Of a stretch of DNA of 64,000 nucleotides, positions 1 to 64,000 are shown piece by piece; position 1 is the stretch's first letter; every line of letters starts with the position of its first letter. The notes under the pieces were generated by a model. It was not told the origin of the DNA. It did not search any database and saw nothing but the letters and a program-made list of their open reading frames with translations. The DNA is from Spirosoma foliorum (GTDB taxonomy: Bacteria; Bacteroidota; Bacteroidia; Cytophagales; Spirosomataceae). The position numbers and the translations under genes were made by a program. The DNA lies in contig NZ_CP059732.1 in the NCBI RefSeq assembly GCF_014117325.1, positions 3,981,001 to 4,045,000 of the forward strand, read 5' to 3'.

Positions 1-362
1 GAAGGGTATAGAAAGTGAACATAACTCCCGAGGGCCAAACCAATAGCGGGCGTGGCAAACAGAAATTCAATCAGCGTTGCGTAACCTGCCACCAACGCTC
101 CGAGCGGGCCAAATGCCTGCAACGCATAAGCGAACGGCCCACCCGCGTTTGGTATGGCCGTAGTTAGCTCGGTAAAACTGAAAATAAATGTGAAATAGAG
201 TACTGTAATAATGAGTGTAGCGATCAGCAGACCCACCGTACCGGCTACACCCCAGCCATAATTCCAGCCAAAATATTCACCGGATATAACGAGTCCTACC
301 CCGATAGCCCACAAGTGAATAGGCTTTAACGCTTTTTTTAGTGCCGGTGGGTTTTCTGTCAT
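1..362 (-). CDS. eat: Ethanolamine-type permease of the APC family (partial, N-terminal part)
   Basis: The window edge cuts this gene, so only its first 120 codons are present, read leftwards from an ATG at 362. The visible protein is hydrophobic and carries the segments ISGEYFGWNYGWG and FTELTTAIPNAGGPFAYA, which I recognise from ethanolamine permeases of the amino acid-polyamine-organocation family. These are inner-membrane proton-coupled importers of about 12 helices. It lies downstream of a secreted phospholipase C on the same strand, with a 50-bp perfect inverted repeat between them. Uptake of a phospholipid head-group product is therefore plausible, but that is inference. Another APC substrate is possible because the C-terminal half cannot be seen. 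Confidence 0.75.
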   Translation of the reverse strand, partial: MTENPPALKKALKPIHLWAIGVGLVISGEYFGWNYGWGVAGTVGLLIATLIITVLYFTFIFSFTELTTAIPNAGGPFAYALQAFGPLGALVAGYATLIEFLFATPAIGLALGSYVHFLYP

Positions 363-376
363 TGTTGGATTCTATC

Positions 377-496
377 TGGCGCGAGTATTTACTCGTGCCT
401 ATTATAAAGGCCAGCATTCGCTGGCGCAATGAATGTCTGACTTATACGCCAGCGAATGCTGGCCTTTATAATAGGCACGAGTAAATACTCGCGCCA
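377..496. repeat. Perfect 50-bp inverted repeat between phospholipase C and permease genes
   Basis: Arms 377-426 and 447-496 are exact reverse complements with a 20-nt spacer. Each arm holds two smaller palindromes (GCGAGTATTTACTCG and CCAGCATTCGCTGG), so the strand could fold as one long hairpin or as several small ones. It ends 12 nt beyond the phospholipase stop and 15 nt before the permease start. Confidence 0.95.
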
Positions 497-507
497 TTCA
501 GAGCAGT

Positions 508-3015
508 TCAACTGATAACCATTCCCATCAAGGGATCGCTATAACCAACCTTACCCGTCTCGACACGGCCAGCATATCGTTGTTCGAAGTTATCAACTCC
601 GGCAACTTTTACACTGAAATCATACCAGTTGTGGCTATTTTTTAGGTTCATCACAATGGTCTGCTGGGCACCTTTCGTCCCCGACTTATCCAACGTTTTC
701 TGCTCTCCTTTTGCATGGTAAGCATTATCGGTAAGCTGGACAACATGAGAACGTTGCGGGTCTAGGTTCTTGAGTTTCACCAGCACATTACCCGTTAGTT
801 GCTTTTTAGCATCTCGTTCATAAGCGCATGAAATTTCGATAGCCGGGTTATTCGCGGCTCCTTTGAATTCGCGCAGGAACCCGTTTGGCCCATATGCACA
901 GAGATGGTAAGGCCCATCCAATGACCAGGAGCCACTGAGCTGATCGCCAGCGACAACGGTGTATGACCGAATTTTCACATCATCAGGTAGAACCTGATAA
1001 ACCTGAAAAGGAGCGCCCAGTGCTCGTTTGCCAAAAGCTTCGTTTTTAGCCGCTAACGTTAGGGTGAATTGCTTTCCACTGGTGTGGCCATCAACATATA
1101 ATTCGTAGGGCAAGGCATTGGCGAGACGTATTCCTTTTTCCTGCGTAGGTATATGCGAAGAAGCTACCGGGTTCTGATTGATCTCCCGAATTTCATCCGC
1201 ACTAAATGCTTTGTAACCACTAGGTACGGGTTTAAACTGCGCCTTATGTATGCTCTCGATAAAGGCTTCTTTGGCAACAAATTCAGGCAGTTTGATCTTC
1301 TCACCCTGATAGGGTCGGAAGGCGGAAGTTAGGTCACCACAAACAGTCCGGCGCCACGCGCTGATGTTAGGTTCTTCGACTTTCTGGCTTTTTTTATGAC
1401 TCAGAAACTTCTCCAGAAATTGAAGCGTAGACGTATGATCGAACACTTCCGAGCACACAAATCCACCCCGACTCCAGGGCGATGCAATTACCAGGGGTAC
1501 CCGGAAGCCTAGCCCAATTGGCCCGGTTCGGCCTTTATTGGGGCGTTTATCCTCCTGCTCCTTGGTAACAAACTCCAAGCGTGTATCAATGCCTTTGCTG
1601 GTTAAACCGGTTTCTGGCTGATCGGGATGGGCTGGAACGAACGGTGGAACGTGGTCGAAATAGCCATCGTTTTCGTCGTAGGCCAGTATGAAAATCGTCT
1701 TTTTCCAGACATCCGGATTCTGGGTCAGGATATCCATCACCTCCGAAATATACCAGGCACCATACCAGGGGGCTCCGGGGTGATCGGAAAAGTTTTCGGG
1801 AGCCACCAGCCAGGAAACGGTAGGCAGCTTCTTGTTTTTTACATCAACGCGAAACTGATGCAATACATCGCCTTTCGGTACTTCCAATTTGCGCTCAACA
1901 CTACCATCCTGATACGTTTTTGTGGTTAGCGTCCGATAATCAGGATCGTTTACGTTAGTGGTAAATGCCTTTTCGTGTAGATTCTTTTCCCGTTGCGACA
2001 GCTTCTTGTAGGCTTCGGGCGTATATTTCACCAAATCAGCTTTGACGATTTTCTGCCACTCCTGCTGATTAGCCAAGTCCCGTTTCGTATGAACGTAGTC
2101 CTTATCGGTTTCGGGCAGAGCTTTCAATTTGGCCTCCAACGCCTGAATACGTTCGGGAAGAGCTTTCTCTTCCTTCTGAATAAAGGGATAGTAAGCCGGA
2201 TGGAAACGAACCTGGTGCTGCGAAAACCACTCGATTGGGTTATCGGTGAAGTTACTTAGCCATTCGTCCTGCTTGCCCTGAAGTCCGGTCGATAAACTGA
2301 TCTCATTCTGGTAAATCCGCCAGGAAATCCCGAGGTCTTCCAGTCGTTCAGGGAACGTGGTCCAATCAACTTCCGAATCGTAATCTACATTTTCGTTGCG
2401 TACGTTAGCCATTGCCTTCGGATCGCGCGGATCGCGAAGAGCCCCCGTCCAGAAGTATAATCGGTTCGGTGTGGTTCCCGTTAGCGACGAGCAGAAATTC
2501 TGATCACACACCGTAAAGGCATCGGCCAGCGCGTAATAAAACGGAAGGTCTTCTCGGTTGTAGTACCCCATTGTGAGGGGCATTTTCGCGTATTCTTTAT
2601 TGCCCGATTTCTTGGCATCCAGCCACTTATCCTGCTTCCCTCCGTTGCGGGCATCGACCTGATTTTCCCAGGAATGCGGCAACGAACTCATCCAGGTAGC
2701 TTTCGTATCCTTCAGATTTAGTCGAAACGGAGCGTAAGTTTCATTCGCTGCGTTGGTTTGCAGCCAGACTTTGTTTTTGTTCGGCAGATTAATCGCTCGG
2801 GGATCGTTGAACCCCCGGACGCCCTGAAGCATGCCGTATGTATGATCGAACGAGCGGTTTTCCTGCATCAAAATAACCACATGTTCAGCATCCAGATAGG
2901 TGGTGCCGGGGTGTGGATCAATCGCAAACGCTTTTTGAATCGACTCGGGAAGGATGCCCGATAAACCCGTTGAGAGTAAAGCTGCTTTTTTAAGAAAATC
3001 CCGTCTGGAATCCAT
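508..3015 (-). CDS. plcN: Phosphocholine-specific phospholipase C, Tat-exported
   Basis: The 835-residue protein opens with SRRDFLKKAALL, a twin-arginine signal, so it is probably folded before export. Residues 47-61 (VVILMQENRSFDHTYG region) are the metal-binding start of the bacterial phosphoesterase domain. Later motifs such as AYDENDGYFDHVPP fit the same domain, and the last 200 or so residues resemble the C-terminal repeats of the non-haemolytic phospholipase C family. The length is normal for the family. Family members hydrolyse phosphatidylcholine or sphingomyelin to phosphocholine and diacylglycerol or ceramide. A permease gene follows on the same strand. An acid phosphatase or another head-group preference within the same fold cannot be excluded from sequence alone. 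Confidence 0.88.
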   Translation of the reverse strand: MDSRRDFLKKAALLSTGLSGILPESIQKAFAIDPHPGTTYLDAEHVVILMQENRSFDHTYGMLQGVRGFNDPRAINLPNKNKVWLQTNAANETYAPFRLNLKDTKATWMSSLPHSWENQVDARNGGKQDKWLDAKKSGNKEYAKMPLTMGYYNREDLPFYYALADAFTVCDQNFCSSLTGTTPNRLYFWTGALRDPRDPKAMANVRNENVDYDSEVDWTTFPERLEDLGISWRIYQNEISLSTGLQGKQDEWLSNFTDNPIEWFSQHQVRFHPAYYPFIQKEEKALPERIQALEAKLKALPETDKDYVHTKRDLANQQEWQKIVKADLVKYTPEAYKKLSQREKNLHEKAFTTNVNDPDYRTLTTKTYQDGSVERKLEVPKGDVLHQFRVDVKNKKLPTVSWLVAPENFSDHPGAPWYGAWYISEVMDILTQNPDVWKKTIFILAYDENDGYFDHVPPFVPAHPDQPETGLTSKGIDTRLEFVTKEQEDKRPNKGRTGPIGLGFRVPLVIASPWSRGGFVCSEVFDHTSTLQFLEKFLSHKKSQKVEEPNISAWRRTVCGDLTSAFRPYQGEKIKLPEFVAKEAFIESIHKAQFKPVPSGYKAFSADEIREINQNPVASSHIPTQEKGIRLANALPYELYVDGHTSGKQFTLTLAAKNEAFGKRALGAPFQVYQVLPDDVKIRSYTVVAGDQLSGSWSLDGPYHLCAYGPNGFLREFKGAANNPAIEISCAYERDAKKQLTGNVLVKLKNLDPQRSHVVQLTDNAYHAKGEQKTLDKSGTKGAQQTIVMNLKNSHNWYDFSVKVAGVDNFEQRYAGRVETGKVGYSDPLMGMVIS

Positions 3016-3114
3016 ACTAGTCAGTAACTGTTTATCAAGATACGATTAAAGGTCCAAAAAGTACCCGTTTTTACCGATTCTTTATTCAGTAATTGATGAT
3101 TTAATAATAAGGCG

Positions 3115-3184
3115 CTGGCGCGATTTGAACCCGTGGCAGTGAATACTGACGAAATGAAAAGGCACGGGTTCAAACCCGCGCCAG
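3115..3184. repeat. Inverted repeat of the GGGTTTGAACCC type between susD and phospholipase C
   Basis: Left arm 3115-3135 and right arm 3163-3184 match except for one indel. The right arm contains the internal palindrome CGGGTTCAAACCCG; the left copy is decayed at that point. The core word GGGTTTGAACCC recalls the element inside ispG at 25971. It lies downstream of the susD stop, between genes on the same strand. Confidence 0.8.
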
Positions 3185-3199
3185 TCATTTCAAGATTTA

Positions 3200-4753
3200 T
3201 TACTTCAAAATCCACATTTGCTCATTGGTGTTGTCATTGCCATTATACTGATTGGTCAGTGCCAGCTTTACGTTCGTACCGTTGTAATCCAGTTCACTTT
3301 GCGGATATAGCCAGCGCACGGGCAGCTTATTACCCGGTACGTTCATGTTTGACGCCGGATTAACCGGAAAAACAGGATAGCCTGTCCGACGATTTTCGAA
3401 GAATGCATTGTACTGAGCCTGTAAAAACGTACTCAGGAATTGCTGCGTAATTATCTGCTCAATCTGCTGCTCTGACGTACCCGCTAATTTCACTTTATCC
3501 GATGCCACATAGCTGCTGATGTAATCGGCAGTGATTGGCATGTTATGGTGATAAGCCGGATCGTTGGGCGTGTTATCCATCACAAACTTCATAGCTGCCG
3601 TAATACCGTCTGTATAATAGGCCGCTGCCGTTGTCCCCGAAATCCACCCCCGAACGGTTGCCTCAGCCAGTATAAACTTTAACTGCGCATAGCTTAGTAA
3701 ATAAACGGGTTCGCTGGCGGGCAATTCCATGTAGCGGCTATTGACGTTCGAGAAATCTTTAGTCGCATAGATTTTACTTACGTCAGCGTAAACCATCGAC
3801 GGATCAGTGCCGATGTAAGCCGTCGGGTCATTAACCGCTTTGCCTTTCGCTAGTTGCACAGTCGATGGGTTCGCATAATAATACAACCGACGGTCGTCCA
3901 GCGCTTTTAGCTTATCGGTTAATGTGCTCGAGACCATCGTGTAGATCATCGCCTGATTATTCAGTTTATAAAACGGATACCGTTGACTCGCTTTGTCGGA
4001 ATAAACCAGCTGAAAATTATCGGCGTTACTTGTAAAAACAGGCCGATTATTGACAATATCTTTAAACCGCTCCGTTACTTTCAGGTCGGTATCGCTGGTT
4101 TTCTTATACAGATTGAGCAACACCTGTAACTCAAACGTATTGACCAGTTTACGCCACTTCGTAACATTACCCGCGTAAACAGGATCTCCATCGAACGTTG
4201 CCCCTTGAGCGAACAATTTATCGGCTTCGTCCAACTCATTTAAGATACCCTGAAACACCTGCTTCTGGGTGTCATAGGTTGGCGCCACATTATTACTTTC
4301 GCCCTTCAACGCGTTGCTGTAAGGAATATCACCCACCCGCATCGTTAGGTTGAAGAACTTCCAGGCCCGCACAAAATGCCCGAGTGCCGTGTACGAGTTT
4401 TTCACCGAACCCGCTACGGAGTAATTCAGCATTTTCTCCACGTTCGTCAGCACGGGCAGTACGTCATAACTGGTACGGCCCAGGTTGTTGTACTGCATAT
4501 CCTCCGCAAACTCGGTGTAAAGGATCGTTTTACCCAGCATACCCGGCTGCATAAACGTTTTATTGGTACTGATTGTCTCGTCCGTAATATTCAGAATGAG
4601 CTTAGTTGCCAACATGGGTGCGGTAGCATTTACAGCCGCGTCGGGGTTGGCGTTTAATTCATCGAAATGGGAACAGCTGGTCGATGCTATCATCAACAGC
4701 CCAGCGAGTATACAGTGTTTATAAGTCGTTTTCATTCGAAAGGCGTTGATCAT
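3200..4753 (-). CDS. SusD/RagB-like outer-membrane lipoprotein (SusD-like_2 type)
   Basis: The 517-residue protein has a hydrophobic N-terminus ending in a lipobox-like STSCSHFDELNANP, a typical SusD mature start at the modified cysteine. The rest resembles the SusD-like_2 branch, including a C-terminal region rich in aromatic and Asn residues (AQYNAFFENRRTGYPVFP). SusD proteins sit on the cell surface as the lid of the SusC channel and capture oligosaccharide or peptide. Its ATG at 4753 begins 2 nt after the susC stop, which indicates translational coupling. A second in-frame ATG at 4735 gives a more compact signal peptide and may be the real start. No glycosidase gene adjoins it, so the substrate is unknown. 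Confidence 0.9.
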   Translation of the reverse strand: MINAFRMKTTYKHCILAGLLMIASTSCSHFDELNANPDAAVNATAPMLATKLILNITDETISTNKTFMQPGMLGKTILYTEFAEDMQYNNLGRTSYDVLPVLTNVEKMLNYSVAGSVKNSYTALGHFVRAWKFFNLTMRVGDIPYSNALKGESNNVAPTYDTQKQVFQGILNELDEADKLFAQGATFDGDPVYAGNVTKWRKLVNTFELQVLLNLYKKTSDTDLKVTERFKDIVNNRPVFTSNADNFQLVYSDKASQRYPFYKLNNQAMIYTMVSSTLTDKLKALDDRRLYYYANPSTVQLAKGKAVNDPTAYIGTDPSMVYADVSKIYATKDFSNVNSRYMELPASEPVYLLSYAQLKFILAEATVRGWISGTTAAAYYTDGITAAMKFVMDNTPNDPAYHHNMPITADYISSYVASDKVKLAGTSEQQIEQIITQQFLSTFLQAQYNAFFENRRTGYPVFPVNPASNMNVPGNKLPVRWLYPQSELDYNGTNVKLALTNQYNGNDNTNEQMWILK

Positions 4754-4755
4754 GA

Positions 4756-7700
4756 TTAAAACGTAAGTTGAATATTAGCCCCTACGTAGCGAACCGAAGG
4801 CGAGGTAAGCTGGGTGTCATCGGCTTTGTCTGGATCAGCAAAGCGGAATGCTTTCGCCCACATCAGCACGTTCTGTCCCGTTAGTGAAATACTGGCCGTA
4901 CGGGCACCAATGCGGCTGGCAAATGCGCTGGGAAGCGTATAACCAATCGAGACCTCGCGTAGCTTCAGGAAGGTCGCATTGGTTACGCCCCGTGTGCCAT
5001 CGCCGTAGGTACGGGCATAGCTTTGGTACGATACTTTAATATCATTCGGAGCAAATTCACGGGTATCGCTGGTAACCTGACCGAGGTTATCGTACGTGAT
5101 GGTTCCGCCCGTAACTTTCACACCCTGACCCACATACGATTTATTGCCGTTCACCACCTCATCGTAACGCCACTGGTTGTCGCTGTCTGGGTGCGAACCG
5201 GTATCCCACATTTTGTAGGAGCTATAGTTGTTCAATAGACCGCCAACGCGTCCGTCGAAGCTCAGGCCAAGTGTGAAATTGTTCCATTTAAAATTGTTGG
5301 CCAGGCCCCAGATAAACTTAGGGTCGGTATAGCCATACAGGTAGTTGTAATTGCTGGCCAGCGGCAAACCACTAGCCTGGTGAACTAAATTGCCCGAGCG
5401 GTCGGTAACCCAGGTCCGGCCCGTATAGGTGTCGGTTCGTCCACCGGGTATGGTCCATAGGTTAACGGCTGAGTAAACGGGGTCAAGGTCTTTAAAGTAC
5501 CGGTGATTGAAGGAATAATTGGCAACTGCATTCCACTGGAAACTACCCGTCTTGACTAACATAGCGTCCAGACTTACTTCTACACCCTTGCGAATGTAGC
5601 TTTGGCCCGTGTTGATGAGGGTAGATGTGAAGCCGGATGCTGATGAGACCGTGGCACTCGTCTGAATGTTATAGTTGTACTTATTGAAGTAAGCTACATC
5701 GAGCTTAAATCGTTTGCCCAGGAAGTAAGCCGACGTACCAATCTCCCAGGTACGGTTGGTTTCCGGATTCACCGCGCTGTTCCGAATGGTTGTTGGGTAG
5801 GTTGCCGAGTTGAAGTTGTCCCAATCAGCCGTTGTGGTCGAATAGGTTTGGTTGTTGGCAAATACGCCCAAGTCGGTTTTAGAGAGCGTCCAGGAACCCC
5901 GGATTTTCCAGAAATCAATACCAGTAGGCATCTTAAGGAATTCGCTCATCACTATGCTCCCCCCGGCCGATGGGTAGAAGTACGAACGTGAACTCTGCGG
6001 CATGGTCGAACTCCAGTCATTTCGGGCGGTTACATCCAGAAAGAGCGCATTCATATAGCCGAGCGTTAGCTTACCATATACACTGTTGACCTGTTTTCTC
6101 CCATAAGGCGTACCATCAGTAATTGTAAAGAGTGACGCTTGTGTACTTGGGTTCGGGTTAACGACTACGTCAGGCCGTTCGATTGAGTTATTCAGCGAAT
6201 AATAGCCCGGTACCACAATCCCTCCGCGAGTGGAACTGTAGAGTTCCTTGTTGCCATAGGTATAAATTGTTCCGCCTGCCAGCGCATCGATATCCAGCTT
6301 GCCAACGGATTTGTTGTAGGTCAACAAGGCATCGCCATTGAAACTATAGCCATTCCGTTGATCGATTGAATACATCCCATTGGCTGTCCAGCCACGAGTC
6401 GACAGGATATTGGGCGGATTGCGTCGGGTCTCATTATTGAAGAACATATCAAACCCCGGACGAACAATGATTTTGGCGCCTGGAAACACTTCATACGTAG
6501 CCGTCAGATTGGTGTTTACTTTATTCTGCTCGATGCCGTTCAGTTTTTCGTACGCCATCAGGTATGGGTTATCATACCAGGCCTTGTAATGCCAGTTTTG
6601 CTGTACGTTCGGCGTTAGCCAGTAGTTATCCTTGTAGAGACTCAGGTCATATTCAGGTCCCATCCAGATCAGGATATTGTAGATGTAGCCCTGCGCGGAA
6701 TAACCTGATCCCGAGATTTGAGGGGCTGTTTTCCGGTTGTACCCCATCTGGCTCGACAACGTGAATTTGTTCCCGACCTTCATTTCGCCCGAAACGGAGA
6801 AATTCATCGCATTGGATTTCAAATTCGGGAATTGGCCTTTGTTATAAATATGGTTCAGCGAAACCCGGAAGCTCCCATTCTCTCCACTTTGTGAGATGCT
6901 CACAGTGTTGTTTGTGATACCGCCCGGTACCAGGAAATCCTGAAAATTGTTCTTGCCACGCGAGGCCAACTCCATGTCTTCCATCTGTTTAGAGATTGGA
7001 TTCCACTGCATGGCCCGTTTGCCAATATCCAGTTTGGCCCCCCATACATAGTCGGTTGGGTCATATACGCCACCCAGACCAGCGCTGTACGAATGCTGCA
7101 CTTCTGGCAACATCAGGAACCCCGCATTAACCATGTTGTTGGAGTTGACTGTTACCGTTAGCCCCTTCGAACCAGCTCCGCGTTTGGTTGTCACAATAAC
7201 GGCACCGCTCCCCCCACGCGAACCGTATAAAGCCGCAGCCGTTGGTCCTTTCAGGACGTCGATACTTTCGATATCATCCTGCGGAATGTTCCCGATCGTC
7301 ATGTTCCCATAGGGCACGCCATCGATCACCAACAAAGGCGTTTCACCCCGGAGTAAGAGTGATGGCGCTTCGTTGAATTCAGTACTATTTTTAATCCAAA
7401 GCCCGGCCACCTTACCCGTTAACGATGTAGCCGCGTTCACACCTTTCACGGTTTGCAGGGTAGCACCTGATACTTTCTGAACAGCATAACCCAGGGAGCG
7501 TTCTTCACGCTTCACCCCCAGAGCCGTTACCACAACTTCGTCGAGCTGCTTCTGGTCGTCGGCCATTGTTACGTTGATCTCTGTGCGATTACCAACGATT
7601 TCTTCTTTGTTCACATAGCCAATGAATGAAAAGACCAGTACATCCGCAGCACCCGCTACGTTGATTCGATATCTACCCTGCGCATCAGTAGTTGCGCCAC

Positions 7701-7947
7701 GGGTGGTGCCTTTGATCGTTACGTTTACGCCCGGCAGAGGGATATTCCCTTTTACATCATTGACAACACCCGTAATGGTAATGTCGGCTGGCGTTTCAGC
7801 CCTATTGACTACTACCGAATTGGCCATCTTGATTGTACCGGCGTACGTCGAGTAAAATGTCAGGCAGGTGAGGAGAATCAGCAACGGAATGCGGAAGCTC
7901 CTTGCGAACATGAGGGATGATCTACAGTCTTGTAGAGAGTGTACCAT
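4756..7947 (-). CDS. SusC/RagA-family TonB-linked outer-membrane transporter
   Basis: About 1060 residues. After the signal peptide a carboxypeptidase-like domain covers roughly residues 57-128 (ITGVVNDVKGNIPLPGVNV onward). It is followed by a plug-domain segment with LDEVVVTALGVKREERSLGY, which is diagnostic of SusC/RagA proteins, and a long beta-barrel ending in LTF. It forms the active-transport pore that pairs with the SusD lipoprotein encoded just downstream. The ATG at 7947 adds 12 polar residues; the ATG at 7911 (MFARSFRIPLLILL) gives a cleaner signal peptide and is the likelier start. A double palindromic operator lies about 240 bp upstream. No sigma or anti-sigma pair is adjacent, so regulation by a LacI-type factor is the best guess. 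Confidence 0.93.
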   Translation of the reverse strand: MVHSLQDCRSSLMFARSFRIPLLILLTCLTFYSTYAGTIKMANSVVVNRAETPADITITGVVNDVKGNIPLPGVNVTIKGTTRGATTDAQGRYRINVAGAADVLVFSFIGYVNKEEIVGNRTEINVTMADDQKQLDEVVVTALGVKREERSLGYAVQKVSGATLQTVKGVNAATSLTGKVAGLWIKNSTEFNEAPSLLLRGETPLLVIDGVPYGNMTIGNIPQDDIESIDVLKGPTAAALYGSRGGSGAVIVTTKRGAGSKGLTVTVNSNNMVNAGFLMLPEVQHSYSAGLGGVYDPTDYVWGAKLDIGKRAMQWNPISKQMEDMELASRGKNNFQDFLVPGGITNNTVSISQSGENGSFRVSLNHIYNKGQFPNLKSNAMNFSVSGEMKVGNKFTLSSQMGYNRKTAPQISGSGYSAQGYIYNILIWMGPEYDLSLYKDNYWLTPNVQQNWHYKAWYDNPYLMAYEKLNGIEQNKVNTNLTATYEVFPGAKIIVRPGFDMFFNNETRRNPPNILSTRGWTANGMYSIDQRNGYSFNGDALLTYNKSVGKLDIDALAGGTIYTYGNKELYSSTRGGIVVPGYYSLNNSIERPDVVVNPNPSTQASLFTITDGTPYGRKQVNSVYGKLTLGYMNALFLDVTARNDWSSTMPQSSRSYFYPSAGGSIVMSEFLKMPTGIDFWKIRGSWTLSKTDLGVFANNQTYSTTTADWDNFNSATYPTTIRNSAVNPETNRTWEIGTSAYFLGKRFKLDVAYFNKYNYNIQTSATVSSASGFTSTLINTGQSYIRKGVEVSLDAMLVKTGSFQWNAVANYSFNHRYFKDLDPVYSAVNLWTIPGGRTDTYTGRTWVTDRSGNLVHQASGLPLASNYNYLYGYTDPKFIWGLANNFKWNNFTLGLSFDGRVGGLLNNYSSYKMWDTGSHPDSDNQWRYDEVVNGNKSYVGQGVKVTGGTITYDNLGQVTSDTREFAPNDIKVSYQSYARTYGDGTRGVTNATFLKLREVSIGYTLPSAFASRIGARTASISLTGQNVLMWAKAFRFADPDKADDTQLTSPSVRYVGANIQLTF

Positions 7948-8528
7948 ATGCAGGTTGTACAGTTAGTTAGAAAATAGGAAGACTACAAATTGATGGGTAC
8001 GTTGAGGCCGTTAATGAATGTCGCTAGGTGCTCAGCACAACGAGAAAACCATCTGCCGATATGCAACCAGATTTGTTAACATTTGCTTAACATTCAAGTT
8101 AAAACAAGATTAAAGCTAGGGAGATAAGGCTCCGGACTCAACAGAAAATTTGGGGGAAGGCCTGCTCACTGGTCGAGAATCGGCTGTGCAAACGTTTGCA
8201 ATACCCTAGACAAACGTTTGCACAGAATTGTAGTTTTTATTATAAATCTGCCTATTTACTTATATTAAATACCGATATTTCTGCTTTTTAAATTATTAAA
8301 TTTTAATAAAATGTCCTTTATAGAAATAATATTAAATCAATAATTACTTAACATAAACGTAAACGGTATCAACTAGTAAGCGTTACGATTGCCTACAAGT
8401 CGGACTTTTAGGTTTACTAAGCGAGTGATGTGGGCTGAGCCTTGAGCAGTCGTAACTTGTACTGAAAGTTTTTCAAATCATTTCGCCATACTTTCGGCTT
8501 TATAGGCTATACACTGTCTTTCAATTTT
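7948..8528. other. Regulatory intergenic region between divergent susC and EamA genes
   Basis: This AT-rich stretch of about 580 bases has no convincing gene on either strand. It holds the paired operator at 8184-8225 and an A/T tract around 8230-8350. The near match TACTTTCG just upstream of the EamA gene is too weak to call a promoter. Confidence 0.7.
8184..8225. promoter_or_regulatory. Double LacI-family-type operator
   Basis: TGCAAACGTTTGCA (8187-8200) is a perfect 14-bp palindrome. A second core, CAAACGTTTG (8211-8220), follows with the two centres 22 bp apart, about two helical turns. The whole 42 bp is itself an inverted repeat (CTGTGCAAACGTTTG at the left end). The core GCAAACGTTTGC is the classical LacI/PurR/CcpA half-site arrangement. 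The likely target is susCD, though the divergent EamA gene is also possible. No regulator gene lies nearby. Confidence 0.75.
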
Positions 8529-8951
8529 ATGTGGATTGTTTTTGCCTTATCAGCCGCTTTAGCTGCCGCCACTGTAGTTACACTCTCAAAGGCAGGTATC
8601 AAACATGTTGATTCCAGTCTGGCATTTGCCATTCAGTCGGTACTGATTGTAGTGGTATCATGGACGGTGGTGATCGCCCAGGGTAATCTCCCTGACCTAG
8701 CGCGGATTGAACGACGTGTCTGGATTTACTTACTTATTGCGGGTGTACTAACGTGCGTATCGTCTCTCCTTTCCTTTCGTGCGTTAAAACTAGGAAATGC
8801 GTCTCAGGTATCACCGTTGACCAATTTCTCACTTGTCTTTTCTATCATCCTGGCCGCCGTGTTCCTGAAAGAAAAATTGAGTTGGCAGGTTATTGCAGGA
8901 GCCGTGATGATGGCTGCTGGAGCCCTTACGATTGCCCTTGCAAAAGGATGA
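8529..8951 (+). CDS. Small EamA/DMT-superfamily membrane protein
   Basis: The 140-residue protein has about five hydrophobic segments and one EamA repeat, ending in a short loop and ALAKG. Full drug/metabolite transporters carry two such repeats in about 300 residues, so this is a half-length form that would act as a dimer, as known for short DMT proteins. Segment FRALKLGNASQVSPLTN followed by VFLKEKLSWQVIAG is the usual end of an EamA repeat. It is a stand-alone gene, divergent from susC, with about 200 bases before the helicase gene. The substrate is unknown. Confidence 0.8.
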   Translation: MWIVFALSAALAAATVVTLSKAGIKHVDSSLAFAIQSVLIVVVSWTVVIAQGNLPDLARIERRVWIYLLIAGVLTCVSSLLSFRALKLGNASQVSPLTNFSLVFSIILAAVFLKEKLSWQVIAGAVMMAAGALTIALAKG

Positions 8952-9132
8952 TAAGCTACTATCGGATGACGTTTAACCTAAGAAATCGTCTATAAAACGA
9001 AAAATAGAATGCTGATTTTTATGATCTATATGACAAGGTAAAGCTGTACGAAGGAATGGATATCATACCTTTTAAATTAAAAATCAGTATAAATCTTCAC
9101 CACCATAAAAATCAGCGTTCTATTGAAATAAG

Positions 9133-9140
9133 TATCTTTG
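9133..9140 (+). promoter_or_regulatory. Bacteroidota -7 box for the helicase gene
   Basis: TATCTTTG matches the TAnnTTTG consensus and lies 24 nt before the ATG at 9164. It falls inside the longer in-frame ORF that begins at 9056, which argues for the downstream start. Confidence 0.6.
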
Positions 9141-9163
9141 TTATTTATCTCCTGTGTGTTTTT

Positions 9164-11638
9164 ATGCCCGCTCCCGTAAACGAAAAGCTTGCCCTTGCTC
9201 ACAATTTTGTTCTGCACACGAACCAGAATATCTTCCTGACTGGTAAAGCGGGGACTGGTAAAACAACCTTCCTGCAACAGGTTAAGCAACTCAGTGCCAA
9301 GCGTCTCGCGGTGGTAGCGCCAACAGGTGTGGCTGCCATCAACGCCGGTGGAGTTACGATCCATTCGCTCTTTCAGCTTCCATTTGGGCCGTTGACACCG
9401 GGTACTGCTCAACGCGAAGGCAAGAAGTTTAACAAAGAGAAAATCAATTTATTGCGTACCCTCGATTTACTCGTCATCGACGAAATCAGTATGGTTCGGG
9501 CCGATGTGCTTGATGGGATCGACGAAGTACTTCGGCGGTACCGATCTAATTCAGGGCCATTTGGTGGCGTGCAGTTGCTGCTGATTGGCGATATGCAACA
9601 GTTGCCTCCCGTCATTAAAGACGACGAATGGGAGTTGCTGCAACCGTATTACGACACTGGTTATTTTTTCAGTAGTCGTGCTCTCCGTCAGACGCCTTAC
9701 GTATCGATTGAACTAACCCACATATATCGTCAATCCGACCAGCGATTTATTAGCCTACTCAACAGCATCCGCGAAAAAACCGTCACGCAGGCACAACTCG
9801 CCGATCTCAATCAACGCTACATTCCGGATTTTTCGCCCAGTGATACCGAAGGCTATATTACCCTTTCGACCCACAACACGACGGCTCAGCAGATCAACAG
9901 CACGAAATTACAAAGCCTCAAAAAGCCATTACGAACCTTTACGGCAACAGTTGAAGGGGATTTCCCGGCTCATGCCTACCCTACTGAAATTAGTCTCGAT
10001 CTGAAAGTTGGGGCTCAGGTAATGTTTGTTAAGAATGATATTGCACGGGAAAAGCTGTATTACAACGGAAAAATTGGCCGGATAACGGATATGGATGAGG
10101 ATGTCATTTATGTCACGAGTCAGCAGGATGGCGAGGTAATTACCGTGTACCCGGCCGATTGGACGAACATCAAATACACCCTTGATCCAACTACCAAAGA
10201 AATTAAAGGTGAAGTTATTGGCACGTTCCGGCAGTTTCCACTCAAGCTGGCCTGGGCCATTACCATCCATAAAAGTCAGGGACTTACGTTCGAAAAAGCA
10301 ATTATCGATGCTTCAGCCGCTTTTGCACATGGGCAAGTCTATGTGGCCCTAAGTCGCTGCAAAACGCTCGATGGGCTGGTTTTGCGGGCTCCGATTCCAT
10401 CACACAGCATCAAAACGGAACTTAAGCTAGAAGATTTTCACGAACAGGTTCAGCAACAAACTCCAAATGAACAGCATCTGTATCAGGCCAAACGAACTAA
10501 TCAGCAAGGCTTATTACAGGAATTATTTTCGTTCGAACGTGCCAACTCGTTATTGTATCGCTGCCGACGGACTGTTAACGAACACGCCAGTAGTTTAGAT
10601 GCAGAAGCCAGCCCGATCATCACTCAACTCACTGATCTCCTGCGCGATAAAGCCCGAGATGTGACTCAGCGTTTTCTACAACAATTGCCGAGTTACTTCG
10701 CTAGTGACCAGTTACCGGAAGCCAATCCACAATTACAGGAGCGCGTCCGAAAGGCGGGGAACTACTTTCAAGCCCTGCTCAGCACCGAATTGCTTCCTTT
10801 GCTGCACCGCTTTCCTACCGATTGCGATAACAAGAAAGTACGTGATCTGATGCTGGAATCACTGGACGAATTGGAAAAGGAGCTTTTTACTAAACTGCGC
10901 AGTTTTGAAACCTGTCGGGAAGGCTTCAATGCCTTAGCCTATTTGCAAACCCGCAATCGGGCCGAGTTGGATTTCCAGCCTGAACGTAAAAAACATGAGC
11001 CTCAGGCTGCCGAGAAAGCGGCCTCTGATGGGTCTTCTCGTGGTGGACTTTATGGAGCCTTAATGAAGTGGCGAAATGATCTGGCTGGTGAACATAACAC
11101 GTCGGGCTTTATGGTATTGCCTCAGAAAACCATCGTCGAACTGGCTCGTGTCCGCCCCACGACAGAGGCAGAATTATTGGCCGTCAAGGGATTTGGGAAA
11201 ACGAAAGTAAGACAAATCGGCGCTGCAATCCTCCGCATTGTTCAGGAAAACCCAGTCGGGCGCGTAGCGAGTTCATCAACCCCAAAAGTAAAGACACCTA
11301 AAGAACCGAAACCGCCCAAAGAGCCGAAGGAACTATCGCCTGCTATCACACTAGCCTTTTTCCAATCTGGAAAAACTATTGCAGAGATTGCTGCAGAACG
11401 CAGTTTAGCCGTTTCTACTGTCGAAAGCCACTTAGTCAAATACGTTGGTACTGGCGACTTAACTGTTGATGCGTTATTACCCGCAAAAAAAATTGCCACT
11501 ATACGATCATACCTCGAGAATTATCCTTCTGAAACACTGACCGAGGTCCGGCAGAGTCTGGGCAATGATGTATCGTTCAGCGATATTCGGTTTGTTCAAT
11601 ACGCCATGCGAGCAGAAGCCGAAGCAAGTGGGGCGTAA
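9164..11638 (+). CDS. PIF1-like DNA helicase with HRDC and C-terminal HTH domains
   Basis: From the ATG at 9164 the protein has 824 residues. Walker A (LTGKAGTGKTTF) lies at about residues 25-36 and Walker B is LLVIDEISMV, followed by GDMQQLPPV and a C-terminal superfamily-1 helicase segment (ITIHKSQGLTFEKA, VYVALSRCKTLDG). This is the PIF1/RecD2-like layout of a 5'-3' helicase. An HRDC-like domain (LPQKTIVELARVRPTTEAELL) follows, then a Pro/Lys linker and a helix-turn-helix domain (GKTIAEIAAERSLAVSTVESH). That order is common in Bacteroidota helicases. The longer frame from 9056 adds 36 residues but overlaps a promoter match. Likely roles are DNA repair or resolving structured DNA, which may matter given the many hairpins here. 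Confidence 0.9.
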   Translation: MPAPVNEKLALAHNFVLHTNQNIFLTGKAGTGKTTFLQQVKQLSAKRLAVVAPTGVAAINAGGVTIHSLFQLPFGPLTPGTAQREGKKFNKEKINLLRTLDLLVIDEISMVRADVLDGIDEVLRRYRSNSGPFGGVQLLLIGDMQQLPPVIKDDEWELLQPYYDTGYFFSSRALRQTPYVSIELTHIYRQSDQRFISLLNSIREKTVTQAQLADLNQRYIPDFSPSDTEGYITLSTHNTTAQQINSTKLQSLKKPLRTFTATVEGDFPAHAYPTEISLDLKVGAQVMFVKNDIAREKLYYNGKIGRITDMDEDVIYVTSQQDGEVITVYPADWTNIKYTLDPTTKEIKGEVIGTFRQFPLKLAWAITIHKSQGLTFEKAIIDASAAFAHGQVYVALSRCKTLDGLVLRAPIPSHSIKTELKLEDFHEQVQQQTPNEQHLYQAKRTNQQGLLQELFSFERANSLLYRCRRTVNEHASSLDAEASPIITQLTDLLRDKARDVTQRFLQQLPSYFASDQLPEANPQLQERVRKAGNYFQALLSTELLPLLHRFPTDCDNKKVRDLMLESLDELEKELFTKLRSFETCREGFNALAYLQTRNRAELDFQPERKKHEPQAAEKAASDGSSRGGLYGALMKWRNDLAGEHNTSGFMVLPQKTIVELARVRPTTEAELLAVKGFGKTKVRQIGAAILRIVQENPVGRVASSSTPKVKTPKEPKPPKEPKELSPAITLAFFQSGKTIAEIAAERSLAVSTVESHLVKYVGTGDLTVDALLPAKKIATIRSYLENYPSETLTEVRQSLGNDVSFSDIRFVQYAMRAEAEASGA

Positions 11639-11644
11639 TGGAGT

Positions 11645-12154
11645 TTATTTCTCCGCTTCTGACAAATTTTTGAACAGCTCGACAAACTGGCTGAAGTGAG
11701 GATGCTTTGTACTCAAAATACCCGAGAGAATGGTAGTTCGATCGCCATCTGGGAGATAGGCATCCATCTTAAACAGATCCACGGGCATAGTCTCAATATC
11801 CTTGTAATACCAGCTGGTAAATTTTCTGAAGCGGGCTTTCTCACGGCCATCCGAGCTATCGCAGATATAGATAATCACATGCTCAAGCGAACGGAAGAAG
11901 TCCTTAAAAATAGCCCGGATTGTATCTTCAGTAAGCGGATCATAGGCAATTCGACCACCTGTTGGATTATCCGCCACCGCGATTACCATTTCAAAGGCAT
12001 TAACATGCTCGTCAATATAATCTACAAATAAGTACGCAGACGGCACGAATCTAATTTCATAACCAATTTCTCCATTGGTCGTAAAGGCATAAACGTTATG
12101 GTCTCCTCCGACCCAAACAAATTTATAATTACTTCTTGGCGCGTCTTTCGGCAT
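11645..12154 (-). CDS. DUF6169-like protein
   Basis: The 169-residue protein has no signal peptide or membrane helix. It opens with NYKFVWVGGDHNVYAFTTNGEIGYEIRF (positions about 9-36), a beta-rich start, and continues with FRSLEHVIIYICDSSDGREKARFR-like text ending in a helical tail. I recognise it as the DUF6169 type, a family of unknown function. Its ATG lies inside the last 26 bases of a 59-residue ORF upstream, so the two are translationally coupled. It converges with the helicase gene with only 6 nt between the stops. Function is unknown. Confidence 0.75.
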   Translation of the reverse strand: MPKDAPRSNYKFVWVGGDHNVYAFTTNGEIGYEIRFVPSAYLFVDYIDEHVNAFEMVIAVADNPTGGRIAYDPLTEDTIRAIFKDFFRSLEHVIIYICDSSDGREKARFRKFTSWYYKDIETMPVDLFKMDAYLPDGDRTTILSGILSTKHPHFSQFVELFKNLSEAEK

Positions 12155-12308
12155 TTTCTTTTCTCAGTCGTTCAAATACTGCCCGATACTCAGGATCATT
12201 CTGGTATCGTTCACGCGCTTCCCTCTGCACCTGTTCTTTAACTTCCACAAGTTTGCGGATTTTTTCGCGGGCGGTCATGGGTTTGGTTGGCGTTTCCATC
12301 GTAGTCAT
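12129..12308 (-). CDS. Small charged protein (59 residues) overlapping the DUF6169 gene
   Basis: The frame runs from ATG at 12308 to TAA at 12129. The product begins MTTMETPTKPMTAREKIRKL and is almost entirely charged helix, with a repeated Glu/Arg/Lys pattern ending in AERRAKK. It overlaps the start of the DUF6169 gene by 26 nt in another frame. Such overlap is typical of a co-translated pair. The small size and charge would suit a partner or antitoxin-like protein, but nothing in the sequence proves this. I do not recognise a family. Confidence 0.6.
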   Translation of the reverse strand: MTTMETPTKPMTAREKIRKLVEVKEQVQREARERYQNDPEYRAVFERLRKENAERRAKK

Positions 12309-12412
12309 TGTTTATGAGACGAACAAAAGAAGATAAGGTTTCTGCCTTATGAGCAGAAAACACTGATTTTATGTATAAAAGTTTAGGAATGTTAATTACT
12401 AAAATTAGTGGA

Positions 12413-14530
12413 TCAATACCCACCATAAAACTTCCGCAGACCCCACTCAACAGCAGCCAGTGTCAGTACGACAAAGAACAGCCAACGCCAGTTAATTAGC
12501 TCATTCATTTCTTCCGTGCTTGTCAGCCGGGCTGGGTGTGATTGAGCTGTTAATTTCCGAACGAGTTCGTCGGTTTGGTTGGCAGTAAAGAATTGGCCAC
12601 CTGTTTGCTGGGCCAGTTGGCGAAGTATACCGTGGTCGGCTGTGGTATTAAGGGCTTCGAGTTGCAGATCGCGCACGACAAACTGCCCCGACGATTGTTC
12701 AGCCTTCTCATTGACCGTTACACTCGCCTTGAACCGATAGGCTCCTTCGGGCAAACGGCTGATCTCGAACCGACTGTTAGCGGCTGTGGGCGTATAATTG
12801 AACGAACGAGTTACGCCCTTCTCATCACTGATTTCCAGACGAACGGGCTTATCAAATACCCGTTCATAAATGTCGTTATAGAGCTCGGTTTCGAAAACAA
12901 CTTTTTCGCCAGCAACAAACTCATTGCGAATAGGATATACGCGCAACTTCCGGCGATCTTCTTTTACCGAAATCAGCTGAATAACTTTCTGGATCAGTTC
13001 ATCAACAACTTCCTGCTTATTGGTCAAGGCATATTCCTCCAGACGCCAGGCCCATAACCCCTCTCCTGCCAGTACGGCCGTTTTGCGTGGGCTGGTCACA
13101 TTCAACGCCAGCAAGGGCTTGGTAGTACGAATACTACCCACCTGTTGCCAAAGCACCACTTCAGTACCAGGCTGTAATCTGTATTCGCCATAAGGCGTCA
13201 AGAGAGGAGGTAGTTTGGATAAAATATCGAGCCGGGCCGGGTCGAAGTTCAACTGTTTAAACTCCTGATTGAATGCCCCCGTTACTTTATCGCTCTGATT
13301 GGGCTGAGCCGACACTTGCATTACCGAGTTTGAGTTGTTAAACGGCCCAAGTGAAGACTGATTTCCCAATACAAATAATACAGGCGTATTTTTCGCCAAA
13401 TACTTTTGAATCAATGGAGTACCTACCCCTCCATTATCGGGAATCTGATGCAGGATAATCAGATCATACGTCTTTTCTGCTGGTGGAGTGGCCTCTGCGG
13501 GTGTTCCGGTCAGAATCCGGATATCAAGTTCGTAATTCTGGTTTCGCTCCAGAATGTTGCGAATGGCTTTTATATCAGGGTGAGGAGCTAATGCCAACAG
13601 CAAAACTTTCTCTTTGCCATCAATCACATCCAGATAAACATCCTGGCGATTATTGAGTGTACTGAATTCGCCCGGTTGTGGCAGTACCTCTACCACAAAA
13701 TGCTGAACGCCTTTTTGGGTTGCCGTCGCCTGAAACGTCAATTGGTTGAACGTATCGTTTTTGCCAAAATTGACAGACTGACGACCAAGCTCCTTACCAT
13801 TTTGTCGCAACACAACCGTTGCACTTCGCCCCTGAAATCCATTGCTAACAATCTCGGCCTGGACCGGAAACTGATTACCCAGGTAAGCAATCCGGTTCGC
13901 AACGATTCCTTTAAGCTGAATGTCTTTTTTGGGAATCGTATCGCCAAGGCCGACTGTTTGAACAGCAAATGGATATTGGCCAAACGTAGGCGACATGCCC
14001 TGATTGAAAATCCCATCCGACACTAGTACAACATCTGTCAGGTTACGCCCTTCGTAGTCAGAACGAATACCCGACAATAAGCCCGATAAATCTGTGGTGC
14101 GTCGCGTAAAGGGAATTTGGGTAAGATCGGCATCCGTAACGCTATCTCCAAACGTTCGTATCGCCACATCCAATCCTTTGTCGGTCAACTGCTGCCGTAG
14201 CGTTTGCAAACCAGCCAGCGCCTTGTTCAGTGCCGGACGCCCTGCCGCTGCCACCGACTCTGAATTATCGACAGCGAGCACGACCTTGGGTTTTTCGGTG
14301 AGCGTTCTGAGACTACGGATCAGGGGGTTGAGCAGCAGAAAGCATAGGAAGCTTACGATTACAAACCGCAATGCGGCCAGCCCATATGTCGTTCGCTTGT
14401 CGAAACCACCAACCGTTACACCACTACCTACAAGGCGAGGCAGTGGCTGGTACATGGCAAACGCATAGGCTGCTCCCACAAGCAGGCAAACCAAAATCCA
14501 CCAGGGCGAGGATTGAAAAAAGAAGGTCAT
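12413..14530 (-). CDS. Membrane-anchored VWA-domain protein
   Basis: The 705-residue protein has two N-terminal membrane helices (about residues 10-28 and 50-68) and one near the C-terminus (INWRWLFFVVLTLAAVEWGLR). Between them lies a von Willebrand A domain with the MIDAS motif AVDNSES (DxSxS) near residue 87 and a later VVLVSDGIFNQG. The long middle part resembles beta-sandwich and glutamine-amidotransferase-like segments found in Bacteroidota proteins of this layout, related to the BatA/BatB aerotolerance group. It probably faces the periplasm and scaffolds other proteins. It lies downstream of fabG, separated by a hairpin element. Function is inferred from domains only. Confidence 0.8.
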   Translation of the reverse strand: MTFFFQSSPWWILVCLLVGAAYAFAMYQPLPRLVGSGVTVGGFDKRTTYGLAALRFVIVSFLCFLLLNPLIRSLRTLTEKPKVVLAVDNSESVAAAGRPALNKALAGLQTLRQQLTDKGLDVAIRTFGDSVTDADLTQIPFTRRTTDLSGLLSGIRSDYEGRNLTDVVLVSDGIFNQGMSPTFGQYPFAVQTVGLGDTIPKKDIQLKGIVANRIAYLGNQFPVQAEIVSNGFQGRSATVVLRQNGKELGRQSVNFGKNDTFNQLTFQATATQKGVQHFVVEVLPQPGEFSTLNNRQDVYLDVIDGKEKVLLLALAPHPDIKAIRNILERNQNYELDIRILTGTPAEATPPAEKTYDLIILHQIPDNGGVGTPLIQKYLAKNTPVLFVLGNQSSLGPFNNSNSVMQVSAQPNQSDKVTGAFNQEFKQLNFDPARLDILSKLPPLLTPYGEYRLQPGTEVVLWQQVGSIRTTKPLLALNVTSPRKTAVLAGEGLWAWRLEEYALTNKQEVVDELIQKVIQLISVKEDRRKLRVYPIRNEFVAGEKVVFETELYNDIYERVFDKPVRLEISDEKGVTRSFNYTPTAANSRFEISRLPEGAYRFKASVTVNEKAEQSSGQFVVRDLQLEALNTTADHGILRQLAQQTGGQFFTANQTDELVRKLTAQSHPARLTSTEEMNELINWRWLFFVVLTLAAVEWGLRKFYGGY

Positions 14531-14614
14531 TTACGATTTACGAATTACGATGTACGACTTACCAATTACGCAATCTGTAACGAAATCGTACATCGTAATT
14601 CGTAAATCGTAAAT
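14529..14614. repeat. Perfect 29-bp inverted repeat of the TTTACGA word family
   Basis: Arms 14529-14557 and 14586-14614 are exact reverse complements with a 28-nt spacer. The left arm is a run of related words: TTTACGA, TTTACGA, ATTACGA, TGTACGA. The arm takes in two bases of the VWA gene's start codon, and the right arm stops 3 nt before the fabG stop. Related elements lie at 56118 and 59259. Confidence 0.95.
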
Positions 14615-14617
14615 CCA

Positions 14618-15364
14618 TTAGGTTAGCATTCCGCCATCTACCTGCAACACTTGCCCGGTAATATAGCGGGAAAGGTCGGAAGCTAAGAAAACGGCACAGT
14701 CGGCTACTTCCCCGGGTTGACCACCTCGTTTCATCGGAATTTGCTGTTTCCAATCTTCGAGTGCCTTCTCATTGATTTCGCCTGTCATTTCGGTTTCGAT
14801 AAAGCCCGGTGCAATAGCATTGGAACGGATATTCCGTGAGCCCAACTCCAGCGCAACCGATTTGGTAAACCCAATGATTCCTGCTTTGGATGCGGCATAG
14901 TTAGCCTGACCTGCATTCCCCCGAATACCCACTACAGATGTCAGGTTAATGATTGAGCCCGACTTTGCCTTCATCATAGGCTTGGTCACTGCTTTCGTCA
15001 GGTTAAATACCGACTTTAAATTAACGGTAATTACGGTATCCCATTGTTCTTCGGTCATACGCATGAGCAAACCGTCTTTGGTAATACCGGCATTATTGAT
15101 GAGTACATCCAGTTTGCCGAAATCGGCGATCACCTGATTGACGAGTTCTTCAGCAGCCTGATAGTTCGAGGCATCTGAACGATATCCTTTAACCTGGCCA
15201 CCAAATGCACGAAGTTCTTCTTCCAGCGCCTGCCCTTTTTCTACGCTTGATAAATACGTGAAGGCAACGGCAGCACCTTCCTGCGCAAATTTCTGTGCCA
15301 TAGCCCGCCCAATTCCGCGTGAGGCTCCGGTAATGAGGGCAACTTTTCCTTTCAGTAAATCCAT
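14618..15364 (-). CDS. fabG: 3-oxoacyl-[ACP] reductase FabG
   Basis: The 248-residue short-chain dehydrogenase has the NAD(P)-binding motif TGASRGIG near residues 12-19, NNAGITKDGLLMRM, the catalytic serine in SIINLTSVVG and the YAASKAG tyrosine-lysine motif. The C-terminal ITGQVLQVDGGM is standard for FabG. It reduces 3-oxoacyl-ACP in fatty acid elongation in the cytoplasm. The ATG at 15364 is chosen over an in-frame TTG at 15376, since the protein then starts MDLLKGKVALITGASRGIG as in the family. A promoter match lies at 15474, beyond a hairpin element that would sit in the 5' leader. No other fab gene adjoins. Confidence 0.93.
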   Translation of the reverse strand: MDLLKGKVALITGASRGIGRAMAQKFAQEGAAVAFTYLSSVEKGQALEEELRAFGGQVKGYRSDASNYQAAEELVNQVIADFGKLDVLINNAGITKDGLLMRMTEEQWDTVITVNLKSVFNLTKAVTKPMMKAKSGSIINLTSVVGIRGNAGQANYAASKAGIIGFTKSVALELGSRNIRSNAIAPGFIETEMTGEINEKALEDWKQQIPMKRGGQPGEVADCAVFLASDLSRYITGQVLQVDGGMLT

Positions 15365-15375
15365 TGATAAAAGCA

Positions 15376-15452
15376 ATGTAAAATGAATAATGTATAGTAA
15401 AGCAGATGAAGCCTACTTTATCGTTATACATTTTACATTATTCATTTTACAT
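15376..15452. repeat. Inverted repeat of the ATGTAAAATGAATAATG family in the fabG leader
   Basis: Arms 15376-15394 and 15434-15452 are exact 19-nt reverse complements. Further partial matches lie in the spacer (ATGTATA and TATACAT). It lies between the fabG start and its predicted promoter, so it would be transcribed as a 5' leader hairpin. Confidence 0.85.
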
Positions 15453-15473
15453 TTTTATTTTAATAAGTTTTGT

Positions 15474-15481
15474 CAAAATTA
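15474..15481 (-). promoter_or_regulatory. Bacteroidota -7 box for fabG
   Basis: Read on the minus strand the sequence is TAATTTTG, matching TAnnTTTG. It lies 110 bp upstream of the fabG ATG. Confidence 0.5.
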
Positions 15482-15568
15482 GCGGTTTGGTCCGAAACGA
15501 CAAGGTAACTCCGGGTTTTGGTTTAGCGAGTAAGCTGCGTTAATTTACCTCAAATTAAGCCATTTATT

Positions 15569-16318
15569 ATGCGCTCCTACATCCTACCTGCCTTGCTATG
15601 GTTGACTACAGCAGTAACCTATGCTCAGAAAATACAAGCTCACAACGATTACGCACAACCTCAGCCTTTTGTAAATGCCTACGAAAAGCGTGCCGATTTT
15701 ATTGAGGCCGATGTCTGGCTGTTGAATGGTAAACTGGTTGTTTCGCATGAGAAACCGACCGCCAATGCTCCAACCCTCGATTCGCTCTATCTGAAGCCTA
15801 TTGTACGATTGTTTTTGCAGAATAAAGACAAACCGAGTCCTGATCGAGACTACACGTTTAACCTGATGATCGATGTAAAAGAAAACCCTGCCGAAGTGCT
15901 GCCTGCATTGATAACACTACTTCAGGAAAATTTACCGGTCTTTAACCGGGCGGCCAATACCAAGGCAGTACAGGTGGTTATCAGTGGAGAGCGGCCTAAA
16001 ATACCCGTTTACTTCGACTACCCTTTGCTTCAATTTGACGGAAGGCCCAGCGAAGTGTACGATTCAGAAACCCTTCAGCGAGTAGCTCTTATCAGCGACA
16101 ACTTCCAATCGTATTCACGATGGAACGGCATTGGCGATATTCCCGACGCAGACCGGGACAAGCTCAAACGGGTAATCAAACGTGCCCACAGTGATAATAA
16201 ACCGATCCGCTTCTGGGCCATTCCCGACACGCCAAATGGCTGGAAACAGCTAAAGAAATTAGGGGTCGATATCATTAATACGGATAAAGTGGCCGAGTGT
16301 GTTGAAGCCATACGATAG
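15569..16318 (+). CDS. Secreted PI-PLC/glycerophosphodiester phosphodiesterase-like protein
   Basis: The 249-residue protein has a signal peptide (ILPALLWLTTAVTYAQ). The mature part starts with KIQAHNDYAQPQPF and continues with FIEADVWLLNGKLVVSHE, the His and Glu/Asp metal and acid-base positions of the TIM-barrel phosphodiesterase superfamily. Later LMIDVKENPAEVLP and IRFWAIPDTPNGWKQLKKLGVDIINTD fit the end of the barrel. It resembles the AIM6-type branch rather than classical GlpQ. It probably acts in the periplasm on phosphodiesters of lipids. It stands alone, with about 120 unremarkable bases before the next gene. Confidence 0.8.
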   Translation: MRSYILPALLWLTTAVTYAQKIQAHNDYAQPQPFVNAYEKRADFIEADVWLLNGKLVVSHEKPTANAPTLDSLYLKPIVRLFLQNKDKPSPDRDYTFNLMIDVKENPAEVLPALITLLQENLPVFNRAANTKAVQVVISGERPKIPVYFDYPLLQFDGRPSEVYDSETLQRVALISDNFQSYSRWNGIGDIPDADRDKLKRVIKRAHSDNKPIRFWAIPDTPNGWKQLKKLGVDIINTDKVAECVEAIR

Positions 16319-16443
16319 CCACTCAACGTTTACGGTAAGGGGACATGTTCATAATAGCCCATTCAGCCTGAATAGCAGTAAACTTACCAGCTTCCTTACT
16401 TTAACCAGTAGTTAATAACGTTCCTAAGCACTCCCCTTTTCTA

Positions 16444-18198
16444 ATGGACATCCCACAAATCAAAAAGGCTCCTGTTACCTACGACGTTGCGATTGTTGGT
16501 TCGGGTGCGGGTGGCGGTATGGCCGCTTACATGCTGGCCAAAGCAGGCGCAAAAGTGATTCTGCTCGAAGCAGGTGGCTATTACGACCCAGCTGACCCAA
16601 AATACATTACCCAACTCAAATGGCCCTGGGAGTCCCCCCGGCGTGGCGCAAGTACCGAGTTCCGTTCGGGTGGCGATTTTGATGCGGCCTGGGGTGGTTG
16701 GGAAATTGATGGCGAGCCTTATTCGGCCAAAGATGGTACCGAATTTGGGTGGTTTCGGTCCAGAATGCTCGGGGGAAGAACAAACCACTGGGGCCGTATC
16801 TCCATGCGATTTGGTCCCGACGATTTTCGGCGCCGTTCGCTATCGGGTGTTGGCGACGACTGGCCAATTGCGTATGAAGATCTTAAACCTTTTTATGACC
16901 GGGTAGACCGTCTGATCGGTGTTTTTGGATCTGTTGAGAACTTTCCGAATGAACCCGATGGCATTTTTCTTCCTCCTCCCAAGCCACGTCTCCATGAGTT
17001 GATGATTCGGAAAGGGGCCAGAAGCATCGGGATTCCGGTTATTCCATCACGACTAAGTATTCTGACCAAACCGATAAACAAAGAACGGGGCTCCTGTTTT
17101 TATTGTCGCCAATGTAATCGGGGCTGCCAGGCTTATGCCGATTTTTCGGCTTCGTCGGTACTCTGTATTCCAGCCGTTAAGACTGGAAATGTAACGCTTG
17201 TCAACGGAGCCATGGTCCGTGAAGTGCTTACCGATCCACAAACGGGTCTGGCAACGGGCATTAGTTATGTAGACAAGGGTTCGTTACAGGAAATTACCGT
17301 AAAGGCTAAAGCTGTGATGCTGGGAGCCAGCACCTGCGAATCGGCCCGGATACTTCTTAATTCTAAATCTCCTCGATTCCCTAATGGCTTAGCTAACAGC
17401 AGTGGTGTCGTAGGAAAATACCTAAACGATTCAACGGGTGCCAGCCGATCTGGTTTTATACCTGCTTTAATGGATCGTAAGCGCTACAACGAAGATGGCG
17501 TTGGCGGCATGCACGTGTTTACGCCCTGGTGGTTGGACAACAAGAAGTTAGACTTCCCCCGTGGGTACCATATTGAGTACGGCGGTGGTATGGGAATGCC
17601 TGGTGCAGGCTATGGTGGAGGAATAGAATCACAGAACGGTTCGATTGCAGGTCGTGATGGAAAAATGAAACCCGCTGGTGGCTATGGCGCAGGCCTCAAA
17701 GACGATTACCGTCGATTCTACGGCGCTTACGTTAGCATGTCGGGAAGGGGTGAGCCAGTCCCTCTCGAAAGTAACTATTGTGAAATCGATCCGAACAAGG
17801 TTGATAAGTACGGCATTCCGACTCTGCGTTTTCACTACAAATGGTCGGATTATGAAGTGAAGCAAGCTAAACATATGCAGGATACCTTCGAAGAAATTAT
17901 CCATGCAATGGGCGGCACTCCACTAGGTCCCAAACCAGGTCCTAACACAGCACACGGATACGGTCTAGCCGCTCCTGGACGGATTATCCATGAAGTCGGT
18001 ACAGTTCGCATGGGCAACGACCCACAAAAATCGGCGCTGAACAAATTCCAACAAGCGCACGATGTGAAAAACCTGTTCGTTGTCGATGCCGCTCCATTTG
18101 TGTCACAGGGCGACAAAAACGTAACCTGGACCATCTTGGCCAGTGCTATGCGTACGAGCGAGTATCTGATTGATCAAGTGAAACAGAAGAATATTTAA
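16444..18198 (+). CDS. GMC-family FAD-dependent oxidoreductase
   Basis: The 584-residue protein starts with the FAD-binding motif VAIVGSGAGGGMAAYMLAKAG and ends with the GMC C-terminal block VGTVRMGNDPQKS...LFVVDAAPFVSQGDKNVTWT, where the catalytic His/Asn pair of the family is expected. In the middle it has a cysteine cluster, CFYCRQCNRGC, which I have seen in bacterial GMC relatives and which could bind metal. There is no signal peptide. Bacteroidota relatives are often sugar or alcohol dehydrogenases paired with a gluconate-dehydrogenase-type small subunit; no such subunit gene is next to it. Substrate unknown. The stop codon abuts a REPIN-like element. Confidence 0.87.
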   Translation: MDIPQIKKAPVTYDVAIVGSGAGGGMAAYMLAKAGAKVILLEAGGYYDPADPKYITQLKWPWESPRRGASTEFRSGGDFDAAWGGWEIDGEPYSAKDGTEFGWFRSRMLGGRTNHWGRISMRFGPDDFRRRSLSGVGDDWPIAYEDLKPFYDRVDRLIGVFGSVENFPNEPDGIFLPPPKPRLHELMIRKGARSIGIPVIPSRLSILTKPINKERGSCFYCRQCNRGCQAYADFSASSVLCIPAVKTGNVTLVNGAMVREVLTDPQTGLATGISYVDKGSLQEITVKAKAVMLGASTCESARILLNSKSPRFPNGLANSSGVVGKYLNDSTGASRSGFIPALMDRKRYNEDGVGGMHVFTPWWLDNKKLDFPRGYHIEYGGGMGMPGAGYGGGIESQNGSIAGRDGKMKPAGGYGAGLKDDYRRFYGAYVSMSGRGEPVPLESNYCEIDPNKVDKYGIPTLRFHYKWSDYEVKQAKHMQDTFEEIIHAMGGTPLGPKPGPNTAHGYGLAAPGRIIHEVGTVRMGNDPQKSALNKFQQAHDVKNLFVVDAAPFVSQGDKNVTWTILASAMRTSEYLIDQVKQKNI

Positions 18199-18265
18199 GT
18201 AGCGCGGACATCTTGTCCGCATAGCAAAAAGCAAATGGCTATGCGGACAAGATGTCCGCGCTACT
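18198..18265. repeat. REPIN-like inverted repeat (GCGGACAT family, copy 1)
   Basis: Arms 18198-18225 and 18238-18265 are perfect 28-nt reverse complements with a 12-nt spacer. Each arm holds the palindrome GCGGACATCTTGTCCGC preceded by GTAG. The left arm begins in the last base of the GMC stop codon. Sister copies are at 27844 and 33031. Confidence 0.95.
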
Positions 18266-18270
18266 AATAA

Positions 18271-18306
18271 AAAAAGGGGCTGACTTCTAGAAGTCAGCCC
18301 CTTTTT
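18271..18306. terminator. Bidirectional loopless palindromic terminator
   Basis: A 36-nt perfect palindrome centred between 18288 and 18289, with GGGGCTGACTTCT stem halves and A/T runs at both ends. It sits between the convergent GMC and clpC genes and would end transcription from both sides. Confidence 0.9.
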
Positions 18307-18324
18307 GTATAAATCAGTAATCGA

Positions 18325-20853
18325 TTATTCAACCACTGCTTCAGGCTTCTTCACTGTAATTGTTAGTGTTTCGCCTTCGCCACTGTAGTCGGCCAGAATT
18401 ACGTCGCCTTCTTTCAACTCCCCTTTCAGAATTTCTTCTGCAACGGGATCTTCGAGGTAGCGCTGGATAGCACGGCTCAACGGACGAGCACCGTATTGAG
18501 GATCGTATCCTTTTTCGGCCAGGAAGTCTTTCGCTTTTTCTGTTAGTTCAACGGTATAGCCCAGGTTCGTAACACGGCTCAGGAGCTTGCCCAACATCAG
18601 GTCAATGATTTTGTGGATGTCTTCGCGTTGGAGCGAGTTAAACACAATCACATCATCCAGACGGTTCAGGAACTCAGGCGAGAACGCTTTACGGAGCGCA
18701 CTTTGAATCGTGCTCTTCATCAATTCGTCCTGCGTTTCGGCCGATTTCTTGGTTGAGAAACCAATACCTGCACCAAAGTCTTTCAGATCACGAACCCCAA
18801 TGTTCGAGGTCATGATGATGATCGTGTTTCGGAAATCAACCCGGCGACCCAGACCGTCGGTCAGGATACCATCGTCAAGCACTTGTAACAGAATGTTGAA
18901 TACATCTGGGTGTGCTTTTTCGATTTCGTCCAACAACACAACACTGTATGGTTTCCGACGAATTTTCTCCGTCAACTGACCGCCTTCTTCATAACCGACG
19001 TAGCCCGGAGGTGCACCAACCAAACGGCTTACGCTGAATTTCTCCATGTATTCCGACATGTCGATACGAACCAGTGCATCGTCTTTGTCGAACAGGTACG
19101 TAGCTAATACTTTCGCAAGCTCCGTTTTACCTACGCCCGTTGGGCCAAGGAAGATAAACGAACCAATTGGTTTCTTCGGATCTTTCAGACCAACGCGTGT
19201 TCGCTGAATGGCTTTCACCAGCTTGTCGATGGCTGACTGTTGACCAATTACGCGGCCTTTCAGTTCATCACCCATGTTGACAAGCTTCTTGCCTTCATCG
19301 TTCGATACGCTCGTTACAGGGATACCGGTCATCATAGCCACAACTTCGGCCACATTCTCCTCGGTAACTTTATAACGACGTTTCTTGGTATCTTCTTCCC
19401 AGAGTTGTTTTGCCCGCTCAAGTTGATCGATCAGGCGTTTTTCCTTATCGCGAAGCTGAGCAGCTTCTTCGTACTTCTGGCTTTTAACAACCTGATTTTT
19501 CTCCTTCTTGATATTCTCAATCTGCTCTTCAAGCTTCAGAATATCTTCAGGAACGGTGATGTTCGAAATGTGCACACGAGCACCCACTTCGTCCATTACG
19601 TCGATTGCTTTATCAGGCAGGAACCGATCCGAGATATACCGTTCCGACAGTTTCACCGCAGCCTCAATAGCTTCTTTGGTGTAATCGACGTGGTGGTGAT
19701 CTTCGTATTTGTCCTTGATGTTGTTCAGAATTTCGATGGTTTCATCAATCGACGTAGCATCGACCATTACCATCTGGAAACGACGGGCCAAAGCGCCGTC
19801 TTTCTCAATGTACTGACGATATTCATCGAGGGTTGTGGCACCAATACATTGAATGTCGCCCCGCGCTAAAGCTGGTTTGAACATATTCGACGCATCGAGT
19901 GAACCTGAGGCACCGCCTGCACCTACAATTGTGTGCAACTCATCGATGAACAGGATTACTTCCGGTGATTTTTCAAGCTCGTTCATTACGGCTTTCATTC
20001 GCTCTTCAAACTGGCCACGGTATTTTGTACCGGCCACAAGAGAAGCTAAATCAAGCGTAACAACGCGCTTACCAAACAGCACCCGCGAAACTTTCTTCTG
20101 CACAATGCGCAGAGCCAGTCCTTCGGCGATGGCGGTTTTACCAACCCCTGGCTCACCAATCAGGATCGGGTTGTTTTTCTTCCGGCGGCTCAGAATCTGG
20201 GCCACACGTTCAATTTCCTTTTCGCGACCAACAATGGGATCGAGTTTGCCAACTTCAGCTAGTTTAGTCAGGTCTCGGCCAAAGTTATCCAACACAGGTG
20301 TCCGAGATTTTTCGGAACCTTTTGGGTCTTTGCCTGAACCGGAACTGCTTCCGCCAAACATGCCACGGTCGTTGTCGTCATCGTCGGTTTCGGGTCCCAT
20401 CACCGGGCGGGTTCCCGAAGATTGATATTCGAGCATCTCCTTAATGACTTCGTAATTAATATTGAATTTATTGAGAATCTGCGTGGCGACATTGTCTTCA
20501 TCGCGCAGAATCGACAGTAACAGGTGCTCCGTACCAATGAGCGGGCTTTTGAAAATCTTAGCTTCCAGATAAGTGATCTTCAACGTCTTCTCCGACTGAC
20601 GAGTCAGTGGGATATTCGCTAAATTTTTCACGTTGTTGGTAGCCGTTCCTTTCGTGGCCTGTTCAATAGTGACCCGGAGTTCGTCGAGTGAGATACCGAG
20701 TTTTTTCAGTAAGCCCACTGCCACACCCTCACCCTCACGAATCATACCCAGCAAGAGGTGTTCCGTGCCGATATAATCGTGGCCTAAGCGTAAGGCTTCC
20801 TCCCGACTCAGCGTGATGACTTCCTTTACGCGGTTTGAGAATTTTGCTTCCAT
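18325..20853 (-). CDS. clpC: ATP-dependent Clp protease ATP-binding subunit ClpC
   Basis: The 842-residue AAA+ unfoldase has two N-terminal Clp repeats (residues about 1-145), Walker A1 GEPGVGKTA (about 233-241), a UVR-type middle coil (KSQKYEEAAQLRDKEKRL), Walker A2 GPTGVGKTE and the C-terminal D2-small domain. The UVR segment and length identify ClpC rather than ClpA or ClpB. An acidic, Gly/Ser-rich linker (PETDDDDNDRG, then GGSSSGSGKD) joins the N-domain to the first ATPase module. It feeds unfolded proteins to ClpP in the cytoplasm. No McsA/McsB genes adjoin, as is usual in this phylum. A WbqC-like gene lies 63 nt upstream on the same strand. Confidence 0.95.
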   Translation of the reverse strand: MEAKFSNRVKEVITLSREEALRLGHDYIGTEHLLLGMIREGEGVAVGLLKKLGISLDELRVTIEQATKGTATNNVKNLANIPLTRQSEKTLKITYLEAKIFKSPLIGTEHLLLSILRDEDNVATQILNKFNINYEVIKEMLEYQSSGTRPVMGPETDDDDNDRGMFGGSSSGSGKDPKGSEKSRTPVLDNFGRDLTKLAEVGKLDPIVGREKEIERVAQILSRRKKNNPILIGEPGVGKTAIAEGLALRIVQKKVSRVLFGKRVVTLDLASLVAGTKYRGQFEERMKAVMNELEKSPEVILFIDELHTIVGAGGASGSLDASNMFKPALARGDIQCIGATTLDEYRQYIEKDGALARRFQMVMVDATSIDETIEILNNIKDKYEDHHHVDYTKEAIEAAVKLSERYISDRFLPDKAIDVMDEVGARVHISNITVPEDILKLEEQIENIKKEKNQVVKSQKYEEAAQLRDKEKRLIDQLERAKQLWEEDTKKRRYKVTEENVAEVVAMMTGIPVTSVSNDEGKKLVNMGDELKGRVIGQQSAIDKLVKAIQRTRVGLKDPKKPIGSFIFLGPTGVGKTELAKVLATYLFDKDDALVRIDMSEYMEKFSVSRLVGAPPGYVGYEEGGQLTEKIRRKPYSVVLLDEIEKAHPDVFNILLQVLDDGILTDGLGRRVDFRNTIIIMTSNIGVRDLKDFGAGIGFSTKKSAETQDELMKSTIQSALRKAFSPEFLNRLDDVIVFNSLQREDIHKIIDLMLGKLLSRVTNLGYTVELTEKAKDFLAEKGYDPQYGARPLSRAIQRYLEDPVAEEILKGELKEGDVILADYSGEGETLTITVKKPEAVVE

Positions 20854-20916
20854 TCGTTTTAGGGTCTCCTTAGGTAAGCTACTATACTGGCCTAACGAAG
20901 AGTTTTAAGGATTTGT

Positions 20917-21570
20917 TCACTCCCGAAGGCCGGCCTTCAACACGTCTGATGCGGACGGTCCCTGGCAAAACAACAGGTCTACAATACTAAGATTTGGTAC
21001 AAAATCAACGCCAAAATTTTGTGGATAGACCACTGGCTGATGGAATACATACGTTTCAGGGCTATTTCCCGGATTTAGCTTCGATCGAGCGTCAAATAGA
21101 CCGACCGTTGCTGTTTTTTCGTACCATTCTGTCAGGTTCAATGGTAGTCGCCACTGTAGCAATTTCAGACAAATTGTCAGCAGTTCATAATTTAAATCGA
21201 ATAAAAACGTCCATTTTTTTTGATAGACCGGCTCAAAATAAGGAGCGTAATATTCGAAAAAAGGAGCTTTCCCATAAGCTGCCTGTAAGCATCGCCAGTG
21301 GTGCAACTGCCAATTTTGATCATTCGCAATCTGAAGATCCCGAATGGGCTGATGACGAGTTCCGTGTTGAACGGGCACTGTTAAGGCATCAACTTTGTTA
21401 ACCGTCTTAACCGTGCACCGATTTCGAAAACTTTGTTTCTGGTAATGCTCGTATGCTTCAATGTGTACTCTTCCAAACCGCAACAGCCCCGACATATAAT
21501 CTAAACAGGGCAAATAGTGTAATTCAACTAGTAAACTGGTCGGATGAGACCCCAATGAATGCTTTTCCAA
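20917..21570 (-). CDS. WbqC-family protein
   Basis: The 217-residue protein has LLVELHYLPCLDYMSGLL at its start and NRCTVKTVNKVDALTVPVQH, then RDLQIANDQNWQLHHWRCLQAAYGKAPFFEYY. These are the conserved landmarks of WbqC proteins. The family is found near O-antigen and lipid genes and in other contexts; its biochemical role is not settled. No signal peptide is seen. It lies 63 nt upstream of clpC on the same strand, and the two may be co-transcribed. It is divergent from the acyltransferase pair. Confidence 0.82.
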   Translation of the reverse strand: MEKHSLGSHPTSLLVELHYLPCLDYMSGLLRFGRVHIEAYEHYQKQSFRNRCTVKTVNKVDALTVPVQHGTRHQPIRDLQIANDQNWQLHHWRCLQAAYGKAPFFEYYAPYFEPVYQKKWTFLFDLNYELLTICLKLLQWRLPLNLTEWYEKTATVGLFDARSKLNPGNSPETYVFHQPVVYPQNFGVDFVPNLSIVDLLFCQGPSASDVLKAGLRE

Positions 21571-21692
21571 TGATTACATAAAGTATCCGTTCACAAATAA
21601 AGCAAAAATTCAATACCACCAACGAGTTTTAGTATTTTTTTAATTTTCGATAAAACAGAAGTTTCGACTTTTGTAGGCTCTACGTTACTTAA

Positions 21693-22565
21693 ATGATCTT
21701 TTTTCGATTATTATCCCGTTTGCCCTTAAAAGTACTTTATGGCATTTCTGATGTTTTGTACTTTTTACTATTCCGAGTAATCCGCTATCGACGTCAGGTT
21801 ATTCTCGACAATTTAGAACATTCTTTTCCCGAGAAGTCCCCTGCTGAGATCCGATTGATTATGAAGGGGTTTTACCATAATCTGGCCGATTTATTTGTTG
21901 AAACCCTCAAACTACCCACCTTCTCGCCCGATGAATTACAGCAACATGTTCGGGTTATCAATCCGGAGTTAGTTCTGGAACAGATACAAGCCGGAAAGAC
22001 AGCGATTGCGATGACATCCCATCAGGGAAACTGGGAGTGGCTTCCAGGCCCTTTTGTACTTAAGGGAATCCCTGTCGATAGTGTATACAAACCACTAACA
22101 AATCCATTTTTCAATGATCTGATGTATAAAATCAGGTCCAGTTTTGGTGCTGTCCCTACCGATATGCATTTGTTGCCACGGCAGATGGTAGCCCGTAAAG
22201 ATACACCCCGGCTCATTGGCCTTATGTCGGATCAGGTACCTGACGTTCCTGAGCAAGCCTACTGGACTGATTTCTTACACCGCGATACACCCTTTTACCC
22301 AGGTGCCGAACGACTGGCTCGCAGCCGAAATCTACCAGTATTTTATATGGAACCCGTGCGCGTACGCAGGGGCTATTACGAAATTTCGATTCAGCTTCTT
22401 GCAGAGCCGCCGTATACCGATTTGCCGCCTGGAACAATTTTAGAACGTTACCGTGACCGGATTGAAGATACGATAAAAAAATATCCCTCCGACTGGCTTT
22501 GGTCGCATAAACGGTGGAAACATTGGCGCGGGAAATACGCGAAAGTGGGCGCAAAGCTGGAGTAA
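21693..22565 (+). CDS. LpxL/HtrB-like lysophospholipid or lipid A acyltransferase (copy 1)
   Basis: The 290-residue protein starts with an uncleaved hydrophobic segment (FFRLLSRLPLKVLYGISDVLYF), then RQVILDNLEHSFPEKSPAEI. The acyltransferase signature AMTSHQGNWEW provides the HxxxxE-type catalytic pair near residues 110-116. It ends with SDWLWSHKRWKHWRGKYAKV, a conserved end of the family in Bacteroidota. Family members move an acyl chain from acyl-ACP to lipid A precursors or related membrane lipids at the inner membrane. A close paralogue follows 152 nt downstream. Which acceptor each copy uses cannot be told from sequence. Confidence 0.88.
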   Translation: MIFFRLLSRLPLKVLYGISDVLYFLLFRVIRYRRQVILDNLEHSFPEKSPAEIRLIMKGFYHNLADLFVETLKLPTFSPDELQQHVRVINPELVLEQIQAGKTAIAMTSHQGNWEWLPGPFVLKGIPVDSVYKPLTNPFFNDLMYKIRSSFGAVPTDMHLLPRQMVARKDTPRLIGLMSDQVPDVPEQAYWTDFLHRDTPFYPGAERLARSRNLPVFYMEPVRVRRGYYEISIQLLAEPPYTDLPPGTILERYRDRIEDTIKKYPSDWLWSHKRWKHWRGKYAKVGAKLE

Positions 22566-22717
22566 CTGTACTTAATTAATGCTATTTTAATGTGTTTTTT
22601 CGACCAGAAAGTACGTTATTTCTCAGAATAACAATATGATTTTTGATCAATAATTTAGTATTTTTTATATTTAGGGCAGTAAGGGGTCTTATACTTACGT
22701 CCGTACTGTACGCCTAA

Positions 22718-23590
22718 ATGATATTTTTTCGACTTTTGTCCCGTTTGCCTTTCGGTATTCTGTATGGCATTTCGGATGTCTTATACTTTGTTATTGTCTA
22801 CGTAGTTCGCTATCGTCAACAGGTCGTTCTGGAAAATTTACGGCTCTCGTTTCCTGAGAAATCTCCGGCAGCCATTCGTTTAATTGCAAACGATTTTTAT
22901 CGTAACCTGACTGATATACTCGTCGAAACGATCAAGCTATCTTCTATCTCTCCTTGTGAATTAAAAAAGCGGTTTCACTATACTAATCCAGAGTTAATTA
23001 AGAATTTTCTGACTGAAGGGCAAACCGTAATCTGTACTGGTTCGCATCAGTGCAATTGGGAGTGGGTACCGTCGGCAGCGGTCATTATTGATATTCCAGT
23101 CGACAGTGTCTATAAGCCGTTAACCAGCCCCAAAATGGAGAAGATCATGCAGGAGGTTCGCGCCAGTCATGGTGCCGTTCCAACACCAATGAACTTGCTA
23201 CCTCGCCAGATGGTCGTGCGCAAAGACATTCCGCGTGTCATTGCGCTTGTCGCCGATCAGGTGCCTGATGTACCGGAACAGGGCTATTGGATGGATTTTC
23301 TACACCGCGACACGCCTTTCTATCCGGGTACCGAACGACTGGCCCGTAGTCGTAACTTACCTGTGTTTTTTCTGGAATTGATTCGGGTGCGCCGGGGCTA
23401 TTACGAAGGAACGTTCAAGCTCATTGCAGAGCCTCCTTATACCAATCTGCCGCAGGGGGCTATTCTGGAAGACTACCGAGATAAACTACAAGCCAGCATC
23501 TGTAAGCACCCCTCCGACTGGCTCTGGTCGCACAAACGGTGGAAACACTGGCGCGGGAAATATGCCAAAGTGTGTGCGAAACTTGAGTAA
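22718..23590 (+). CDS. LpxL/HtrB-like acyltransferase (copy 2, tandem paralogue)
   Basis: It has the same 290-residue length as the gene before it and nearly identical ends: both start MIFFRLLSRLP and both finish with SDWLWSHKRWKHWRGKYAKV. The catalytic block is SHQCNWEW, with Cys replacing the Gly of copy 1. The middle third is the most divergent part. The intergenic 152 nt is AT-rich with no strong hairpin. The pair is a tandem duplication in which both copies look intact, so they may add different acyl chains or act on different acceptors. Confidence 0.88.
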   Translation: MIFFRLLSRLPFGILYGISDVLYFVIVYVVRYRQQVVLENLRLSFPEKSPAAIRLIANDFYRNLTDILVETIKLSSISPCELKKRFHYTNPELIKNFLTEGQTVICTGSHQCNWEWVPSAAVIIDIPVDSVYKPLTSPKMEKIMQEVRASHGAVPTPMNLLPRQMVVRKDIPRVIALVADQVPDVPEQGYWMDFLHRDTPFYPGTERLARSRNLPVFFLELIRVRRGYYEGTFKLIAEPPYTNLPQGAILEDYRDKLQASICKHPSDWLWSHKRWKHWRGKYAKVCAKLE

Positions 23591-23604
23591 AAACTGTTTC
23601 AAAT

Positions 23605-23674
23605 TTAATGTTTCGGGTTCCAAGTTAACGCGTACTACCCTGTGTATGAGTCAACTTAGAACCTGAAACATTAA
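23605..23674. repeat. Imperfect inverted repeat between convergent genes
   Basis: Arms 23605-23627 and 23652-23674 are 23 nt each with three mismatches (TTAATGTTTCGGGTTCCAAG on the left). It separates the acyltransferase stop from the stop of the convergent small secreted protein gene. Confidence 0.75.
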
Positions 23675-23690
23675 CCTTAGAACAAATTAA

Positions 23691-24065
23691 TTACAACGAA
23701 TCCCGACGGGCTTTCTCAGCTCTCGTTGAATCCCGTTTATCTTTTACTTTTCGGGCTTCTGTAGAAATTGCATCAGACGCATTGTCTAAGCCTCTATTGA
23801 CTGCCCTGCCCGTTCGTTGGGCGGTTGTATCAATTGCCTCTCCGGCTACTTTTGCTTTACTTTTAATACCCTGCCCTACTTCCCTTGTCGTTTCACCGGC
23901 AGCTCGGCCTGTATTTTTAAGATCGTCTTTCAGACGTGCTTTCCGCTCAGCTTTCTCCTGCTTCCGCATTTCTTTCTTACTCATTGTGGCTGTAGAGTCC
24001 TGTGCGTAAGCACCGACACTAAGCAAAAAGGCAAGTGCAAACGCACTTAATAGCTTGGTTTTCAT
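23691..24065 (-). CDS. Small secreted charged protein
   Basis: The 124-residue protein has a signal peptide (KLLSAFALAFLLSVGAYAQ). The mature part is Lys/Arg/Glu/Ala-rich (KKEMRKQEKAERKARLK) with short amphipathic helices such as AGETTREVGQGIKSKAKVAG and DTTAQRTGRAVNRG. The pattern recalls apolipoprotein- or YtxH-like coiled proteins but I do not recognise a family. It is probably periplasmic. Low complexity makes homology calls unreliable. It converges with the acyltransferase pair. Confidence 0.65.
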   Translation of the reverse strand: MKTKLLSAFALAFLLSVGAYAQDSTATMSKKEMRKQEKAERKARLKDDLKNTGRAAGETTREVGQGIKSKAKVAGEAIDTTAQRTGRAVNRGLDNASDAISTEARKVKDKRDSTRAEKARRDSL

Positions 24066-24311
24066 AACGTTTTTGAGTTGTCAACTAAAATGTATTGTTC
24101 GTTTTCAGTGATCACCCAAACTAATTGAAAGTTTGAGCATCTTGCTGGTATCTTTAACAGGATGCACAGATTATTGTTTATTAAAAATAATTTAACAGTC
24201 TCACTGTCAGGCTTATTTTGGTTTTATAAATGAGCCATTTAAGCGAACATTTAGCGTCAACCTTACGTTTGCCAATTGAATAGAGGTAAAACCGGAAAGC
24301 CGCTTTTTCCG

Positions 24312-24319
24312 TACCTTTG
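24312..24319 (+). promoter_or_regulatory. Bacteroidota -7 box for ispG
   Basis: TACCTTTG matches TAnnTTTG and lies 29 nt before the ispG ATG. The roughly 240 bases upstream of it hold no gene. Confidence 0.6.
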
Positions 24320-24348
24320 TTCTGTCAAACGGCTCTGCCGCTACCTGT

Positions 24349-26430
24349 ATGCTCGATTCGCTGCTTACTCCTTCTTCATTGGCAACATTGCCAGATTCAC
24401 CTGTTCTATATACCCCTTCGCTAACAGAGTATATCCGCCGGAAAACCATCACGGTCAATATTGGCGATGTACCGATGGGATCTGATTACCCAATTCGGGT
24501 TCAATCCATGACAACCGTCGATACAATGGATACGCTTGGTTCGGTGGAGCAAAGTATCCGGATGATTGAGGCCGGTTGTGAGTACATACGGATCACAGCT
24601 CCCAGTGTGAAGGAAGCGCAGAATCTGGAGAATATTCGCAAAGAACTTCGGGCACGGGGATACACTACGCCACTGGTGGCCGATATTCACTTCACTCCCA
24701 ATGCCGCAGAATTGGCTGCTCGGATTGTAGAGAAAGTCCGCATCAATCCCGGCAATTACGCCGACCGCAAGCGCTTTGAATTTATTGATTATACCGACGA
24801 AGCCTATGCCTCTGAGCTAGAGCGTATTCGGGCGAAATTTCTACCGCTGATTCGCATTTGCAAAGAATATGGCACAGCCATGCGGATTGGCACTAACCAC
24901 GGCTCTCTTTCTGATCGGATTCTAAGTCGCTACGGCGATACGCCTGCTGGTATGGTGGAATCGGCCCTGGAATTTCTACGGATTTGCGAAGACGAGAATT
25001 ATTATAACATTACATTGTCGATGAAGTCGAGCAACCCGCAGGTAATGGTGCAGGCTTATCGATTGCTGGTGCAACGACTAGATGAAGAAGGACTAAAGCC
25101 CTATCCGTTACACCTTGGCGTGACTGAAGCGGGTGAAGCCGAAGACGGTCGTATCAAATCGGCACTAGGTATTGGAACACTGCTCGAAGATGGCATTGGT
25201 GATACGGTTCGAGTCTCATTAACCGAAGAACCCGAACGGGAAGCTCCCGTTGCTCAGGCTCTCATTGACCGGTACACCAATCGGGCAGCGGAAAGTAAGC
25301 CTATTCCAGCGGTAAACTCATATCCGATCAATCCATTTCAATACACGCGTCGGACTACTCATGAAGTGGCCAATTTCGGTGGTCAGAATGTACCGCGTGT
25401 CATTGCCGATTTCAGTCAGACGCCCGTTCGGGAACACGATGATTTAAAGCCAATCGGTCATTTTTATTTACCCGAACCCGACAAGTGGCGGATGAATGAT
25501 CTGGGTGCCGACTATATTTACACCGGTTCGCATCCAGCGGAGTTCATGTTGCCCAATGGACTGAAACAAATTCTGGATTATGCCGTCTGGCAAACTGTTT
25601 CAGACAAAATCAACACGTTTCCGCTCCTGACTATCGATGCGTATCTGCAAGCAAATGCCAAAAAAGGGCAGCTTCAGGAACGGTTAAACTTTGTTCAACT
25701 AACGCTACCCAAACTTTCTGCCGAACTACTCGAACAACTCCGTTTCGATAAAACGGTTGTGCTCCTGATTAAAACAGATAATGCACATGCGATGCCAGAG
25801 TTACGCCGGTTGTTTGTTGAACTTATCAATCAAGGCTTGACAACACCGGTTGTGGTGCAGCGTGTTTATGAAAACATTCCTTCTGAAGATATTCCGCTTT
25901 ACGCAGCAACCGATGTCGGTGGATTACTGATCGACGGCCTGGGTGATGGGATTATGTTGTCGAGTGTGGCGTCTGTGGTGTCGGGTTCTCAAACCCGACA
26001 AAATCGCGTCAGCAATAGTGTCGGGTTTGAGAACCCGACACCACAGACTAACACACTTAAGACCCTCAACAGCCTGTCATTTGGCATTTTACAGGCAGCC
26101 CGAACGCGTATTACCAAAACCGAATATATATCCTGCCCATCGTGTGGTCGGACTCTGTTTGATTTGCAGGAAACGACGGCTCACATTCGGCAGCGCACCG
26201 ATCACCTGAAAGGCGTTAAAATCGGGATTATGGGCTGTATCGTGAACGGTCCCGGCGAAATGGCCGATGCCGACTACGGCTATGTAGGTATTGGACGTGA
26301 CAAAATTGCCTTGTACCGGGGTCAGCAGGTTATCAAGAAATCGGTCCCTGCTGATCGGGCCGTCGATGAGTTGATCGAACTCATCCGGGAAGACGACCGT
26401 TGGATTGAACCAAGTTTAGTGAATGAATAA
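24349..26430 (+). CDS. ispG: 4-hydroxy-3-methylbut-2-enyl diphosphate synthase IspG with an in-frame insert
   Basis: The 693-residue protein carries the N-terminal TIM barrel (PIRVQSMTTVDTMDT, ADIHFTPNAAE, IRINPGN-like KVRINPGNYAD) and the C-terminal 4Fe-4S domain (SCPSCGRTLFDLQET and GIMGCIVNGPGE). A middle domain between them is typical of the large IspG form of Bacteroidota, Chlamydiae and plants. It makes HMBPP in the methylerythritol phosphate route to isoprenoids. Just before the Fe-S domain, codons about 541-567 come from a 78-nt perfect inverted repeat that keeps the frame, adding VSGSQTRQNRVSNSVGFENP. The relatives I can recall run straight from the SSVASV region into the LSFGILQAARTR region. 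The conserved cysteines are intact, so the enzyme is probably functional. Confidence 0.93.
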   Translation: MLDSLLTPSSLATLPDSPVLYTPSLTEYIRRKTITVNIGDVPMGSDYPIRVQSMTTVDTMDTLGSVEQSIRMIEAGCEYIRITAPSVKEAQNLENIRKELRARGYTTPLVADIHFTPNAAELAARIVEKVRINPGNYADRKRFEFIDYTDEAYASELERIRAKFLPLIRICKEYGTAMRIGTNHGSLSDRILSRYGDTPAGMVESALEFLRICEDENYYNITLSMKSSNPQVMVQAYRLLVQRLDEEGLKPYPLHLGVTEAGEAEDGRIKSALGIGTLLEDGIGDTVRVSLTEEPEREAPVAQALIDRYTNRAAESKPIPAVNSYPINPFQYTRRTTHEVANFGGQNVPRVIADFSQTPVREHDDLKPIGHFYLPEPDKWRMNDLGADYIYTGSHPAEFMLPNGLKQILDYAVWQTVSDKINTFPLLTIDAYLQANAKKGQLQERLNFVQLTLPKLSAELLEQLRFDKTVVLLIKTDNAHAMPELRRLFVELINQGLTTPVVVQRVYENIPSEDIPLYAATDVGGLLIDGLGDGIMLSSVASVVSGSQTRQNRVSNSVGFENPTPQTNTLKTLNSLSFGILQAARTRITKTEYISCPSCGRTLFDLQETTAHIRQRTDHLKGVKIGIMGCIVNGPGEMADADYGYVGIGRDKIALYRGQQVIKKSVPADRAVDELIELIREDDRWIEPSLVNE
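25971..26048. repeat. Perfect 30-bp inverted repeat inside the ispG coding region
   Basis: Arms 25971-26000 and 26019-26048 are exact reverse complements with an 18-nt spacer. Each arm holds the palindrome TGTCGGGTTCTCAAACCCGACA (22 nt, core TCGGGTT/AACCCGA) preceded by GTGG. The whole element is 78 nt, exactly 26 codons, and is read through without a stop. Confidence 0.95.
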
Positions 26431-26437
26431 TAGTTTA

Positions 26438-26519
26438 CGGTTTTTGGTATTCGGTTTACGGTTGGCTGGCGCGTAAGCTCTCATGCGCCAGCCAACCGTA
26501 AACCGAATACCAAAAACCG
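26438..26519. repeat. Perfect 35-bp inverted repeat between ispG and the DUF6728 gene
   Basis: Arms 26438-26472 and 26485-26519 are exact reverse complements with a 12-nt spacer. They are built from words such as TTTACGG, TTTTTGG and TATTCGG, then end in GGCTGGCGC. Weaker pairing extends outwards to the ispG stop and nearly to the next start at 26541. Confidence 0.95.
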
Positions 26520-26540
26520 AATACCGAAAACCCAACTATT

Positions 26541-26729
26541 GTGAACAGATTCATCGATTACCTCAAAATTGGGCCTGTTTTCGCCTATTTCATCCGCGTA
26601 TTTCGCAAGCCTGATCCAAACCAGCCGACTAGCGTAAACCTGCGCATGATGCACGGCATCAACCGGGTTTCGATTGTCATGTTTTTGATTGCCATCATTG
26701 TCTATAGCGTTCGTCATTGCACCCGATGA
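26541..26729 (+). CDS. DUF6728-like small membrane protein
   Basis: The 62-residue protein starts MNRFIDYLKIGPVFAYFIRV, has the central RKPDPNQPTSVNLRMMHGIN and ends in a single membrane helix (VSIVMFLIAIIVYSV). I recognise it as the DUF6728 type, a short family confined to Bacteroidota whose function is unknown. Its TGA overlaps the ATG of the next gene (ATGA), so the two are translationally coupled. It is probably in the ispG operon despite the intervening hairpin. Confidence 0.8.
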   Translation: MNRFIDYLKIGPVFAYFIRVFRKPDPNQPTSVNLRMMHGINRVSIVMFLIAIIVYSVRHCTR

Positions 26730-27076
26730 ATACCGAAACAATACGTGACTATTGCATTGCCAAACCGGGCGTTACGGAGTCGTTTCCCTTTGGTGGCGAT
26801 GCGCTGGTTTTTAAAGTCGGAGGAAAGATGTTTGCTCTACTGTCGACCGAAAGTCGACCGACGACAATTAACCTAAAGTGTGACCCTGAACGGGCTGTAC
26901 AGCTTCGCGAAGAATATGCTGCCGTAACGCCCGGTTACCACATGAATAAGACCCACTGGAACACGGTTACGGTTGATGGCAGCATTCGTACATCAGAACT
27001 TCAGGAGTGGATTGATCATTCGTATGAACTCGTTCGAAAAAGTTTACCCAAAGCCATTCAGGCTACATTAAACTGA
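26726..27076 (+). CDS. MmcQ/YjbR family DNA-binding-type protein
   Basis: The 116-residue protein reads MNTETIRDYCIAKPGVTESF at the start and has FGGDALVFKVGGKMFALLS, then INLKCDPERAVQLREEY and PGYHMNKTHWNTVTVDG. These are the family landmarks of the CyaY-like MmcQ/YjbR fold. An upstream in-frame ATG at 26717 would add three residues, but the ATG at 26726 overlaps the previous stop and is preferred. The molecular role of the family is not established. It is the last gene of the ispG-DUF6728 run and is followed by a hairpin at 27213. Confidence 0.88.
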   Translation: MNTETIRDYCIAKPGVTESFPFGGDALVFKVGGKMFALLSTESRPTTINLKCDPERAVQLREEYAAVTPGYHMNKTHWNTVTVDGSIRTSELQEWIDHSYELVRKSLPKAIQATLN

Positions 27077-27212
27077 GTTATTTACTTGTCGAATCAGCCC
27101 TGAACAACTAAATTCGCAAAGGTTGACTGGAACGCTGATTGTCATGATCGTTAAGATCAAATACAATTTTTAACAAGTATTGATCAAAACTTAATTTGAT
27201 ACGTTAGTCAAC

Positions 27213-27244
27213 AAAATATGATTTTTTGAAATCATATTTTTCCT
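27213..27244. terminator. Hairpin with U-rich tail after mmcQ, before the TPR gene
   Basis: AAAATATGATTT (27213-27224) pairs perfectly with 27229-27240 across a TTTG loop and runs into T residues. The AT-only stem is weak but 12 bp long. It could end the ispG operon or lie in the leader of the TPR gene. Confidence 0.6.
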
Positions 27245-27289
27245 AAAATCTGCGGTCTATTGACTGGGTAGAATAAACCAGAAGGGGAT

Positions 27290-27841
27290 ATGGAAGTTGT
27301 ATTGTTAGGTCTGCTTTTTGGGCTTTATCTGACCATCCGATATTTCATGGTCGATCACGATACTATTGCCGATAAAGACCGGAAACGATTCAGAAAAGGT
27401 ATTGAGTTAGTTCAAAAACGCAATGCTACTGAAGCTTATCCTTACTTCAATGAGGCCGTTCAGCAGTACCCAAAATCGGCTGTTGCTTATGCCTATCGAG
27501 GCAAATGCCAGCTTATTCAGGAGAATTACTACTCCGCCATTTACGACCTAACGGAAGCCATTAGCCGGGATAACACCTTGGCAGATTGTTATTTAGATCG
27601 TGGTATTGCACTCTATTATACCAACGAGTTTCAACAGGCATTTCGGGAGTTTGATAAGGCCGTCTGGCATTTCCGGGACGAACAACCCGATGCCTACCGT
27701 TGGCGCGCTTTAGCCCGGATTCAACTCCGACAACTACCACAGGCCGAAAACGATCTTCGTCGGGCTGTTGCGCTCGGCGATGAAAATTCGTTTCATATTC
27801 TCCTTCAGCCACCTTTCACACGGCCAGTCTATCAGCGATAG
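27290..27841 (+). CDS. Membrane-anchored TPR protein
   Basis: The 183-residue protein has an N-terminal membrane helix (VVLLGLLFGLYLTIRYFM), then about four tetratricopeptide repeats, for example AVAYAYRGKCQLIQENYYSA and TLADCYLDRGIALYYTNEFQ. The TPR region probably faces the cytoplasm or periplasm as a protein-binding scaffold. GAAGGGGATATGG gives a Shine-Dalgarno-like stretch just before the ATG, which is unusual here. The stop is 2 nt before a REPIN-like element shared with the convergent gene. Confidence 0.8.
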   Translation: MEVVLLGLLFGLYLTIRYFMVDHDTIADKDRKRFRKGIELVQKRNATEAYPYFNEAVQQYPKSAVAYAYRGKCQLIQENYYSAIYDLTEAISRDNTLADCYLDRGIALYYTNEFQQAFREFDKAVWHFRDEQPDAYRWRALARIQLRQLPQAENDLRRAVALGDENSFHILLQPPFTRPVYQR

Positions 27842-27843
27842 TT

Positions 27844-27916
27844 GTAACGCGGACATCTTTTCCGCATCGCTCTAGCATTGCGGAAAAGATGTCGGAATGC
27901 CGCACCACCGCGTTAC
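27844..27916. repeat. REPIN-like inverted repeat (GCGGACAT family, copy 2, interrupted)
   Basis: Left arm 27844-27866 (GTAACGCGGACATCTTTTCC and three more bases). The right arm, 27879-27916, matches in two pieces because about 15 extra bases (27894-27907 or so) split it. The element fills the 74 nt between two convergent stop codons, and its last base overlaps the stop of the outer-membrane gene. Confidence 0.88.
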
Positions 27917-30321
27917 TATTGAGGCTGTGCATCAACATTGAACATGTTGACTCGCTCTTCTTTCTTACGAACCCCAAAATTATAGCGCAGGGTCATCCCA
28001 AATCGACGCGTATCATTCCGCCGTAAGCCCGTGGCCGATACACTACCTTGCTGTAGGGTAAATTCATAAAAATTGGTAAAGAATATGTCGTTGGCGGTAA
28101 AAGTCACCAGCAACTTATTATCCATAAATTTCCGATTCAGACTTAAGTTCAGCCCCCCAAAATTGCTCAGTTCATAAAATTGAAGTTGACCACGAGTCCG
28201 GATAAATCCGTTAAGCGTTACCGTAGACCGAGGATCGATTTTCAAGGAATGGTAGGTAAAAAACGACCAGCTTCCCCGCGAGAAATTCAGGGGTTTGTTT
28301 TCGTAGACACCCGAATACTGGTTATGGTTATACTGAGCGCCAAACACAAAGAAATAGCGTTTGATGGGTGGAATACCGGCTAGTAGTCGAAAGTAGGTCT
28401 CCTTATTGGTTCCCAGATTATCGTAGGTTCGATAAGCCAGGCTGCGGTTTGTAGGGTCCTGATACACGACATTGGTAAAAATATCCCGTGTATTATTCTG
28501 GCCAATCGCAAACAATGGTCTGTCCTCGACGCTGATATTCACTTCATAATTTTCGGTAAACTGGGGTCGTAAAGCCGGATTTCCCCGGTCGTATAGGTAC
28601 TGATCCACATAGCGGGCAGCCGGGTTCAGGTAATCATAAGCCGGACGCGTAATCGAGCGACGATATACCAGATAACTCCGTAATTCATAACCAGCAATCT
28701 TGGCAACCCGGCGACTCAGGTAGACATACGGAAACAAGTCTGTCCGGTTGATTTTGAACGACGTATCGGTTGGTATACGTTGGTGGCCATCCATATTCGT
28801 GTTTTCCAGCCTCAGCCCGCCTTTCAACATGAACAAACCAAAGGTTTTTGACACCTGCGCGTAACCTGAATTTATATTCTCGCGATACTCAAAGGCATTC
28901 GTACGGGCGGTATTGGGCAGACGCTGCGTGTTAATCAAACTAAAATAATTCTGCTGACTGGTAAAGTTTTGCCAGGTGGACTTCACCCCTGTTTCGAGCG
29001 TAATGGATTTCGATAGCTTATATTTTAAGTCCGACTGAGCTGTTATAAGATGTCGTTGTGAATCAAAGTTGCCATCACCAAATGTAGTGGCACCCTCAGG
29101 CTGGAGGTATTGGGTCGAAAAAACCTGATCGCCCCGATTGCCCGTGAAATTATAGGACACATCGGTAATTAGTTCAGAGCCAAGTGTGTCGATTTTGTAT
29201 TTCGTATTTAGCCCCTGACTGATTGACAGCATCCGGTTACTGCCATCCGTCAGGTTCAGGTTATCCGACGCTAAACGATTCGTACTAATTTGGCTGATCT
29301 GATTACTGTTACTGGCCGATGACGACGATTCGTTCCAGGAAAAACGTCCGTCGAGATTAAGATCCCATTTTTTGGAAAGCTCAAACCCTAGGCCATAACC
29401 AGCATAAAAAACCTGAGCGGGATAGGTTGTATAGGCGTCTTGCCGCAAAATGGAATCGGGTGCAAACGCTCGGTTTGTCTGAACTTGCTCATACAAATTT
29501 CTTCGTGTATAATTCAAGTTCAGGTAAGATGACCGTTTGCCCTGACTATTGTTAAGATTCAACCCAACAAACTGATTTCCAAAACGACCCTGATTAAACC
29601 CCGCATTGACGGAACCCGTTAAGCCAAGACTAATTCCCTTTTTCAGCACAATATTGACAATACCACCACTACTGCTGGCATCGTAACGGGCCGAGGGCGT
29701 CCGGAGAATCTCCATCCGGGCAATACTGTTTGGGGGCAGACTTTTCAGAATAGACGCAATATCGGCGGCACTCATTTTCTGCTCCCGGCCATTAATATAG
29801 ATCGTGGCGGGTGTTGTGCTACTTAGGTACACATTACCATCGGGGTCCAGAAAAAGGCCGGGTGTTTTCTCCAGCAATTCGTAAGCACTGGTACTGGTGG
29901 CAGCAATCGGTTCGGGGTCAACAATGGTTTTATCATCTTCCTGACGAACGAGCGCTTTGGCAGCTGTTACAGAAACGGCCTGCAATTGCACGTTATCGGG
30001 CGTCATTATCAGCGTCACAGCAGCTTGTCCAACGCCAGGTAACGGCTCTCTGCGAATCGGTTTGTAGCCAACTGACGTGACGACTAAACGATAAGAATGG
30101 CCAGCAGCGATAGAAAAGACGGCCTTCCCGGCGGTATCACTGAGGGCATACAACTTGCGGGTCGTATCAGCCCGATCAGTCAGTTGTAAGGTAGCTCCCA
30201 GTACAGCCTGCTGATTGGCTTCCTGTAAACGTATTTGGAGTGAACGAGATTGAGCAAAAAGAGTAACCTGAAAAATACAAGTAAGTACAAATCCCCAGAA
30301 AAGGTTACGGATAGCAATCAT
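27916..30321 (-). CDS. Outer-membrane beta-barrel receptor (TonB-dependent-like, OMP_b-brl_3 type)
   Basis: The 801-residue protein has a signal peptide (FWGFVLTCIFQVTLFAQ), a carboxypeptidase-like domain (VLGATLQLTDRADTTRKLY), a plug domain (TPGLFLDPDGNVYLSSTTPA, MEILRTPSARYDASSSGGIV) and a large barrel. There is no SusC signature and no SusD partner, so it belongs to the lone outer-membrane receptors common in Bacteroidota. It ends MFNVDAQPQ rather than with a classic terminal aromatic residue. The ligand is unknown. A -7 box lies 21 bp upstream. Confidence 0.87.
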   Translation of the reverse strand: MIAIRNLFWGFVLTCIFQVTLFAQSRSLQIRLQEANQQAVLGATLQLTDRADTTRKLYALSDTAGKAVFSIAAGHSYRLVVTSVGYKPIRREPLPGVGQAAVTLIMTPDNVQLQAVSVTAAKALVRQEDDKTIVDPEPIAATSTSAYELLEKTPGLFLDPDGNVYLSSTTPATIYINGREQKMSAADIASILKSLPPNSIARMEILRTPSARYDASSSGGIVNIVLKKGISLGLTGSVNAGFNQGRFGNQFVGLNLNNSQGKRSSYLNLNYTRRNLYEQVQTNRAFAPDSILRQDAYTTYPAQVFYAGYGLGFELSKKWDLNLDGRFSWNESSSSASNSNQISQISTNRLASDNLNLTDGSNRMLSISQGLNTKYKIDTLGSELITDVSYNFTGNRGDQVFSTQYLQPEGATTFGDGNFDSQRHLITAQSDLKYKLSKSITLETGVKSTWQNFTSQQNYFSLINTQRLPNTARTNAFEYRENINSGYAQVSKTFGLFMLKGGLRLENTNMDGHQRIPTDTSFKINRTDLFPYVYLSRRVAKIAGYELRSYLVYRRSITRPAYDYLNPAARYVDQYLYDRGNPALRPQFTENYEVNISVEDRPLFAIGQNNTRDIFTNVVYQDPTNRSLAYRTYDNLGTNKETYFRLLAGIPPIKRYFFVFGAQYNHNQYSGVYENKPLNFSRGSWSFFTYHSLKIDPRSTVTLNGFIRTRGQLQFYELSNFGGLNLSLNRKFMDNKLLVTFTANDIFFTNFYEFTLQQGSVSATGLRRNDTRRFGMTLRYNFGVRKKEERVNMFNVDAQPQ

Positions 30322-30341
30322 TTATAAGCTTTTTTACTCAG

Positions 30342-30349
30342 CAAAAATA
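30342..30349 (-). promoter_or_regulatory. Bacteroidota -7 box for the outer-membrane receptor gene
   Basis: Read on the minus strand this is TATTTTTG. It lies 21 nt before the ATG at 30321, giving a very short leader. Confidence 0.6.
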
Positions 30350-30415
30350 AAAAGAGGCTCACTCCAAATTAAAAAATTATGATGTGCGGTTGCCATAGTT
30401 CAATAATACCTTCAC

Positions 30416-30479
30416 ACAGAAGAGTCAACAGAAAGGGGCTTCCATTACAATGGAAGCCCCTTTTTGTTGACTCTTCTGT
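30416..30479. terminator. 31-bp hairpin terminator with a 2-nt loop
   Basis: Arms 30416-30446 and 30449-30479 match with one mismatch. The inner part (GGGGCTTCCATT) followed by a T run is a classic terminator stem, and outside it ACAGAAGAGTCAAC pairs further. It lies downstream of the thioredoxin-like gene on the minus strand, within 7 nt of its stop. Confidence 0.85.
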
Positions 30480-30485
30480 ATTGAT

Positions 30486-31670
30486 CTACTTCAATTTCCC
30501 CAGTTGTTCAACGTTCTTACGCGTATCGTTATGGCTCGCCTGGGCTAGTTCCATCGATTTTTGAGCGGCCTTCTGCGCATCGGCAGTTTTACCAGCACGC
30601 CGATAAGCTTCAGCCAATTCGTAATATAAATCACCCTGTTCTTTCGGACCAGGTTTTAGGGCAAGCCCTTTGTTAATCCACTTTACCACGGTTGGTACAT
30701 CACTGGCATCGGGGCTACTCCGGTTAAAAAGATGTGAAATATATTGGTATTCCAAAACCGTCAACTGATTAGAATTGACCTGGTTATCCATTCGTTCTAC
30801 CGCTTTTCCCGTCTGACGAGCCCGAAAATAGGCGTTCACTTCGGGCAGTAACGTCCGGTTAGCCGCTACCTTAGGGTCGATTCCAATTTTAACCAGATCC
30901 TGCCGAATATCAAGAATGCGCGAAATAGGGAACTGAGCGCCCCGGCCGCTGAACAACGACGACATCAATATATTTTCTGCAACCTGTTGTGCTTCCTGAA
31001 CTCCATACGCCTTTCGATAAGTATCCATATGGCTCAGCATATACTGAAAAATGGGATTTTCGGAATCAAGAACAAGCTTTTGCAGCGCCAGCCAGTTTGT
31101 CTGATTGGCAAACGTTGCAGCCGATTGCTGCCTGGCATAGTCGTTCATGGCAGCCATATTCGCGACCGTGTCCTTCGTCACACGGCTGTACATAGCATAG
31201 TCGATCAGGAAATTAGCCGATCGTTCGCCCTGTTGATAACGCGATTTCATGGTTTGGCTTCGCGTTTTTGGGTCAAGGGCATTGTTTCCATGCCGAATCA
31301 CTTCATCCGTTGAGTTATTACTCATGGCAAAGTGAATCAAATTCTGCTGCGGATCGAAGTACAGAAAAAGTGGTAACGACGGCACAAACAACCGACGGCT
31401 ATCTAAAAACGCCCGTGTTGATGGCTGATTAATGTCTAACTGCGTATTTAGGAACTTATCGTTATAGAACTTCCCTACTCGCGCATCGGCCAGCGTCGGT
31501 TTGAAGCTTTCGCAAACGTGACAGGTGGGCGAAAAAATCTCGATAAAAACGGGTTTCCCCGCTCGTCTTGCCTCCTGAAATACCTTCTCAACCGGTACGG
31601 GTTTAAACTGAATTCCTTTTTGTGCAAGGGCGCTCGTTGCCACAAAGAGCAGCAGCAGAATTTTTTTCAT
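30486..31670 (-). CDS. Secreted thioredoxin-fold protein with TPR-like tail
   Basis: From the ATG at 31670 the protein has 394 residues, starting with a signal peptide (KKILLLLFVATSALAQ). The thioredoxin-like domain has IEIFSPTCHVCESF, so the active-site-type CHVC pair is present. The C-terminal 250 residues are helical, ending with a TPR-like stretch (YYELAEAYRRAGKTADAQKA). It is probably a periplasmic thiol-disulfide protein, with the second half binding a partner. The frame extends to 31685 but the start at 31670 gives a clean signal peptide. gldC lies 66 nt upstream, on the same strand. Confidence 0.83.
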   Translation of the reverse strand: MKKILLLLFVATSALAQKGIQFKPVPVEKVFQEARRAGKPVFIEIFSPTCHVCESFKPTLADARVGKFYNDKFLNTQLDINQPSTRAFLDSRRLFVPSLPLFLYFDPQQNLIHFAMSNNSTDEVIRHGNNALDPKTRSQTMKSRYQQGERSANFLIDYAMYSRVTKDTVANMAAMNDYARQQSAATFANQTNWLALQKLVLDSENPIFQYMLSHMDTYRKAYGVQEAQQVAENILMSSLFSGRGAQFPISRILDIRQDLVKIGIDPKVAANRTLLPEVNAYFRARQTGKAVERMDNQVNSNQLTVLEYQYISHLFNRSSPDASDVPTVVKWINKGLALKPGPKEQGDLYYELAEAYRRAGKTADAQKAAQKSMELAQASHNDTRKNVEQLGKLK

Positions 31671-31736
31671 GAATCGTAAAATCATTGGTAAACAGGCATC
31701 AGCAAATTAACGGCCAATATGTTGGCTTCGTGTTTA

Positions 31737-32087
31737 CTATTGCTGTTTTTGCTGCTCTTTAATTTCTTCTTCAAGCCGCTTACTTAGCACTCGGCAGGTA
31801 TTTTCGATATCGGTGGCCATCCGTTTATCGCCCGTTGCATTAATAGCTGTATCGGCAATACCACTCATTATTTCAATCAGGAAGCGTTTCATATCGACCA
31901 CTTCCATTTCTTTTGTCCAGAGGTCGATTTTTAGCGTACTATTATGGTAATTGTCCCAGAGGGCAATGGCAATGGCACGGGTATCGCTAAGTCCTTCGTT
32001 CGGATTGTCGGTGGCTTCCCAGTATATTTTTTCGGGGATATTCTGATTATCCAGTTCAACTGCGAAGTGAATGTCTGATTTTTTCAT
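31737..32087 (-). CDS. gldC: Gliding motility protein GldC
   Basis: The 116-residue protein reads MKKSDIHFAVELDNQNIPEK at its start and has IYWEATDNPNEGLSDTRAIA, then LKIDLWTKEMEVVDMKRFLI. I recognise it as GldC, a conserved cytoplasmic protein first linked to gliding and type IX secretion in Flavobacterium and present in many non-gliding relatives. The longer frame from 32138 is rejected, because a strong -7 box lies at 32092-32099 and the family starts at MKKSDI. The ATG lies where transcription should begin, so the mRNA may be leaderless. Other gld genes are not in the window. Confidence 0.93.
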   Translation of the reverse strand: MKKSDIHFAVELDNQNIPEKIYWEATDNPNEGLSDTRAIAIALWDNYHNSTLKIDLWTKEMEVVDMKRFLIEIMSGIADTAINATGDKRMATDIENTCRVLSKRLEEEIKEQQKQQ

Positions 32088-32091
32088 GAGG

Positions 32092-32099
32092 CAAAAATA
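32092..32099 (-). promoter_or_regulatory. Bacteroidota -7 box for gldC
   Basis: On the minus strand this is TATTTTTG, only 4 nt from the gldC ATG at 32087. The predicted transcription start coincides with, or lies next to, the start codon. Confidence 0.65.
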
Positions 32100-32172
32100 C
32101 ATAGTGCGGTTGGAAACCCGCGATTTGATTGGCAACAAACATTAATACGGTGTGGGTTTCACAGCTCGCTAC

Positions 32173-32180
32173 TAAATTTG
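32173..32180 (+). promoter_or_regulatory. Bacteroidota -7 box for the ArsC/Spx-like gene
   Basis: TAAATTTG matches TAnnTTTG and lies 22 nt before the ATG at 32203. It is divergent from the gldC promoter. Confidence 0.6.
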
Positions 32181-32202
32181 TCCATCCAAGAAATCTACTA
32201 AC

Positions 32203-32550
32203 ATGTATACCTTATACGCTATTCCCAATTGCGATACTGTAAAAAAAGCCCGCGTCTGGCTCGCCGAACACGGCGTTGAGTACCAGTTTCACGATTACAA
32301 AAAACAGGGAATTGACAAAAAAACGATTGAACACTGGCTTACACAAAAGCCTTGGGAAGAGCTGGTAAACCGATCTGGCATGACCTGGAAGCAATTACCC
32401 GATGAAAAAAAGCCAACCAACGCCGAAGCGGCCATTGCCCTGATGATTGAAAAACCATCCGTGATTCGTCGGCCATTAATTGAAGAAAATGGACAAATTG
32501 TGGCGCTGGGCTTTAAACCCGACGCTTATAGTGAAACGTTTCCGGGTTAA
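32203..32550 (+). CDS. ArsC/Spx-family reductase-like protein (YffB type)
   Basis: The 115-residue protein starts MYTLYAIPNCDTVKKARVWL, with the single conserved cysteine of the ArsC/Spx fold followed by DTVKKA, typical of the YffB/MgsR branch. The later KPSVIRRPLIEENG with its Arg pair is also characteristic. There is no CxxC, so it is not a thioredoxin. Members use glutathione or act as thiol-dependent reductases; the actual substrate of this branch is not firmly known. It probably forms an operon with the globin gene downstream, from which it is separated by a hairpin element. Confidence 0.88.
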   Translation: MYTLYAIPNCDTVKKARVWLAEHGVEYQFHDYKKQGIDKKTIEHWLTQKPWEELVNRSGMTWKQLPDEKKPTNAEAAIALMIEKPSVIRRPLIEENGQIVALGFKPDAYSETFPG

Positions 32551-32560
32551 CTTGGGGTTC

Positions 32561-32619
32561 TTTCGACAGGATTGTCACTCAGAGCCGTGCCACGGTTCTG
32601 AGTGACAATCCTGTCGAAA
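32561..32619. repeat. 29-bp inverted repeat with a 1-nt loop
   Basis: Arms 32561-32589 and 32591-32619 match with one mismatch, leaving a single base at the centre. The arm word TTTCGACAGGATTGTCACTC resembles repeats I have seen between genes in other Bacteroidota. It starts 10 nt after the ArsC-like stop and ends 17 nt before the globin start. Confidence 0.92.
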
Positions 32620-32636
32620 ACTGAAACCGTAACAAT

Positions 32637-33035
32637 ATGTCCAAAATAGTATTGGATTCCCCAGAAGCAGTCAAGTTGCTGGTGGATTCATTTTACGAGA
32701 AAGTACAAATAGATGCACTGCTTGCCCCCGTTTTCACCGATGTGGCACAGGTAGACTGGTCGAAACACTTACCCAAAATGTATGCGTTCTGGGAGTCGAT
32801 TATCCTGGGAAATAACGCTTATGATGGACATCCTTTCCGCCCGCACTTAATCGTAAACCAGAAGCATACGCTCACCATCGATCATTTTGAGCGCTGGTTG
32901 CAGCTATTTTCCCAAACAATAACCGAAAATTTCACAGGAGAAACTGCCGAACAGGTACGGCAGCGCGCGACTCAGATTGCGCTAGTATGGAATAACAAAC
33001 TGGAGTACATCAATAACGACTCGTATATGGAGTAG
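32637..33035 (+). CDS. Group III truncated haemoglobin
   Basis: The 132-residue protein has LLVDSFYEKVQIDALLAPVF, then WSKHLPKMYAFWESIILGNN and a HPFRPHLIVNQKHTLTIDHF block, which fit the E and F helix regions of a two-over-two globin of group III. The proximal His is expected in this block; I cannot fix its number without an alignment. These haem proteins bind oxygen or NO in the cytoplasm. It lies in an operon-like run with the ArsC/Spx-like gene, suggesting a joint role in redox or nitrosative stress. Its stop abuts a REPIN-like element. Confidence 0.87.
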   Translation: MSKIVLDSPEAVKLLVDSFYEKVQIDALLAPVFTDVAQVDWSKHLPKMYAFWESIILGNNAYDGHPFRPHLIVNQKHTLTIDHFERWLQLFSQTITENFTGETAEQVRQRATQIALVWNNKLEYINNDSYME

Positions 33036-33108
33036 CGCGGACATCCTGTCCGCATTGCTGAAAACTAATGCTAGCTTCTGGCAATGCGGACCAGAGGTCC
33101 ACGTTACT
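33031..33108. repeat. REPIN-like inverted repeat (GCGGACAT family, copy 3, diverged)
   Basis: Arms 33031-33058 and 33081-33108 still pair at about 22 of 28 positions. The left arm keeps GTAGCGCGGACATCCTGTCC; the right one has drifted to GGACCAGAGGTCC. The left arm overlaps the globin stop and the right arm ends in the stop of the convergent DUF4197 gene. Confidence 0.85.
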
Positions 33109-33866
33109 TATTGCTTACTAAATACTTTCTTCAGCAAATCCGTAACCCGGGCGGCTGGGTTCTCCCGAATTTTTTCTTCTTCCTGTGCCACTAGAATAAA
33201 CAATCCATCAACAGCTTTGCCCGTTGCATAGGCTGTCAGATTGGGATTAGCCTTCTGAACAAAGGGGATTTTATTGTAGGTATTCACCAAGTCGCTATAG
33301 TACTTGGTTGCATTGTTTTTCTTAAGCGTACTATCGATGATCGGCGTAAACTCTGTCACCAACTGCTGGCCCGATGTTCGGCGGAGGTACTGCGTGGCGG
33401 CATCCTTTTGGCCCTGTAAAATACCAACGGCGTCCTGAATACTCATCGACGTAATCGCCTTCACAAACACAGGAGCGGCTTTTTTGGCAGCATCTTCGGC
33501 CGCCCGGTTCAGCGATAACTCAAACTGATCCACCTGTTTACTGAATCCTATCTGCCGAAGTTTGGCGGCTACATTTTGCGCTTCGGGCGGAAAGGCTATT
33601 TTGAGGAGTGGGTTTTTAAAATAACCATCCAGCGCCGACGCCTGAGCCGAACCATTGGTTACACCAATACGCAGTGCTTCTTTCAACCCAGATGCGATAT
33701 CGGTGTTGGTCAGGCTACCTGATGCACCAGCGGGTTGACTAACGGCATTAATGATTTTGCCGAAAATCCCCCCTCCCGTTGACTTCTGACGAGTTGAATC
33801 CTGAGCAAAACTAGCCTGGTTGAGTGTCAGAGCCAGTAATGAGGTTACGAGAACAGTTTTTTTCAT
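33108..33866 (-). CDS. DUF4197 secreted protein
   Basis: The 252-residue protein has a signal peptide (KKTVLVTSLLALTLNQASFAQ) and the conserved core IASGLKEALRIGVTNGSAQA, LKIAFPPEAQNVAAKLRQIG, LNRAAEDAAKKAAPVFVKAI and the end YATGKAVDGLFILVAQEEEK. These are DUF4197 landmarks. The family is widespread in Gram-negative periplasms and has no settled function. It is divergent from cinA and converges with the globin gene. Confidence 0.9.
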   Translation of the reverse strand: MKKTVLVTSLLALTLNQASFAQDSTRQKSTGGGIFGKIINAVSQPAGASGSLTNTDIASGLKEALRIGVTNGSAQASALDGYFKNPLLKIAFPPEAQNVAAKLRQIGFSKQVDQFELSLNRAAEDAAKKAAPVFVKAITSMSIQDAVGILQGQKDAATQYLRRTSGQQLVTEFTPIIDSTLKKNNATKYYSDLVNTYNKIPFVQKANPNLTAYATGKAVDGLFILVAQEEEKIRENPAARVTDLLKKVFSKQ

Positions 33867-33925
33867 AATTGGAATTAATCAGGTTGCCATTTTATAACGG
33901 TCAACGGCGCTAAATCGTTTTTTCG

Positions 33926-33933
33926 TACTTTTG
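33926..33933 (+). promoter_or_regulatory. Bacteroidota -7 box for cinA
   Basis: TACTTTTG matches TAnnTTTG. It overlaps the TTG at 33931 where the longest cinA frame would start, which argues for the ATGs at 34018 or 34027. Confidence 0.6.
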
Positions 33934-34017
33934 ACCGCTAGCCGAAACGAAGGTTTAATAGAACTCGTTATCCGTTCTAGCTACTTAAGACTGGATCATG
34001 CGATCCATGTAACGCGA

Positions 34018-35271
34018 ATGACCAACATGATCCGTGCCGAAATCATTACGATCGGCGACGAAATTCTTTTCGGACAAATTACCGACACGAATACGCAGTG
34101 GATTGGTACCGAACTCACCAACATTGGTATACGCCCTGTTCGCAAGTCATCAGTAGGCGATCAGACTGATGCCATTTTACAAATTCTGAACGAAGCCCAT
34201 CAGCGTGCCGACGTAATCATCATTACTGGTGGCCTTGGCCCCACCAAAGATGATATTACCAAGAAAACGCTTTGCACCTATTTTGGTGTCGGCATGGTTC
34301 GCAACGAAACCGCCTTGGCGTTTGTAACGAGTTTTTTTGAGAAGCGGGGCCGCGCCATGACCGACCTCAATCGCGCCCAGGCCGACCTACCTGCCAATGC
34401 TGTTTACATCCAAAACGATTGGGGAACGGCTCCCGGCATGTGGTTCGAGCATCAGGGACGGGTCTACATCTCATTACCGGGAGTACCATTTGAGATGAAA
34501 CACCTCATGACCAATCGGTTTTTACCCAAATTGACCGAGCATTTCCAGACCCCAATCATCAAGCATAAGATGATTCGGACGGTTGGCATTGGCGAGTCGT
34601 TTCTGGCCGAACGTATTGAAGCCTGGGAAGACGCATTACCCGATCATATCAAGCTCGCTTACCTTCCTAGCTTCGGTGGTGTAAAACTGCGTTTAACCGC
34701 CACTGGCGACGACAACGCGTTACTCGATCAAGAGTTAGCCGAACAAGTTCAGAAGGTTATGCCCTTGATCGAAAAAAATGTATTTGGCTTCGATAACGAC
34801 GAACTGGAAGAGGTTATTGGCAAACTTCTGAAAGACAAAAACCTTTCACTAGGTATAGCCGAAAGCTGCACAGGTGGCTATGTTTCCTCTCAAATTACCA
34901 AGGTGCCGGGCGCATCGGCCTATTTTTGGGGAAGCATTGTCAGTTATAGCAATGCCGTAAAAGTAAGCGCCTTAGGGGTTAAACCCGAAACACTGGATCA
35001 ATACGGAGCTGTCAGTGAAGAAACGATTCGTCAAATGGCCGAAGGAGTCCGAAAGGCATTGGGCACAAACGTTGGCATTGCCACAAGCGGCATTGCTGGC
35101 CCCGACGGTGGTACACCCGATAAACCAGTTGGTACCATCTGGATTGCCTGCTCCACCGATCAGCGCACCGTTACCCGGCTCCTGAAACTTGGCCAATACC
35201 GCGACCAGAATATTCAACTCACCAGCACGTATTTGCTAAATATGCTGCGGGAAGAACTTTTAAATATATGA
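34018..35271 (+). CDS. cinA: CinA-like protein (competence/damage-inducible type)
   Basis: From the ATG at 34018 the protein has 417 residues. The N-terminal MoaB/MogA-like domain begins IRAEIITIGDEILFGQITDT and has IIITGGLGPTKDDITKKTL. The C-terminal CinA domain has LGIAESCTGGYVSSQITKVP and VGIATSGIAGPDGGTPDKPV, which in relatives hydrolyses NMN to recycle NAD. The N-terminal domain of related enzymes cleaves ADP-ribose. The start at 34027 (MIRAEII) is equally possible. A frame extending back to 33931 overlaps the promoter and is rejected. The stop lies inside the left arm of a hairpin that fills the gap to the E2 gene. Confidence 0.92.
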   Translation: MTNMIRAEIITIGDEILFGQITDTNTQWIGTELTNIGIRPVRKSSVGDQTDAILQILNEAHQRADVIIITGGLGPTKDDITKKTLCTYFGVGMVRNETALAFVTSFFEKRGRAMTDLNRAQADLPANAVYIQNDWGTAPGMWFEHQGRVYISLPGVPFEMKHLMTNRFLPKLTEHFQTPIIKHKMIRTVGIGESFLAERIEAWEDALPDHIKLAYLPSFGGVKLRLTATGDDNALLDQELAEQVQKVMPLIEKNVFGFDNDELEEVIGKLLKDKNLSLGIAESCTGGYVSSQITKVPGASAYFWGSIVSYSNAVKVSALGVKPETLDQYGAVSEETIRQMAEGVRKALGTNVGIATSGIAGPDGGTPDKPVGTIWIACSTDQRTVTRLLKLGQYRDQNIQLTSTYLLNMLREELLNI

Positions 35272-35356
35272 TGTAGGATGTAGGATGTATAATATGTGAT
35301 ATAGTATAGTTTTCCTGAATACATCATATATAATACATCCTACATCCTACATCATA
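35267..35356. repeat. Inverted repeat of the ATGTAGG word family between cinA and E2 genes
   Basis: Arms 35267-35290 and 35333-35356 are exact 24-nt reverse complements, and pairing continues inwards with mismatches. The words are ATGTAGG, ATGTAGG, ATGTATA. The left arm includes the cinA stop codon, and the remaining 15 nt up to the E2 ATG at 35372 repeat the same words. A related element lies at 42371. Confidence 0.93.
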
Positions 35357-35371
35357 CTTCATACATCAAAA

Positions 35372-36808
35372 ATGGCTCTCATCGATATGGTCATGCCCAA
35401 AATGGGCGAAAGTATAATGGAATGTACGGTCATCACCTGGTTGAAAAAACCTGGTGACCGCATTGAAACCGACGAATCGGTATTGGAAGTAGCGACCGAC
35501 AAAGTGGATACTGAAGTCCCCGCTCCCTGCAATGGCATTTTGAAAGAGTTGTTGGTAAAAGATGGCGATGTCGTTGCCGTTGGAGCCCCTATTGCCCGGA
35601 TTGAAGCCGAGGAGTCCGCTATAACTGAGTCAGAGCCTGTTGCTGGTGGGTCGCAACCCAACGAAACGGCCTCGGATGATGCGGATCAGACACCCAAAGG
35701 AATTGGAGACATCGCCAATGTACCTGCCGAAACCGAAAGCATTGAAATAACCGAATCGGCCCGCGAGTTGGAAGCCACTATTTCGGCTATGAGCAGCCGC
35801 CCCGCAACGGTGGTAGCCAATGCAACCGCTTTCCCTGATCGCTTCTACTCACCTTTAGTGCTGAATATCGCGAAGGAGGAACGTATTTCCCGCGATGAGC
35901 TTGATCGGATTCCGGGCTCTGGCGCCGAAAATCGGGTTACTAAAAAGGATATACTTGCCTACGTCATTGATCGGGCAGAAGGAAGATTGCCAGGCATAGG
36001 GAGCGCGGGGCAAGGAGCGCGGAGTACTGGCTTCCAGACTACGCCATCCCAACACCCAGCACCGAGCTCCCTGCCCCCTGCCCCACGCTCCCTAAACGGC
36101 CAGACTGATATTATTCAGATGGATCGTATGCGGAAAATGATTGCACAGCGTATGGTGGAGTCGAAGCAGATTTCCCCGCACGTCAGCTCGTTTGTCGAAG
36201 CCGATCTGACGCCTGTTGTTGAATGGCGTACGAAGATCAAAGATCGATTTAAGCAACAAACCGGCGAAAATCTAACGTACACGCCTATTCTGCTTGAAGC
36301 CATCGTGAAAGCGATTAAAGACTTTCCGATGATTAACATTTCGGTGGAGGGTGACCAGATCTTAGTAAAAAAAGCTATCAATATTGGCATGGCAGTAGCC
36401 CTACCAAGTGGCAATCTGATTGTCCCCGTCATTCACAACGCTGACCAATATAATCTGGTCGGCTTGACTAAAAAAGTGAATGACCTTACCAAACGGGCTC
36501 GAGAAAATAAGCTTACTGCCGATGATTTGGCGGGTGGAACCTATACGTTCTCCAATATCGGAATGTTCGGCAACCTGATGGGTACACCTATTATTGTGCA
36601 GCCTCAGGTAGCCATTATGGCCTTCGGAGCGATTGTTAAAAAACCAGCTGTTATCGAAACGCCACAAGGTGATTTTATCGGCATCCGACAATTAATGTTC
36701 CTTTCGCATTCCTATGATCATCGTGTTGTCGATGGGTCGTTAGGCGGCCAGTTCGTACGGCGCGTAGCCGATTATTTAGAAAAATTTGATACAACCTTAA
36801 AAATCTGA
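35372..36808 (+). CDS. Dihydrolipoamide acyltransferase, E2 of a 2-oxoacid dehydrogenase, with hairpin-derived linker
   Basis: The 478-residue protein has an N-terminal lipoyl domain with the lysine in EVATDKVDTEVPAP (K44), an acidic linker, a peripheral-subunit-binding domain (YSPLVLNIAKEERISRDELD), and the catalytic domain ending with SHSYDHRVVDGSLGG, the His and Asp motif of acyltransfer. It transfers acyl groups to CoA in a pyruvate, branched-chain or 2-oxoglutarate complex. The Ile/Val-rich lipoyl domain suggests the branched-chain or pyruvate type; no E1 or E3 gene is nearby, so the complex is uncertain. Residues about 209-241, between the binding and catalytic domains, are encoded by a 96-nt inverted repeat (GIGSAGQGARSTGFQTTPSQ and PAPSSLPPAPRSL). 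A flexible linker tolerates such an insert. Confidence 0.92.
   Translation: MALIDMVMPKMGESIMECTVITWLKKPGDRIETDESVLEVATDKVDTEVPAPCNGILKELLVKDGDVVAVGAPIARIEAEESAITESEPVAGGSQPNETASDDADQTPKGIGDIANVPAETESIEITESARELEATISAMSSRPATVVANATAFPDRFYSPLVLNIAKEERISRDELDRIPGSGAENRVTKKDILAYVIDRAEGRLPGIGSAGQGARSTGFQTTPSQHPAPSSLPPAPRSLNGQTDIIQMDRMRKMIAQRMVESKQISPHVSSFVEADLTPVVEWRTKIKDRFKQQTGENLTYTPILLEAIVKAIKDFPMINISVEGDQILVKKAINIGMAVALPSGNLIVPVIHNADQYNLVGLTKKVNDLTKRARENKLTADDLAGGTYTFSNIGMFGNLMGTPIIVQPQVAIMAFGAIVKKPAVIETPQGDFIGIRQLMFLSHSYDHRVVDGSLGGQFVRRVADYLEKFDTTLKI
35998..36093. repeat. Inverted repeat inside the E2 linker coding region
   Basis: Left arm 35998-36024 (AGGGAGCGCGGGGCAAGGAG onward) pairs with right arm 36067-36093 at about 22 of 27 positions. 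The words GGAGCGCGG and GGGGCA recur in the arm, as in the word-type elements between genes. The element is 96 nt, exactly 32 codons, with no stop in the E2 frame. Confidence 0.85.
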
Positions 36809-36927
36809 ACCGGGATTTATTTGATTTAACTGACTGACTTTGATTTTCATACCCAGCTTTCTTTCCAAGTAAAATCAATGAGCTAGAATCAAAGTCAATC
36901 AGTTAAATCAAATAAATCCCGGTTCAG
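36805..36927. repeat. 41-bp inverted repeat overlapping the E2 stop codon
   Basis: Arms 36805-36845 and 36887-36927 match with one mismatch across a 41-nt spacer. The left arm begins CTGAACCGGGATTTATTTG, so the TGA stop of E2 at 36806-36808 is part of the element. The right arm ends 9 nt before the next ATG. Confidence 0.95.
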
Positions 36928-36936
36928 ACAACCCTT

Positions 36937-37464
36937 ATGAAACAACGCATTGCTATTGACATGGACGATGTCATGGCCGACACGCACGCCAAATTTATCC
37001 GGCTTTATCTGGAAGGCGAAATGCCTCGCTACACACTCGAGGAACTGAAAGAAAAATCATTTCACGAATTATTCGACGAGAACGAATACGACGCCATTTC
37101 GAAGCGAGTCTACGAACCTGGATTCTTTCGGGATATTCCGGTAATGGAAGGCGCTCAGGATGTGATTGCCGATCTGATGAAGAAATACGACATTTTCATC
37201 GCATCGGCAGCGCAGGAGTTTCCAAACTCATTGCGTGAAAAATGGGATTGGCTCCAAGAGCATTTTCCAGCTATCTCGTGGCACAACTACATTTTCATGG
37301 GTGATAAGAGCGTTCTGAACACGGCTTATCTGATCGATGACATGCCCCGCAACCTTCGCACCTTTCAGGGTGAAGGATTGCTTTTTGATGCCTTACACAA
37401 TCGGGAGGACAACCAGTTCAGGCGCGTGAAATCCTGGCAGGATGTAGCGAAAGTGTTGTTATAG
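36937..37464 (+). CDS. 5'(3')-deoxyribonucleotidase-like HAD phosphatase (NT5C type)
   Basis: The 175-residue protein has the HAD motif AIDMDDVMADTHAKFIRLYL at its start and the cytosolic NT5C-type VMEGAQDVIADLMKKYDIFI, then WHNYIFMGDKSVLNTAYLID with the acidic motif DD at the end. It would remove 5'-phosphate from deoxynucleoside monophosphates in the cytoplasm. It is read with E2 in the same direction but has no metabolic link to it. The stop is followed by a hairpin and a palindromic terminator. Confidence 0.85.
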   Translation: MKQRIAIDMDDVMADTHAKFIRLYLEGEMPRYTLEELKEKSFHELFDENEYDAISKRVYEPGFFRDIPVMEGAQDVIADLMKKYDIFIASAAQEFPNSLREKWDWLQEHFPAISWHNYIFMGDKSVLNTAYLIDDMPRNLRTFQGEGLLFDALHNREDNQFRRVKSWQDVAKVLL

Positions 37465-37468
37465 TCTT

Positions 37469-37551
37469 TTATGTCATTCCGACGTCAGGAGGAATCTCAA
37501 GGTTGACTTATTGGGAGGTTTAAGATTCCTCCTGACGTCGGAATGACATAA
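37469..37551. repeat. Perfect 29-bp inverted repeat after the nucleotidase gene
   Basis: Arms 37469-37497 and 37523-37551 are exact reverse complements with a 25-nt spacer. The arm has GTCATTCCGACGTCAGGAGG followed by AATCT, a word I associate with dispersed repeats in other Bacteroidota genomes. Confidence 0.93.
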
Positions 37552-37553
37552 AT

Positions 37554-37583
37554 AAAAAAGCTCCGAGTACTCGGAGCTTTTTT
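37554..37583. terminator. Bidirectional palindromic terminator
   Basis: A 30-nt perfect palindrome, AAAAAAGCTCCGAG and its mirror image, with T/A runs on both sides. It lies between the convergent nucleotidase and desaturase genes. Confidence 0.92.
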
Positions 37584-37608
37584 ATTTATGTCGAGAAATT
37601 AAATTGGC

Positions 37609-38430
37609 TTAAGCCTCTATTTCTTTTTCAACCTCCTCAACCTCAACCCGGCGATCGTGGCCTACTTCATATTGTGCTTTCTTCGCTTCAGCCGACGGTC
37701 TTAACCGAACAACGTGTAGCTTGTGTAGAATGCCAATGAGTGGGAAAGTTGGATCAAATTCGAACCACTTAGCACCAAAGTTTGCCGAATTGGGGCGTTT
37801 GTGGTGGTTATTCTGGAATAATTCCCCCATCATAACAACATCCAGAATCAGCGAATTTTTCGACTTATCCTGATTGTCGAAGTTGGCGTAACCATATTTA
37901 TGACCACTCCAGTTGATAATAGCACCATGCACGGGTCCCATTACAAAGTGAACAGGCAACAGGAAGAAAAACGCCCAGTGCATATCCAGATAGATAAAGG
38001 CAAAGACGTAGAATATGGTATATAGAACACCCCAGCTTGCCCGCGATACCCACGAATCACCCAACTTTTCGATGAAATTCCATTCTGGATAATTCCGATC
38101 AAATTGTTTTTCGATGGCCTGCTTGCGGTGCAGAACAGCGTTATAAATATCTTTGGTCTTCCACATCATCGTGAACACATTCTTAGTGTGATGCGGAGAA
38201 TGTGGATCTTTTTCAGTATCGCTGAACGCGTGGTGCATCCGGTGCAACACGGCATACGCCCGTGGGCTTAGGTAAGATGAACCTTGCGATACATACGTTA
38301 AGGCATAGAAAAAACGCTCCCAGAATTTGCTCATCGAGAACATTTTATGGGCAGAATAACGGTGTAGAAAAAATGTTTGGCAGAACAGGGACAGATACCA
38401 ATGTCCAAGAAATGCGGCCAGTACAATCAC
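37609..38430 (-). CDS. Membrane acyl-CoA/fatty acid desaturase
   Basis: The 273-residue protein has four hydrophobic segments and the three His boxes of the desaturase superfamily: HRYSAH near residue 23, HRMHHAFSD near residue 64 and NNHHKRPN in the second half. It would place a double bond in membrane acyl chains using a di-iron centre. The C-terminus is charged (RRVEVEEVEKEIEA). The start is GTG at 38430, and a -7 box lies 52 nt upstream. A trailing Glu-rich tail is longer than the catalytic core needs. Confidence 0.87.
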   Translation of the reverse strand: MIVLAAFLGHWYLSLFCQTFFLHRYSAHKMFSMSKFWERFFYALTYVSQGSSYLSPRAYAVLHRMHHAFSDTEKDPHSPHHTKNVFTMMWKTKDIYNAVLHRKQAIEKQFDRNYPEWNFIEKLGDSWVSRASWGVLYTIFYVFAFIYLDMHWAFFFLLPVHFVMGPVHGAIINWSGHKYGYANFDNQDKSKNSLILDVVMMGELFQNNHHKRPNSANFGAKWFEFDPTFPLIGILHKLHVVRLRPSAEAKKAQYEVGHDRRVEVEEVEKEIEA

Positions 38431-38481
38431 AAGCTTAATGAATTAAAAGGTGAACAAGACGAGTCACTAAGAATATTACTA

Positions 38482-38489
38482 CAAAACTA
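38482..38489 (-). promoter_or_regulatory. Bacteroidota -7 box for the desaturase gene
   Basis: On the minus strand this is TAGTTTTG, matching TAnnTTTG, 52 nt before the GTG start. Confidence 0.5.
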
Positions 38490-38536
38490 ACGATTTTTCG
38501 ACCGGTTTGGGTTTCTTTCCCCAAATAATACTTTAA

Positions 38537-39196
38537 TTAATTTGTGGTCGTCGCATATTGTAATAGATTGGCGCCCATACGTAAAGCCTGCTGACGAACC
38601 GGCTCGGGGTCATTATAAACACTCTGATCCTCCCAACCATTACCCAAATCGCACTCATAGCTGTAAAAACAGATTAATCTACCCTGATAAATCAGGCCGA
38701 AACCCTGTGGGGCTTTGCCATCATGCTCATGCACTTTAGGTAAACCACTCGCAAATTTGAACTTCTGCTGATAGACGGGATGGTTGAAAGGAAGCTCAAC
38801 AAAATTGAGTTCGGGAAACACTTTCTTCATTTCCCGACGAATGAACTTATCCAATCCATAGTTATCGTCGATGTGTAAAAAACCACCCGACATCAGATAA
38901 CGGCGCATATTCTGTACATCGGCATCGCTAAATGTAATGTTGCCGTGGCCCGTCATATGAACAAACGGATAGCCAAAAAGATCGGGGCTACCGGGTTCAA
39001 CAATGTCCTCTTCCGGGAAGATATTCATCCGCAAATTAGCATTGACAAACTTTATCAGGTTCGGCAACGAGGTTTTGTTGGCATACCAGTCTCCCCCGCC
39101 ATTGTATTTCAACTTGGCAATTTTATAGGCATATTGACCCTGGGCAATGCATAATGAACAGTGAATAATGAATACTGTCAGCAATAGCTTTTTCAT
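38537..39196 (-). CDS. DUF4159 secreted protein
   Basis: From the ATG at 39196 the protein has 219 residues: a signal peptide (KKLLLTVFIIHCSLCIAQG), then YAYKIAKLKYNGGGDWYAN, FVHMTGHGNITFSDADVQNM and GGFLHIDDNYGLDKFIRREM, the landmarks of DUF4159. The domain is glutamine-amidotransferase-like in shape and no enzyme activity is known. Its ATG overlaps the rsmE stop (ATGA), so it is translated with rsmE. Confidence 0.87.
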   Translation of the reverse strand: MKKLLLTVFIIHCSLCIAQGQYAYKIAKLKYNGGGDWYANKTSLPNLIKFVNANLRMNIFPEEDIVEPGSPDLFGYPFVHMTGHGNITFSDADVQNMRRYLMSGGFLHIDDNYGLDKFIRREMKKVFPELNFVELPFNHPVYQQKFKFASGLPKVHEHDGKAPQGFGLIYQGRLICFYSYECDLGNGWEDQSVYNDPEPVRQQALRMGANLLQYATTTN

Positions 39197-39900
39197 GCGT
39201 TTATAAAGTTCAATAGTTGGCAAGCCGTTAAAGCGGCTGTTTCGGTACGCAGTCGATTAGGTCCAAGCGTTACCATCTTAAAATTAGCCTCAATAGCCTG
39301 TTGAATCTCTTTTTCCGAAAAATCACCCTCTGGGCCAATCAACACGGTGTACTTTCCGTTTACTGTTGCCGCCTTAGCCAAATGCACAGGTGGTTCGTTG
39401 GCTGGCAAATGAGCAATAAATCGTTGCTCCTCCGAGATGGTTTTCAACAGATCGCCAAATGGAATCGCTTCATCTAATATAGGCAAAAACGATTGCAATG
39501 ACTGTTTCATGGCCGATACGGCAATCTTTTCGATTCGTTCCAGTTTCAGTACCCGCCGTTCAGAATGTTGCCCAAAAAAGAAACTAATCCGCTCAATGCC
39601 AATCTCTACGGCTTTTTCCACAAACCATTCGATGCGATCCAGATTTTTGGTCGGGGCCACACAAATTCGAATAGAAAATGGTCTCGGCGCTGTTGTTTGC
39701 GTTTCGGTTATTCGAAAGGCGCACCGTCGAGCATCGGCTTTTGTAATAACGGCCGCATAACGGTTTCCTTGTCCGTCAGTTACAGCAATTAGCTCGCCAA
39801 TTCCAAGTCGAAGCGTTTTAATAGCATGGCGCGAATCATCTTCGCTTAAATACTCAGGCGGGTTGGGGCCATCCAGGCCGGGTTGATAGAATAAGTGCAT
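39193..39900 (-). CDS. rsmE: 16S rRNA m3U1498 methyltransferase RsmE
   Basis: The 235-residue protein starts MHLFYQPGLDGPNPPEYLSE and has the SPOUT-fold knot IGPEGDFSEKEIQQAI and TLGPNRLRTETAAL, with KNLDRIEWFVEKAVEIGI before it. It methylates U1498 of 16S rRNA with S-adenosylmethionine. The promoter box at 39909-39916 is 9 nt from the ATG, so the mRNA is likely leaderless or nearly so. DUF4159 follows with overlapping codons. Confidence 0.93.
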   Translation of the reverse strand: MHLFYQPGLDGPNPPEYLSEDDSRHAIKTLRLGIGELIAVTDGQGNRYAAVITKADARRCAFRITETQTTAPRPFSIRICVAPTKNLDRIEWFVEKAVEIGIERISFFFGQHSERRVLKLERIEKIAVSAMKQSLQSFLPILDEAIPFGDLLKTISEEQRFIAHLPANEPPVHLAKAATVNGKYTVLIGPEGDFSEKEIQQAIEANFKMVTLGPNRLRTETAALTACQLLNFINA

Positions 39901-39908
39901 ACGTAAGA

Positions 39909-39916
39909 CAAAAATA
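39909..39916 (-). promoter_or_regulatory. Bacteroidota -7 box for rsmE
   Basis: On the minus strand this is TATTTTTG, 9 nt before the rsmE ATG. Transcription would start within a few bases of the start codon. Confidence 0.62.
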
Positions 39917-40011
39917 CAGACTCAATGGATGACAGTCGTTATTTACTGACAACATCGCCCGGAAGTACTGTCATCCAACGTTAAAACGGAACCGGCCCCG
40001 CCATTTTTTTG

Positions 40012-40019
40012 TAATTTTG
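40012..40019 (+). promoter_or_regulatory. Bacteroidota -7 box for mtaB
   Basis: TAATTTTG matches TAnnTTTG and overlaps the TTG at 40017, which would start the longest frame. The GTG at 40038 is therefore the likely start. Confidence 0.65.
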
Positions 40020-40037
40020 CAGGATATATTACTAACT

Positions 40038-41381
40038 GTGAAAAAAGTCGCTTTCTATACACTCGGTTGTAAATTGAACTTCTCCGAAACCTCGACCCTG
40101 GCCCGCCTGATGGAACAGCATGGTTACGAGCGCGTGGAATTCAATCAACAGCCCGACATCTTCATCATCAACACCTGCTCTGTGACCGACAATGCCGACA
40201 AAAAATGCCGGAAGATTGTTCGCGAAGCGCAGAAAATAAACCCCGATGGTTACGTGGCTATTCTGGGGTGTTATGCCCAGTTGAAGCCCAAAGAAATTTC
40301 GGAGATTCCGGGTGTTGATGCGGTTTTGGGTGCATCGGAGAAATTCCGGTTGCATGAACTCATGCCTACATTCGAGAAAGTGCCAAGTGGCCAACCAGCG
40401 CAAGTATTCAACTCACCTATTGAAGAAGCGATTGAATACCATGCCTCCTACTCGCTCAACGATCGGACACGTACGTTCCTGAAAGTTCAGGATGGTTGCG
40501 ATTACCCTTGCGCTTACTGCACCATTCCTCTGGCCCGCGGCAAAAGCCGCTCCGATACGGTTGCCAACGTAGTTCGCGCTGCGAAGGAAATTGCGGAACG
40601 GGGACGGTCCGCCGGTGCGGTTAAGGAGATCGTTTTAACCGGGGTAAATATTGGTGATTTTGGGTTGGTCGATGGCCAGCGTCAGGAAACTTTTTTTGAT
40701 CTGGTACGAGCTTTAGACGAGGTCGACGGAATTGAACGATTCAGAATTTCGAGCATCGAGCCAAACCTGCTCACCGACGAAGTTATTGAGTTTGTTGCCC
40801 AATCAAAGCGATTTGTACCCCATTTTCATGTGCCCCTCCAATCGGGTAGCAACCGTGTATTGGGTCTAATGCGTCGTCGGTACAAACGCGAACTGTATGC
40901 TGATCGGGTACAGAAAATAAAGGAGCTGATGCCTCATGCCTGCATTGGAGTAGATGTCATTGTTGGACATCCTGGCGAAACCGATACCGAGTTTAAAGAA
41001 ACCTACCTGTTTCTGAACGAACTTCCCATCTCGTACCTGCACGTGTTTACCTATTCCGAGCGACCTAATACAACGGCAATTGGTATTAAGCCAGTAGTAC
41101 CCGGTCATGTGCGAGCCGAGCGATCGAAAATGCTTCATATCCTGTCAGACAAAAAACGACGGGCTTTTTATGAGTCGCAGATTGGTCGGGATGCTACGGT
41201 ACTCTTTGAGGAAGACATCGAAGATGGTAAAATGCAGGGATTCACCGAAAACTACGTTCGAGTAGTTGCGCAATACGATCCATTACGCATTAACGAAACA
41301 CTACCTGTACGGCTCACGGCCATCAACGCCGAAGGGCTAATGGAGGCAGAAGAACATGCCACAGTATTGGAACACCACTGA
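40038..41381 (+). CDS. mtaB: tRNA t6A37 methylthiotransferase MtaB
   Basis: From the GTG at 40038 the protein has 447 residues: an N-terminal UPF0004 domain (FYTLGCKLNFSETSTLARLM, INTCSVTDNADKKCRKIVRE), a radical SAM motif CDYPCAYCTIPLARG, and a C-terminal TRAM-like region. The two cluster-binding Cys sets are complete. It adds methylthio to t6A at position 37 of certain tRNAs. TLGCKLN identifies MtaB rather than MiaB or RimO. The promoter box at 40012 excludes the TTG at 40017. A terminator follows 16 nt after the stop. Confidence 0.94.
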   Translation: MKKVAFYTLGCKLNFSETSTLARLMEQHGYERVEFNQQPDIFIINTCSVTDNADKKCRKIVREAQKINPDGYVAILGCYAQLKPKEISEIPGVDAVLGASEKFRLHELMPTFEKVPSGQPAQVFNSPIEEAIEYHASYSLNDRTRTFLKVQDGCDYPCAYCTIPLARGKSRSDTVANVVRAAKEIAERGRSAGAVKEIVLTGVNIGDFGLVDGQRQETFFDLVRALDEVDGIERFRISSIEPNLLTDEVIEFVAQSKRFVPHFHVPLQSGSNRVLGLMRRRYKRELYADRVQKIKELMPHACIGVDVIVGHPGETDTEFKETYLFLNELPISYLHVFTYSERPNTTAIGIKPVVPGHVRAERSKMLHILSDKKRRAFYESQIGRDATVLFEEDIEDGKMQGFTENYVRVVAQYDPLRINETLPVRLTAINAEGLMEAEEHATVLEHH

Positions 41382-41396
41382 TTTTTAAGCAACTTG

Positions 41397-41422
41397 GGCC
41401 GGTATAACTACCGGCCTTTTTT
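41397..41422 (+). terminator. Rho-independent terminator after mtaB
   Basis: GGCCGGTA (41397-41404) pairs with TACCGGCC (41409-41416) across a 4-nt loop and runs into six Ts. Confidence 0.9.
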
Positions 41423-41462
41423 GTTTCTCTAGACTCGAGTAAACCAACACTTCCTTTACCTC

Positions 41463-41825
41463 ATGAAACTAGTTGCTGAAATTCTGATCGGCGTTGTTGC
41501 CATAGAGCACATCTATATCTTATGGCTTGAGATGTTTGCCTGGACAACCCGAGGACGCAAAACATTCCGATCCCTTGCTCCGGAACTGTTTGAGCCCACC
41601 AAAGCACTGGCCGCTAATCAGGGGCTTTACAATGGCTTTTTAGCCGCTGGGCTCATCTGGTCTTTATTGATTGACGATAGTGCATGGCGTGTAAACGTTG
41701 CCTATTTTTTCCTTGGATGTGTTATTGTTGCCGGTATTTACGGTGCGCTAACCGCTCAGAAATCCATCCTTTTCGTGCAGGCACTTCCAGCAATCATAGC
41801 CTTACTGGCTGTTTTACTTTCCTAA
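41463..41825 (+). CDS. DUF1304 membrane protein
   Basis: The 120-residue protein has about four membrane helices and the conserved start LVAEILIGVVAIEHIYILWL, EMFAWTTRGRKTF and LAANQGLYNGFLAAGLIW of the DUF1304 family. Function is unknown. It is followed by a small soluble protein gene 12 nt downstream, and the two are likely co-transcribed. Confidence 0.88.
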   Translation: MKLVAEILIGVVAIEHIYILWLEMFAWTTRGRKTFRSLAPELFEPTKALAANQGLYNGFLAAGLIWSLLIDDSAWRVNVAYFFLGCVIVAGIYGALTAQKSILFVQALPAIIALLAVLLS

Positions 41826-41837
41826 ATACCTTCAAGA

Positions 41838-42245
41838 ATGGAACACGGTAACGGTATAAAAGAAAGTCCCTGGCGGTTGAAGACTCCCCCAGGCACTGCC
41901 GAATACACCATGTATAAAGCGGAGAAAGACGGTAGCGATATTTTGGTATGTACGGTCGGCAAAACCGTCTTACACTACGACTACCGTTGTCTGGCAGATC
42001 TGCACAAGATGCTCAAGGCGCACGGCGACTGGATGGAACTGGGTGCTGCTGATGAACAAAAACCAGCGAAAGAAGGAACCGTTGAAGCCTGGGGACGATC
42101 GGTCGATAATCCGGCTGGAGGATGGTATGGCTTAAAGAAAGGGCTTCGCGGTCGTTTCGGCATGTATATTCCTCCGCTTATGGAGGTGTTGGGACTGGCC
42201 GAAGTTGAGCACAATCCCAAAAACAATCGTATGCGAGCTATTTAA
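41838..42245 (+). CDS. Conserved small soluble protein, family not recognised
   Basis: The 135-residue protein has no signal peptide or membrane helix. It begins MEHGNGIKESPWRLKTPPGT and has YTMYKAEKDGSDILVCTVGK, LHYDYRCLADLHKMLKAHGD, and a basic C-terminal GGWYGLKKGLRGRFGMYIPP. The Gly/Trp-rich end looks like a folded domain rather than a random ORF. It lies 12 nt after the DUF1304 gene. I cannot assign a function. Confidence 0.7.
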   Translation: MEHGNGIKESPWRLKTPPGTAEYTMYKAEKDGSDILVCTVGKTVLHYDYRCLADLHKMLKAHGDWMELGAADEQKPAKEGTVEAWGRSVDNPAGGWYGLKKGLRGRFGMYIPPLMEVLGLAEVEHNPKNNRMRAI

Positions 42246-42370
42246 CAAGTCAATTTCCTACAAAATAGGAAACCGCTCCCAGGCGGGAACGGCTCCATGA
42301 GTACAACAAAACCACAGATAAAGCTGCCAGACATAGGCCAGACAGGTGCCTGTGGCTCTGTTGAAGTATC

Positions 42371-42428
42371 TATGATATAGGATGTATGATATAGACTGCT
42401 GACGAAAGGCCATACATCCTATATCATA
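42371..42428. repeat. Inverted repeat of the ATGATATAGG word family beside amtB
   Basis: TATGATATAGGATGTATG (42371-42388) pairs exactly with 42411-42428. The bases after it repeat CATACATCATACAT up to the amtB stop at 42441. It is a relative of the element at 35267. The 120 nt before it contain two small hairpins but no gene. Confidence 0.88.
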
Positions 42429-42440
42429 CATCATACATTA

Positions 42441-43775
42441 TTAAGCTTCGATGAGGAATTCGTCGTGCTGGCTTACGTCCAGACCAGACTTCTCGTCCTC
42501 TTCGGTTACACGAAGTGGGAGAATCAAATCTGTTACTTTAAGCAAAGCATACGATAAAACGAAGGCAAAAACTGAAACACCAACCAGGGCGATCATGTGG
42601 TTAACGAACAGCGTCGTTTGGCCAAATGCAAGACCTTCGTCAACAACGGCCGAGTTAACACCTTTGCTTGCGAAAATACCCGTCATCACCATACCTACCA
42701 TACCACCAACACCGTGGCAAGGGAATACGTCAAGTGTATCGTCGAGCGTAGATTTTGAACGTAGATGAGCTACATAGTTCGATATCATTGCACCAACCGT
42801 CCCGATGAAAATGGCATTCGGAATAGTAACAAATCCAGCGGCTGGCGTAATAGCTACCAGACCAACAACAGCACCGATACAGAAACCAAGAGCAGATACT
42901 TTCTTGCCTTTAGCAGCATCGAATAATACCCATGCCAGACCAGCAGCTGCAGCAGCCGTATTCGTAGTAGCGAAAGCAGAAGCAGCAAGTGGTGAGGCAG
43001 CAACCGCCGAACCAGCGTTGAAACCAAACCAGCCAAACCACAGCAGACCTGTGCCTAACAATACAAATGGAATGTTAGCTGGTGGAAAGTAGCTAGCTTC
43101 GAGATGCGACTTCCGACGTTTCAGATATAAAGCACCAGCCAGAGCAGCCCAACCCGCCGACATGTGAACAACTGTTCCACCAGCAAAGTCAAGCACACCT
43201 AATTTGAACAGGATACCATCTGGATGCCAGGTCATGTGTGCTAATGGTGCATATACGAACAAGCTGAAAAGAATCATGAACAGAACATACGAGCGAAAGT
43301 TGATGCGCTCAGCCATCGAACCCGTTACCAGAGCCGGTGTAATAACCGCAAACTTCAATTGGAAGAAAGCGAATACAACCAGTGGAATCGAAGCTGCTAA
43401 CGACCAAGGCTTACCATCCAGTACGCCTTTGAACATGAAGTGATCCATTGGGTTACCAATGAAACCGCCAATCGATGAGCCAAATGCCAGGCTAAATCCA
43501 ACAACTACCCACAAAATACTGATCACACCCATCGCTACGAAGCTTTGGAGCATTGTAGAAATAACGTTTTTGTTGTTAACCATTCCACCGTAGAAATACG
43601 CCAGACCAGGCGTCATCAGCAGAACCAGGGCAGTAGCGACAAGCATCCAGGCGGTATCACCTGAGTTGATGCCTTCCGTCACGATTTGCGTCGGAACGGA
43701 GTTGAAACCGGGAATTACACCAAGAATGGCGACAATTCCCAACAGAACTAGAGGAATGTAATTGGGCTTTTGCAT
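42441..43775 (-). CDS. amtB: Ammonium transporter AmtB
   Basis: The 444-residue protein has an N-terminal hydrophobic segment followed by DTAWMLVATALVLLMTPGLA, FYGGMVNNKNVISTMLQSF, TVVHMSAGWAALAGALYL and the His-containing CHGVGGMVGMVMTGIFA, all landmarks of the Amt channel. It conducts ammonium into the cytoplasm. A porin-like gene lies 66 nt upstream on the same strand. No glnK gene is visible next to it, which is unusual since most amtB genes are paired with a PII gene. Confidence 0.94.
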   Translation of the reverse strand: MQKPNYIPLVLLGIVAILGVIPGFNSVPTQIVTEGINSGDTAWMLVATALVLLMTPGLAYFYGGMVNNKNVISTMLQSFVAMGVISILWVVVGFSLAFGSSIGGFIGNPMDHFMFKGVLDGKPWSLAASIPLVVFAFFQLKFAVITPALVTGSMAERINFRSYVLFMILFSLFVYAPLAHMTWHPDGILFKLGVLDFAGGTVVHMSAGWAALAGALYLKRRKSHLEASYFPPANIPFVLLGTGLLWFGWFGFNAGSAVAASPLAASAFATTNTAAAAAGLAWVLFDAAKGKKVSALGFCIGAVVGLVAITPAAGFVTIPNAIFIGTVGAMISNYVAHLRSKSTLDDTLDVFPCHGVGGMVGMVMTGIFASKGVNSAVVDEGLAFGQTTLFVNHMIALVGVSVFAFVLSYALLKVTDLILPLRVTEEDEKSGLDVSQHDEFLIEA

Positions 43776-43841
43776 GGTAATCGAGGTTTTTTGTTGTACT
43801 AGTTAAAAATTAAATTAGGTTAAGAAAACGTGGTACGCGTA

Positions 43842-45017
43842 CTAGAATTTAAAGATGGCAGCCATACCGAGGGTAGCTTGTGATTTTGAGAGCGATCCGT
43901 CGTTTTTCTCGAATTTGTTAGCCGAGTAGCTGTCAATGCGCAGTTCAGGCTTGAGGAGGACGTGGCCATCCGCAGCTGTGATATTGCCGGTAACCGTGAT
44001 CGAGTTAACGCTAGCACCGTTGCCTGCAGCGTCTGTCAGGGCACGAGCGCCGTTTTTGTTGTCGAATGTTTCGTAACGAACGCCTAAGCCAAATTTGTCG
44101 GTGAATGCGTAGTTAGCATAACCAGCAACACCACCCCAGCTTTTCGACGTAACTGGACCGCCTACACCCTGATAATCACCCTTTTGTGAACCAGCGGCAG
44201 CATTCAGACCCAAGAAGAATTTAGAGGTAATCTGGTAAGTAGTTGTCAGGTCGAAGAGTTGATACATAGCATCATCAGCCGAAACAGCCACAGTGCCATT
44301 TGTGTTGGTAATGTCTTTCGATGCTTCGTTTGAGATAATACCGTTCAGGTAAACACTCCAGCCAGCAACTGGCGAGAAGAAGAACTGACCGATCAGGCCT
44401 TTCTTTTTGTTGTTATCAACCAGGTTATCAACGTTGTTAACCAAACCTAACATTAACGAAGCCTTATCGCTGAATGCATATTGAGCTTTCAAGCCGATAT
44501 GATAGAAGGGACCGTTGTTGAATAGGTTAGAGAGCGAGTAGTTATAGTTAATCGGAGCGTCGATCACCTCATAACCGATGTGCGTACCAAACTGACCAGC
44601 CGTGAACGACAGTTTGTCGGTTGCTTTAAAAACAATGTACGCTTGTTTAATAGCTAAAGCCGTTGAACCAGGAGTTCCAAGTAAACCTACGTTGTTACCA
44701 TAGTTTCCCAGATCAGCGAATGTTCCAAATGTCAGGTCCATTACAGCATCTACTTTGCTAGCCGAGTAAACCGCTTTAGCCTGAATCAAGCCAATTCCGA
44801 ATTGACCAGCCTTCTGATCAAATGCGCGAGCATTTCCAACACCTGAACCATTCAAACCTAAGTTCGACTGGCTTTTTGGATTATTAAAGTTTCCAAAATA
44901 ATAGGTGTCCATGTAACCAGAGAAGGTGAACTTTCCAGGAGTGGCACTTGTAGAATCCTGCGCCTGAGCGACAAAACCAAGAAACAAACAGTTAATAAGT
45001 AAAATTGCTTTTTTCAT
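43842..45017 (-). CDS. Outer-membrane beta-barrel porin-like protein
   Basis: From the ATG at 45017 the protein has 391 residues: a signal peptide (KKAILLINCLFLGFVAQAQ), then FTFSGYMDTYYFGNFNNPKS and a series of amphipathic strands ending LGMAAIFKF with a terminal aromatic residue. It matches the BBP2-like outer-membrane porin type. It lies just upstream of amtB and is probably in the same transcript, so it may supply the outer-membrane route for ammonium or nitrogen compounds. That link is inference. Frame 43820-44017 is only a shadow. Confidence 0.85.
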   Translation of the reverse strand: MKKAILLINCLFLGFVAQAQDSTSATPGKFTFSGYMDTYYFGNFNNPKSQSNLGLNGSGVGNARAFDQKAGQFGIGLIQAKAVYSASKVDAVMDLTFGTFADLGNYGNNVGLLGTPGSTALAIKQAYIVFKATDKLSFTAGQFGTHIGYEVIDAPINYNYSLSNLFNNGPFYHIGLKAQYAFSDKASLMLGLVNNVDNLVDNNKKKGLIGQFFFSPVAGWSVYLNGIISNEASKDITNTNGTVAVSADDAMYQLFDLTTTYQITSKFFLGLNAAAGSQKGDYQGVGGPVTSKSWGGVAGYANYAFTDKFGLGVRYETFDNKNGARALTDAAGNGASVNSITVTGNITAADGHVLLKPELRIDSYSANKFEKNDGSLSKSQATLGMAAIFKF

Positions 45018-45372
45018 ACTAATAATTTGGCGGGGTAAAGATCCGACGTAGGTTATATTTCTGAGCAAATGTTGTCATAGAAATTATTGTATGCAAGTTA
45101 TAGTGCAAAAAAAACACTCGTTTTTGTGTTTTTTAGTCAATATTATTGAAAATAGACTATTAATTCTATTAGAAATACTGAAAATGACTTAAAATAAAAT
45201 TTTTTAATTTATTTGGCTTATAAATCAATTTACCAAATATTCTTCTTGTAGAAAATTATCAGATTTTGGGGCTATTATCCACGATTTGGAGCCAATAAAC
45301 GCGTATAAAGCAGCAAAGCCCGATCAGCGGACTGATCGGGCTTTGCCAGATTTTTCTTAATCGACTATACTA
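45018..45372. other. AT-rich intergenic region upstream of the porin gene, with a hairpin
   Basis: The strongly AT-rich stretch 45060-45290 holds no gene or clear promoter. The hairpin at 45313-45346 lies between the porin promoter region and the ferredoxin gene. Confidence 0.7.
45313..45346. terminator. 15-bp hairpin terminator after the ferredoxin gene
   Basis: GCAAAGCCCGATCAG pairs perfectly with 45332-45346 across CGGA. The run of Ts lies on the plus-strand side (ATTTTTCTT); on the minus strand only a short T stretch follows. It is the likely end of the ferredoxin transcript. Confidence 0.75.
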
Positions 45373-45723
45373 TTAAGCTTCGGCGTGTAACCATGCTTTT
45401 TTAGCTAGTAAGGTTTCTTCTTCCTCAACAACGTCTGGATCGGGTACACAGCAATCTACCGGACAAACGGCTGCACATTGAGGCTCTTCATGAAAGCCTA
45501 CACATTCGGTACACTTATCCGATACAATATAATAGAATTCGTTTGAGACAGGCGTTTGGGGAGCTTTGCCGCTCACAACTGTACCATCGCCAAAATCGAC
45601 TTCGGTTAATTCGGTTCCTCCACCCCAGGTCCATTCAACCCCGCCTTCGTAAATAGCCGTGTTTGGGCATTCGGGTTCGCAGGCACCACAGTTGATGCAC
45701 TCGTCGGTGATCATGATTGCCAT
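45373..45723 (-). CDS. 4Fe-4S dicluster ferredoxin
   Basis: The 116-residue protein has [20 protein letters not shown] and, after an insert, [20 protein letters not shown], giving two Cys sets for 4Fe-4S clusters. The second set has a CxxC followed by an eight-residue gap, typical of the FdxA/ferredoxin-IV shape. A Glu-rich C-terminus ([18 protein letters not shown]) follows. It is a cytoplasmic electron carrier. The divergent gene encodes a LuxC-like acyl-CoA reductase, a pairing I recall from other Bacteroidota, but a functional link is inference. Confidence 0.93.
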
Positions 45724-45856
45724 GAGCAGTCTGATTTATATACGCTAAAAATATGACTTCTTAAATTGAACAACAAATATAACTATTTAAAGGTTGGCGG
45801 CAAACTAATATTTCATTACATTAGTTGATGGTGTATTCCATTTGTTTATCTAATTC

Positions 45857-46891
45857 ATGCTTCAATCAGAACGCCTGCAAACGTTCGTGGCTTTGGGCGA
45901 CTTTCTTCGCTCAGCCAGTTCACAGCCCGAACTGGACGAAATTGCCCAACGGGCCTATCACAAAAATAATTTTTTCACGCCTGCTAACTCGTTAAATGCG
46001 CTGCGGGCTATTGCAGACCAGTTCCTGTCGGTCGATAAACTCACTGCCTGGATTGACCAGTATCCGTCGCTCAAAACAGAGGCTCTGAATACGCCCGCCC
46101 GCACAGTCGGGGTTGTTATGGCGGGTAATATCCCGGCCGTTGGCTTTCATGATCTACTTTGTGTACTCATGAGTGGTAATCGGCTTTTAGCGAAGCTTAG
46201 CTCACAGGATTTTGTATTAATTCACTATTTAATACAAAAAATAAAGGAGATCAACCCATCGTTCGATCCGTGGATTGAAGAAGCCGAACGGTTAAATGCC
46301 GCCGATGTTTACATTGCCACTGGTAGTAACAATACAGCCCGCTATTTCGAATACTATTTTGCCAAGAAGCCGCATCTGATCCGTAAAAATCGCACATCAG
46401 TTGGGCTGTTAATGGGTGAAGAGAATGAAGAAGAGTTTCTGAAACTTGGGCACGATGTTTTAGATTATTTTGGGCTTGGCTGCCGCAATGTATCTACTAT
46501 ATTAGTTCCGGATGGTTACGACTTTGTCCCTCTTTTACGCGCGTTGGAACCGCAGATCTCTTTTTACCTCAATAATCACAAGTATCAGAATAACTACGAT
46601 TACAATAAATCGATTTATCTGATCAATGCAGTTCCTCACTTCGATAATGGCTTTCTGCTGGTAACCGAAAATCCGGGGTTGGTATCGCCTATCTCTGTTC
46701 TTTACTTCCAGACCTACCAAACTCAGGACGACGCATCGGCCTGGTTAACTGACCATGCCAGCCAGATTCAGGTCGTAGCTTCGGCAAAGGGATGGTATCC
46801 TAACAGCGTTGCTTTTGGTCAAACTCAACGCCCTGGCTTAAGTGATTATGCCGATGGTGTAGATACAATGGCCTTTTTATCAACCTTATAA
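45857..46891 (+). CDS. LuxC-like acyl-CoA reductase
   Basis: The 344-residue protein has VGVVMAGNIPAVGFHDLLCV and the LAKLSSQDFVLIHYLIQ block, then GLGCRNVSTILVPDGYDF with the cysteine of the aldehyde dehydrogenase-related LuxC family. It would reduce acyl-CoA or an acyl-enzyme to the aldehyde with NADPH. No luxAB or luxD is present, so light production is excluded; a role in wax, alcohol or unusual lipid formation is possible. The stop codon's last base is the first base of a hairpin element. Confidence 0.87.
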   Translation: MLQSERLQTFVALGDFLRSASSQPELDEIAQRAYHKNNFFTPANSLNALRAIADQFLSVDKLTAWIDQYPSLKTEALNTPARTVGVVMAGNIPAVGFHDLLCVLMSGNRLLAKLSSQDFVLIHYLIQKIKEINPSFDPWIEEAERLNAADVYIATGSNNTARYFEYYFAKKPHLIRKNRTSVGLLMGEENEEEFLKLGHDVLDYFGLGCRNVSTILVPDGYDFVPLLRALEPQISFYLNNHKYQNNYDYNKSIYLINAVPHFDNGFLLVTENPGLVSPISVLYFQTYQTQDDASAWLTDHASQIQVVASAKGWYPNSVAFGQTQRPGLSDYADGVDTMAFLSTL

Positions 46892-46964
46892 AGTTGTAAG
46901 GTTATCGAGTTGTAAAGTTGGCTTACGCTTACTTAAACTTCACAACTCGATAACCTTACAACTT
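46891..46964. repeat. 29-bp inverted repeat starting at a stop codon
   Basis: Arms 46891-46919 and 46936-46964 match with one mismatch. The left arm is AAGTTGTAAGGTTATCGAGT followed by TGTAAAGTT. It lies between convergent stops and fills most of the 85-nt gap. Confidence 0.93.
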
Positions 46965-46976
46965 CCTGAAACGCAT

Positions 46977-48707
46977 TTAATAGCGCCAGCTTTTCAAATC
47001 AGCTCCTTGGGGAGCCGATGTTTCAATACGTTTCAGAATTTTATCCACGTACATTGTATTGTAACGCAGACGACTAATATAATTTGGCTGGGTAGGGTCG
47101 CCATTCCAGCAGTGTTCAGCTCGGTCGCCATAGGCTACTTCGCTGTTGGCAGCAGGCTCTTTAACCGTTTTCAGGAAATCCTCCATTAAGTAAACTGCAT
47201 TGTTGAGATAGTAATTATCCATATCTCCGCAGTAGATATGAATCTTACCGGCTACTTTGGGTCCAAGCGTTTTCCAGTCACGCTTCAAAATATGCATCAG
47301 ATCATAGTTCTGACGCCAATAGGCTGCCACCGTCGAATCGATTTCGCCCGTTAGTTTATTCCATACTCGCTTGGGGTATCCATCTTCGCCAACGGGTGAG
47401 TAAACAGCCTCCCAAATATCAAACTGATCGCCAGAGCGATTGTGCGTACCAATAGCCAACTCCCGATGGTTGGTTTCTTCCATCGTAACCTTCACCTGTC
47501 CAAGGTAATTACGCTGACTTGGTCGGGGTGTCCGACGAAATGGCCCTTCCGAATAATAGGCGTTTTTATCTTTATAAAGGTTGAATACTGTATAAGCATC
47601 AAACGCGATGGGGTCTGGACAGGCGGCAAAACAACCATTGAACTCGTCGGGATAAAATACCTGTGCCGCCAGAGCCTCCCAACCACCCGTGCTACCGCCA
47701 TACGTAAACCGGGCCCATCCTTGCCCTATTCCCCTGAATCGCTTTTCGATTTCGGGCAGGAGTTCATACATGATCGCATCGCCGTAGGGACCAAGATTCT
47801 GAGAGTTTACGGCATAGGAATCGTCATAATAAGGGTTGGCATGTTGGATTTCTACAATTAACATCCGAGGAAAGTCTTTGCCTGTCCATTTTTCATAAAA
47901 ATCATAGGCTTCCTGAGCTACAATCTTTTTATAACCATGAACATGAAACCGTTCGATGTAATCGGTAGTATCCATGTTGGCTGGTGGCGGGGTTTCGCTA
48001 AAGCCGTCGAAATCAGCGGGAAAATGGCCATGAAACAAACAGAGCGGATACTTGCTTTCAGGGTGTTCATCAAAACCGGCGGGCAACAACACATTAGCCC
48101 CCAGATACATCGGGCGCCCCCAAAACTCAGTCAGGCGTTTGCTCTGAATTTTGATGTGCTTGATAAACTTTGTGTCTTTGGGTTCGGGGATGGCCGGATT
48201 TACCTGATCCATCACCACCGAAATACGTTGCTTAGTTTTCGCTATTATACTGACTTTTAGTGGCTTACTAAACAAATTTCCGGGTGCTGTTCGCCAATTC
48301 TGGCCTTCTCCCCTATCCATTGGCAGTTTCACTGTGTGGCCATCGCTGCGCTTAAACGTTTCGTATTTGTGTAAAACGGCCTGCACATAATAATCGCCGG
48401 GTGCAAGGTCTTTCAAACTCCGCTTTGGATAACCAAAGGCACTGGCATCGACCACGGCTGCCTGGCCAGGTTGTAAGTCGTTCACATCCAGACCAAACAG
48501 TTGCGCCGTTTCAACTGCATCACTCACCTGAGACCGAGGTTCCGGCTTATTGGTTTTAGCCAGAATAAGCAATACACGCCCATCTAACGCGGCCTTACTC
48601 TGGGTACTCGGAAACGAAACAGAAAACGTTGTCGAGCCAGCGTTGGGCTGGGCATGGACGCCCACACTGAGTAGCCCTAGTAAAATAAGAAGTAGCCGAT
48701 AGTTCAT
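46977..48707 (-). CDS. Secreted alpha/beta-hydrolase (esterase type)
   Basis: The 576-residue protein has a signal peptide (NYRLLLILLGLLSVGVHAQ). The first 190 residues are beta-rich (DGRVLLILAKTNKPEPRSQV), perhaps a binding domain. The esterase part has SKYPLCLFHGHFPADFDGFS, the nucleophile elbow GGSTGGWEALAAQVFYPDEF and the late NAVYLMEDFLKT and ERAEHCWNGDP-like region with the likely acid and His. It probably cleaves an ester on a polysaccharide or lipid outside the inner membrane. It is one of three esterase genes near the GH16 gene. Confidence 0.82.
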   Translation of the reverse strand: MNYRLLLILLGLLSVGVHAQPNAGSTTFSVSFPSTQSKAALDGRVLLILAKTNKPEPRSQVSDAVETAQLFGLDVNDLQPGQAAVVDASAFGYPKRSLKDLAPGDYYVQAVLHKYETFKRSDGHTVKLPMDRGEGQNWRTAPGNLFSKPLKVSIIAKTKQRISVVMDQVNPAIPEPKDTKFIKHIKIQSKRLTEFWGRPMYLGANVLLPAGFDEHPESKYPLCLFHGHFPADFDGFSETPPPANMDTTDYIERFHVHGYKKIVAQEAYDFYEKWTGKDFPRMLIVEIQHANPYYDDSYAVNSQNLGPYGDAIMYELLPEIEKRFRGIGQGWARFTYGGSTGGWEALAAQVFYPDEFNGCFAACPDPIAFDAYTVFNLYKDKNAYYSEGPFRRTPRPSQRNYLGQVKVTMEETNHRELAIGTHNRSGDQFDIWEAVYSPVGEDGYPKRVWNKLTGEIDSTVAAYWRQNYDLMHILKRDWKTLGPKVAGKIHIYCGDMDNYYLNNAVYLMEDFLKTVKEPAANSEVAYGDRAEHCWNGDPTQPNYISRLRYNTMYVDKILKRIETSAPQGADLKSWRY

Positions 48708-48806
48708 GAGGAAGTTCAGGTTGATTTACAGCAGGTAAGATACTGAATTTGGCAATTCTTGACGCTGTTACCTAATTGATTTTAGAGGAAATCAATTTAG
48801 GCTTCC

Positions 48807-49625
48807 TTACTGATAAACCCGCACATAATCTACCTCCATACGCCGGGGCCAAATCGTCTCGTCAACGCCTTTTTGGCCGCCCCAATTTCCGCCGACCGCC
48901 ATGTTCAGAATCAGATAAAACGGTTGTTCGAAAGGCCACTGAGCCACCTCACTGCCCAAAACTGATTTTTCAACCGTGTAGTATTTCTGATTATCAACGA
49001 AGAAATCGATTTTATCGGCCGTCCACTCAATGGCGTATAGGTGAAAGGCACTTGTCGCATCTTTAATTGTTACCTGCTGTCCTTTTTGCGTACCTTTTAC
49101 ATGATTGTACGCTTCTGTATGTACCGTGCCATGCACAACGCCTTCATCGAAACCCACGTGCTCCATAATATCGATTTCGCCACCGAGCGGCCAGCCAGCC
49201 GTAGCGACCTTTTCGCCTAGCATCCAGATAGCAGGCCAGGTACCACGACCGGAAGGCAATTTAGCCAGAGCTTCAATCCGGCCATGTTCCCATCTGGCTT
49301 TAGTCAGTAAGCGGGCCGATGTGTAGTTTTTTCCCTCGTAGGCTTCCTTACGGGCCTCAATAATGAGTTTTCCGTTTTCGATACGGGCGTTCTCCGGACG
49401 TCGGGCTGTGTAATATTCCAGCTCATTATTTCCCCAACCATTTCCCCCTACTTCATAAACCCACTTCGTTGAATCGGGTAGTCCCGATTTCGTAAATTCA
49501 TCCGACCAGATGAGTTTGGGAGCAGTAGACAGAGTAGTCGTACTACCAGGAATAGTTAGGTCTGGGGCTTTGCAGGCTAGTAAGATAGCCAGGGCTAGCA
49601 CCTTCATTATCAGCAATATTTTCAT
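48807..49625 (-). CDS. GH16 endo-beta-glucanase lipoprotein
   Basis: The 272-residue protein has a short signal with a lipobox (LALAILLACKAP). The catalytic domain has LEYYTARRPENARIENGKLI and the signature GGEIDIMEHVG, where the E-x-D-x-x-E nucleophile and acid residues are all present, and ends WPRRMEVDYVRVYQ. Members cut beta-1,3 or mixed beta-1,3/1,4 glucans such as laminarin. It is likely surface- or periplasm-anchored. The neighbouring esterases suggest a small polysaccharide-degrading group, but no SusCD is close by. Confidence 0.92.
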   Translation of the reverse strand: MKILLIMKVLALAILLACKAPDLTIPGSTTTLSTAPKLIWSDEFTKSGLPDSTKWVYEVGGNGWGNNELEYYTARRPENARIENGKLIIEARKEAYEGKNYTSARLLTKARWEHGRIEALAKLPSGRGTWPAIWMLGEKVATAGWPLGGEIDIMEHVGFDEGVVHGTVHTEAYNHVKGTQKGQQVTIKDATSAFHLYAIEWTADKIDFFVDNQKYYTVEKSVLGSEVAQWPFEQPFYLILNMAVGGNWGGQKGVDETIWPRRMEVDYVRVYQ

Positions 49626-49673
49626 AGCGTCGTAAGCTAGTGAATTTCTTTATCGTACTGGTAAACCACTTTT

Positions 49674-50597
49674 TCAATCTTTTGCTCTTTCGCTTGCAGG
49701 AAATGCCCACGTCAGGAAATCAGGCATTATAGCGCTCCAGGTTTCCTGATTATGTTTGCCACCCTTGATTTCAACATAGCGAATGTCGGACTGATGATCG
49801 TCATCAGTATCATAGCGATAGCCCTTTTTAACCAGTTCACTCATCAGGTCCAGCGTATCGTCGATGGCGTCGATAACACCGTTGTTATTGCGATCGCTGG
49901 TTTCATCTTCGGTGCCAGTCTCGAACCAAAACTTCAGCCCTTTGCTATAGTTTCCTTTCCGAACGAGGTCGTGCATAATGCGGTCGGTTTCATCCCGATA
50001 GCCATCTGCTGTGCTTTTGCTACGCCACCAGAATGAACCCGAAAAAACGCCCGCCTTAGAAAACCGCTCGGGGTGATGAAAGACAATATCAAAGGCCGAC
50101 AAACCACCCAATGAGAAGCCAGCCACTACAGACTGTGCAGGTTCGACGCTGATATGATACTGCTTTTTGATATACGGTATCAGTTCAGTCAGTAGAAAAT
50201 CGGTGTACAAACCAGCCTTACTCCCCCGATTCATATAATCAGCCTGTGCTGCTGTGCCGTACTCCTGAATTCGGTCGCCGGCATGGATTGCAATCAGTAC
50301 AAACGGTTGAATAGCTTTTTTCTGATAAAGTGAGTCTAGGACTGTGGTCATTCTCAGCCGCTCCAGATCCTGGCCATCATTGAGGTATAAAACAGGGTAC
50401 ACTTTATTGGAAGCCTGATAATCAGGGGGCAAGATAATATCTAAATGAACGATTCGCTTGAGAGGAACAGAAAATAATGAATCGTCGTGCCGAACCGTTA
50501 CGGTGGGTGGTTCAGCACAGGTTGAAGCTGGTATAAAGTCAGCCATAAATACAAGAAATAACGAAATGATACTCTTCACAAACCACAAAGTAGGCAT
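49674..50597 (-). CDS. Secreted esterase (alpha/beta-hydrolase, enterochelin-esterase-like)
   Basis: From the ATG at 50597 the protein has 307 residues, beginning with a signal peptide (MPTLWFVKSIISLFLVFMAD). It has VYPVLYLNDGQDLERLRMTT, the elbow VVAGFSLGGLSAFDIVFHHP and a late EIKGGKHNQETWSAIMPD with the catalytic His. A curious Asp-rich stretch (TSDRNNNGVIDAIDDTLDLM) looks like a calcium-binding loop. The longer frame to 50807 overlaps the divergent gene and adds no signal peptide, so it is rejected. It probably cleaves esters of plant or algal glycans. Confidence 0.83.
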   Translation of the reverse strand: MPTLWFVKSIISLFLVFMADFIPASTCAEPPTVTVRHDDSLFSVPLKRIVHLDIILPPDYQASNKVYPVLYLNDGQDLERLRMTTVLDSLYQKKAIQPFVLIAIHAGDRIQEYGTAAQADYMNRGSKAGLYTDFLLTELIPYIKKQYHISVEPAQSVVAGFSLGGLSAFDIVFHHPERFSKAGVFSGSFWWRSKSTADGYRDETDRIMHDLVRKGNYSKGLKFWFETGTEDETSDRNNNGVIDAIDDTLDLMSELVKKGYRYDTDDDHQSDIRYVEIKGGKHNQETWSAIMPDFLTWAFPASERAKD

Positions 50598-50693
50598 TTT
50601 TTTCGATTCATGAGCCTGTCTTTTTTGCCTGAGCCAGCTATTTGTTCTATTTTCAACCGAAATTTTCAACGTTTTCATCAACCAATTAACACC

Positions 50694-51398
50694 GTGCAGG
50701 AAGATTATCGCAAATGGTATTCGCATCACCTCGGCCGGGATATTGAGATGCTGGTTTACGGCAACTGGGGTTACCCTGTACTGCTGTTCCCGACCTCTAT
50801 GGGCCATTATTATGAATACAAAGACTTTGGTTTAACCGAAACTGCACGTTGGTTTGTAGAGACGGGCAAAGTCAAATTGTATTGCATCGACAGTATTGAT
50901 CGCGATAGCTGGTACGCCAAACACCTACATCCCGGCACTCGTATCTGGAACCATGTTCTTTACGATCGTTTTTTACACGAGGAACTCGTTCCGGGTATTC
51001 AACGGGAGTGTAATGTGCAGAAGATTGGCGTTTCGGGCGCTTCGTTTGGTGGGTACCACGCACTGAACTTTGCCTTCCGCCACCCAGAACAGGTTGGGCA
51101 TCTGCTCACTATGGGCGCGGCATTCAATATTCGGTCATTTTTGGGTGGCTATTACGATGATAACGTCTATTTCAATAACCCACCCGATTTTCTGCCCAAT
51201 GCGCATAACGATCAGTTCTACCACATGAATATCGTTTTGGGAACTTCGGAGTACGATTTCTGTAAAGAAGACAATTATCAGATGTCGGGAATTCTGAGTC
51301 GTAAGGGAATCCGTCACCAATTAGATGTAACGCCCTGGGGAAATCATGACTGGCCCGTTTGGAAGGATCAGTTCCCCCGCTATTTAAGCCAGATTTAG
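50694..51398 (+). CDS. Cytoplasmic esterase-family alpha/beta-hydrolase
   Basis: From the GTG at 50694 the protein has 234 residues and starts VQEDYRKWYSHHLGRDIEML, the normal start of this family. The nucleophile elbow is IGVSGASFGGYHALNFAFRH and the end is VTPWGNHDWPVWKDQFPRYL, with the catalytic His in NHDW. There is no signal peptide. The frame extends to 50610, only 12 nt from the divergent esterase start, which would leave no room for promoters, so the shorter start is preferred. The substrate is unknown. Confidence 0.78.
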   Translation: MQEDYRKWYSHHLGRDIEMLVYGNWGYPVLLFPTSMGHYYEYKDFGLTETARWFVETGKVKLYCIDSIDRDSWYAKHLHPGTRIWNHVLYDRFLHEELVPGIQRECNVQKIGVSGASFGGYHALNFAFRHPEQVGHLLTMGAAFNIRSFLGGYYDDNVYFNNPPDFLPNAHNDQFYHMNIVLGTSEYDFCKEDNYQMSGILSRKGIRHQLDVTPWGNHDWPVWKDQFPRYLSQI

Positions 51399-51432
51399 CT
51401 CTTTTTATAGTTCAGGCTAATTAGTTGACAAT

Positions 51433-51465
51433 AAACCTATAAGGTCTCTAATACCTTATAGGTTT
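51433..51465. terminator. 13-bp hairpin after the esterase gene
   Basis: AAACCTATAAGGT (51433-51445) pairs perfectly with 51453-51465 across a 7-nt loop, followed by T residues. It probably ends the esterase transcript. Confidence 0.8.
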
Positions 51466-51500
51466 TACTTGCACAATTGCTTACGCGGCTTCCATTTCTC

Positions 51501-51959
51501 ATGCTTCCAACAGACACTCTAAGCAGCGCTCTCGACCGTCTGCGTGCTTACATTTACGAAGTGCCAGACCAGCTGAGCGCTTTATCCGAAAGCGAGTTAA
51601 CCCAACATGCTCCAGGAAAATGGTCTCGAAAGGAGATTCTCGGTCATTTAATTGATTCGGCAATCAATAACTTGAAGCGGTTTACGGATGCCCAATTTGC
51701 AGATGGGCCCTACCTTATTCAGCCCTACAACCAGAACAAATTAGTTGGTGTTAACCAATACCAACAGCTTCCTGTAACGCACTTGTTAACACTTTGGGCC
51801 AGTCTTAACACACAGGTTTTGCATATTGTTGATGCAATACCTTCCGACACCTTAACAAATCCGGTTCAGATAAGCGGCAACACTGTCAATAAGTCATTAG
51901 CATGGCTTATCGAAGATTATATTTTACACCTGGAGCATCACTTAAAGACATTATTTTAA
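51501..51959 (+). CDS. DinB-family protein
   Basis: From the ATG at 51501 the protein has 152 residues and four predicted helices. It has HAPGKWSRKEILGHLIDSAI with the HxxD-type metal residues, then FTDAQFADGPYLIQPYNQNK and a late EDYILHLEHHLKTL with the His pair. DinB proteins bind a metal in a four-helix bundle; many use bacillithiol or other thiols. The longer frame begins at a TTG (51477) and is rejected. The genes on either side give no clue to its role. Confidence 0.85.
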   Translation: MLPTDTLSSALDRLRAYIYEVPDQLSALSESELTQHAPGKWSRKEILGHLIDSAINNLKRFTDAQFADGPYLIQPYNQNKLVGVNQYQQLPVTHLLTLWASLNTQVLHIVDAIPSDTLTNPVQISGNTVNKSLAWLIEDYILHLEHHLKTLF

Positions 51960-52072
51960 GCAATTTATATAGTAAAACACCTGATTTTAATTTCTTTTTA
52001 ATCTATTTGTATCACTAAATCGGTATAATAGTTGCTTGCTAGTAAAAAGACTTAAGCATATTTTTTTCCTCT

Positions 52073-52201
52073 ATGTTAACTTTTTCACTTGTTCGACCCA
52101 ATTTTCGTACAACCCCTCAAGGGTTACACATGTACATTCAACGCAGTAATGAACAAGGTTTCATATTAAGTCAATATGTATGCTCGGCATTTTACAATTG
52201 A
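52073..52201 (+). CDS. Possible 42-residue peptide
   Basis: The frame starts at ATG 52073 and ends at TGA 52201. The product begins MLTFSLVRPNFRTTPQGLHM and ends SAFYN; it has no recognised motif. A rho-independent terminator starts 22 nt after the stop, which is the main support. Without homologues it cannot be separated from a non-coding transcript. Confidence 0.25.
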   Translation: MLTFSLVRPNFRTTPQGLHMYIQRSNEQGFILSQYVCSAFYN

Positions 52202-52222
52202 TTTCTGTTCCAGATCTTCCCC

Positions 52223-52255
52223 AAGCCTCGTTAGTCATAAACGAGGCTTTTTGTT
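52223..52255 (+). terminator. Rho-independent terminator in the gap before the ATP-grasp gene
   Basis: AAGCCTCGTT (52223-52232) pairs with 52240-52249, then a run of Ts. No annotated gene upstream on the plus strand ends close by; DinB ends about 260 nt away. Confidence 0.85.
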
Positions 52256-52354
52256 TTTCTGCCTTAACAACTGCAACTTGCCTTAGTTAAGTAATCAACT
52301 TGCCATCTTATCGTTTTACCAACATCACTTTACTCAGCACTTAACTAATTCACT

Positions 52355-53440
52355 ATGAGCCCCAAATCCAAAATAGGTATTTTATTCGGTCAAGAGAACA
52401 CATTCCCACAGGCCTTTATCGATCGAGTCAACGAAAAGCAAAGTGCCTTTCCGGCCGAATTTGTCAGTATTGATCAGGTTGAACAAAGCGTGCCAACCGA
52501 TTATGCCGTTATCATCGACCGGATTTCGCAGGATGTACCTTTTTATAAGGCATTCTTAAAAAATGCAGCTTTAACTGGCACAGCTGTAGTCAATAACCCA
52601 TTCTGGTGGAGTGCCGATGAGAAATTTTTCAATAATGCTCTCGCCGTTCAACTCGGGGTTCCGGTTCCAAAAACCATTTTGCTACCCTCTAAAGAACGAC
52701 CAGACGATACCAACCATAACTCGTTTCGTAACCTGAAACACATGAACTGGGATGGTATTTTTCAGCATATTGGCTTCCCTGCCTTCATGAAACCTCATGC
52801 GGGCGGTGGCTGGAAAAGCGTCTATAAAGTCGATAATCCAGATGAGATGTTTAAAGCCTATGACGAAACAGGTCAGCTAGTTATGCTGTACCAGGAAGCC
52901 ATAGACTTTACCGATTATTTCCGATGCTATTGCATTGGTGGCAAAGATGTGCGCATTATGCCTTACGAACCTCGTAACCCGCATCACCTACGGTATGCCG
53001 CCGAAATGAAAACCACTGGCGACGCGGGCAAGAAACTCCTCGCCACCATGACCGATTACGTACTGAAATTAAACCACGGACTCGGGTACGATTTCAATAC
53101 GGTTGAGTTTGCCGTGCGCGACGGTATCCCCATCGCTATTGATTTCTGCAATCCGGCTCCTGATGCCGATATCCACTCGGTTGGACAGGAGAATTTCGAT
53201 TGGGTAGTCGAAGCGGCTGCTAACATGGCGATCGAACGGGCTAAAAAATTGCAGAAAGGTAAAGACAACCTTACCTGGGGAACATTTGTACGCGGATCGG
53301 TGATGAGTCAGGAAGCGGTAGAGACGACTCCGGAAGCGAAATCATCAAAGAGCCCCAAAACGAAGGAAGCGCCCAAAGAAGAAAAAGCACCTAAGGCCGA
53401 GAAAGTAAAAGAAGAGAAGCCAAAGAAGAGTAAGAAGTAG
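52355..53440 (+). CDS. ATP-grasp-family protein with Lys/Glu-rich tail
   Basis: The 361-residue protein opens with KIGILFGQENTFPQAFIDRV and VINRISQDV-like text, then has an ATP-grasp core: WDGIFQHIGFPAFMKPHAGG, QLVMLYQEAIDFTDYFRCYC and DFNTVEFAVRDGIPIAIDFCNPAPD with the metal-binding Glu and Asn. It resembles RimK/glutathione synthetase-like ligases. Residues from about 315 form a highly charged tail (KEEKAPKAEKVKEEKPKKSKK spread over 40 residues) with no fold. The substrate is unknown. Relatives often sit near carboxylate-amine ligases, but none is seen here. Confidence 0.83.
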   Translation: MSPKSKIGILFGQENTFPQAFIDRVNEKQSAFPAEFVSIDQVEQSVPTDYAVIIDRISQDVPFYKAFLKNAALTGTAVVNNPFWWSADEKFFNNALAVQLGVPVPKTILLPSKERPDDTNHNSFRNLKHMNWDGIFQHIGFPAFMKPHAGGGWKSVYKVDNPDEMFKAYDETGQLVMLYQEAIDFTDYFRCYCIGGKDVRIMPYEPRNPHHLRYAAEMKTTGDAGKKLLATMTDYVLKLNHGLGYDFNTVEFAVRDGIPIAIDFCNPAPDADIHSVGQENFDWVVEAAANMAIERAKKLQKGKDNLTWGTFVRGSVMSQEAVETTPEAKSSKSPKTKEAPKEEKAPKAEKVKEEKPKKSKK

Positions 53441-53441
53441 T

Positions 53442-53553
53442 GGTACAATGGATAATGGCTAATGGATAATGGATAATGGATAATGTAAATTAACCTATTG
53501 GTTATCAGCACAACCTCATCATTCATTATCCATTGTACATTATCCATTTTACC
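53442..53553. repeat. Inverted repeat of the GGATAATG word family after the ATP-grasp gene
   Basis: GGTACAATGGATAATG (53442-53457) pairs with 53538-53553 with one mismatch. The left side has four GGATAATG-type words, the right side three. It starts 2 nt after the ATP-grasp stop and ends 1 nt before the next ATG. Confidence 0.88.
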
Positions 53554-53554
53554 T

Positions 53555-53977
53555 ATGCGCCCATTGTTCTATCTAGCCGCGCTGAGTATAGGCTTTACAG
53601 GCTGTAAACAATCTGCCCCTGTTGCACCTTCGGCCGATGGACTGACTGGCACCTGGATTGAGAAATCTGCTCGAAAGGACACGATTATCTTTAACCTTGA
53701 TCAAACTGGCAGTTCATCAGCAAACACGCTATTGGTTAACCGAGGTAGAGAGATTAACCCAGCGGGCTATCTTGCCCCAAAACTCGGTAGTGGCTTCTAC
53801 CGATACTACCTAAAGGGTGATACGATCAGTGTTTACGACATGTACGCTAGCACTATTTATTACGCCCCCTTTTACATCGAGCAAAAGGGGAATGAGCTAT
53901 ACCTCGACAATTTCTTTGAAGTTGGATTCCGTCATCCTGCTACCGCTACCCGAACATTGGTACGACTTACTAACTAG
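53555..53977 (+). CDS. Small lipoprotein
   Basis: From the ATG at 53555 the protein has 140 residues with a lipoprotein signal (LFYLAALSIGFTGCKQSAP). The mature part is beta-rich and resembles lipocalin-like domains of small Bacteroidota lipoproteins (LTGTWIEKSARKDTIIFNLD, FYIEQKGNELYLDNFFEVGF). It is probably outer-membrane or periplasmic. The longer frame to 53498 includes part of a hairpin and is rejected. Confidence 0.75.
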   Translation: MRPLFYLAALSIGFTGCKQSAPVAPSADGLTGTWIEKSARKDTIIFNLDQTGSSSANTLLVNRGREINPAGYLAPKLGSGFYRYYLKGDTISVYDMYASTIYYAPFYIEQKGNELYLDNFFEVGFRHPATATRTLVRLTN

Positions 53978-54442
53978 ATTTGTTAAGGGGTTAATTGTAC
54001 CCACGGGCTTCAGCTCGTGTTTCAATGCATACATGACTAAAAGTCATCTTTATTTGGCGTAGGCCAGAAGCTACGCTCAGCGGGGACAGCGAAATCCCAT
54101 CCATTCAAGACAGTCCGGCGGTTCAGTCGGCAAAGATTTTCTTCTCTTCCAGATCGCGAATGCTGGCGTGAATCAAAATTAACGAGCCCTCAAAATGCTC
54201 CGCCAACTGTTGAGTATAAATAGCCATAAACAAGCGCAAATTTCCCGGTTTCTGTTCTTTCCGAATAAACTGCGTATGAGCAATTTTACCGAATAATATT
54301 GGGAATATTAGCCCACTTATGGTTCACCGTTTGTCACAAAATAAAACTTCTATATTAATCAGTTCACGTTTTTTAGCCATATTCGTGCTTTTTCCGGGAG
54401 TATATTAAGCTCTCTCATCAACAATCATCTTCTTCTGAGTAC
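53978..54442. other. Intergenic region before the first tldD, with a possible gene remnant
   Basis: No intact gene is visible. Small palindromes lie at 54003-54060. An open frame that reads like protein lies on the minus strand at 54123-54320. No clear promoter box precedes tldD. Confidence 0.5.
54123..54320 (-). pseudogene. Possible 3' remnant of an unidentified gene
   Basis: An open frame of 66 codons ends at TGA 54123. Its last half reads MAIYTQQLAEHFEGSLILIH then ASIRDLEEKKIFAD, with normal amino acid mix and amphipathic spacing. There is no start codon upstream that makes a sensible protein, and the frame is bounded by a stop upstream. It could be the remains of a deleted gene, or chance. 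I do not recognise the family. Confidence 0.28.
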
Positions 54443-56101
54443 ATGCAAAGACGAGATTTTATCCAGTTGTCTGGCTTAGGCATTGGTGGCCTGCTAACAG
54501 CTGGTGTCCCCGTGTTCGGCAATTCAGTATCAGCCGAGTACCTGCGTGAAGCCAGCGGCCGGGGCGTAGGCATCGATACAGCCGCCAAGAAACGCTTAGC
54601 CGACATCGCTCTTAACGCAGCCAAAAGTAAAGGGGCCACCTACACCGACGTTCGAATTGGACGCTATCTACAACAATTCGTTTTCACCCGCGAAACCAAA
54701 GTACAGAACATCACTAGCGCCGAATCATTTGGCGTAGGTATCCGGGTTATTGCTAATGGAACCTGGGGTTTTGCCGCCACCAGCAATGTCACGCCAGACG
54801 CCATTGCCAAATGTGCCGAAACAGCCGTAGCCATTGCCAAAGCGAATGCCAAACTTCAAACGGAGCCGGTTGTCTTGGCACCACAGAAAGGTGTTGGTGA
54901 AGTAAGCTGGAAGACGCCCATCAAGAAAAACGCCTTCGACATTCCGGTTCAGCAGAAGATTGATCTGCTGATGAATGTGAATGGAGAAGCAATGAAAAAC
55001 GGAGCGGCTTTCGTTACCTCGAACCTGTTTTTCATCAACGAGCAAAAGTATTTTGCCTCGACCGATGGCTCATACATCGATCAGGATGTTCACCGGATCT
55101 GGCCAACGTTTACGGTATCGGTTGTTGACCGGGCAGCCGGAAAGTTTAAAACCCGCGATGCCATTAGTTCGCCGATGGGTATGGGGTATGAATACCTCGA
55201 CGGCCTGGATTCGGAGAAAATCAAAGCGCCTAACGGACTAATTGGTTACCGAAACTCCTACGACATGGTGGAGGATGCCATTATGGCGTCCAAACAGGCC
55301 AAGGAAAAATTAACCGCCAAAACCGTCCAGCCGGGTAAGTATGACCTTGTACTAGATCCCAATCACCTCGGCCTGACCATCCACGAATCGGTTGGTCACC
55401 CCACCGAACTCGATCGGGTGTTAGGTTACGAAGCCAACTACGCCGGAACCAGTTTTGCCACCTTAGATAAGTGGAAAACCAAAACCTTCAACTACGGCAG
55501 CAAATTAGTCAACATTGTAGCCGATAAAACGCAGCCTTACACACTCGGAACCGTTGGCTATGACGACGAAGGCGTTCCCTGCAAAAAGTGGGACTTGATT
55601 AAAGATGGCATTCTGGTGAACTACCAGGCTATCCGTGATCAGGCGGCTATTCTGGGCGAAAAGGAATCAAACGGTTGCTGCTATGCCGACAATTGGGATT
55701 CGGTGCAGTTCCAGCGCATGCCGAACGTATCACTACAGCCAGGTACTGAAAAACGCTCGGTTTTCGACATGATTAAAGGTGTCGACAAAGGCATTTACAT
55801 CATTGGCCGGGGTTCGTATTCCATTGACCAGCAACGCTATAACTTCCAGTTCGGCGGTCAATTATTCTACGAAATCAAGAATGGCGAAATCGTTGGTATG
55901 CTCGACGATGTAGCTTACCAATCGAACACCCAGGAATTCTGGAACTCCTGCGCCCAGCTTTGCGACAAAGATGACTACCGCACATTCGGTTCGTTCTTCG
56001 ATGGTAAAGGCCAGCCCTCGCAGGTCAGCGCCGTTTCGCACGGCAGTGCAACTACCCGTTTCAACGGCGTTAACGTAATCAATACTGGACGGAAAATTTA
56101 A
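54443..56101 (+). CDS. tldD: Tat-exported TldD-type metalloprotease (copy 1)
   Basis: The 552-residue protein has a twin-arginine signal (MQRRDFIQLSGLGIGGLLTA). The catalytic domain holds the zinc motif TIHESVGHPTELD (H314, E315, H319), and the C-terminal region has FWNSCAQLCDKDDYRTFGSF, where a Cys is expected to be the third zinc ligand. TldD works with TldE as a metal-dependent protease or peptidase; in E. coli the pair matures microcin B17 and degrades CcdA. A Tat signal is not found in the E. coli protein, so this pair acts outside the cytoplasm. The TldE-type partner follows. Confidence 0.93.
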   Translation: MQRRDFIQLSGLGIGGLLTAGVPVFGNSVSAEYLREASGRGVGIDTAAKKRLADIALNAAKSKGATYTDVRIGRYLQQFVFTRETKVQNITSAESFGVGIRVIANGTWGFAATSNVTPDAIAKCAETAVAIAKANAKLQTEPVVLAPQKGVGEVSWKTPIKKNAFDIPVQQKIDLLMNVNGEAMKNGAAFVTSNLFFINEQKYFASTDGSYIDQDVHRIWPTFTVSVVDRAAGKFKTRDAISSPMGMGYEYLDGLDSEKIKAPNGLIGYRNSYDMVEDAIMASKQAKEKLTAKTVQPGKYDLVLDPNHLGLTIHESVGHPTELDRVLGYEANYAGTSFATLDKWKTKTFNYGSKLVNIVADKTQPYTLGTVGYDDEGVPCKKWDLIKDGILVNYQAIRDQAAILGEKESNGCCYADNWDSVQFQRMPNVSLQPGTEKRSVFDMIKGVDKGIYIIGRGSYSIDQQRYNFQFGGQLFYEIKNGEIVGMLDDVAYQSNTQEFWNSCAQLCDKDDYRTFGSFFDGKGQPSQVSAVSHGSATTRFNGVNVINTGRKI

Positions 56102-56117
56102 GAGAATTTACGATGTA

Positions 56118-56176
56118 CGAATTACGGTTTACGAGTTACCATTCGTAGAAAATCGTAACTCGTAAACCGTAATTCG
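56118..56176. repeat. Inverted repeat of the TTTACGA word family between tldD1 and tldE1
   Basis: CGAATTACGGTTTACGAGTTAC (22 nt, 56118-56139) pairs exactly with 56155-56176, and flanking TTTACGA-type words continue outwards to both genes. Spacer 15 nt. Related elements are at 14529 and 59259. Confidence 0.92.
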
Positions 56177-56185
56177 CAAATCAAT

Positions 56186-57520
56186 ATGGCAATCATCCTA
56201 ACCAAAGAAGAAGCAAAGAAGATAATTGACAAGGTGCTCTCGTACTCGAAGTCCGATGAGATGAGTGTCAACTTGTCGGGTGGGCGTACAGGAAATATCC
56301 GATATGCACGTAACTCGGTTTCGACCAGTGGCGAAAGCACTAACTTGTCGCTAGGCGTAACCTCAGTTTACGGAAAACGCTCCGGTACAGCGACCATCAA
56401 TGAATTTGATGACGCATCGCTGGAAAAGACCGTTCGACGGGCCGAAGAAATTGCCAAACTAGCTCCCGAAAACCCGGAGTATATGCCTATGTTGGGGCCT
56501 CAGACGTACCTGAATACGGACCCTTATTCCGAAAATACCGCCAAAATGGACCCGAACTTTCGGGCTCAGGCAACCTTCGAAAGTCTTGATCCCTGCCGGA
56601 AAAAGAACCTGACGGCTGCGGGTTATATGGAGGACTCAACCCGGTTCAATGCCATCGGGAATACCAAAGGGCTCTTTGCGTACAACCGGGAAACCTCGGT
56701 TGAGTTTTCGATTACCGTGCGCACAGCCGACGGCATGGGTTCTGGCTACGCTACGCAGGACGTAACCGACGTATCGAAGCTTAGCACGAAAAACATGACC
56801 GAAATTGCTATGCAGAAGGCAATGGCATCGTCGAGCGCACGAGCATTGGAACCGGGCAAATACACGGTTATTCTGGAACCGGCAGCGCTTGTTTCAAACG
56901 TCGATGCATCGCTGATGGTTGCCTTGGTTCGGTCGATGGATGCGCGGAATGCCGATGAAGGCCGTTCCTTTTTGAGCAAGAAAGGTGGTGGCACTCGTCT
57001 GGGCGAAAAACTTTTCGATGAACGCGTTACGATCTATTCTGACCCTACCAATCTCGAAGTACCGAACGGTGCATTCAGTGGCGATGGGCGTCCGCAGGAA
57101 AAAGTAACCTGGATTGAAAAAGGAGTCGTAAAAAACATGCCTTACTCCCGTTATTGGGCCGAGAAGAAAGGTGTACATGCCACTCCCGCGGGCGGTAACT
57201 TCATTATGGAAGGCGGTACGCAATCGCTGGCCGATATGATCAAAAGCACGGAGAAAGGGATTCTGGTTACTCGCCTTTGGTACATCCGTCCAGTCGATCC
57301 ACAGACGTTACTCTATACGGGCCTGACCCGCGACGGGACGTTCTACATTGAAAACGGTCAGATTAAGTTTCCGGTCAAGAATTTCCGCTTCAACGAAAGC
57401 CCGGTCATCATGCTCAACAACCTCGAAGCCATGGGTAAACCCGTTCGAATCGGAGGAAATTTAGTCCCCCCCTTGAAAATCAGAGACTTCACCTTCACCA
57501 GCTTATCAGACGCCGTATAA
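56186..57520 (+). CDS. tldE: TldE/PmbA-type partner protein (copy 1)
   Basis: The 444-residue protein lacks the zinc motif and any signal peptide. It has SATINEFDDASLEKTVRRAE-like text, LGPQTYLNTDPYSENTAKMD and EGRSFLSKKGGGTRLGEKLF, which belong to the TldE/PmbA branch. TldE is the inactive or regulatory half of the TldD-TldE dimer. Without its own signal it might be exported with TldD by hitch-hiking on the Tat route, or stay in the cytoplasm; the sequence does not decide. The Gly-rich loop before RPQEKVTW is short here (SGDG). Confidence 0.9.
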   Translation: MAIILTKEEAKKIIDKVLSYSKSDEMSVNLSGGRTGNIRYARNSVSTSGESTNLSLGVTSVYGKRSGTATINEFDDASLEKTVRRAEEIAKLAPENPEYMPMLGPQTYLNTDPYSENTAKMDPNFRAQATFESLDPCRKKNLTAAGYMEDSTRFNAIGNTKGLFAYNRETSVEFSITVRTADGMGSGYATQDVTDVSKLSTKNMTEIAMQKAMASSSARALEPGKYTVILEPAALVSNVDASLMVALVRSMDARNADEGRSFLSKKGGGTRLGEKLFDERVTIYSDPTNLEVPNGAFSGDGRPQEKVTWIEKGVVKNMPYSRYWAEKKGVHATPAGGNFIMEGGTQSLADMIKSTEKGILVTRLWYIRPVDPQTLLYTGLTRDGTFYIENGQIKFPVKNFRFNESPVIMLNNLEAMGKPVRIGGNLVPPLKIRDFTFTSLSDAV

Positions 57521-57610
57521 AAGTCGTTAGTCGTCAGTCAATAGTTGCTAGAAAGACTATTGATTGGCACTTTTTCAGCTTACGACTACCGACTACTTAC
57601 TATCGACTAA
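57521..57610. repeat. Degenerate inverted repeat of the TAGTCG word family between tldE1 and tldD2
   Basis: The left side (57521-57548) has GTCGTTAGTCGTCAGTC, and the right side up to 57610 has CGACTA-type words in mirror order. An inner pair of 8 nt, TCAATAGT/ACTATTGA, lies at 57538 and 57556. Outer pairing is only partial. Confidence 0.6.
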
Positions 57611-57616
57611 AAACAC

Positions 57617-59257
57617 ATGAATCGTCGCGATTTTAACCAACTATTGGGCATGGGAGCCGCAGGCATTATGATGCCTTCCCTTCCTGCTTTTTCCCGTACT
57701 GTATCTGCCGAGGCCCTGCTGGAACCAGGCCTGGATGTGGCTGTAAAGAAACGCCTGGCCGATGCCGCTCTGAACGCAGCTAAATCAATGGGAGCCACCT
57801 ACGCCGATGTGCGTATTGGTCGCTACCTGAATCAGTTTGTTCTGACCCGTGAAAACAAGGTGCAGGGTATTATCAATTCCGAATCATTCGGCGTTGGGAT
57901 TCGTGTTATTGTCAACGGTTGCTGGGGCTTTGCTTCAGTAGGCGATGCCCGCGATGAATCTGTTGTCGCGAAAGCAGCTAAAACAGCCGTATCTATTGCA
58001 AAAGCGAATGCTCGACTGCTAACCGAGCCGGTGCAATTAGCCCCACAGAAAGGCTTCGGCGAAGTAAGCTGGAAAGCGCCCATCAAACGAAACGCCTTTG
58101 AAGTTCCGGTTAAGGAAAAAGTCGATTTGTTGCTCTCCTGCAACGCTGCGGCTATGCAAAACGGTGCCAATTTCGTGAACAACGTGCTGTTCCAGGTTAA
58201 CGAGCAGAAGTATTTTGCCTCAACAGACGGCACCTATGCCGATCAGGATATTCACCGGATTGGACCAAGTTTCACTGTAACTGCCGTTGATGCACAAAGT
58301 GGAAAGTTCTCGACGCGTAATTCGTTGAGTTCGCCAATGGGTATGGGCTATGATTACTTACAAGTAAACCCTGCCGACAAGCAAACCGGTGTTACGACTC
58401 GCTATAACAAGGGTTATGACATGCTCGAAGACATTACCGCAGCCGCCAAACAAGCCAAAGACAAACTGACAGCGAAGTCGGTTGAAGCGGGTAAGTATGA
58501 TCTTGTTCTTGACCCATCCCACTTGTGGTTAACCATTCACGAATCCGTAGGTCACCCGCTCGAACTCGACCGTGTATTGGGCTACGAAGCCAACTATGCC
58601 GGAACCAGCTTCGCTACCCTCGATAAGTGGCAAACGAAAACCTTCAACTACGGTAGCAAAGAAGTAAATCTGGTGGCCGACAAAACGCAGGAATACTCGC
58701 TGGGTGCAGTTGGCTGGGATGATGAAGGGGTGAAAACCAAGAAATGGGATCTGGTCAGAGATGGCATTTTGGTCAACTACCAGGCCATTCGCGATCAGGT
58801 GCACATCATTGGCGAGAAAGAATCGCAGGGTTGCTGCTACGCCGATAACTGGAGTTCAGTGCAATTCCAGCGTATGGCTAACGTATCGTTGGAAGCGGGT
58901 AAGAAAAAGCTTTCGGTTGATGAGATGATTAAGGATGTAAAAAAAGGCATTTACATCATCGGCGACGGTTCGTTCTCCATTGACCAACAACGCTATAACT
59001 TCCAGTTCGGCGGTCAATTATTCTACGAAATCAAAGATGGCCAGATCGTTGGTATGCTGAAAGATGTGGCCTATCAGGCGAACACACGCGAATTCTGGAA
59101 TTCCTGCGTAGCTGTATGCGACCAGAGCGATTACCGCCTTGGTGGTGCCTTTAACGATGGAAAAGGTCAGCCACCACAATCGAGCGCGGTATCGCACGGC
59201 AGTGCAACAGCGCGTTTCAACGGTGTTAACGTGATCAATACAGCAAGAAAAATATAA
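57617..59257 (+). CDS. tldD: Tat-exported TldD-type metalloprotease (copy 2)
   Basis: The 546-residue protein has a Tat signal (MNRRDFNQLLGMGAAGIMMP) and the zinc motif TIHESVGHPLELD (H308 onward). The C-terminal cysteines (NSCVAVCDQSDYRLGGAF) are kept. It is close to copy 1 across its length, most clearly around the zinc site and in EKESQGCCYADNWSSVQFQR. All catalytic positions are intact, so it is not a decaying duplicate. It is followed by its own TldE partner. Confidence 0.92.
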   Translation: MNRRDFNQLLGMGAAGIMMPSLPAFSRTVSAEALLEPGLDVAVKKRLADAALNAAKSMGATYADVRIGRYLNQFVLTRENKVQGIINSESFGVGIRVIVNGCWGFASVGDARDESVVAKAAKTAVSIAKANARLLTEPVQLAPQKGFGEVSWKAPIKRNAFEVPVKEKVDLLLSCNAAAMQNGANFVNNVLFQVNEQKYFASTDGTYADQDIHRIGPSFTVTAVDAQSGKFSTRNSLSSPMGMGYDYLQVNPADKQTGVTTRYNKGYDMLEDITAAAKQAKDKLTAKSVEAGKYDLVLDPSHLWLTIHESVGHPLELDRVLGYEANYAGTSFATLDKWQTKTFNYGSKEVNLVADKTQEYSLGAVGWDDEGVKTKKWDLVRDGILVNYQAIRDQVHIIGEKESQGCCYADNWSSVQFQRMANVSLEAGKKKLSVDEMIKDVKKGIYIIGDGSFSIDQQRYNFQFGGQLFYEIKDGQIVGMLKDVAYQANTREFWNSCVAVCDQSDYRLGGAFNDGKGQPPQSSAVSHGSATARFNGVNVINTARKI

Positions 59258-59258
59258 G

Positions 59259-59367
59259 GATTTACGATGTACGCATTACGATGTTCGATTTAATAGGGCA
59301 ATCATGAACTCACAAGTAGATACATCGTATGCGAAACTCGCAATTCGTAAACCGTAATTCGTAAATC
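59259..59367. repeat. Degenerate inverted repeat of the TTTACGA word family between tldD2 and tldE2
   Basis: GATTTACGATGTACGCATTA (59259 onward) is mirrored by the right side ending at 59367, where the words are TTTACGA-type in reverse order, but lengths differ (26 nt against 46 nt) and pairing is broken. It abuts the tldD2 stop and the tldE2 start. Confidence 0.75.
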
Positions 59368-59370
59368 ATT

Positions 59371-60732
59371 ATGGCCATCTTAACGAAAGAAGAAGCAAAA
59401 AAAATAGTCGATAAAGTACTGGCTTATTCGAAAGCCGACGAAATGAGTGTCAGCCTGAACGGAAACCGGACAGGTAACATTCGTTACGCGCGCAACTCGG
59501 TTTCGACCAGTGGCGAATCGGACAACTTGTCGCTGGCAGTCACCGCCGTATATGGCAAGCGTTCGGGCACGGCAACCATCAACGAGTTTGATGACGCATC
59601 GCTGGAAAAGACCGTTCGGCGGGCCGAAGAAATTGCCAAACTAGCCCCCGAAAACCCAGAGTACATGCCTATGCTGGGACCTCAGACGTATCTGGAGACG
59701 GGAACGTACTCGGAGAGCACGGCTAAAATTGACCCTGAGTTCCGGGCCAAAGCTGCCTTCGATAGCATTGATCCTTGTAAAAAGAAAAATCTGACGGCTG
59801 CGGGTTATATGGAAGACACCACTGGCTTCGCCTGCATCGGCAACAGTAAGGGGTTATTCGGGTACAATCGGTCTACAGGAGTCGATTTTTCCATTACTGT
59901 CCGTACCGCCGACGGCCTGGGTTCAGGTTATGCTAACCCAGATGTAAACGACGTTAGCAAGCTCAATACCAAAGTAACCACCGAAATTGCCATGCAAAAA
60001 GCATTGGCATCGGCAAGTGCACGGGCGTTGGAGCCGGGTAAATACACGGTTATTCTGGAACCAACCGCTTCGGTGGAATTACTCCAGAATATGATGCGGA
60101 GCATGGATGCCCGGAATGCCGACGAAGGCCGGAGCTTCCTGAGCAAGAAAGGGGGCGGCACTCGTCTGGGTGAAAAACTCTTCGATGAGCGTGTTACCTT
60201 CATCTCCGACCCAATGAATCCCGAATTACCCCTATCGCCATTTGGCGGAGGAGGTGGTGGCGGTGGCCAGGGCCGCTTTGGTGGCGGTGGTGGCGATGGT
60301 CTGCCCCAGGAAAAACGGACCTGGATTGAGAATGGTGTTGTTAAGAACATGTACTATTCTCGCTACTGGGCTGATAAGAAAGGTGTTAAGCCAATTCCGG
60401 CACCGGGCGGTTTCATCATGCTGGGTGGTACCCAATCATTGGCCGACCTGATCAAGAGCACAGATAAAGGCATTCTGGTAACCCGGTTCTGGTACATCCG
60501 CGCTGTTGACCCACAAACGCAATTGTACACGGGCCTTACCCGCGATGGGACGTTCTACATCGAAAACGGTCAGATCAAGTTCCCGATCAAGAATTTCCGG
60601 TTCAACGAAAGTCCGGTTATAATGCTCAACAACGTAGAAGCCTTGGGCAAACCCGTTCGGGCAGGTGGTAATTTGATCCCACCCATGAAGATTCGGGACT
60701 TTACGTTCACGAGCCTGTCAGATGCCGTGTAG
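59371..60732 (+). CDS. tldE: TldE/PmbA-type partner protein (copy 2) with Gly-rich loop
   Basis: The 453-residue protein matches the first TldE copy almost throughout, for example VRRAEEIAKLAPENPEYMPM. It differs by an insert before the QEKRTWIENGVV block, with two runs of Gly (GGGGGGGG and GGGGG) split by QGRF. The loop adds about ten residues compared with copy 1. It has no zinc motif and no signal peptide. A terminator follows 25 nt after the stop, ending the two-pair transcript. Confidence 0.9.
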   Translation: MAILTKEEAKKIVDKVLAYSKADEMSVSLNGNRTGNIRYARNSVSTSGESDNLSLAVTAVYGKRSGTATINEFDDASLEKTVRRAEEIAKLAPENPEYMPMLGPQTYLETGTYSESTAKIDPEFRAKAAFDSIDPCKKKNLTAAGYMEDTTGFACIGNSKGLFGYNRSTGVDFSITVRTADGLGSGYANPDVNDVSKLNTKVTTEIAMQKALASASARALEPGKYTVILEPTASVELLQNMMRSMDARNADEGRSFLSKKGGGTRLGEKLFDERVTFISDPMNPELPLSPFGGGGGGGGQGRFGGGGGDGLPQEKRTWIENGVVKNMYYSRYWADKKGVKPIPAPGGFIMLGGTQSLADLIKSTDKGILVTRFWYIRAVDPQTQLYTGLTRDGTFYIENGQIKFPIKNFRFNESPVIMLNNVEALGKPVRAGGNLIPPMKIRDFTFTSLSDAV

Positions 60733-60755
60733 ATTTAGTTGATTCATTTTGTACA

Positions 60756-60798
60756 AAAGCGAAGGCCATTATCGGGAGATAACGGCCTTCGCTTTTTT
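60756..60798 (+). terminator. Rho-independent terminator after tldE2
   Basis: AAAGCGAAGGCC (60756-60767) pairs with GGCCTTCGCTTT (60784-60795) and runs into Ts. It separates the first four tld genes from the third pair. Confidence 0.9.
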
Positions 60799-61137
60799 GT
60801 TTTTGTCTGGGCTAAACTCTGGTCGTATCCTCGTTTCGTGTCCCCGATATAGGCGCTAAGTAATTACCTATACATAAACACGTTACGTCAGATAACCCTT
60901 AATTCGAGCGGCCATAAACTGCCGTTCAGTTGAGTTTTACAACTAATTTCCCCTGTTTTATCAATTAACAAATAATTAGTTGACTATATACATTAATTCA
61001 AAATTAATTATATGAAATTTATTTTTTATAGGTATTTAATTTCATAATTTAAATCGATTTTAAAATAAATCGCCTACATCTCTCCACTTCCATTGCTACT
61101 AAAGTCGACTACTCGTTTTTGCTCAATTTAACCATAT

Positions 61138-61143
61138 AGGAGA
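61138..61143 (+). promoter_or_regulatory. Shine-Dalgarno site deciding a TTG start for tldD3
   Basis: AGGAGA lies 8 nt before the TTG at 61152. No in-frame ATG precedes the conserved start of the protein, so TTG is the likely initiation codon. Confidence 0.65.
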
Positions 61144-61151
61144 AATACAAC

Positions 61152-62792
61152 TTGAATCGTCGAGACTTTACTCAAACCTTGGGGCTAGGTGCTGCCGGGC
61201 TTTTCATGCCCAAAATACCAGCCCTCGCTCGCACTGTCACCGCCGAAGAATTACTGGAACCCGGCCTGGATATCGCCATTAAGAAACGGCTCGCCGACGC
61301 TGGTTTACACGCTGCCACCGCGAAAGGAGCAACTTATGCCGATGTTCGTATTGGTCGCTACCTGAATCAGTACGTGATGACCCGAGAAGACAAAGTGCAG
61401 AACATCATTAACACGGAGTCGTTTGGCGTGGGCGTTCGGGTAATTGCCAATGGATGCTGGGGATTTGCCGCTATTGGCGATACGCAAAGCGAGGAAGATG
61501 TAGCCCGAACCGCCGAAAAAGCGGTCGCTTTTGCGAAAGCCCATTCCAGGCTCATGAAAAAACCAATTCAACTGGCCCCGCAGAAAGGCTTTGGCGAGGT
61601 CTCTTGGAAGACGAAAGTCGAGAAGAATTCGTTTGAAATTCCGGTTAAAGAGAAAGTGGAATTGTTGTTGACAGCCAATGGTATCGCCATGCAAAATGGG
61701 GCTAGCTTTATCAACAATACCTTGTTCATGATCAATGAACAGAAATATTTTGCTTCGACCGATGGCTCCTATATTGATCAGGATGTTCATCGGATCTGGC
61801 CCAATTTCACCGTTACGGCGGTCGACAAAGCAAGCGGTCTTATGGCAACCCGCGATTCCCTAAGCGCGCCAATGGGTCGAAGCTACGATTACCTCCAAAC
61901 AGCCCCTCCCGATCGGTTGACTGGCGTGACAACTCGCTACAATCAGGGCTACGATATGCTTGAAGATGCCGAAGCAGCCGCTAAACAGGCTCGCCTGAAG
62001 CTAAAGGCCAAGACTGTAGAACCCGGCAAATGGGATTTAGTACTCGACCCATCGCATACCTATTTAACGATTCACGAATCAGTTGGACACGCGACCGAGC
62101 TGGATCGGGTATTGGGCTATGAAGCGAATCTGGCCGGAACTTCATTTGCCACCATCGATAAATGGAAGTCCAAAAACTTCAATTACGGTAGTCCGGTCGT
62201 CAATTTCTTCGCCGACAAAACGCAACCGGGCTCGCTGGGCGACGTAGGTTGGGATGACGAAGGCGTAAAAACCAAGAAATGGGATATTATTAAGGACGGC
62301 ATTCTGGTCAACTATCAAGCCATCCGCGACCAGGTTCATATGCTGGGCGAAACCGAGTCGCAGGGGTGTTGCTATGCCGATAGCTGGAGCACCGTTCAGT
62401 TCCAGCGCATGGCGAATATTTCATTGGCACCGGGTAAAGAGCGACTTTCAGTCGATGAGATGATCAAGGATGTCAAAAAAGGCATTTACATCATCGGCGA
62501 CGGCTCCTATTCCATTGACCAACAGCGGTATAACTTCCAGTTTGGCGGTCAGTTATTCTACGAAATCAAGGATGGCCAAATTGTCGGAATGCTTCGGGAT
62601 GTGGCTTACCAGTCCAATACACAGGAATTCTGGAACTCCTGCGTAAAAGTATGCGACGAACGCGACTACCGTATGGGGGGCACTTTCTTCGACGGCAAAG
62701 GTCAGCCCGCTCAAATCAACTCGGTGTCGCACGGCAGCTCAACAGCACGCTTCAACGGCGTAAACGTACTCAACACGGGACGGAAAATATAA
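61152..62792 (+). CDS. tldD: Tat-exported TldD-type metalloprotease (copy 3)
   Basis: The 546-residue protein aligns with copy 2 without gaps of note: Tat signal NRRDFTQTLGLGAAGLFMP, zinc motif TIHESVGHATELD (H308 onward) and C-terminal NSCVKVCDERDYRMGGTF. It starts with TTG, preceded by AGGAGA, where the other two copies start with ATG. The separate terminator before it and the AT-rich gap suggest it has its own promoter. Intact catalytic residues indicate a working enzyme. Confidence 0.92.
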   Translation: MNRRDFTQTLGLGAAGLFMPKIPALARTVTAEELLEPGLDIAIKKRLADAGLHAATAKGATYADVRIGRYLNQYVMTREDKVQNIINTESFGVGVRVIANGCWGFAAIGDTQSEEDVARTAEKAVAFAKAHSRLMKKPIQLAPQKGFGEVSWKTKVEKNSFEIPVKEKVELLLTANGIAMQNGASFINNTLFMINEQKYFASTDGSYIDQDVHRIWPNFTVTAVDKASGLMATRDSLSAPMGRSYDYLQTAPPDRLTGVTTRYNQGYDMLEDAEAAAKQARLKLKAKTVEPGKWDLVLDPSHTYLTIHESVGHATELDRVLGYEANLAGTSFATIDKWKSKNFNYGSPVVNFFADKTQPGSLGDVGWDDEGVKTKKWDIIKDGILVNYQAIRDQVHMLGETESQGCCYADSWSTVQFQRMANISLAPGKERLSVDEMIKDVKKGIYIIGDGSYSIDQQRYNFQFGGQLFYEIKDGQIVGMLRDVAYQSNTQEFWNSCVKVCDERDYRMGGTFFDGKGQPAQINSVSHGSSTARFNGVNVLNTGRKI

Positions 62793-62796
62793 AATT

Positions 62797-62882
62797 GTTT
62801 ACGGTTTTCGGTTTATGGTTTACGGGGAGCTTACGCGTCTGTAACTCATGCATCAACCAACCATAAACTGAAAACCGTAAAC
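62797..62882. repeat. Inverted repeat of the TTTACGG word family between tldD3 and tldE3
   Basis: Arms 62797-62820 and 62859-62882 match with one mismatch (GTTTACGGTTTTCGGTTTAT on the left). Spacer 38 nt. The words differ from those of the first two tld junctions, although the flanking genes are paralogues. Confidence 0.9.
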
Positions 62883-62901
62883 CACAAACCGAAAACTCTT
62901 T

Positions 62902-64000
62902 ATGGCCATCATATCTAAAGAAGAAGCAAAGAAAATTCTGGATAAAGCGTTGTCTTTTTCTAAAGCCGACGAAATGAGTGTCAGCCTGGGCGGAGGCCGA
63001 ACGAGTAATATTCGCTATGCTCTAAATAGCGTCTCCTCCGGTGGTGAATTCGACAACATGTCGCTGTTAATCACAGCTGGAATCGGCAAACGGATGGGTT
63101 CGGCAACCATCAACGAGTTCAACGATAAGGCTATTGAACGAACCGTTCGGCGGGCCGAGGAAATTGCCCGTCTAGCCCCCGAAAACTCCGAATATATGCC
63201 CATGATTGGGCCGCAGACCTATCTTGAAACGCCCATGTATTCCGAAAATACGGCCAAGATGGACGCTGAATACCGGGCTCAGGTCGCTTTTGACAGCGTT
63301 GACGCCTGCGAACAAAAAAATCTGAGTGCAGCAGGATTCATGCAGGACTCGGCGGGCTTTTCGGCTATCGCGAATAGCAAGGGATTGTTTGGATACAATA
63401 AAGCCACGTCGGTCGACTTTTCCGTTACCGTCCGAACAGCCGATGCCACTGGCTCGGGCTATGTCACCCGCGATTTCAACGACATCTCGAAACTAAAGAC
63501 CCGCTCGGTAACAGGTATTGCCATGCAGAAAGCATTGGCCTCGACGAACGCACGAGCCTTAGAACCAGGCAAGTATACCGTAATTCTGGAACCTACCGCA
63601 ATGGGTACTTTATTACAGAGTATGATGGGCGGCATGGATACCCGGCTGGCCGACGAAGGCCGGAGTTTCCTTAGCAAAAAAGGGGGCGGTACTCGTCTGG
63701 GCGAAAAAATGCTGGATGAACGTGTCACCATTTATTCTGATCCAATGAACCTGGAAGCCCCCAGTGAACCCTTTGCTGGCGAAGGCCGGAATCGTACAGG
63801 TTCCTTTCTCGGTGGAGGGGGTGCCGTTAGTGACGGACGTCCACAAGAAAAAATAACGTGGTTTGAAAACGGGGTAGTCAAAAATATGAGCTATTCCCGT
63901 TTCTGGGCCGATAAGAAGGGCGTTAAAGCGGTACCTCCGCCTACAGGTTTCATTATGGCAGGTGGTAATCAATCGCTGGCCGATTTGATCAAAAGCACGG
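62902..64000 (+). CDS. tldE: TldE/PmbA-type partner protein (copy 3, partial)
   Basis: The window ends inside this gene; 366 codons are visible from the ATG at 62902. The protein starts MAIISKEEAKKILDKALSFS and follows the other TldE copies, with RRAEEIARLAPENSEYMPMI and EGRSFLSKKGGGTRLGEKML. It carries its own loop, GEGRNRTGSFLGGGGAVSDG, before RPQEKITWFENGV, so all three copies differ in that loop. It is somewhat more divergent than the first two. Confidence 0.88.
   Translation, partial: MAIISKEEAKKILDKALSFSKADEMSVSLGGGRTSNIRYALNSVSSGGEFDNMSLLITAGIGKRMGSATINEFNDKAIERTVRRAEEIARLAPENSEYMPMIGPQTYLETPMYSENTAKMDAEYRAQVAFDSVDACEQKNLSAAGFMQDSAGFSAIANSKGLFGYNKATSVDFSVTVRTADATGSGYVTRDFNDISKLKTRSVTGIAMQKALASTNARALEPGKYTVILEPTAMGTLLQSMMGGMDTRLADEGRSFLSKKGGGTRLGEKMLDERVTIYSDPMNLEAPSEPFAGEGRNRTGSFLGGGGAVSDGRPQEKITWFENGVVKNMSYSRFWADKKGVKAVPPPTGFIMAGGNQSLADLIKST

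Follow-up and report, generated by a model that had tools for sequence, protein, structure and literature searches.

REPs are named for their extragenic location and, by the rule given in the portion of the literature used here, carry a 5′ GTAG/GTGG tetranucleotide (PMC6006769). It is established, in the portions of two papers on which we draw, that REP dimers can lie inside genes and that Rickettsia palindromic elements (RPEs) can be carried in frame (PMC3733652, PMC10969869). The 2013 survey of GTAG/CGTC elements, in that portion, reports intragenic REP dimers encoding 20-30 residues, proposes flexible linkers as their neutral targets, and includes some species with single or few hit genes as well as recB of two Xanthomonas species, which is hit at about the same site (PMC3733652). 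The genes concerned are varied there and often belong to DNA repair, and same-site hits are exceptional, whereas in Spirosoma one linker of one metabolic gene is hit in several species. RPE-4 and RPE-6 are equated in the same portion with CGTC-tagged REPs (PMC3733652), whereas the Spirosoma element has GTGG feet.

Here we analyse a palindrome that is read in frame within ispG of Spirosoma foliorum. A preliminary description of the locus had likened it to known palindromic elements and noted REPIN-like arms, and it is indeed a dispersed palindromic element with REPIN architecture. Kinship with the RPEs, suggested at the same time, finds no support; the element is a REPIN with a RAYT family that is likely its cognate. 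The RPEs likewise have a palindrome in frame within a conserved gene, according to the portion used here (PMC10969869), but they hit many unrelated genes and the Spirosoma element, in the copies examined, ispG only; the two are likened by description. Entry into genes with the frame kept, also claimed earlier, is seen here but has a precedent in the 2013 catalogue of intragenic REP dimers, as far as the portion used describes it (PMC3733652). The closest systems are REPINs or REP doublets with RAYT, which share with the Spirosoma family inverted GTGG-footed hairpins in tens of copies, nearly all examined copies being extragenic, and a single close RAYT gene beside the same hairpins, here in six relatives. 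In two respects our genome differs from them: it keeps REPINs without a close RAYT, and one copy is intragenic and in frame. New are the REPIN family of Spirosoma, together with its RAYT, and the recurrent use, across the genus, of a single linker in one metabolic gene; among titles and abstract openings, a literature search found no report of this hairpin family or of REPs in ispG.

The REPIN in ispG

The window, a stretch of 64,000 nucleotides, comes from a genome of 8.85 Mb in a single contig. Its ispG ORF matches NCBIfam TIGR00612 with 456 bits (cut-off 280) and Pfam GcpE with 408 bits, and has one match across the whole genome. Spirosoma proteins are the nearest named relatives by IspG among the best 120 of 7999 proteins scored. 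The inverted repeat is stop-free and in frame, as had been described, and the ORF reads through it upstream of the codons for C596, C599 and C630, which we take to be the 4Fe-4S cluster ligands. The enzyme looks intact despite the insert, since C596, C599, C630 and E637 are invariant in 40 aligned IspG proteins. The window also contains two similar tandem ORFs of 290 aa (21693-22565 and 22718-23590), presumably related to lipid A acyltransferases by their resemblance.

Table 1. Features of ispG and of the element within it (window coordinates)
Feature	Position	Strand	Basis
ispG (GcpE), 693 aa, large Bacteroidota-type form	24349..26430	+	NCBIfam TIGR00612, Pfam GcpE
Inverted repeat, 78 nt: the REPIN with 4 flanking bases on either side that pair with each other (GTCT / AGAC)	25971..26048	.	
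REPIN, 70 nt, GTGG-hairpin-spacer-hairpin-CCAC; touches IspG codons 543-566	25975..26044	.	sequence, genome and genus copies
Left REP: foot GTGG 25975-25978 and hairpin TGTCGGGTT-CTCA-AACCCGACA 25979-26000	25975..26000	+	
Spacer, 18 nt, asymmetric, contains GCGTCAGCAAT	26001..26018	+	
Right REP, inverted: hairpin 26019-26040 and foot CCAC 26041-26044	26019..26044	-	

Comparison of copies defines the full unit in ispG as GTGG-(TGTCGGGTT CTCA AACCCGACA)-spacer-(TGTCGGGTT TGAG AACCCGACA)-CCAC (Table 1). The locus had been described as a 78-nt perfect inverted repeat of exactly 26 codons. Its outer 30 nt on each side (25971-26000 and 26019-26048) are indeed perfectly complementary and contain one 22-nt palindrome per arm, but the middle 18 nt are an asymmetric spacer, and the repeat unit runs from GTGG to CCAC, so that the outermost GTCT and AGAC belong to the flanks. 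The length of 78 nt does equal 26 codons, but off the codon register, position 25971 being a third codon base. A repeat search gave arms of 37 nt (25971-26007 and 26012-26048) that are 92% complementary with 4 nt between them. The palindrome TGTCGGGTT-NNNN-AACCCGACA matches the window twice, once per arm, and never in any of 100 dinucleotide shuffles; allowing up to 3 mismatches, the hairpin is still found in these two arms only within the 64-kb window. The predicted RNA fold of 25961-26058 has -74.3 kcal/mol against -26.1 (sd 3.0) in 200 shuffles (z = -15.9). No CGTC tag was found at the hairpin end: outer feet are mostly GTGG, and the ispG copy has GCGTC inside the spacer only. Seven Rfam matches at E up to 1, all below the gathering score and mostly to microRNA precursors on the long hairpin, are taken as chance.

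An AlphaFold model of IspG was built on 40 sequences and reached a mean pLDDT of 66.9, with the remaining four models at 49.6-55.9. In it, residues 543-563 form a coil with pLDDT below 50 between a strand (534-538) and a helix (565-585). Nine further segments also fall below 50, some of them conserved, e.g., 586-598 and 631-637. Given a weak model and low pLDDT in conserved stretches, the low values at the insert say little about disorder there. The alignment to the solved relative 3noy spans residues 30-305 and 578-680, and the linker lies outside both.

The hairpin family in the genome and the genus

The hairpin TGTCGGGTTNNNNAACCCGACA occurs, with up to 2 mismatches, at 64 places in the source genome, and its reversed control at none. 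Twin hairpins of the exact pattern, which misses decayed copies, number 6 in this genome and 39 in 12 of the 36 distinct genomes of the genus set (our own included), with none in 23 other genomes and none in the control; two contigs of the set (L054 and L139) appear to be one (478,010 bases). Beyond the outer stems, the adjoining tetranucleotide reads GTGG at 59 of the 78 ends, GTGA at 8 and GTGC at 4, with seven others found once each. The twin core measures 56-68 nt, and 61-63 nt in 31 of the 39 twins. Spacers with TTGCTGACGC or its complement (up to 2 mismatches) are found in 25 of 39, split 12 to 13 between the two orientations. At many of the listed hairpin places a substitution in one half of the stem is matched by one in the other half (e.g., TGTCAGGTT..AACCTGACA), which preserves the pairing. 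With its GTGG feet, its inverted REP pair around a short spacer and its many dispersed, mainly extragenic copies, the element is, by these sequence features, a REPIN, i.e., REP hairpins inverted around a spacer.

The flanks outside the feet are also complementary to each other more often than expected (37 versus 13.3, sd 4.6, in shuffled pairings of 34 elements, with 1 of 5000 as high). Examples are TGTGAT/ATCACA (L163) and TGGTGA/TCACCA (L182), and the GTCT/AGAC of ispG belongs to the same set; the excess may point to small palindromic targets or to older nested copies. At four loci of the source genome (L010, L014, L016 and L023), over spans of about 110 nt, outer family hairpins enclose an inner pair, AGGTTTCTCAAAACC / GGTTTTGAGAAACC. 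We rejected the idea that the elements are adapted to be coding. Of 6 reading frames, a mean of 2.82 are open in the 39 twins, compared with 2.75 in 70-nt flank windows and 2.01 in mononucleotide shuffles.

A candidate RAYT transposase

With 14 exact twins, G006 has more of them than any other genome, and a Y1_Tnp search of the genus gave a single match there. The gene (protein L220, locus L222) scores 88.7 bits against NF047646 REP_Tyr_transpos (cut-off 80) and is flanked by family hairpins. Five further genomes of the genus contain a single-copy orthologue with 66-70% identity. Family hairpins with up to 2 mismatches are found near all six of these close RAYT genes, on both sides at four (L222, L224, L225 and L226) and on one side only at two, where L223 has a single, imperfect hairpin and the contig of L227 ends at the gene. 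Beside the genes at L224-L227 the hairpins lie 73-88 nt apart. Twins are present in 6 of 6 genomes with this RAYT versus 6 of 30 others (one-sided P = 4.7×10−4, a value that ignores kinship). Judged from this association, the gene is likely the cognate RAYT of the hairpin family. In the G006 protein a motif that reads NHIH in the other aligned copies (the L227 copy is outside the comparison) reads NYIH. We take NHIH to be the catalytic motif, and the G006 RAYT may therefore be inactive.

In the source genome no close RAYT was found; its two RAYT-like matches are distant, with 30% and 34% identity. G028, which also carries an ispG insert, has no RAYT-like match. Ten Y1_Tnp matches of the source genome were considered as its RAYT and rejected, as none has a hairpin within about 1.5 kb with 3 mismatches allowed. 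Of 13 more distant RAYT-like loci, 11 have no hairpin nearby and two (L230 and L234) have only a poor hairpin match, which lies some 750-790 bases ahead of that to the transposase. Outside the genus, two RAYT orthologues with 51-52% identity (L271 and L272) lie within arrays of 7 and 9 copies of a related hairpin, TTTCGGTTTCTCAAAACCGAAA, with a loop that is mostly CTCA/TGAG as in the Spirosoma family; this suggests that hairpin and RAYT evolve together. A further relative with 55% identity and one internal stop (L273) has no match to the pattern and a different, GTGC-footed hairpin on each side.

IspG linkers and the gene tree

The stretch from GLGDG to FGILQAAR is short in most of the 120 listed IspG proteins. 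A one-substitution motif finds the element peptide in 11 of them, our own included, with P0009 carrying half only. The block had been called a patch that relatives lack. It is absent from the three nearest proteins in the gene tree (P0004, P0005 and P0022), but in view of the 11 carriers it is no peculiarity of this genome. Insert DNA was examined for 3 of the 11 insert-bearing proteins, the other eight (P0003, P0006, P0008, P0009, P0014, P0024, P0027 and P0057) being represented by protein sequence, and at the DNA level the insert is present in 3 of the 36 genus genomes (G000, our own; G012; and G028); the linkers of the remaining genomes have 17-26 residues. Our linker exceeds those of its sisters by 22 codons, i.e., 66 nt rather than 70, which presupposes small changes in the flanks. 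The copies also differ from one another: the spacer of G028 is the reverse complement of the GCGTCAGCAAT spacer in our copy, and the left arm of P0057 is read in another frame (VGFSNPT versus SGSQTR). Decay is visible in the insert peptides of P0006, P0008, P0009 and P0014. Three further proteins (P0067, P0072 and P0096) have long linkers without a clear REPIN signature; hence the linker also grows by other means.

We scored linkers against the arms of the element for footprints of former inserts. Of 37 linkers in the genus, 4 score at least 11, the three inserts themselves among them, and a score of at least 9 is reached by 5 of the 37 versus 16 of 1480 control windows. The fourth linker, L041, contains GTGGTGTCGGG and scores 11, a value attained by 2 of 1480 shuffles and by none of 1480 windows from other parts of ispG; it is perhaps the 11-nt scar of a former insert. 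Widespread footprints in empty linkers were considered and are unsupported beyond this case in the 37 genus linkers.

The best explanation of this distribution is probably the repeated insertion of REPINs into one permissive IspG linker, kept in frame by selection on IspG. In a tree of IspG alone, built by a quick search with the linker excluded and with support below 80 at 41 of 115 inner branches, 10 changes are required to account for the 11 rows with an insert among the 120, and well-supported branches force at least 6 of them. The insert label is no more clustered than when shuffled (142 of 500 shuffles are as low). The alternative that a single REPIN entered ispG in early Spirosoma, was lost many times, and was homogenised in the survivors by conversion with other REPINs is unlikely, though it finds some footing in the data. 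P0007 and P0014 are neighbours in the tree (support 94) and share the insert, and the half-deleted or scar-like linkers of P0009 (NVGFENPTPQ) and L041 are what losses would leave. At support 95, a single gain followed by at least 6 losses fits as well as a gains-only history, for which at least 6 gains are likewise needed. Against a single origin, one gain needs 29 losses on the resolved tree and at least 19 at support 80, the other three rows of the well-supported clade of four that contains our own protein are without the insert, and spacer orientation and arm frame vary between copies. A pattern like that of repeated insertion could also arise if ispG alleles were transferred, or if REPIN copies converted one another at a site already occupied.

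Coding and extragenic positions

We called a repeat inside coding sequence when a single open frame ran through it and the sequence to its left and right was coding-like, using a codon model trained on the long ORFs of the window. By this measure 1 of 46 repeat-bearing loci in the source genome is inside coding sequence, namely ispG. The 46 loci comprise 50 of the 64 hairpin places and 6 further BLAST matches; the other 14 places lie outside this set, though some are possibly among the six BLAST matches. One locus (L250) holds three hairpins, each of which was rechecked singly. Among the 39 genus twins, 3 are inside coding sequence (L147, L166 and L175), all in the same ispG linker. As a control, random 70-nt positions in 47 loci were called coding in 752 of 1500 cases. 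Other twins in open frames, judged by eye, lie upstream of likely starts or in unlikely frames, and two at possible N-termini (L192 and L146) have an unsure coding call. Thus, in the 46 loci and the 39 twins, we did not find many unrelated genes hit in frame, but ispG only. Peptide searches of 5.8 billion proteins were restricted to candidates of about 390-1230 aa, a length similar to the query, and miss decayed copies. The P0002 region gave 5 hits (query included) among 9 candidates, all IspG, and did not return P0006, P0007, P0008, P0014, P0024 or P0057; P0057 found itself only, also of 9 candidates.

The intragenic cases found all fall into one linker of one gene, which would fit insertions that are favoured and so fixed time and again. 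In that case, folding at the passage from the insert domain to the 4Fe-4S domain would be slowed or shaped by the hairpin in the mRNA or by the 24 additional residues, and the very stable hairpin does lie close to the domain border. We nevertheless regard such an advantage as quite improbable, given that 33 of 36 genus genomes do without the insert, that its peptide varies (P0006, P0008 and P0014), and that the linkers of P0067, P0072 and P0096 have expanded without a clear REP signature. It is very improbable that the block is absent from the protein because the hairpin is bypassed in translation or removed from the mRNA. A perfect 30-bp stem is unusual for a coding region, but a skipped block need not preserve the frame, and the ispG frame is free of stops in all three carriers with DNA; the 11 predicted insert proteins also read straight through, although this set is biased as broken frames would go unlisted.

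The last alternative, that conserved IspG coding sequence yields the palindrome as a by-product, can practically be dismissed, as most listed IspG relatives have no palindrome peptide and the same DNA stands at dozens of genome sites outside coding sequence. In agreement with the preliminary description, which had named the same residues in distant IspG proteins as the observation that would contradict it, none of 82 linkers from outside the genus scores 11 or more against the arms. The highest score, 10, belongs to a single linker, that of L072. This metagenome bin goes under the title Spirosoma fluviale, but its IspG is only 65% identical to that of the window and has a different linker; the bin was counted outside the genus and is probably mislabelled.

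Probable repeated insertion into one linker

Under repeated insertion, the REPIN would be a non-autonomous mobile unit on which a RAYT acts in trans. It would enter the IspG linker that leads from the end of the insert domain to the helix preceding the 4Fe-4S domain, a place that may accept additional residues. Because IspG must stay functional, only insertions that are stop-free and have a net length that is a multiple of three would survive, and these would be translated as neutral additions and later decay through in-frame changes. In Spirosoma, the same linker would have been entered repeatedly by different REPIN copies. Our own copy is probably a fixed, translated passenger, because the genome now has no close RAYT, which it may have lost after the insertion. 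Two of the six RAYT loci have one-sided hairpins and low pLDDT is not confined to the insert, so we hold this explanation with caution.

A separate matter is whether the ispG linker truly serves as a recurrent capture site for REPINs in Spirosoma, through preferential entry or through selected insertions; we consider it a possibility worth entertaining, though on balance we lean against it. If so, a selfish RAYT system would have reshaped one core enzyme repeatedly, in both orientations and in more than one frame, while practically every other gene was spared by REPINs. The ispG linkers amount to a replicated experiment, set up by nature, on the way in which a selfish palindrome turns into protein, in the same gene and linker, in several species, and with fresh as well as decayed copies. 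With a candidate transposase family in hand, they make the question of whether such inserts are tolerated or favoured directly testable, and we suggest that they may serve as a record of past REPIN activity.
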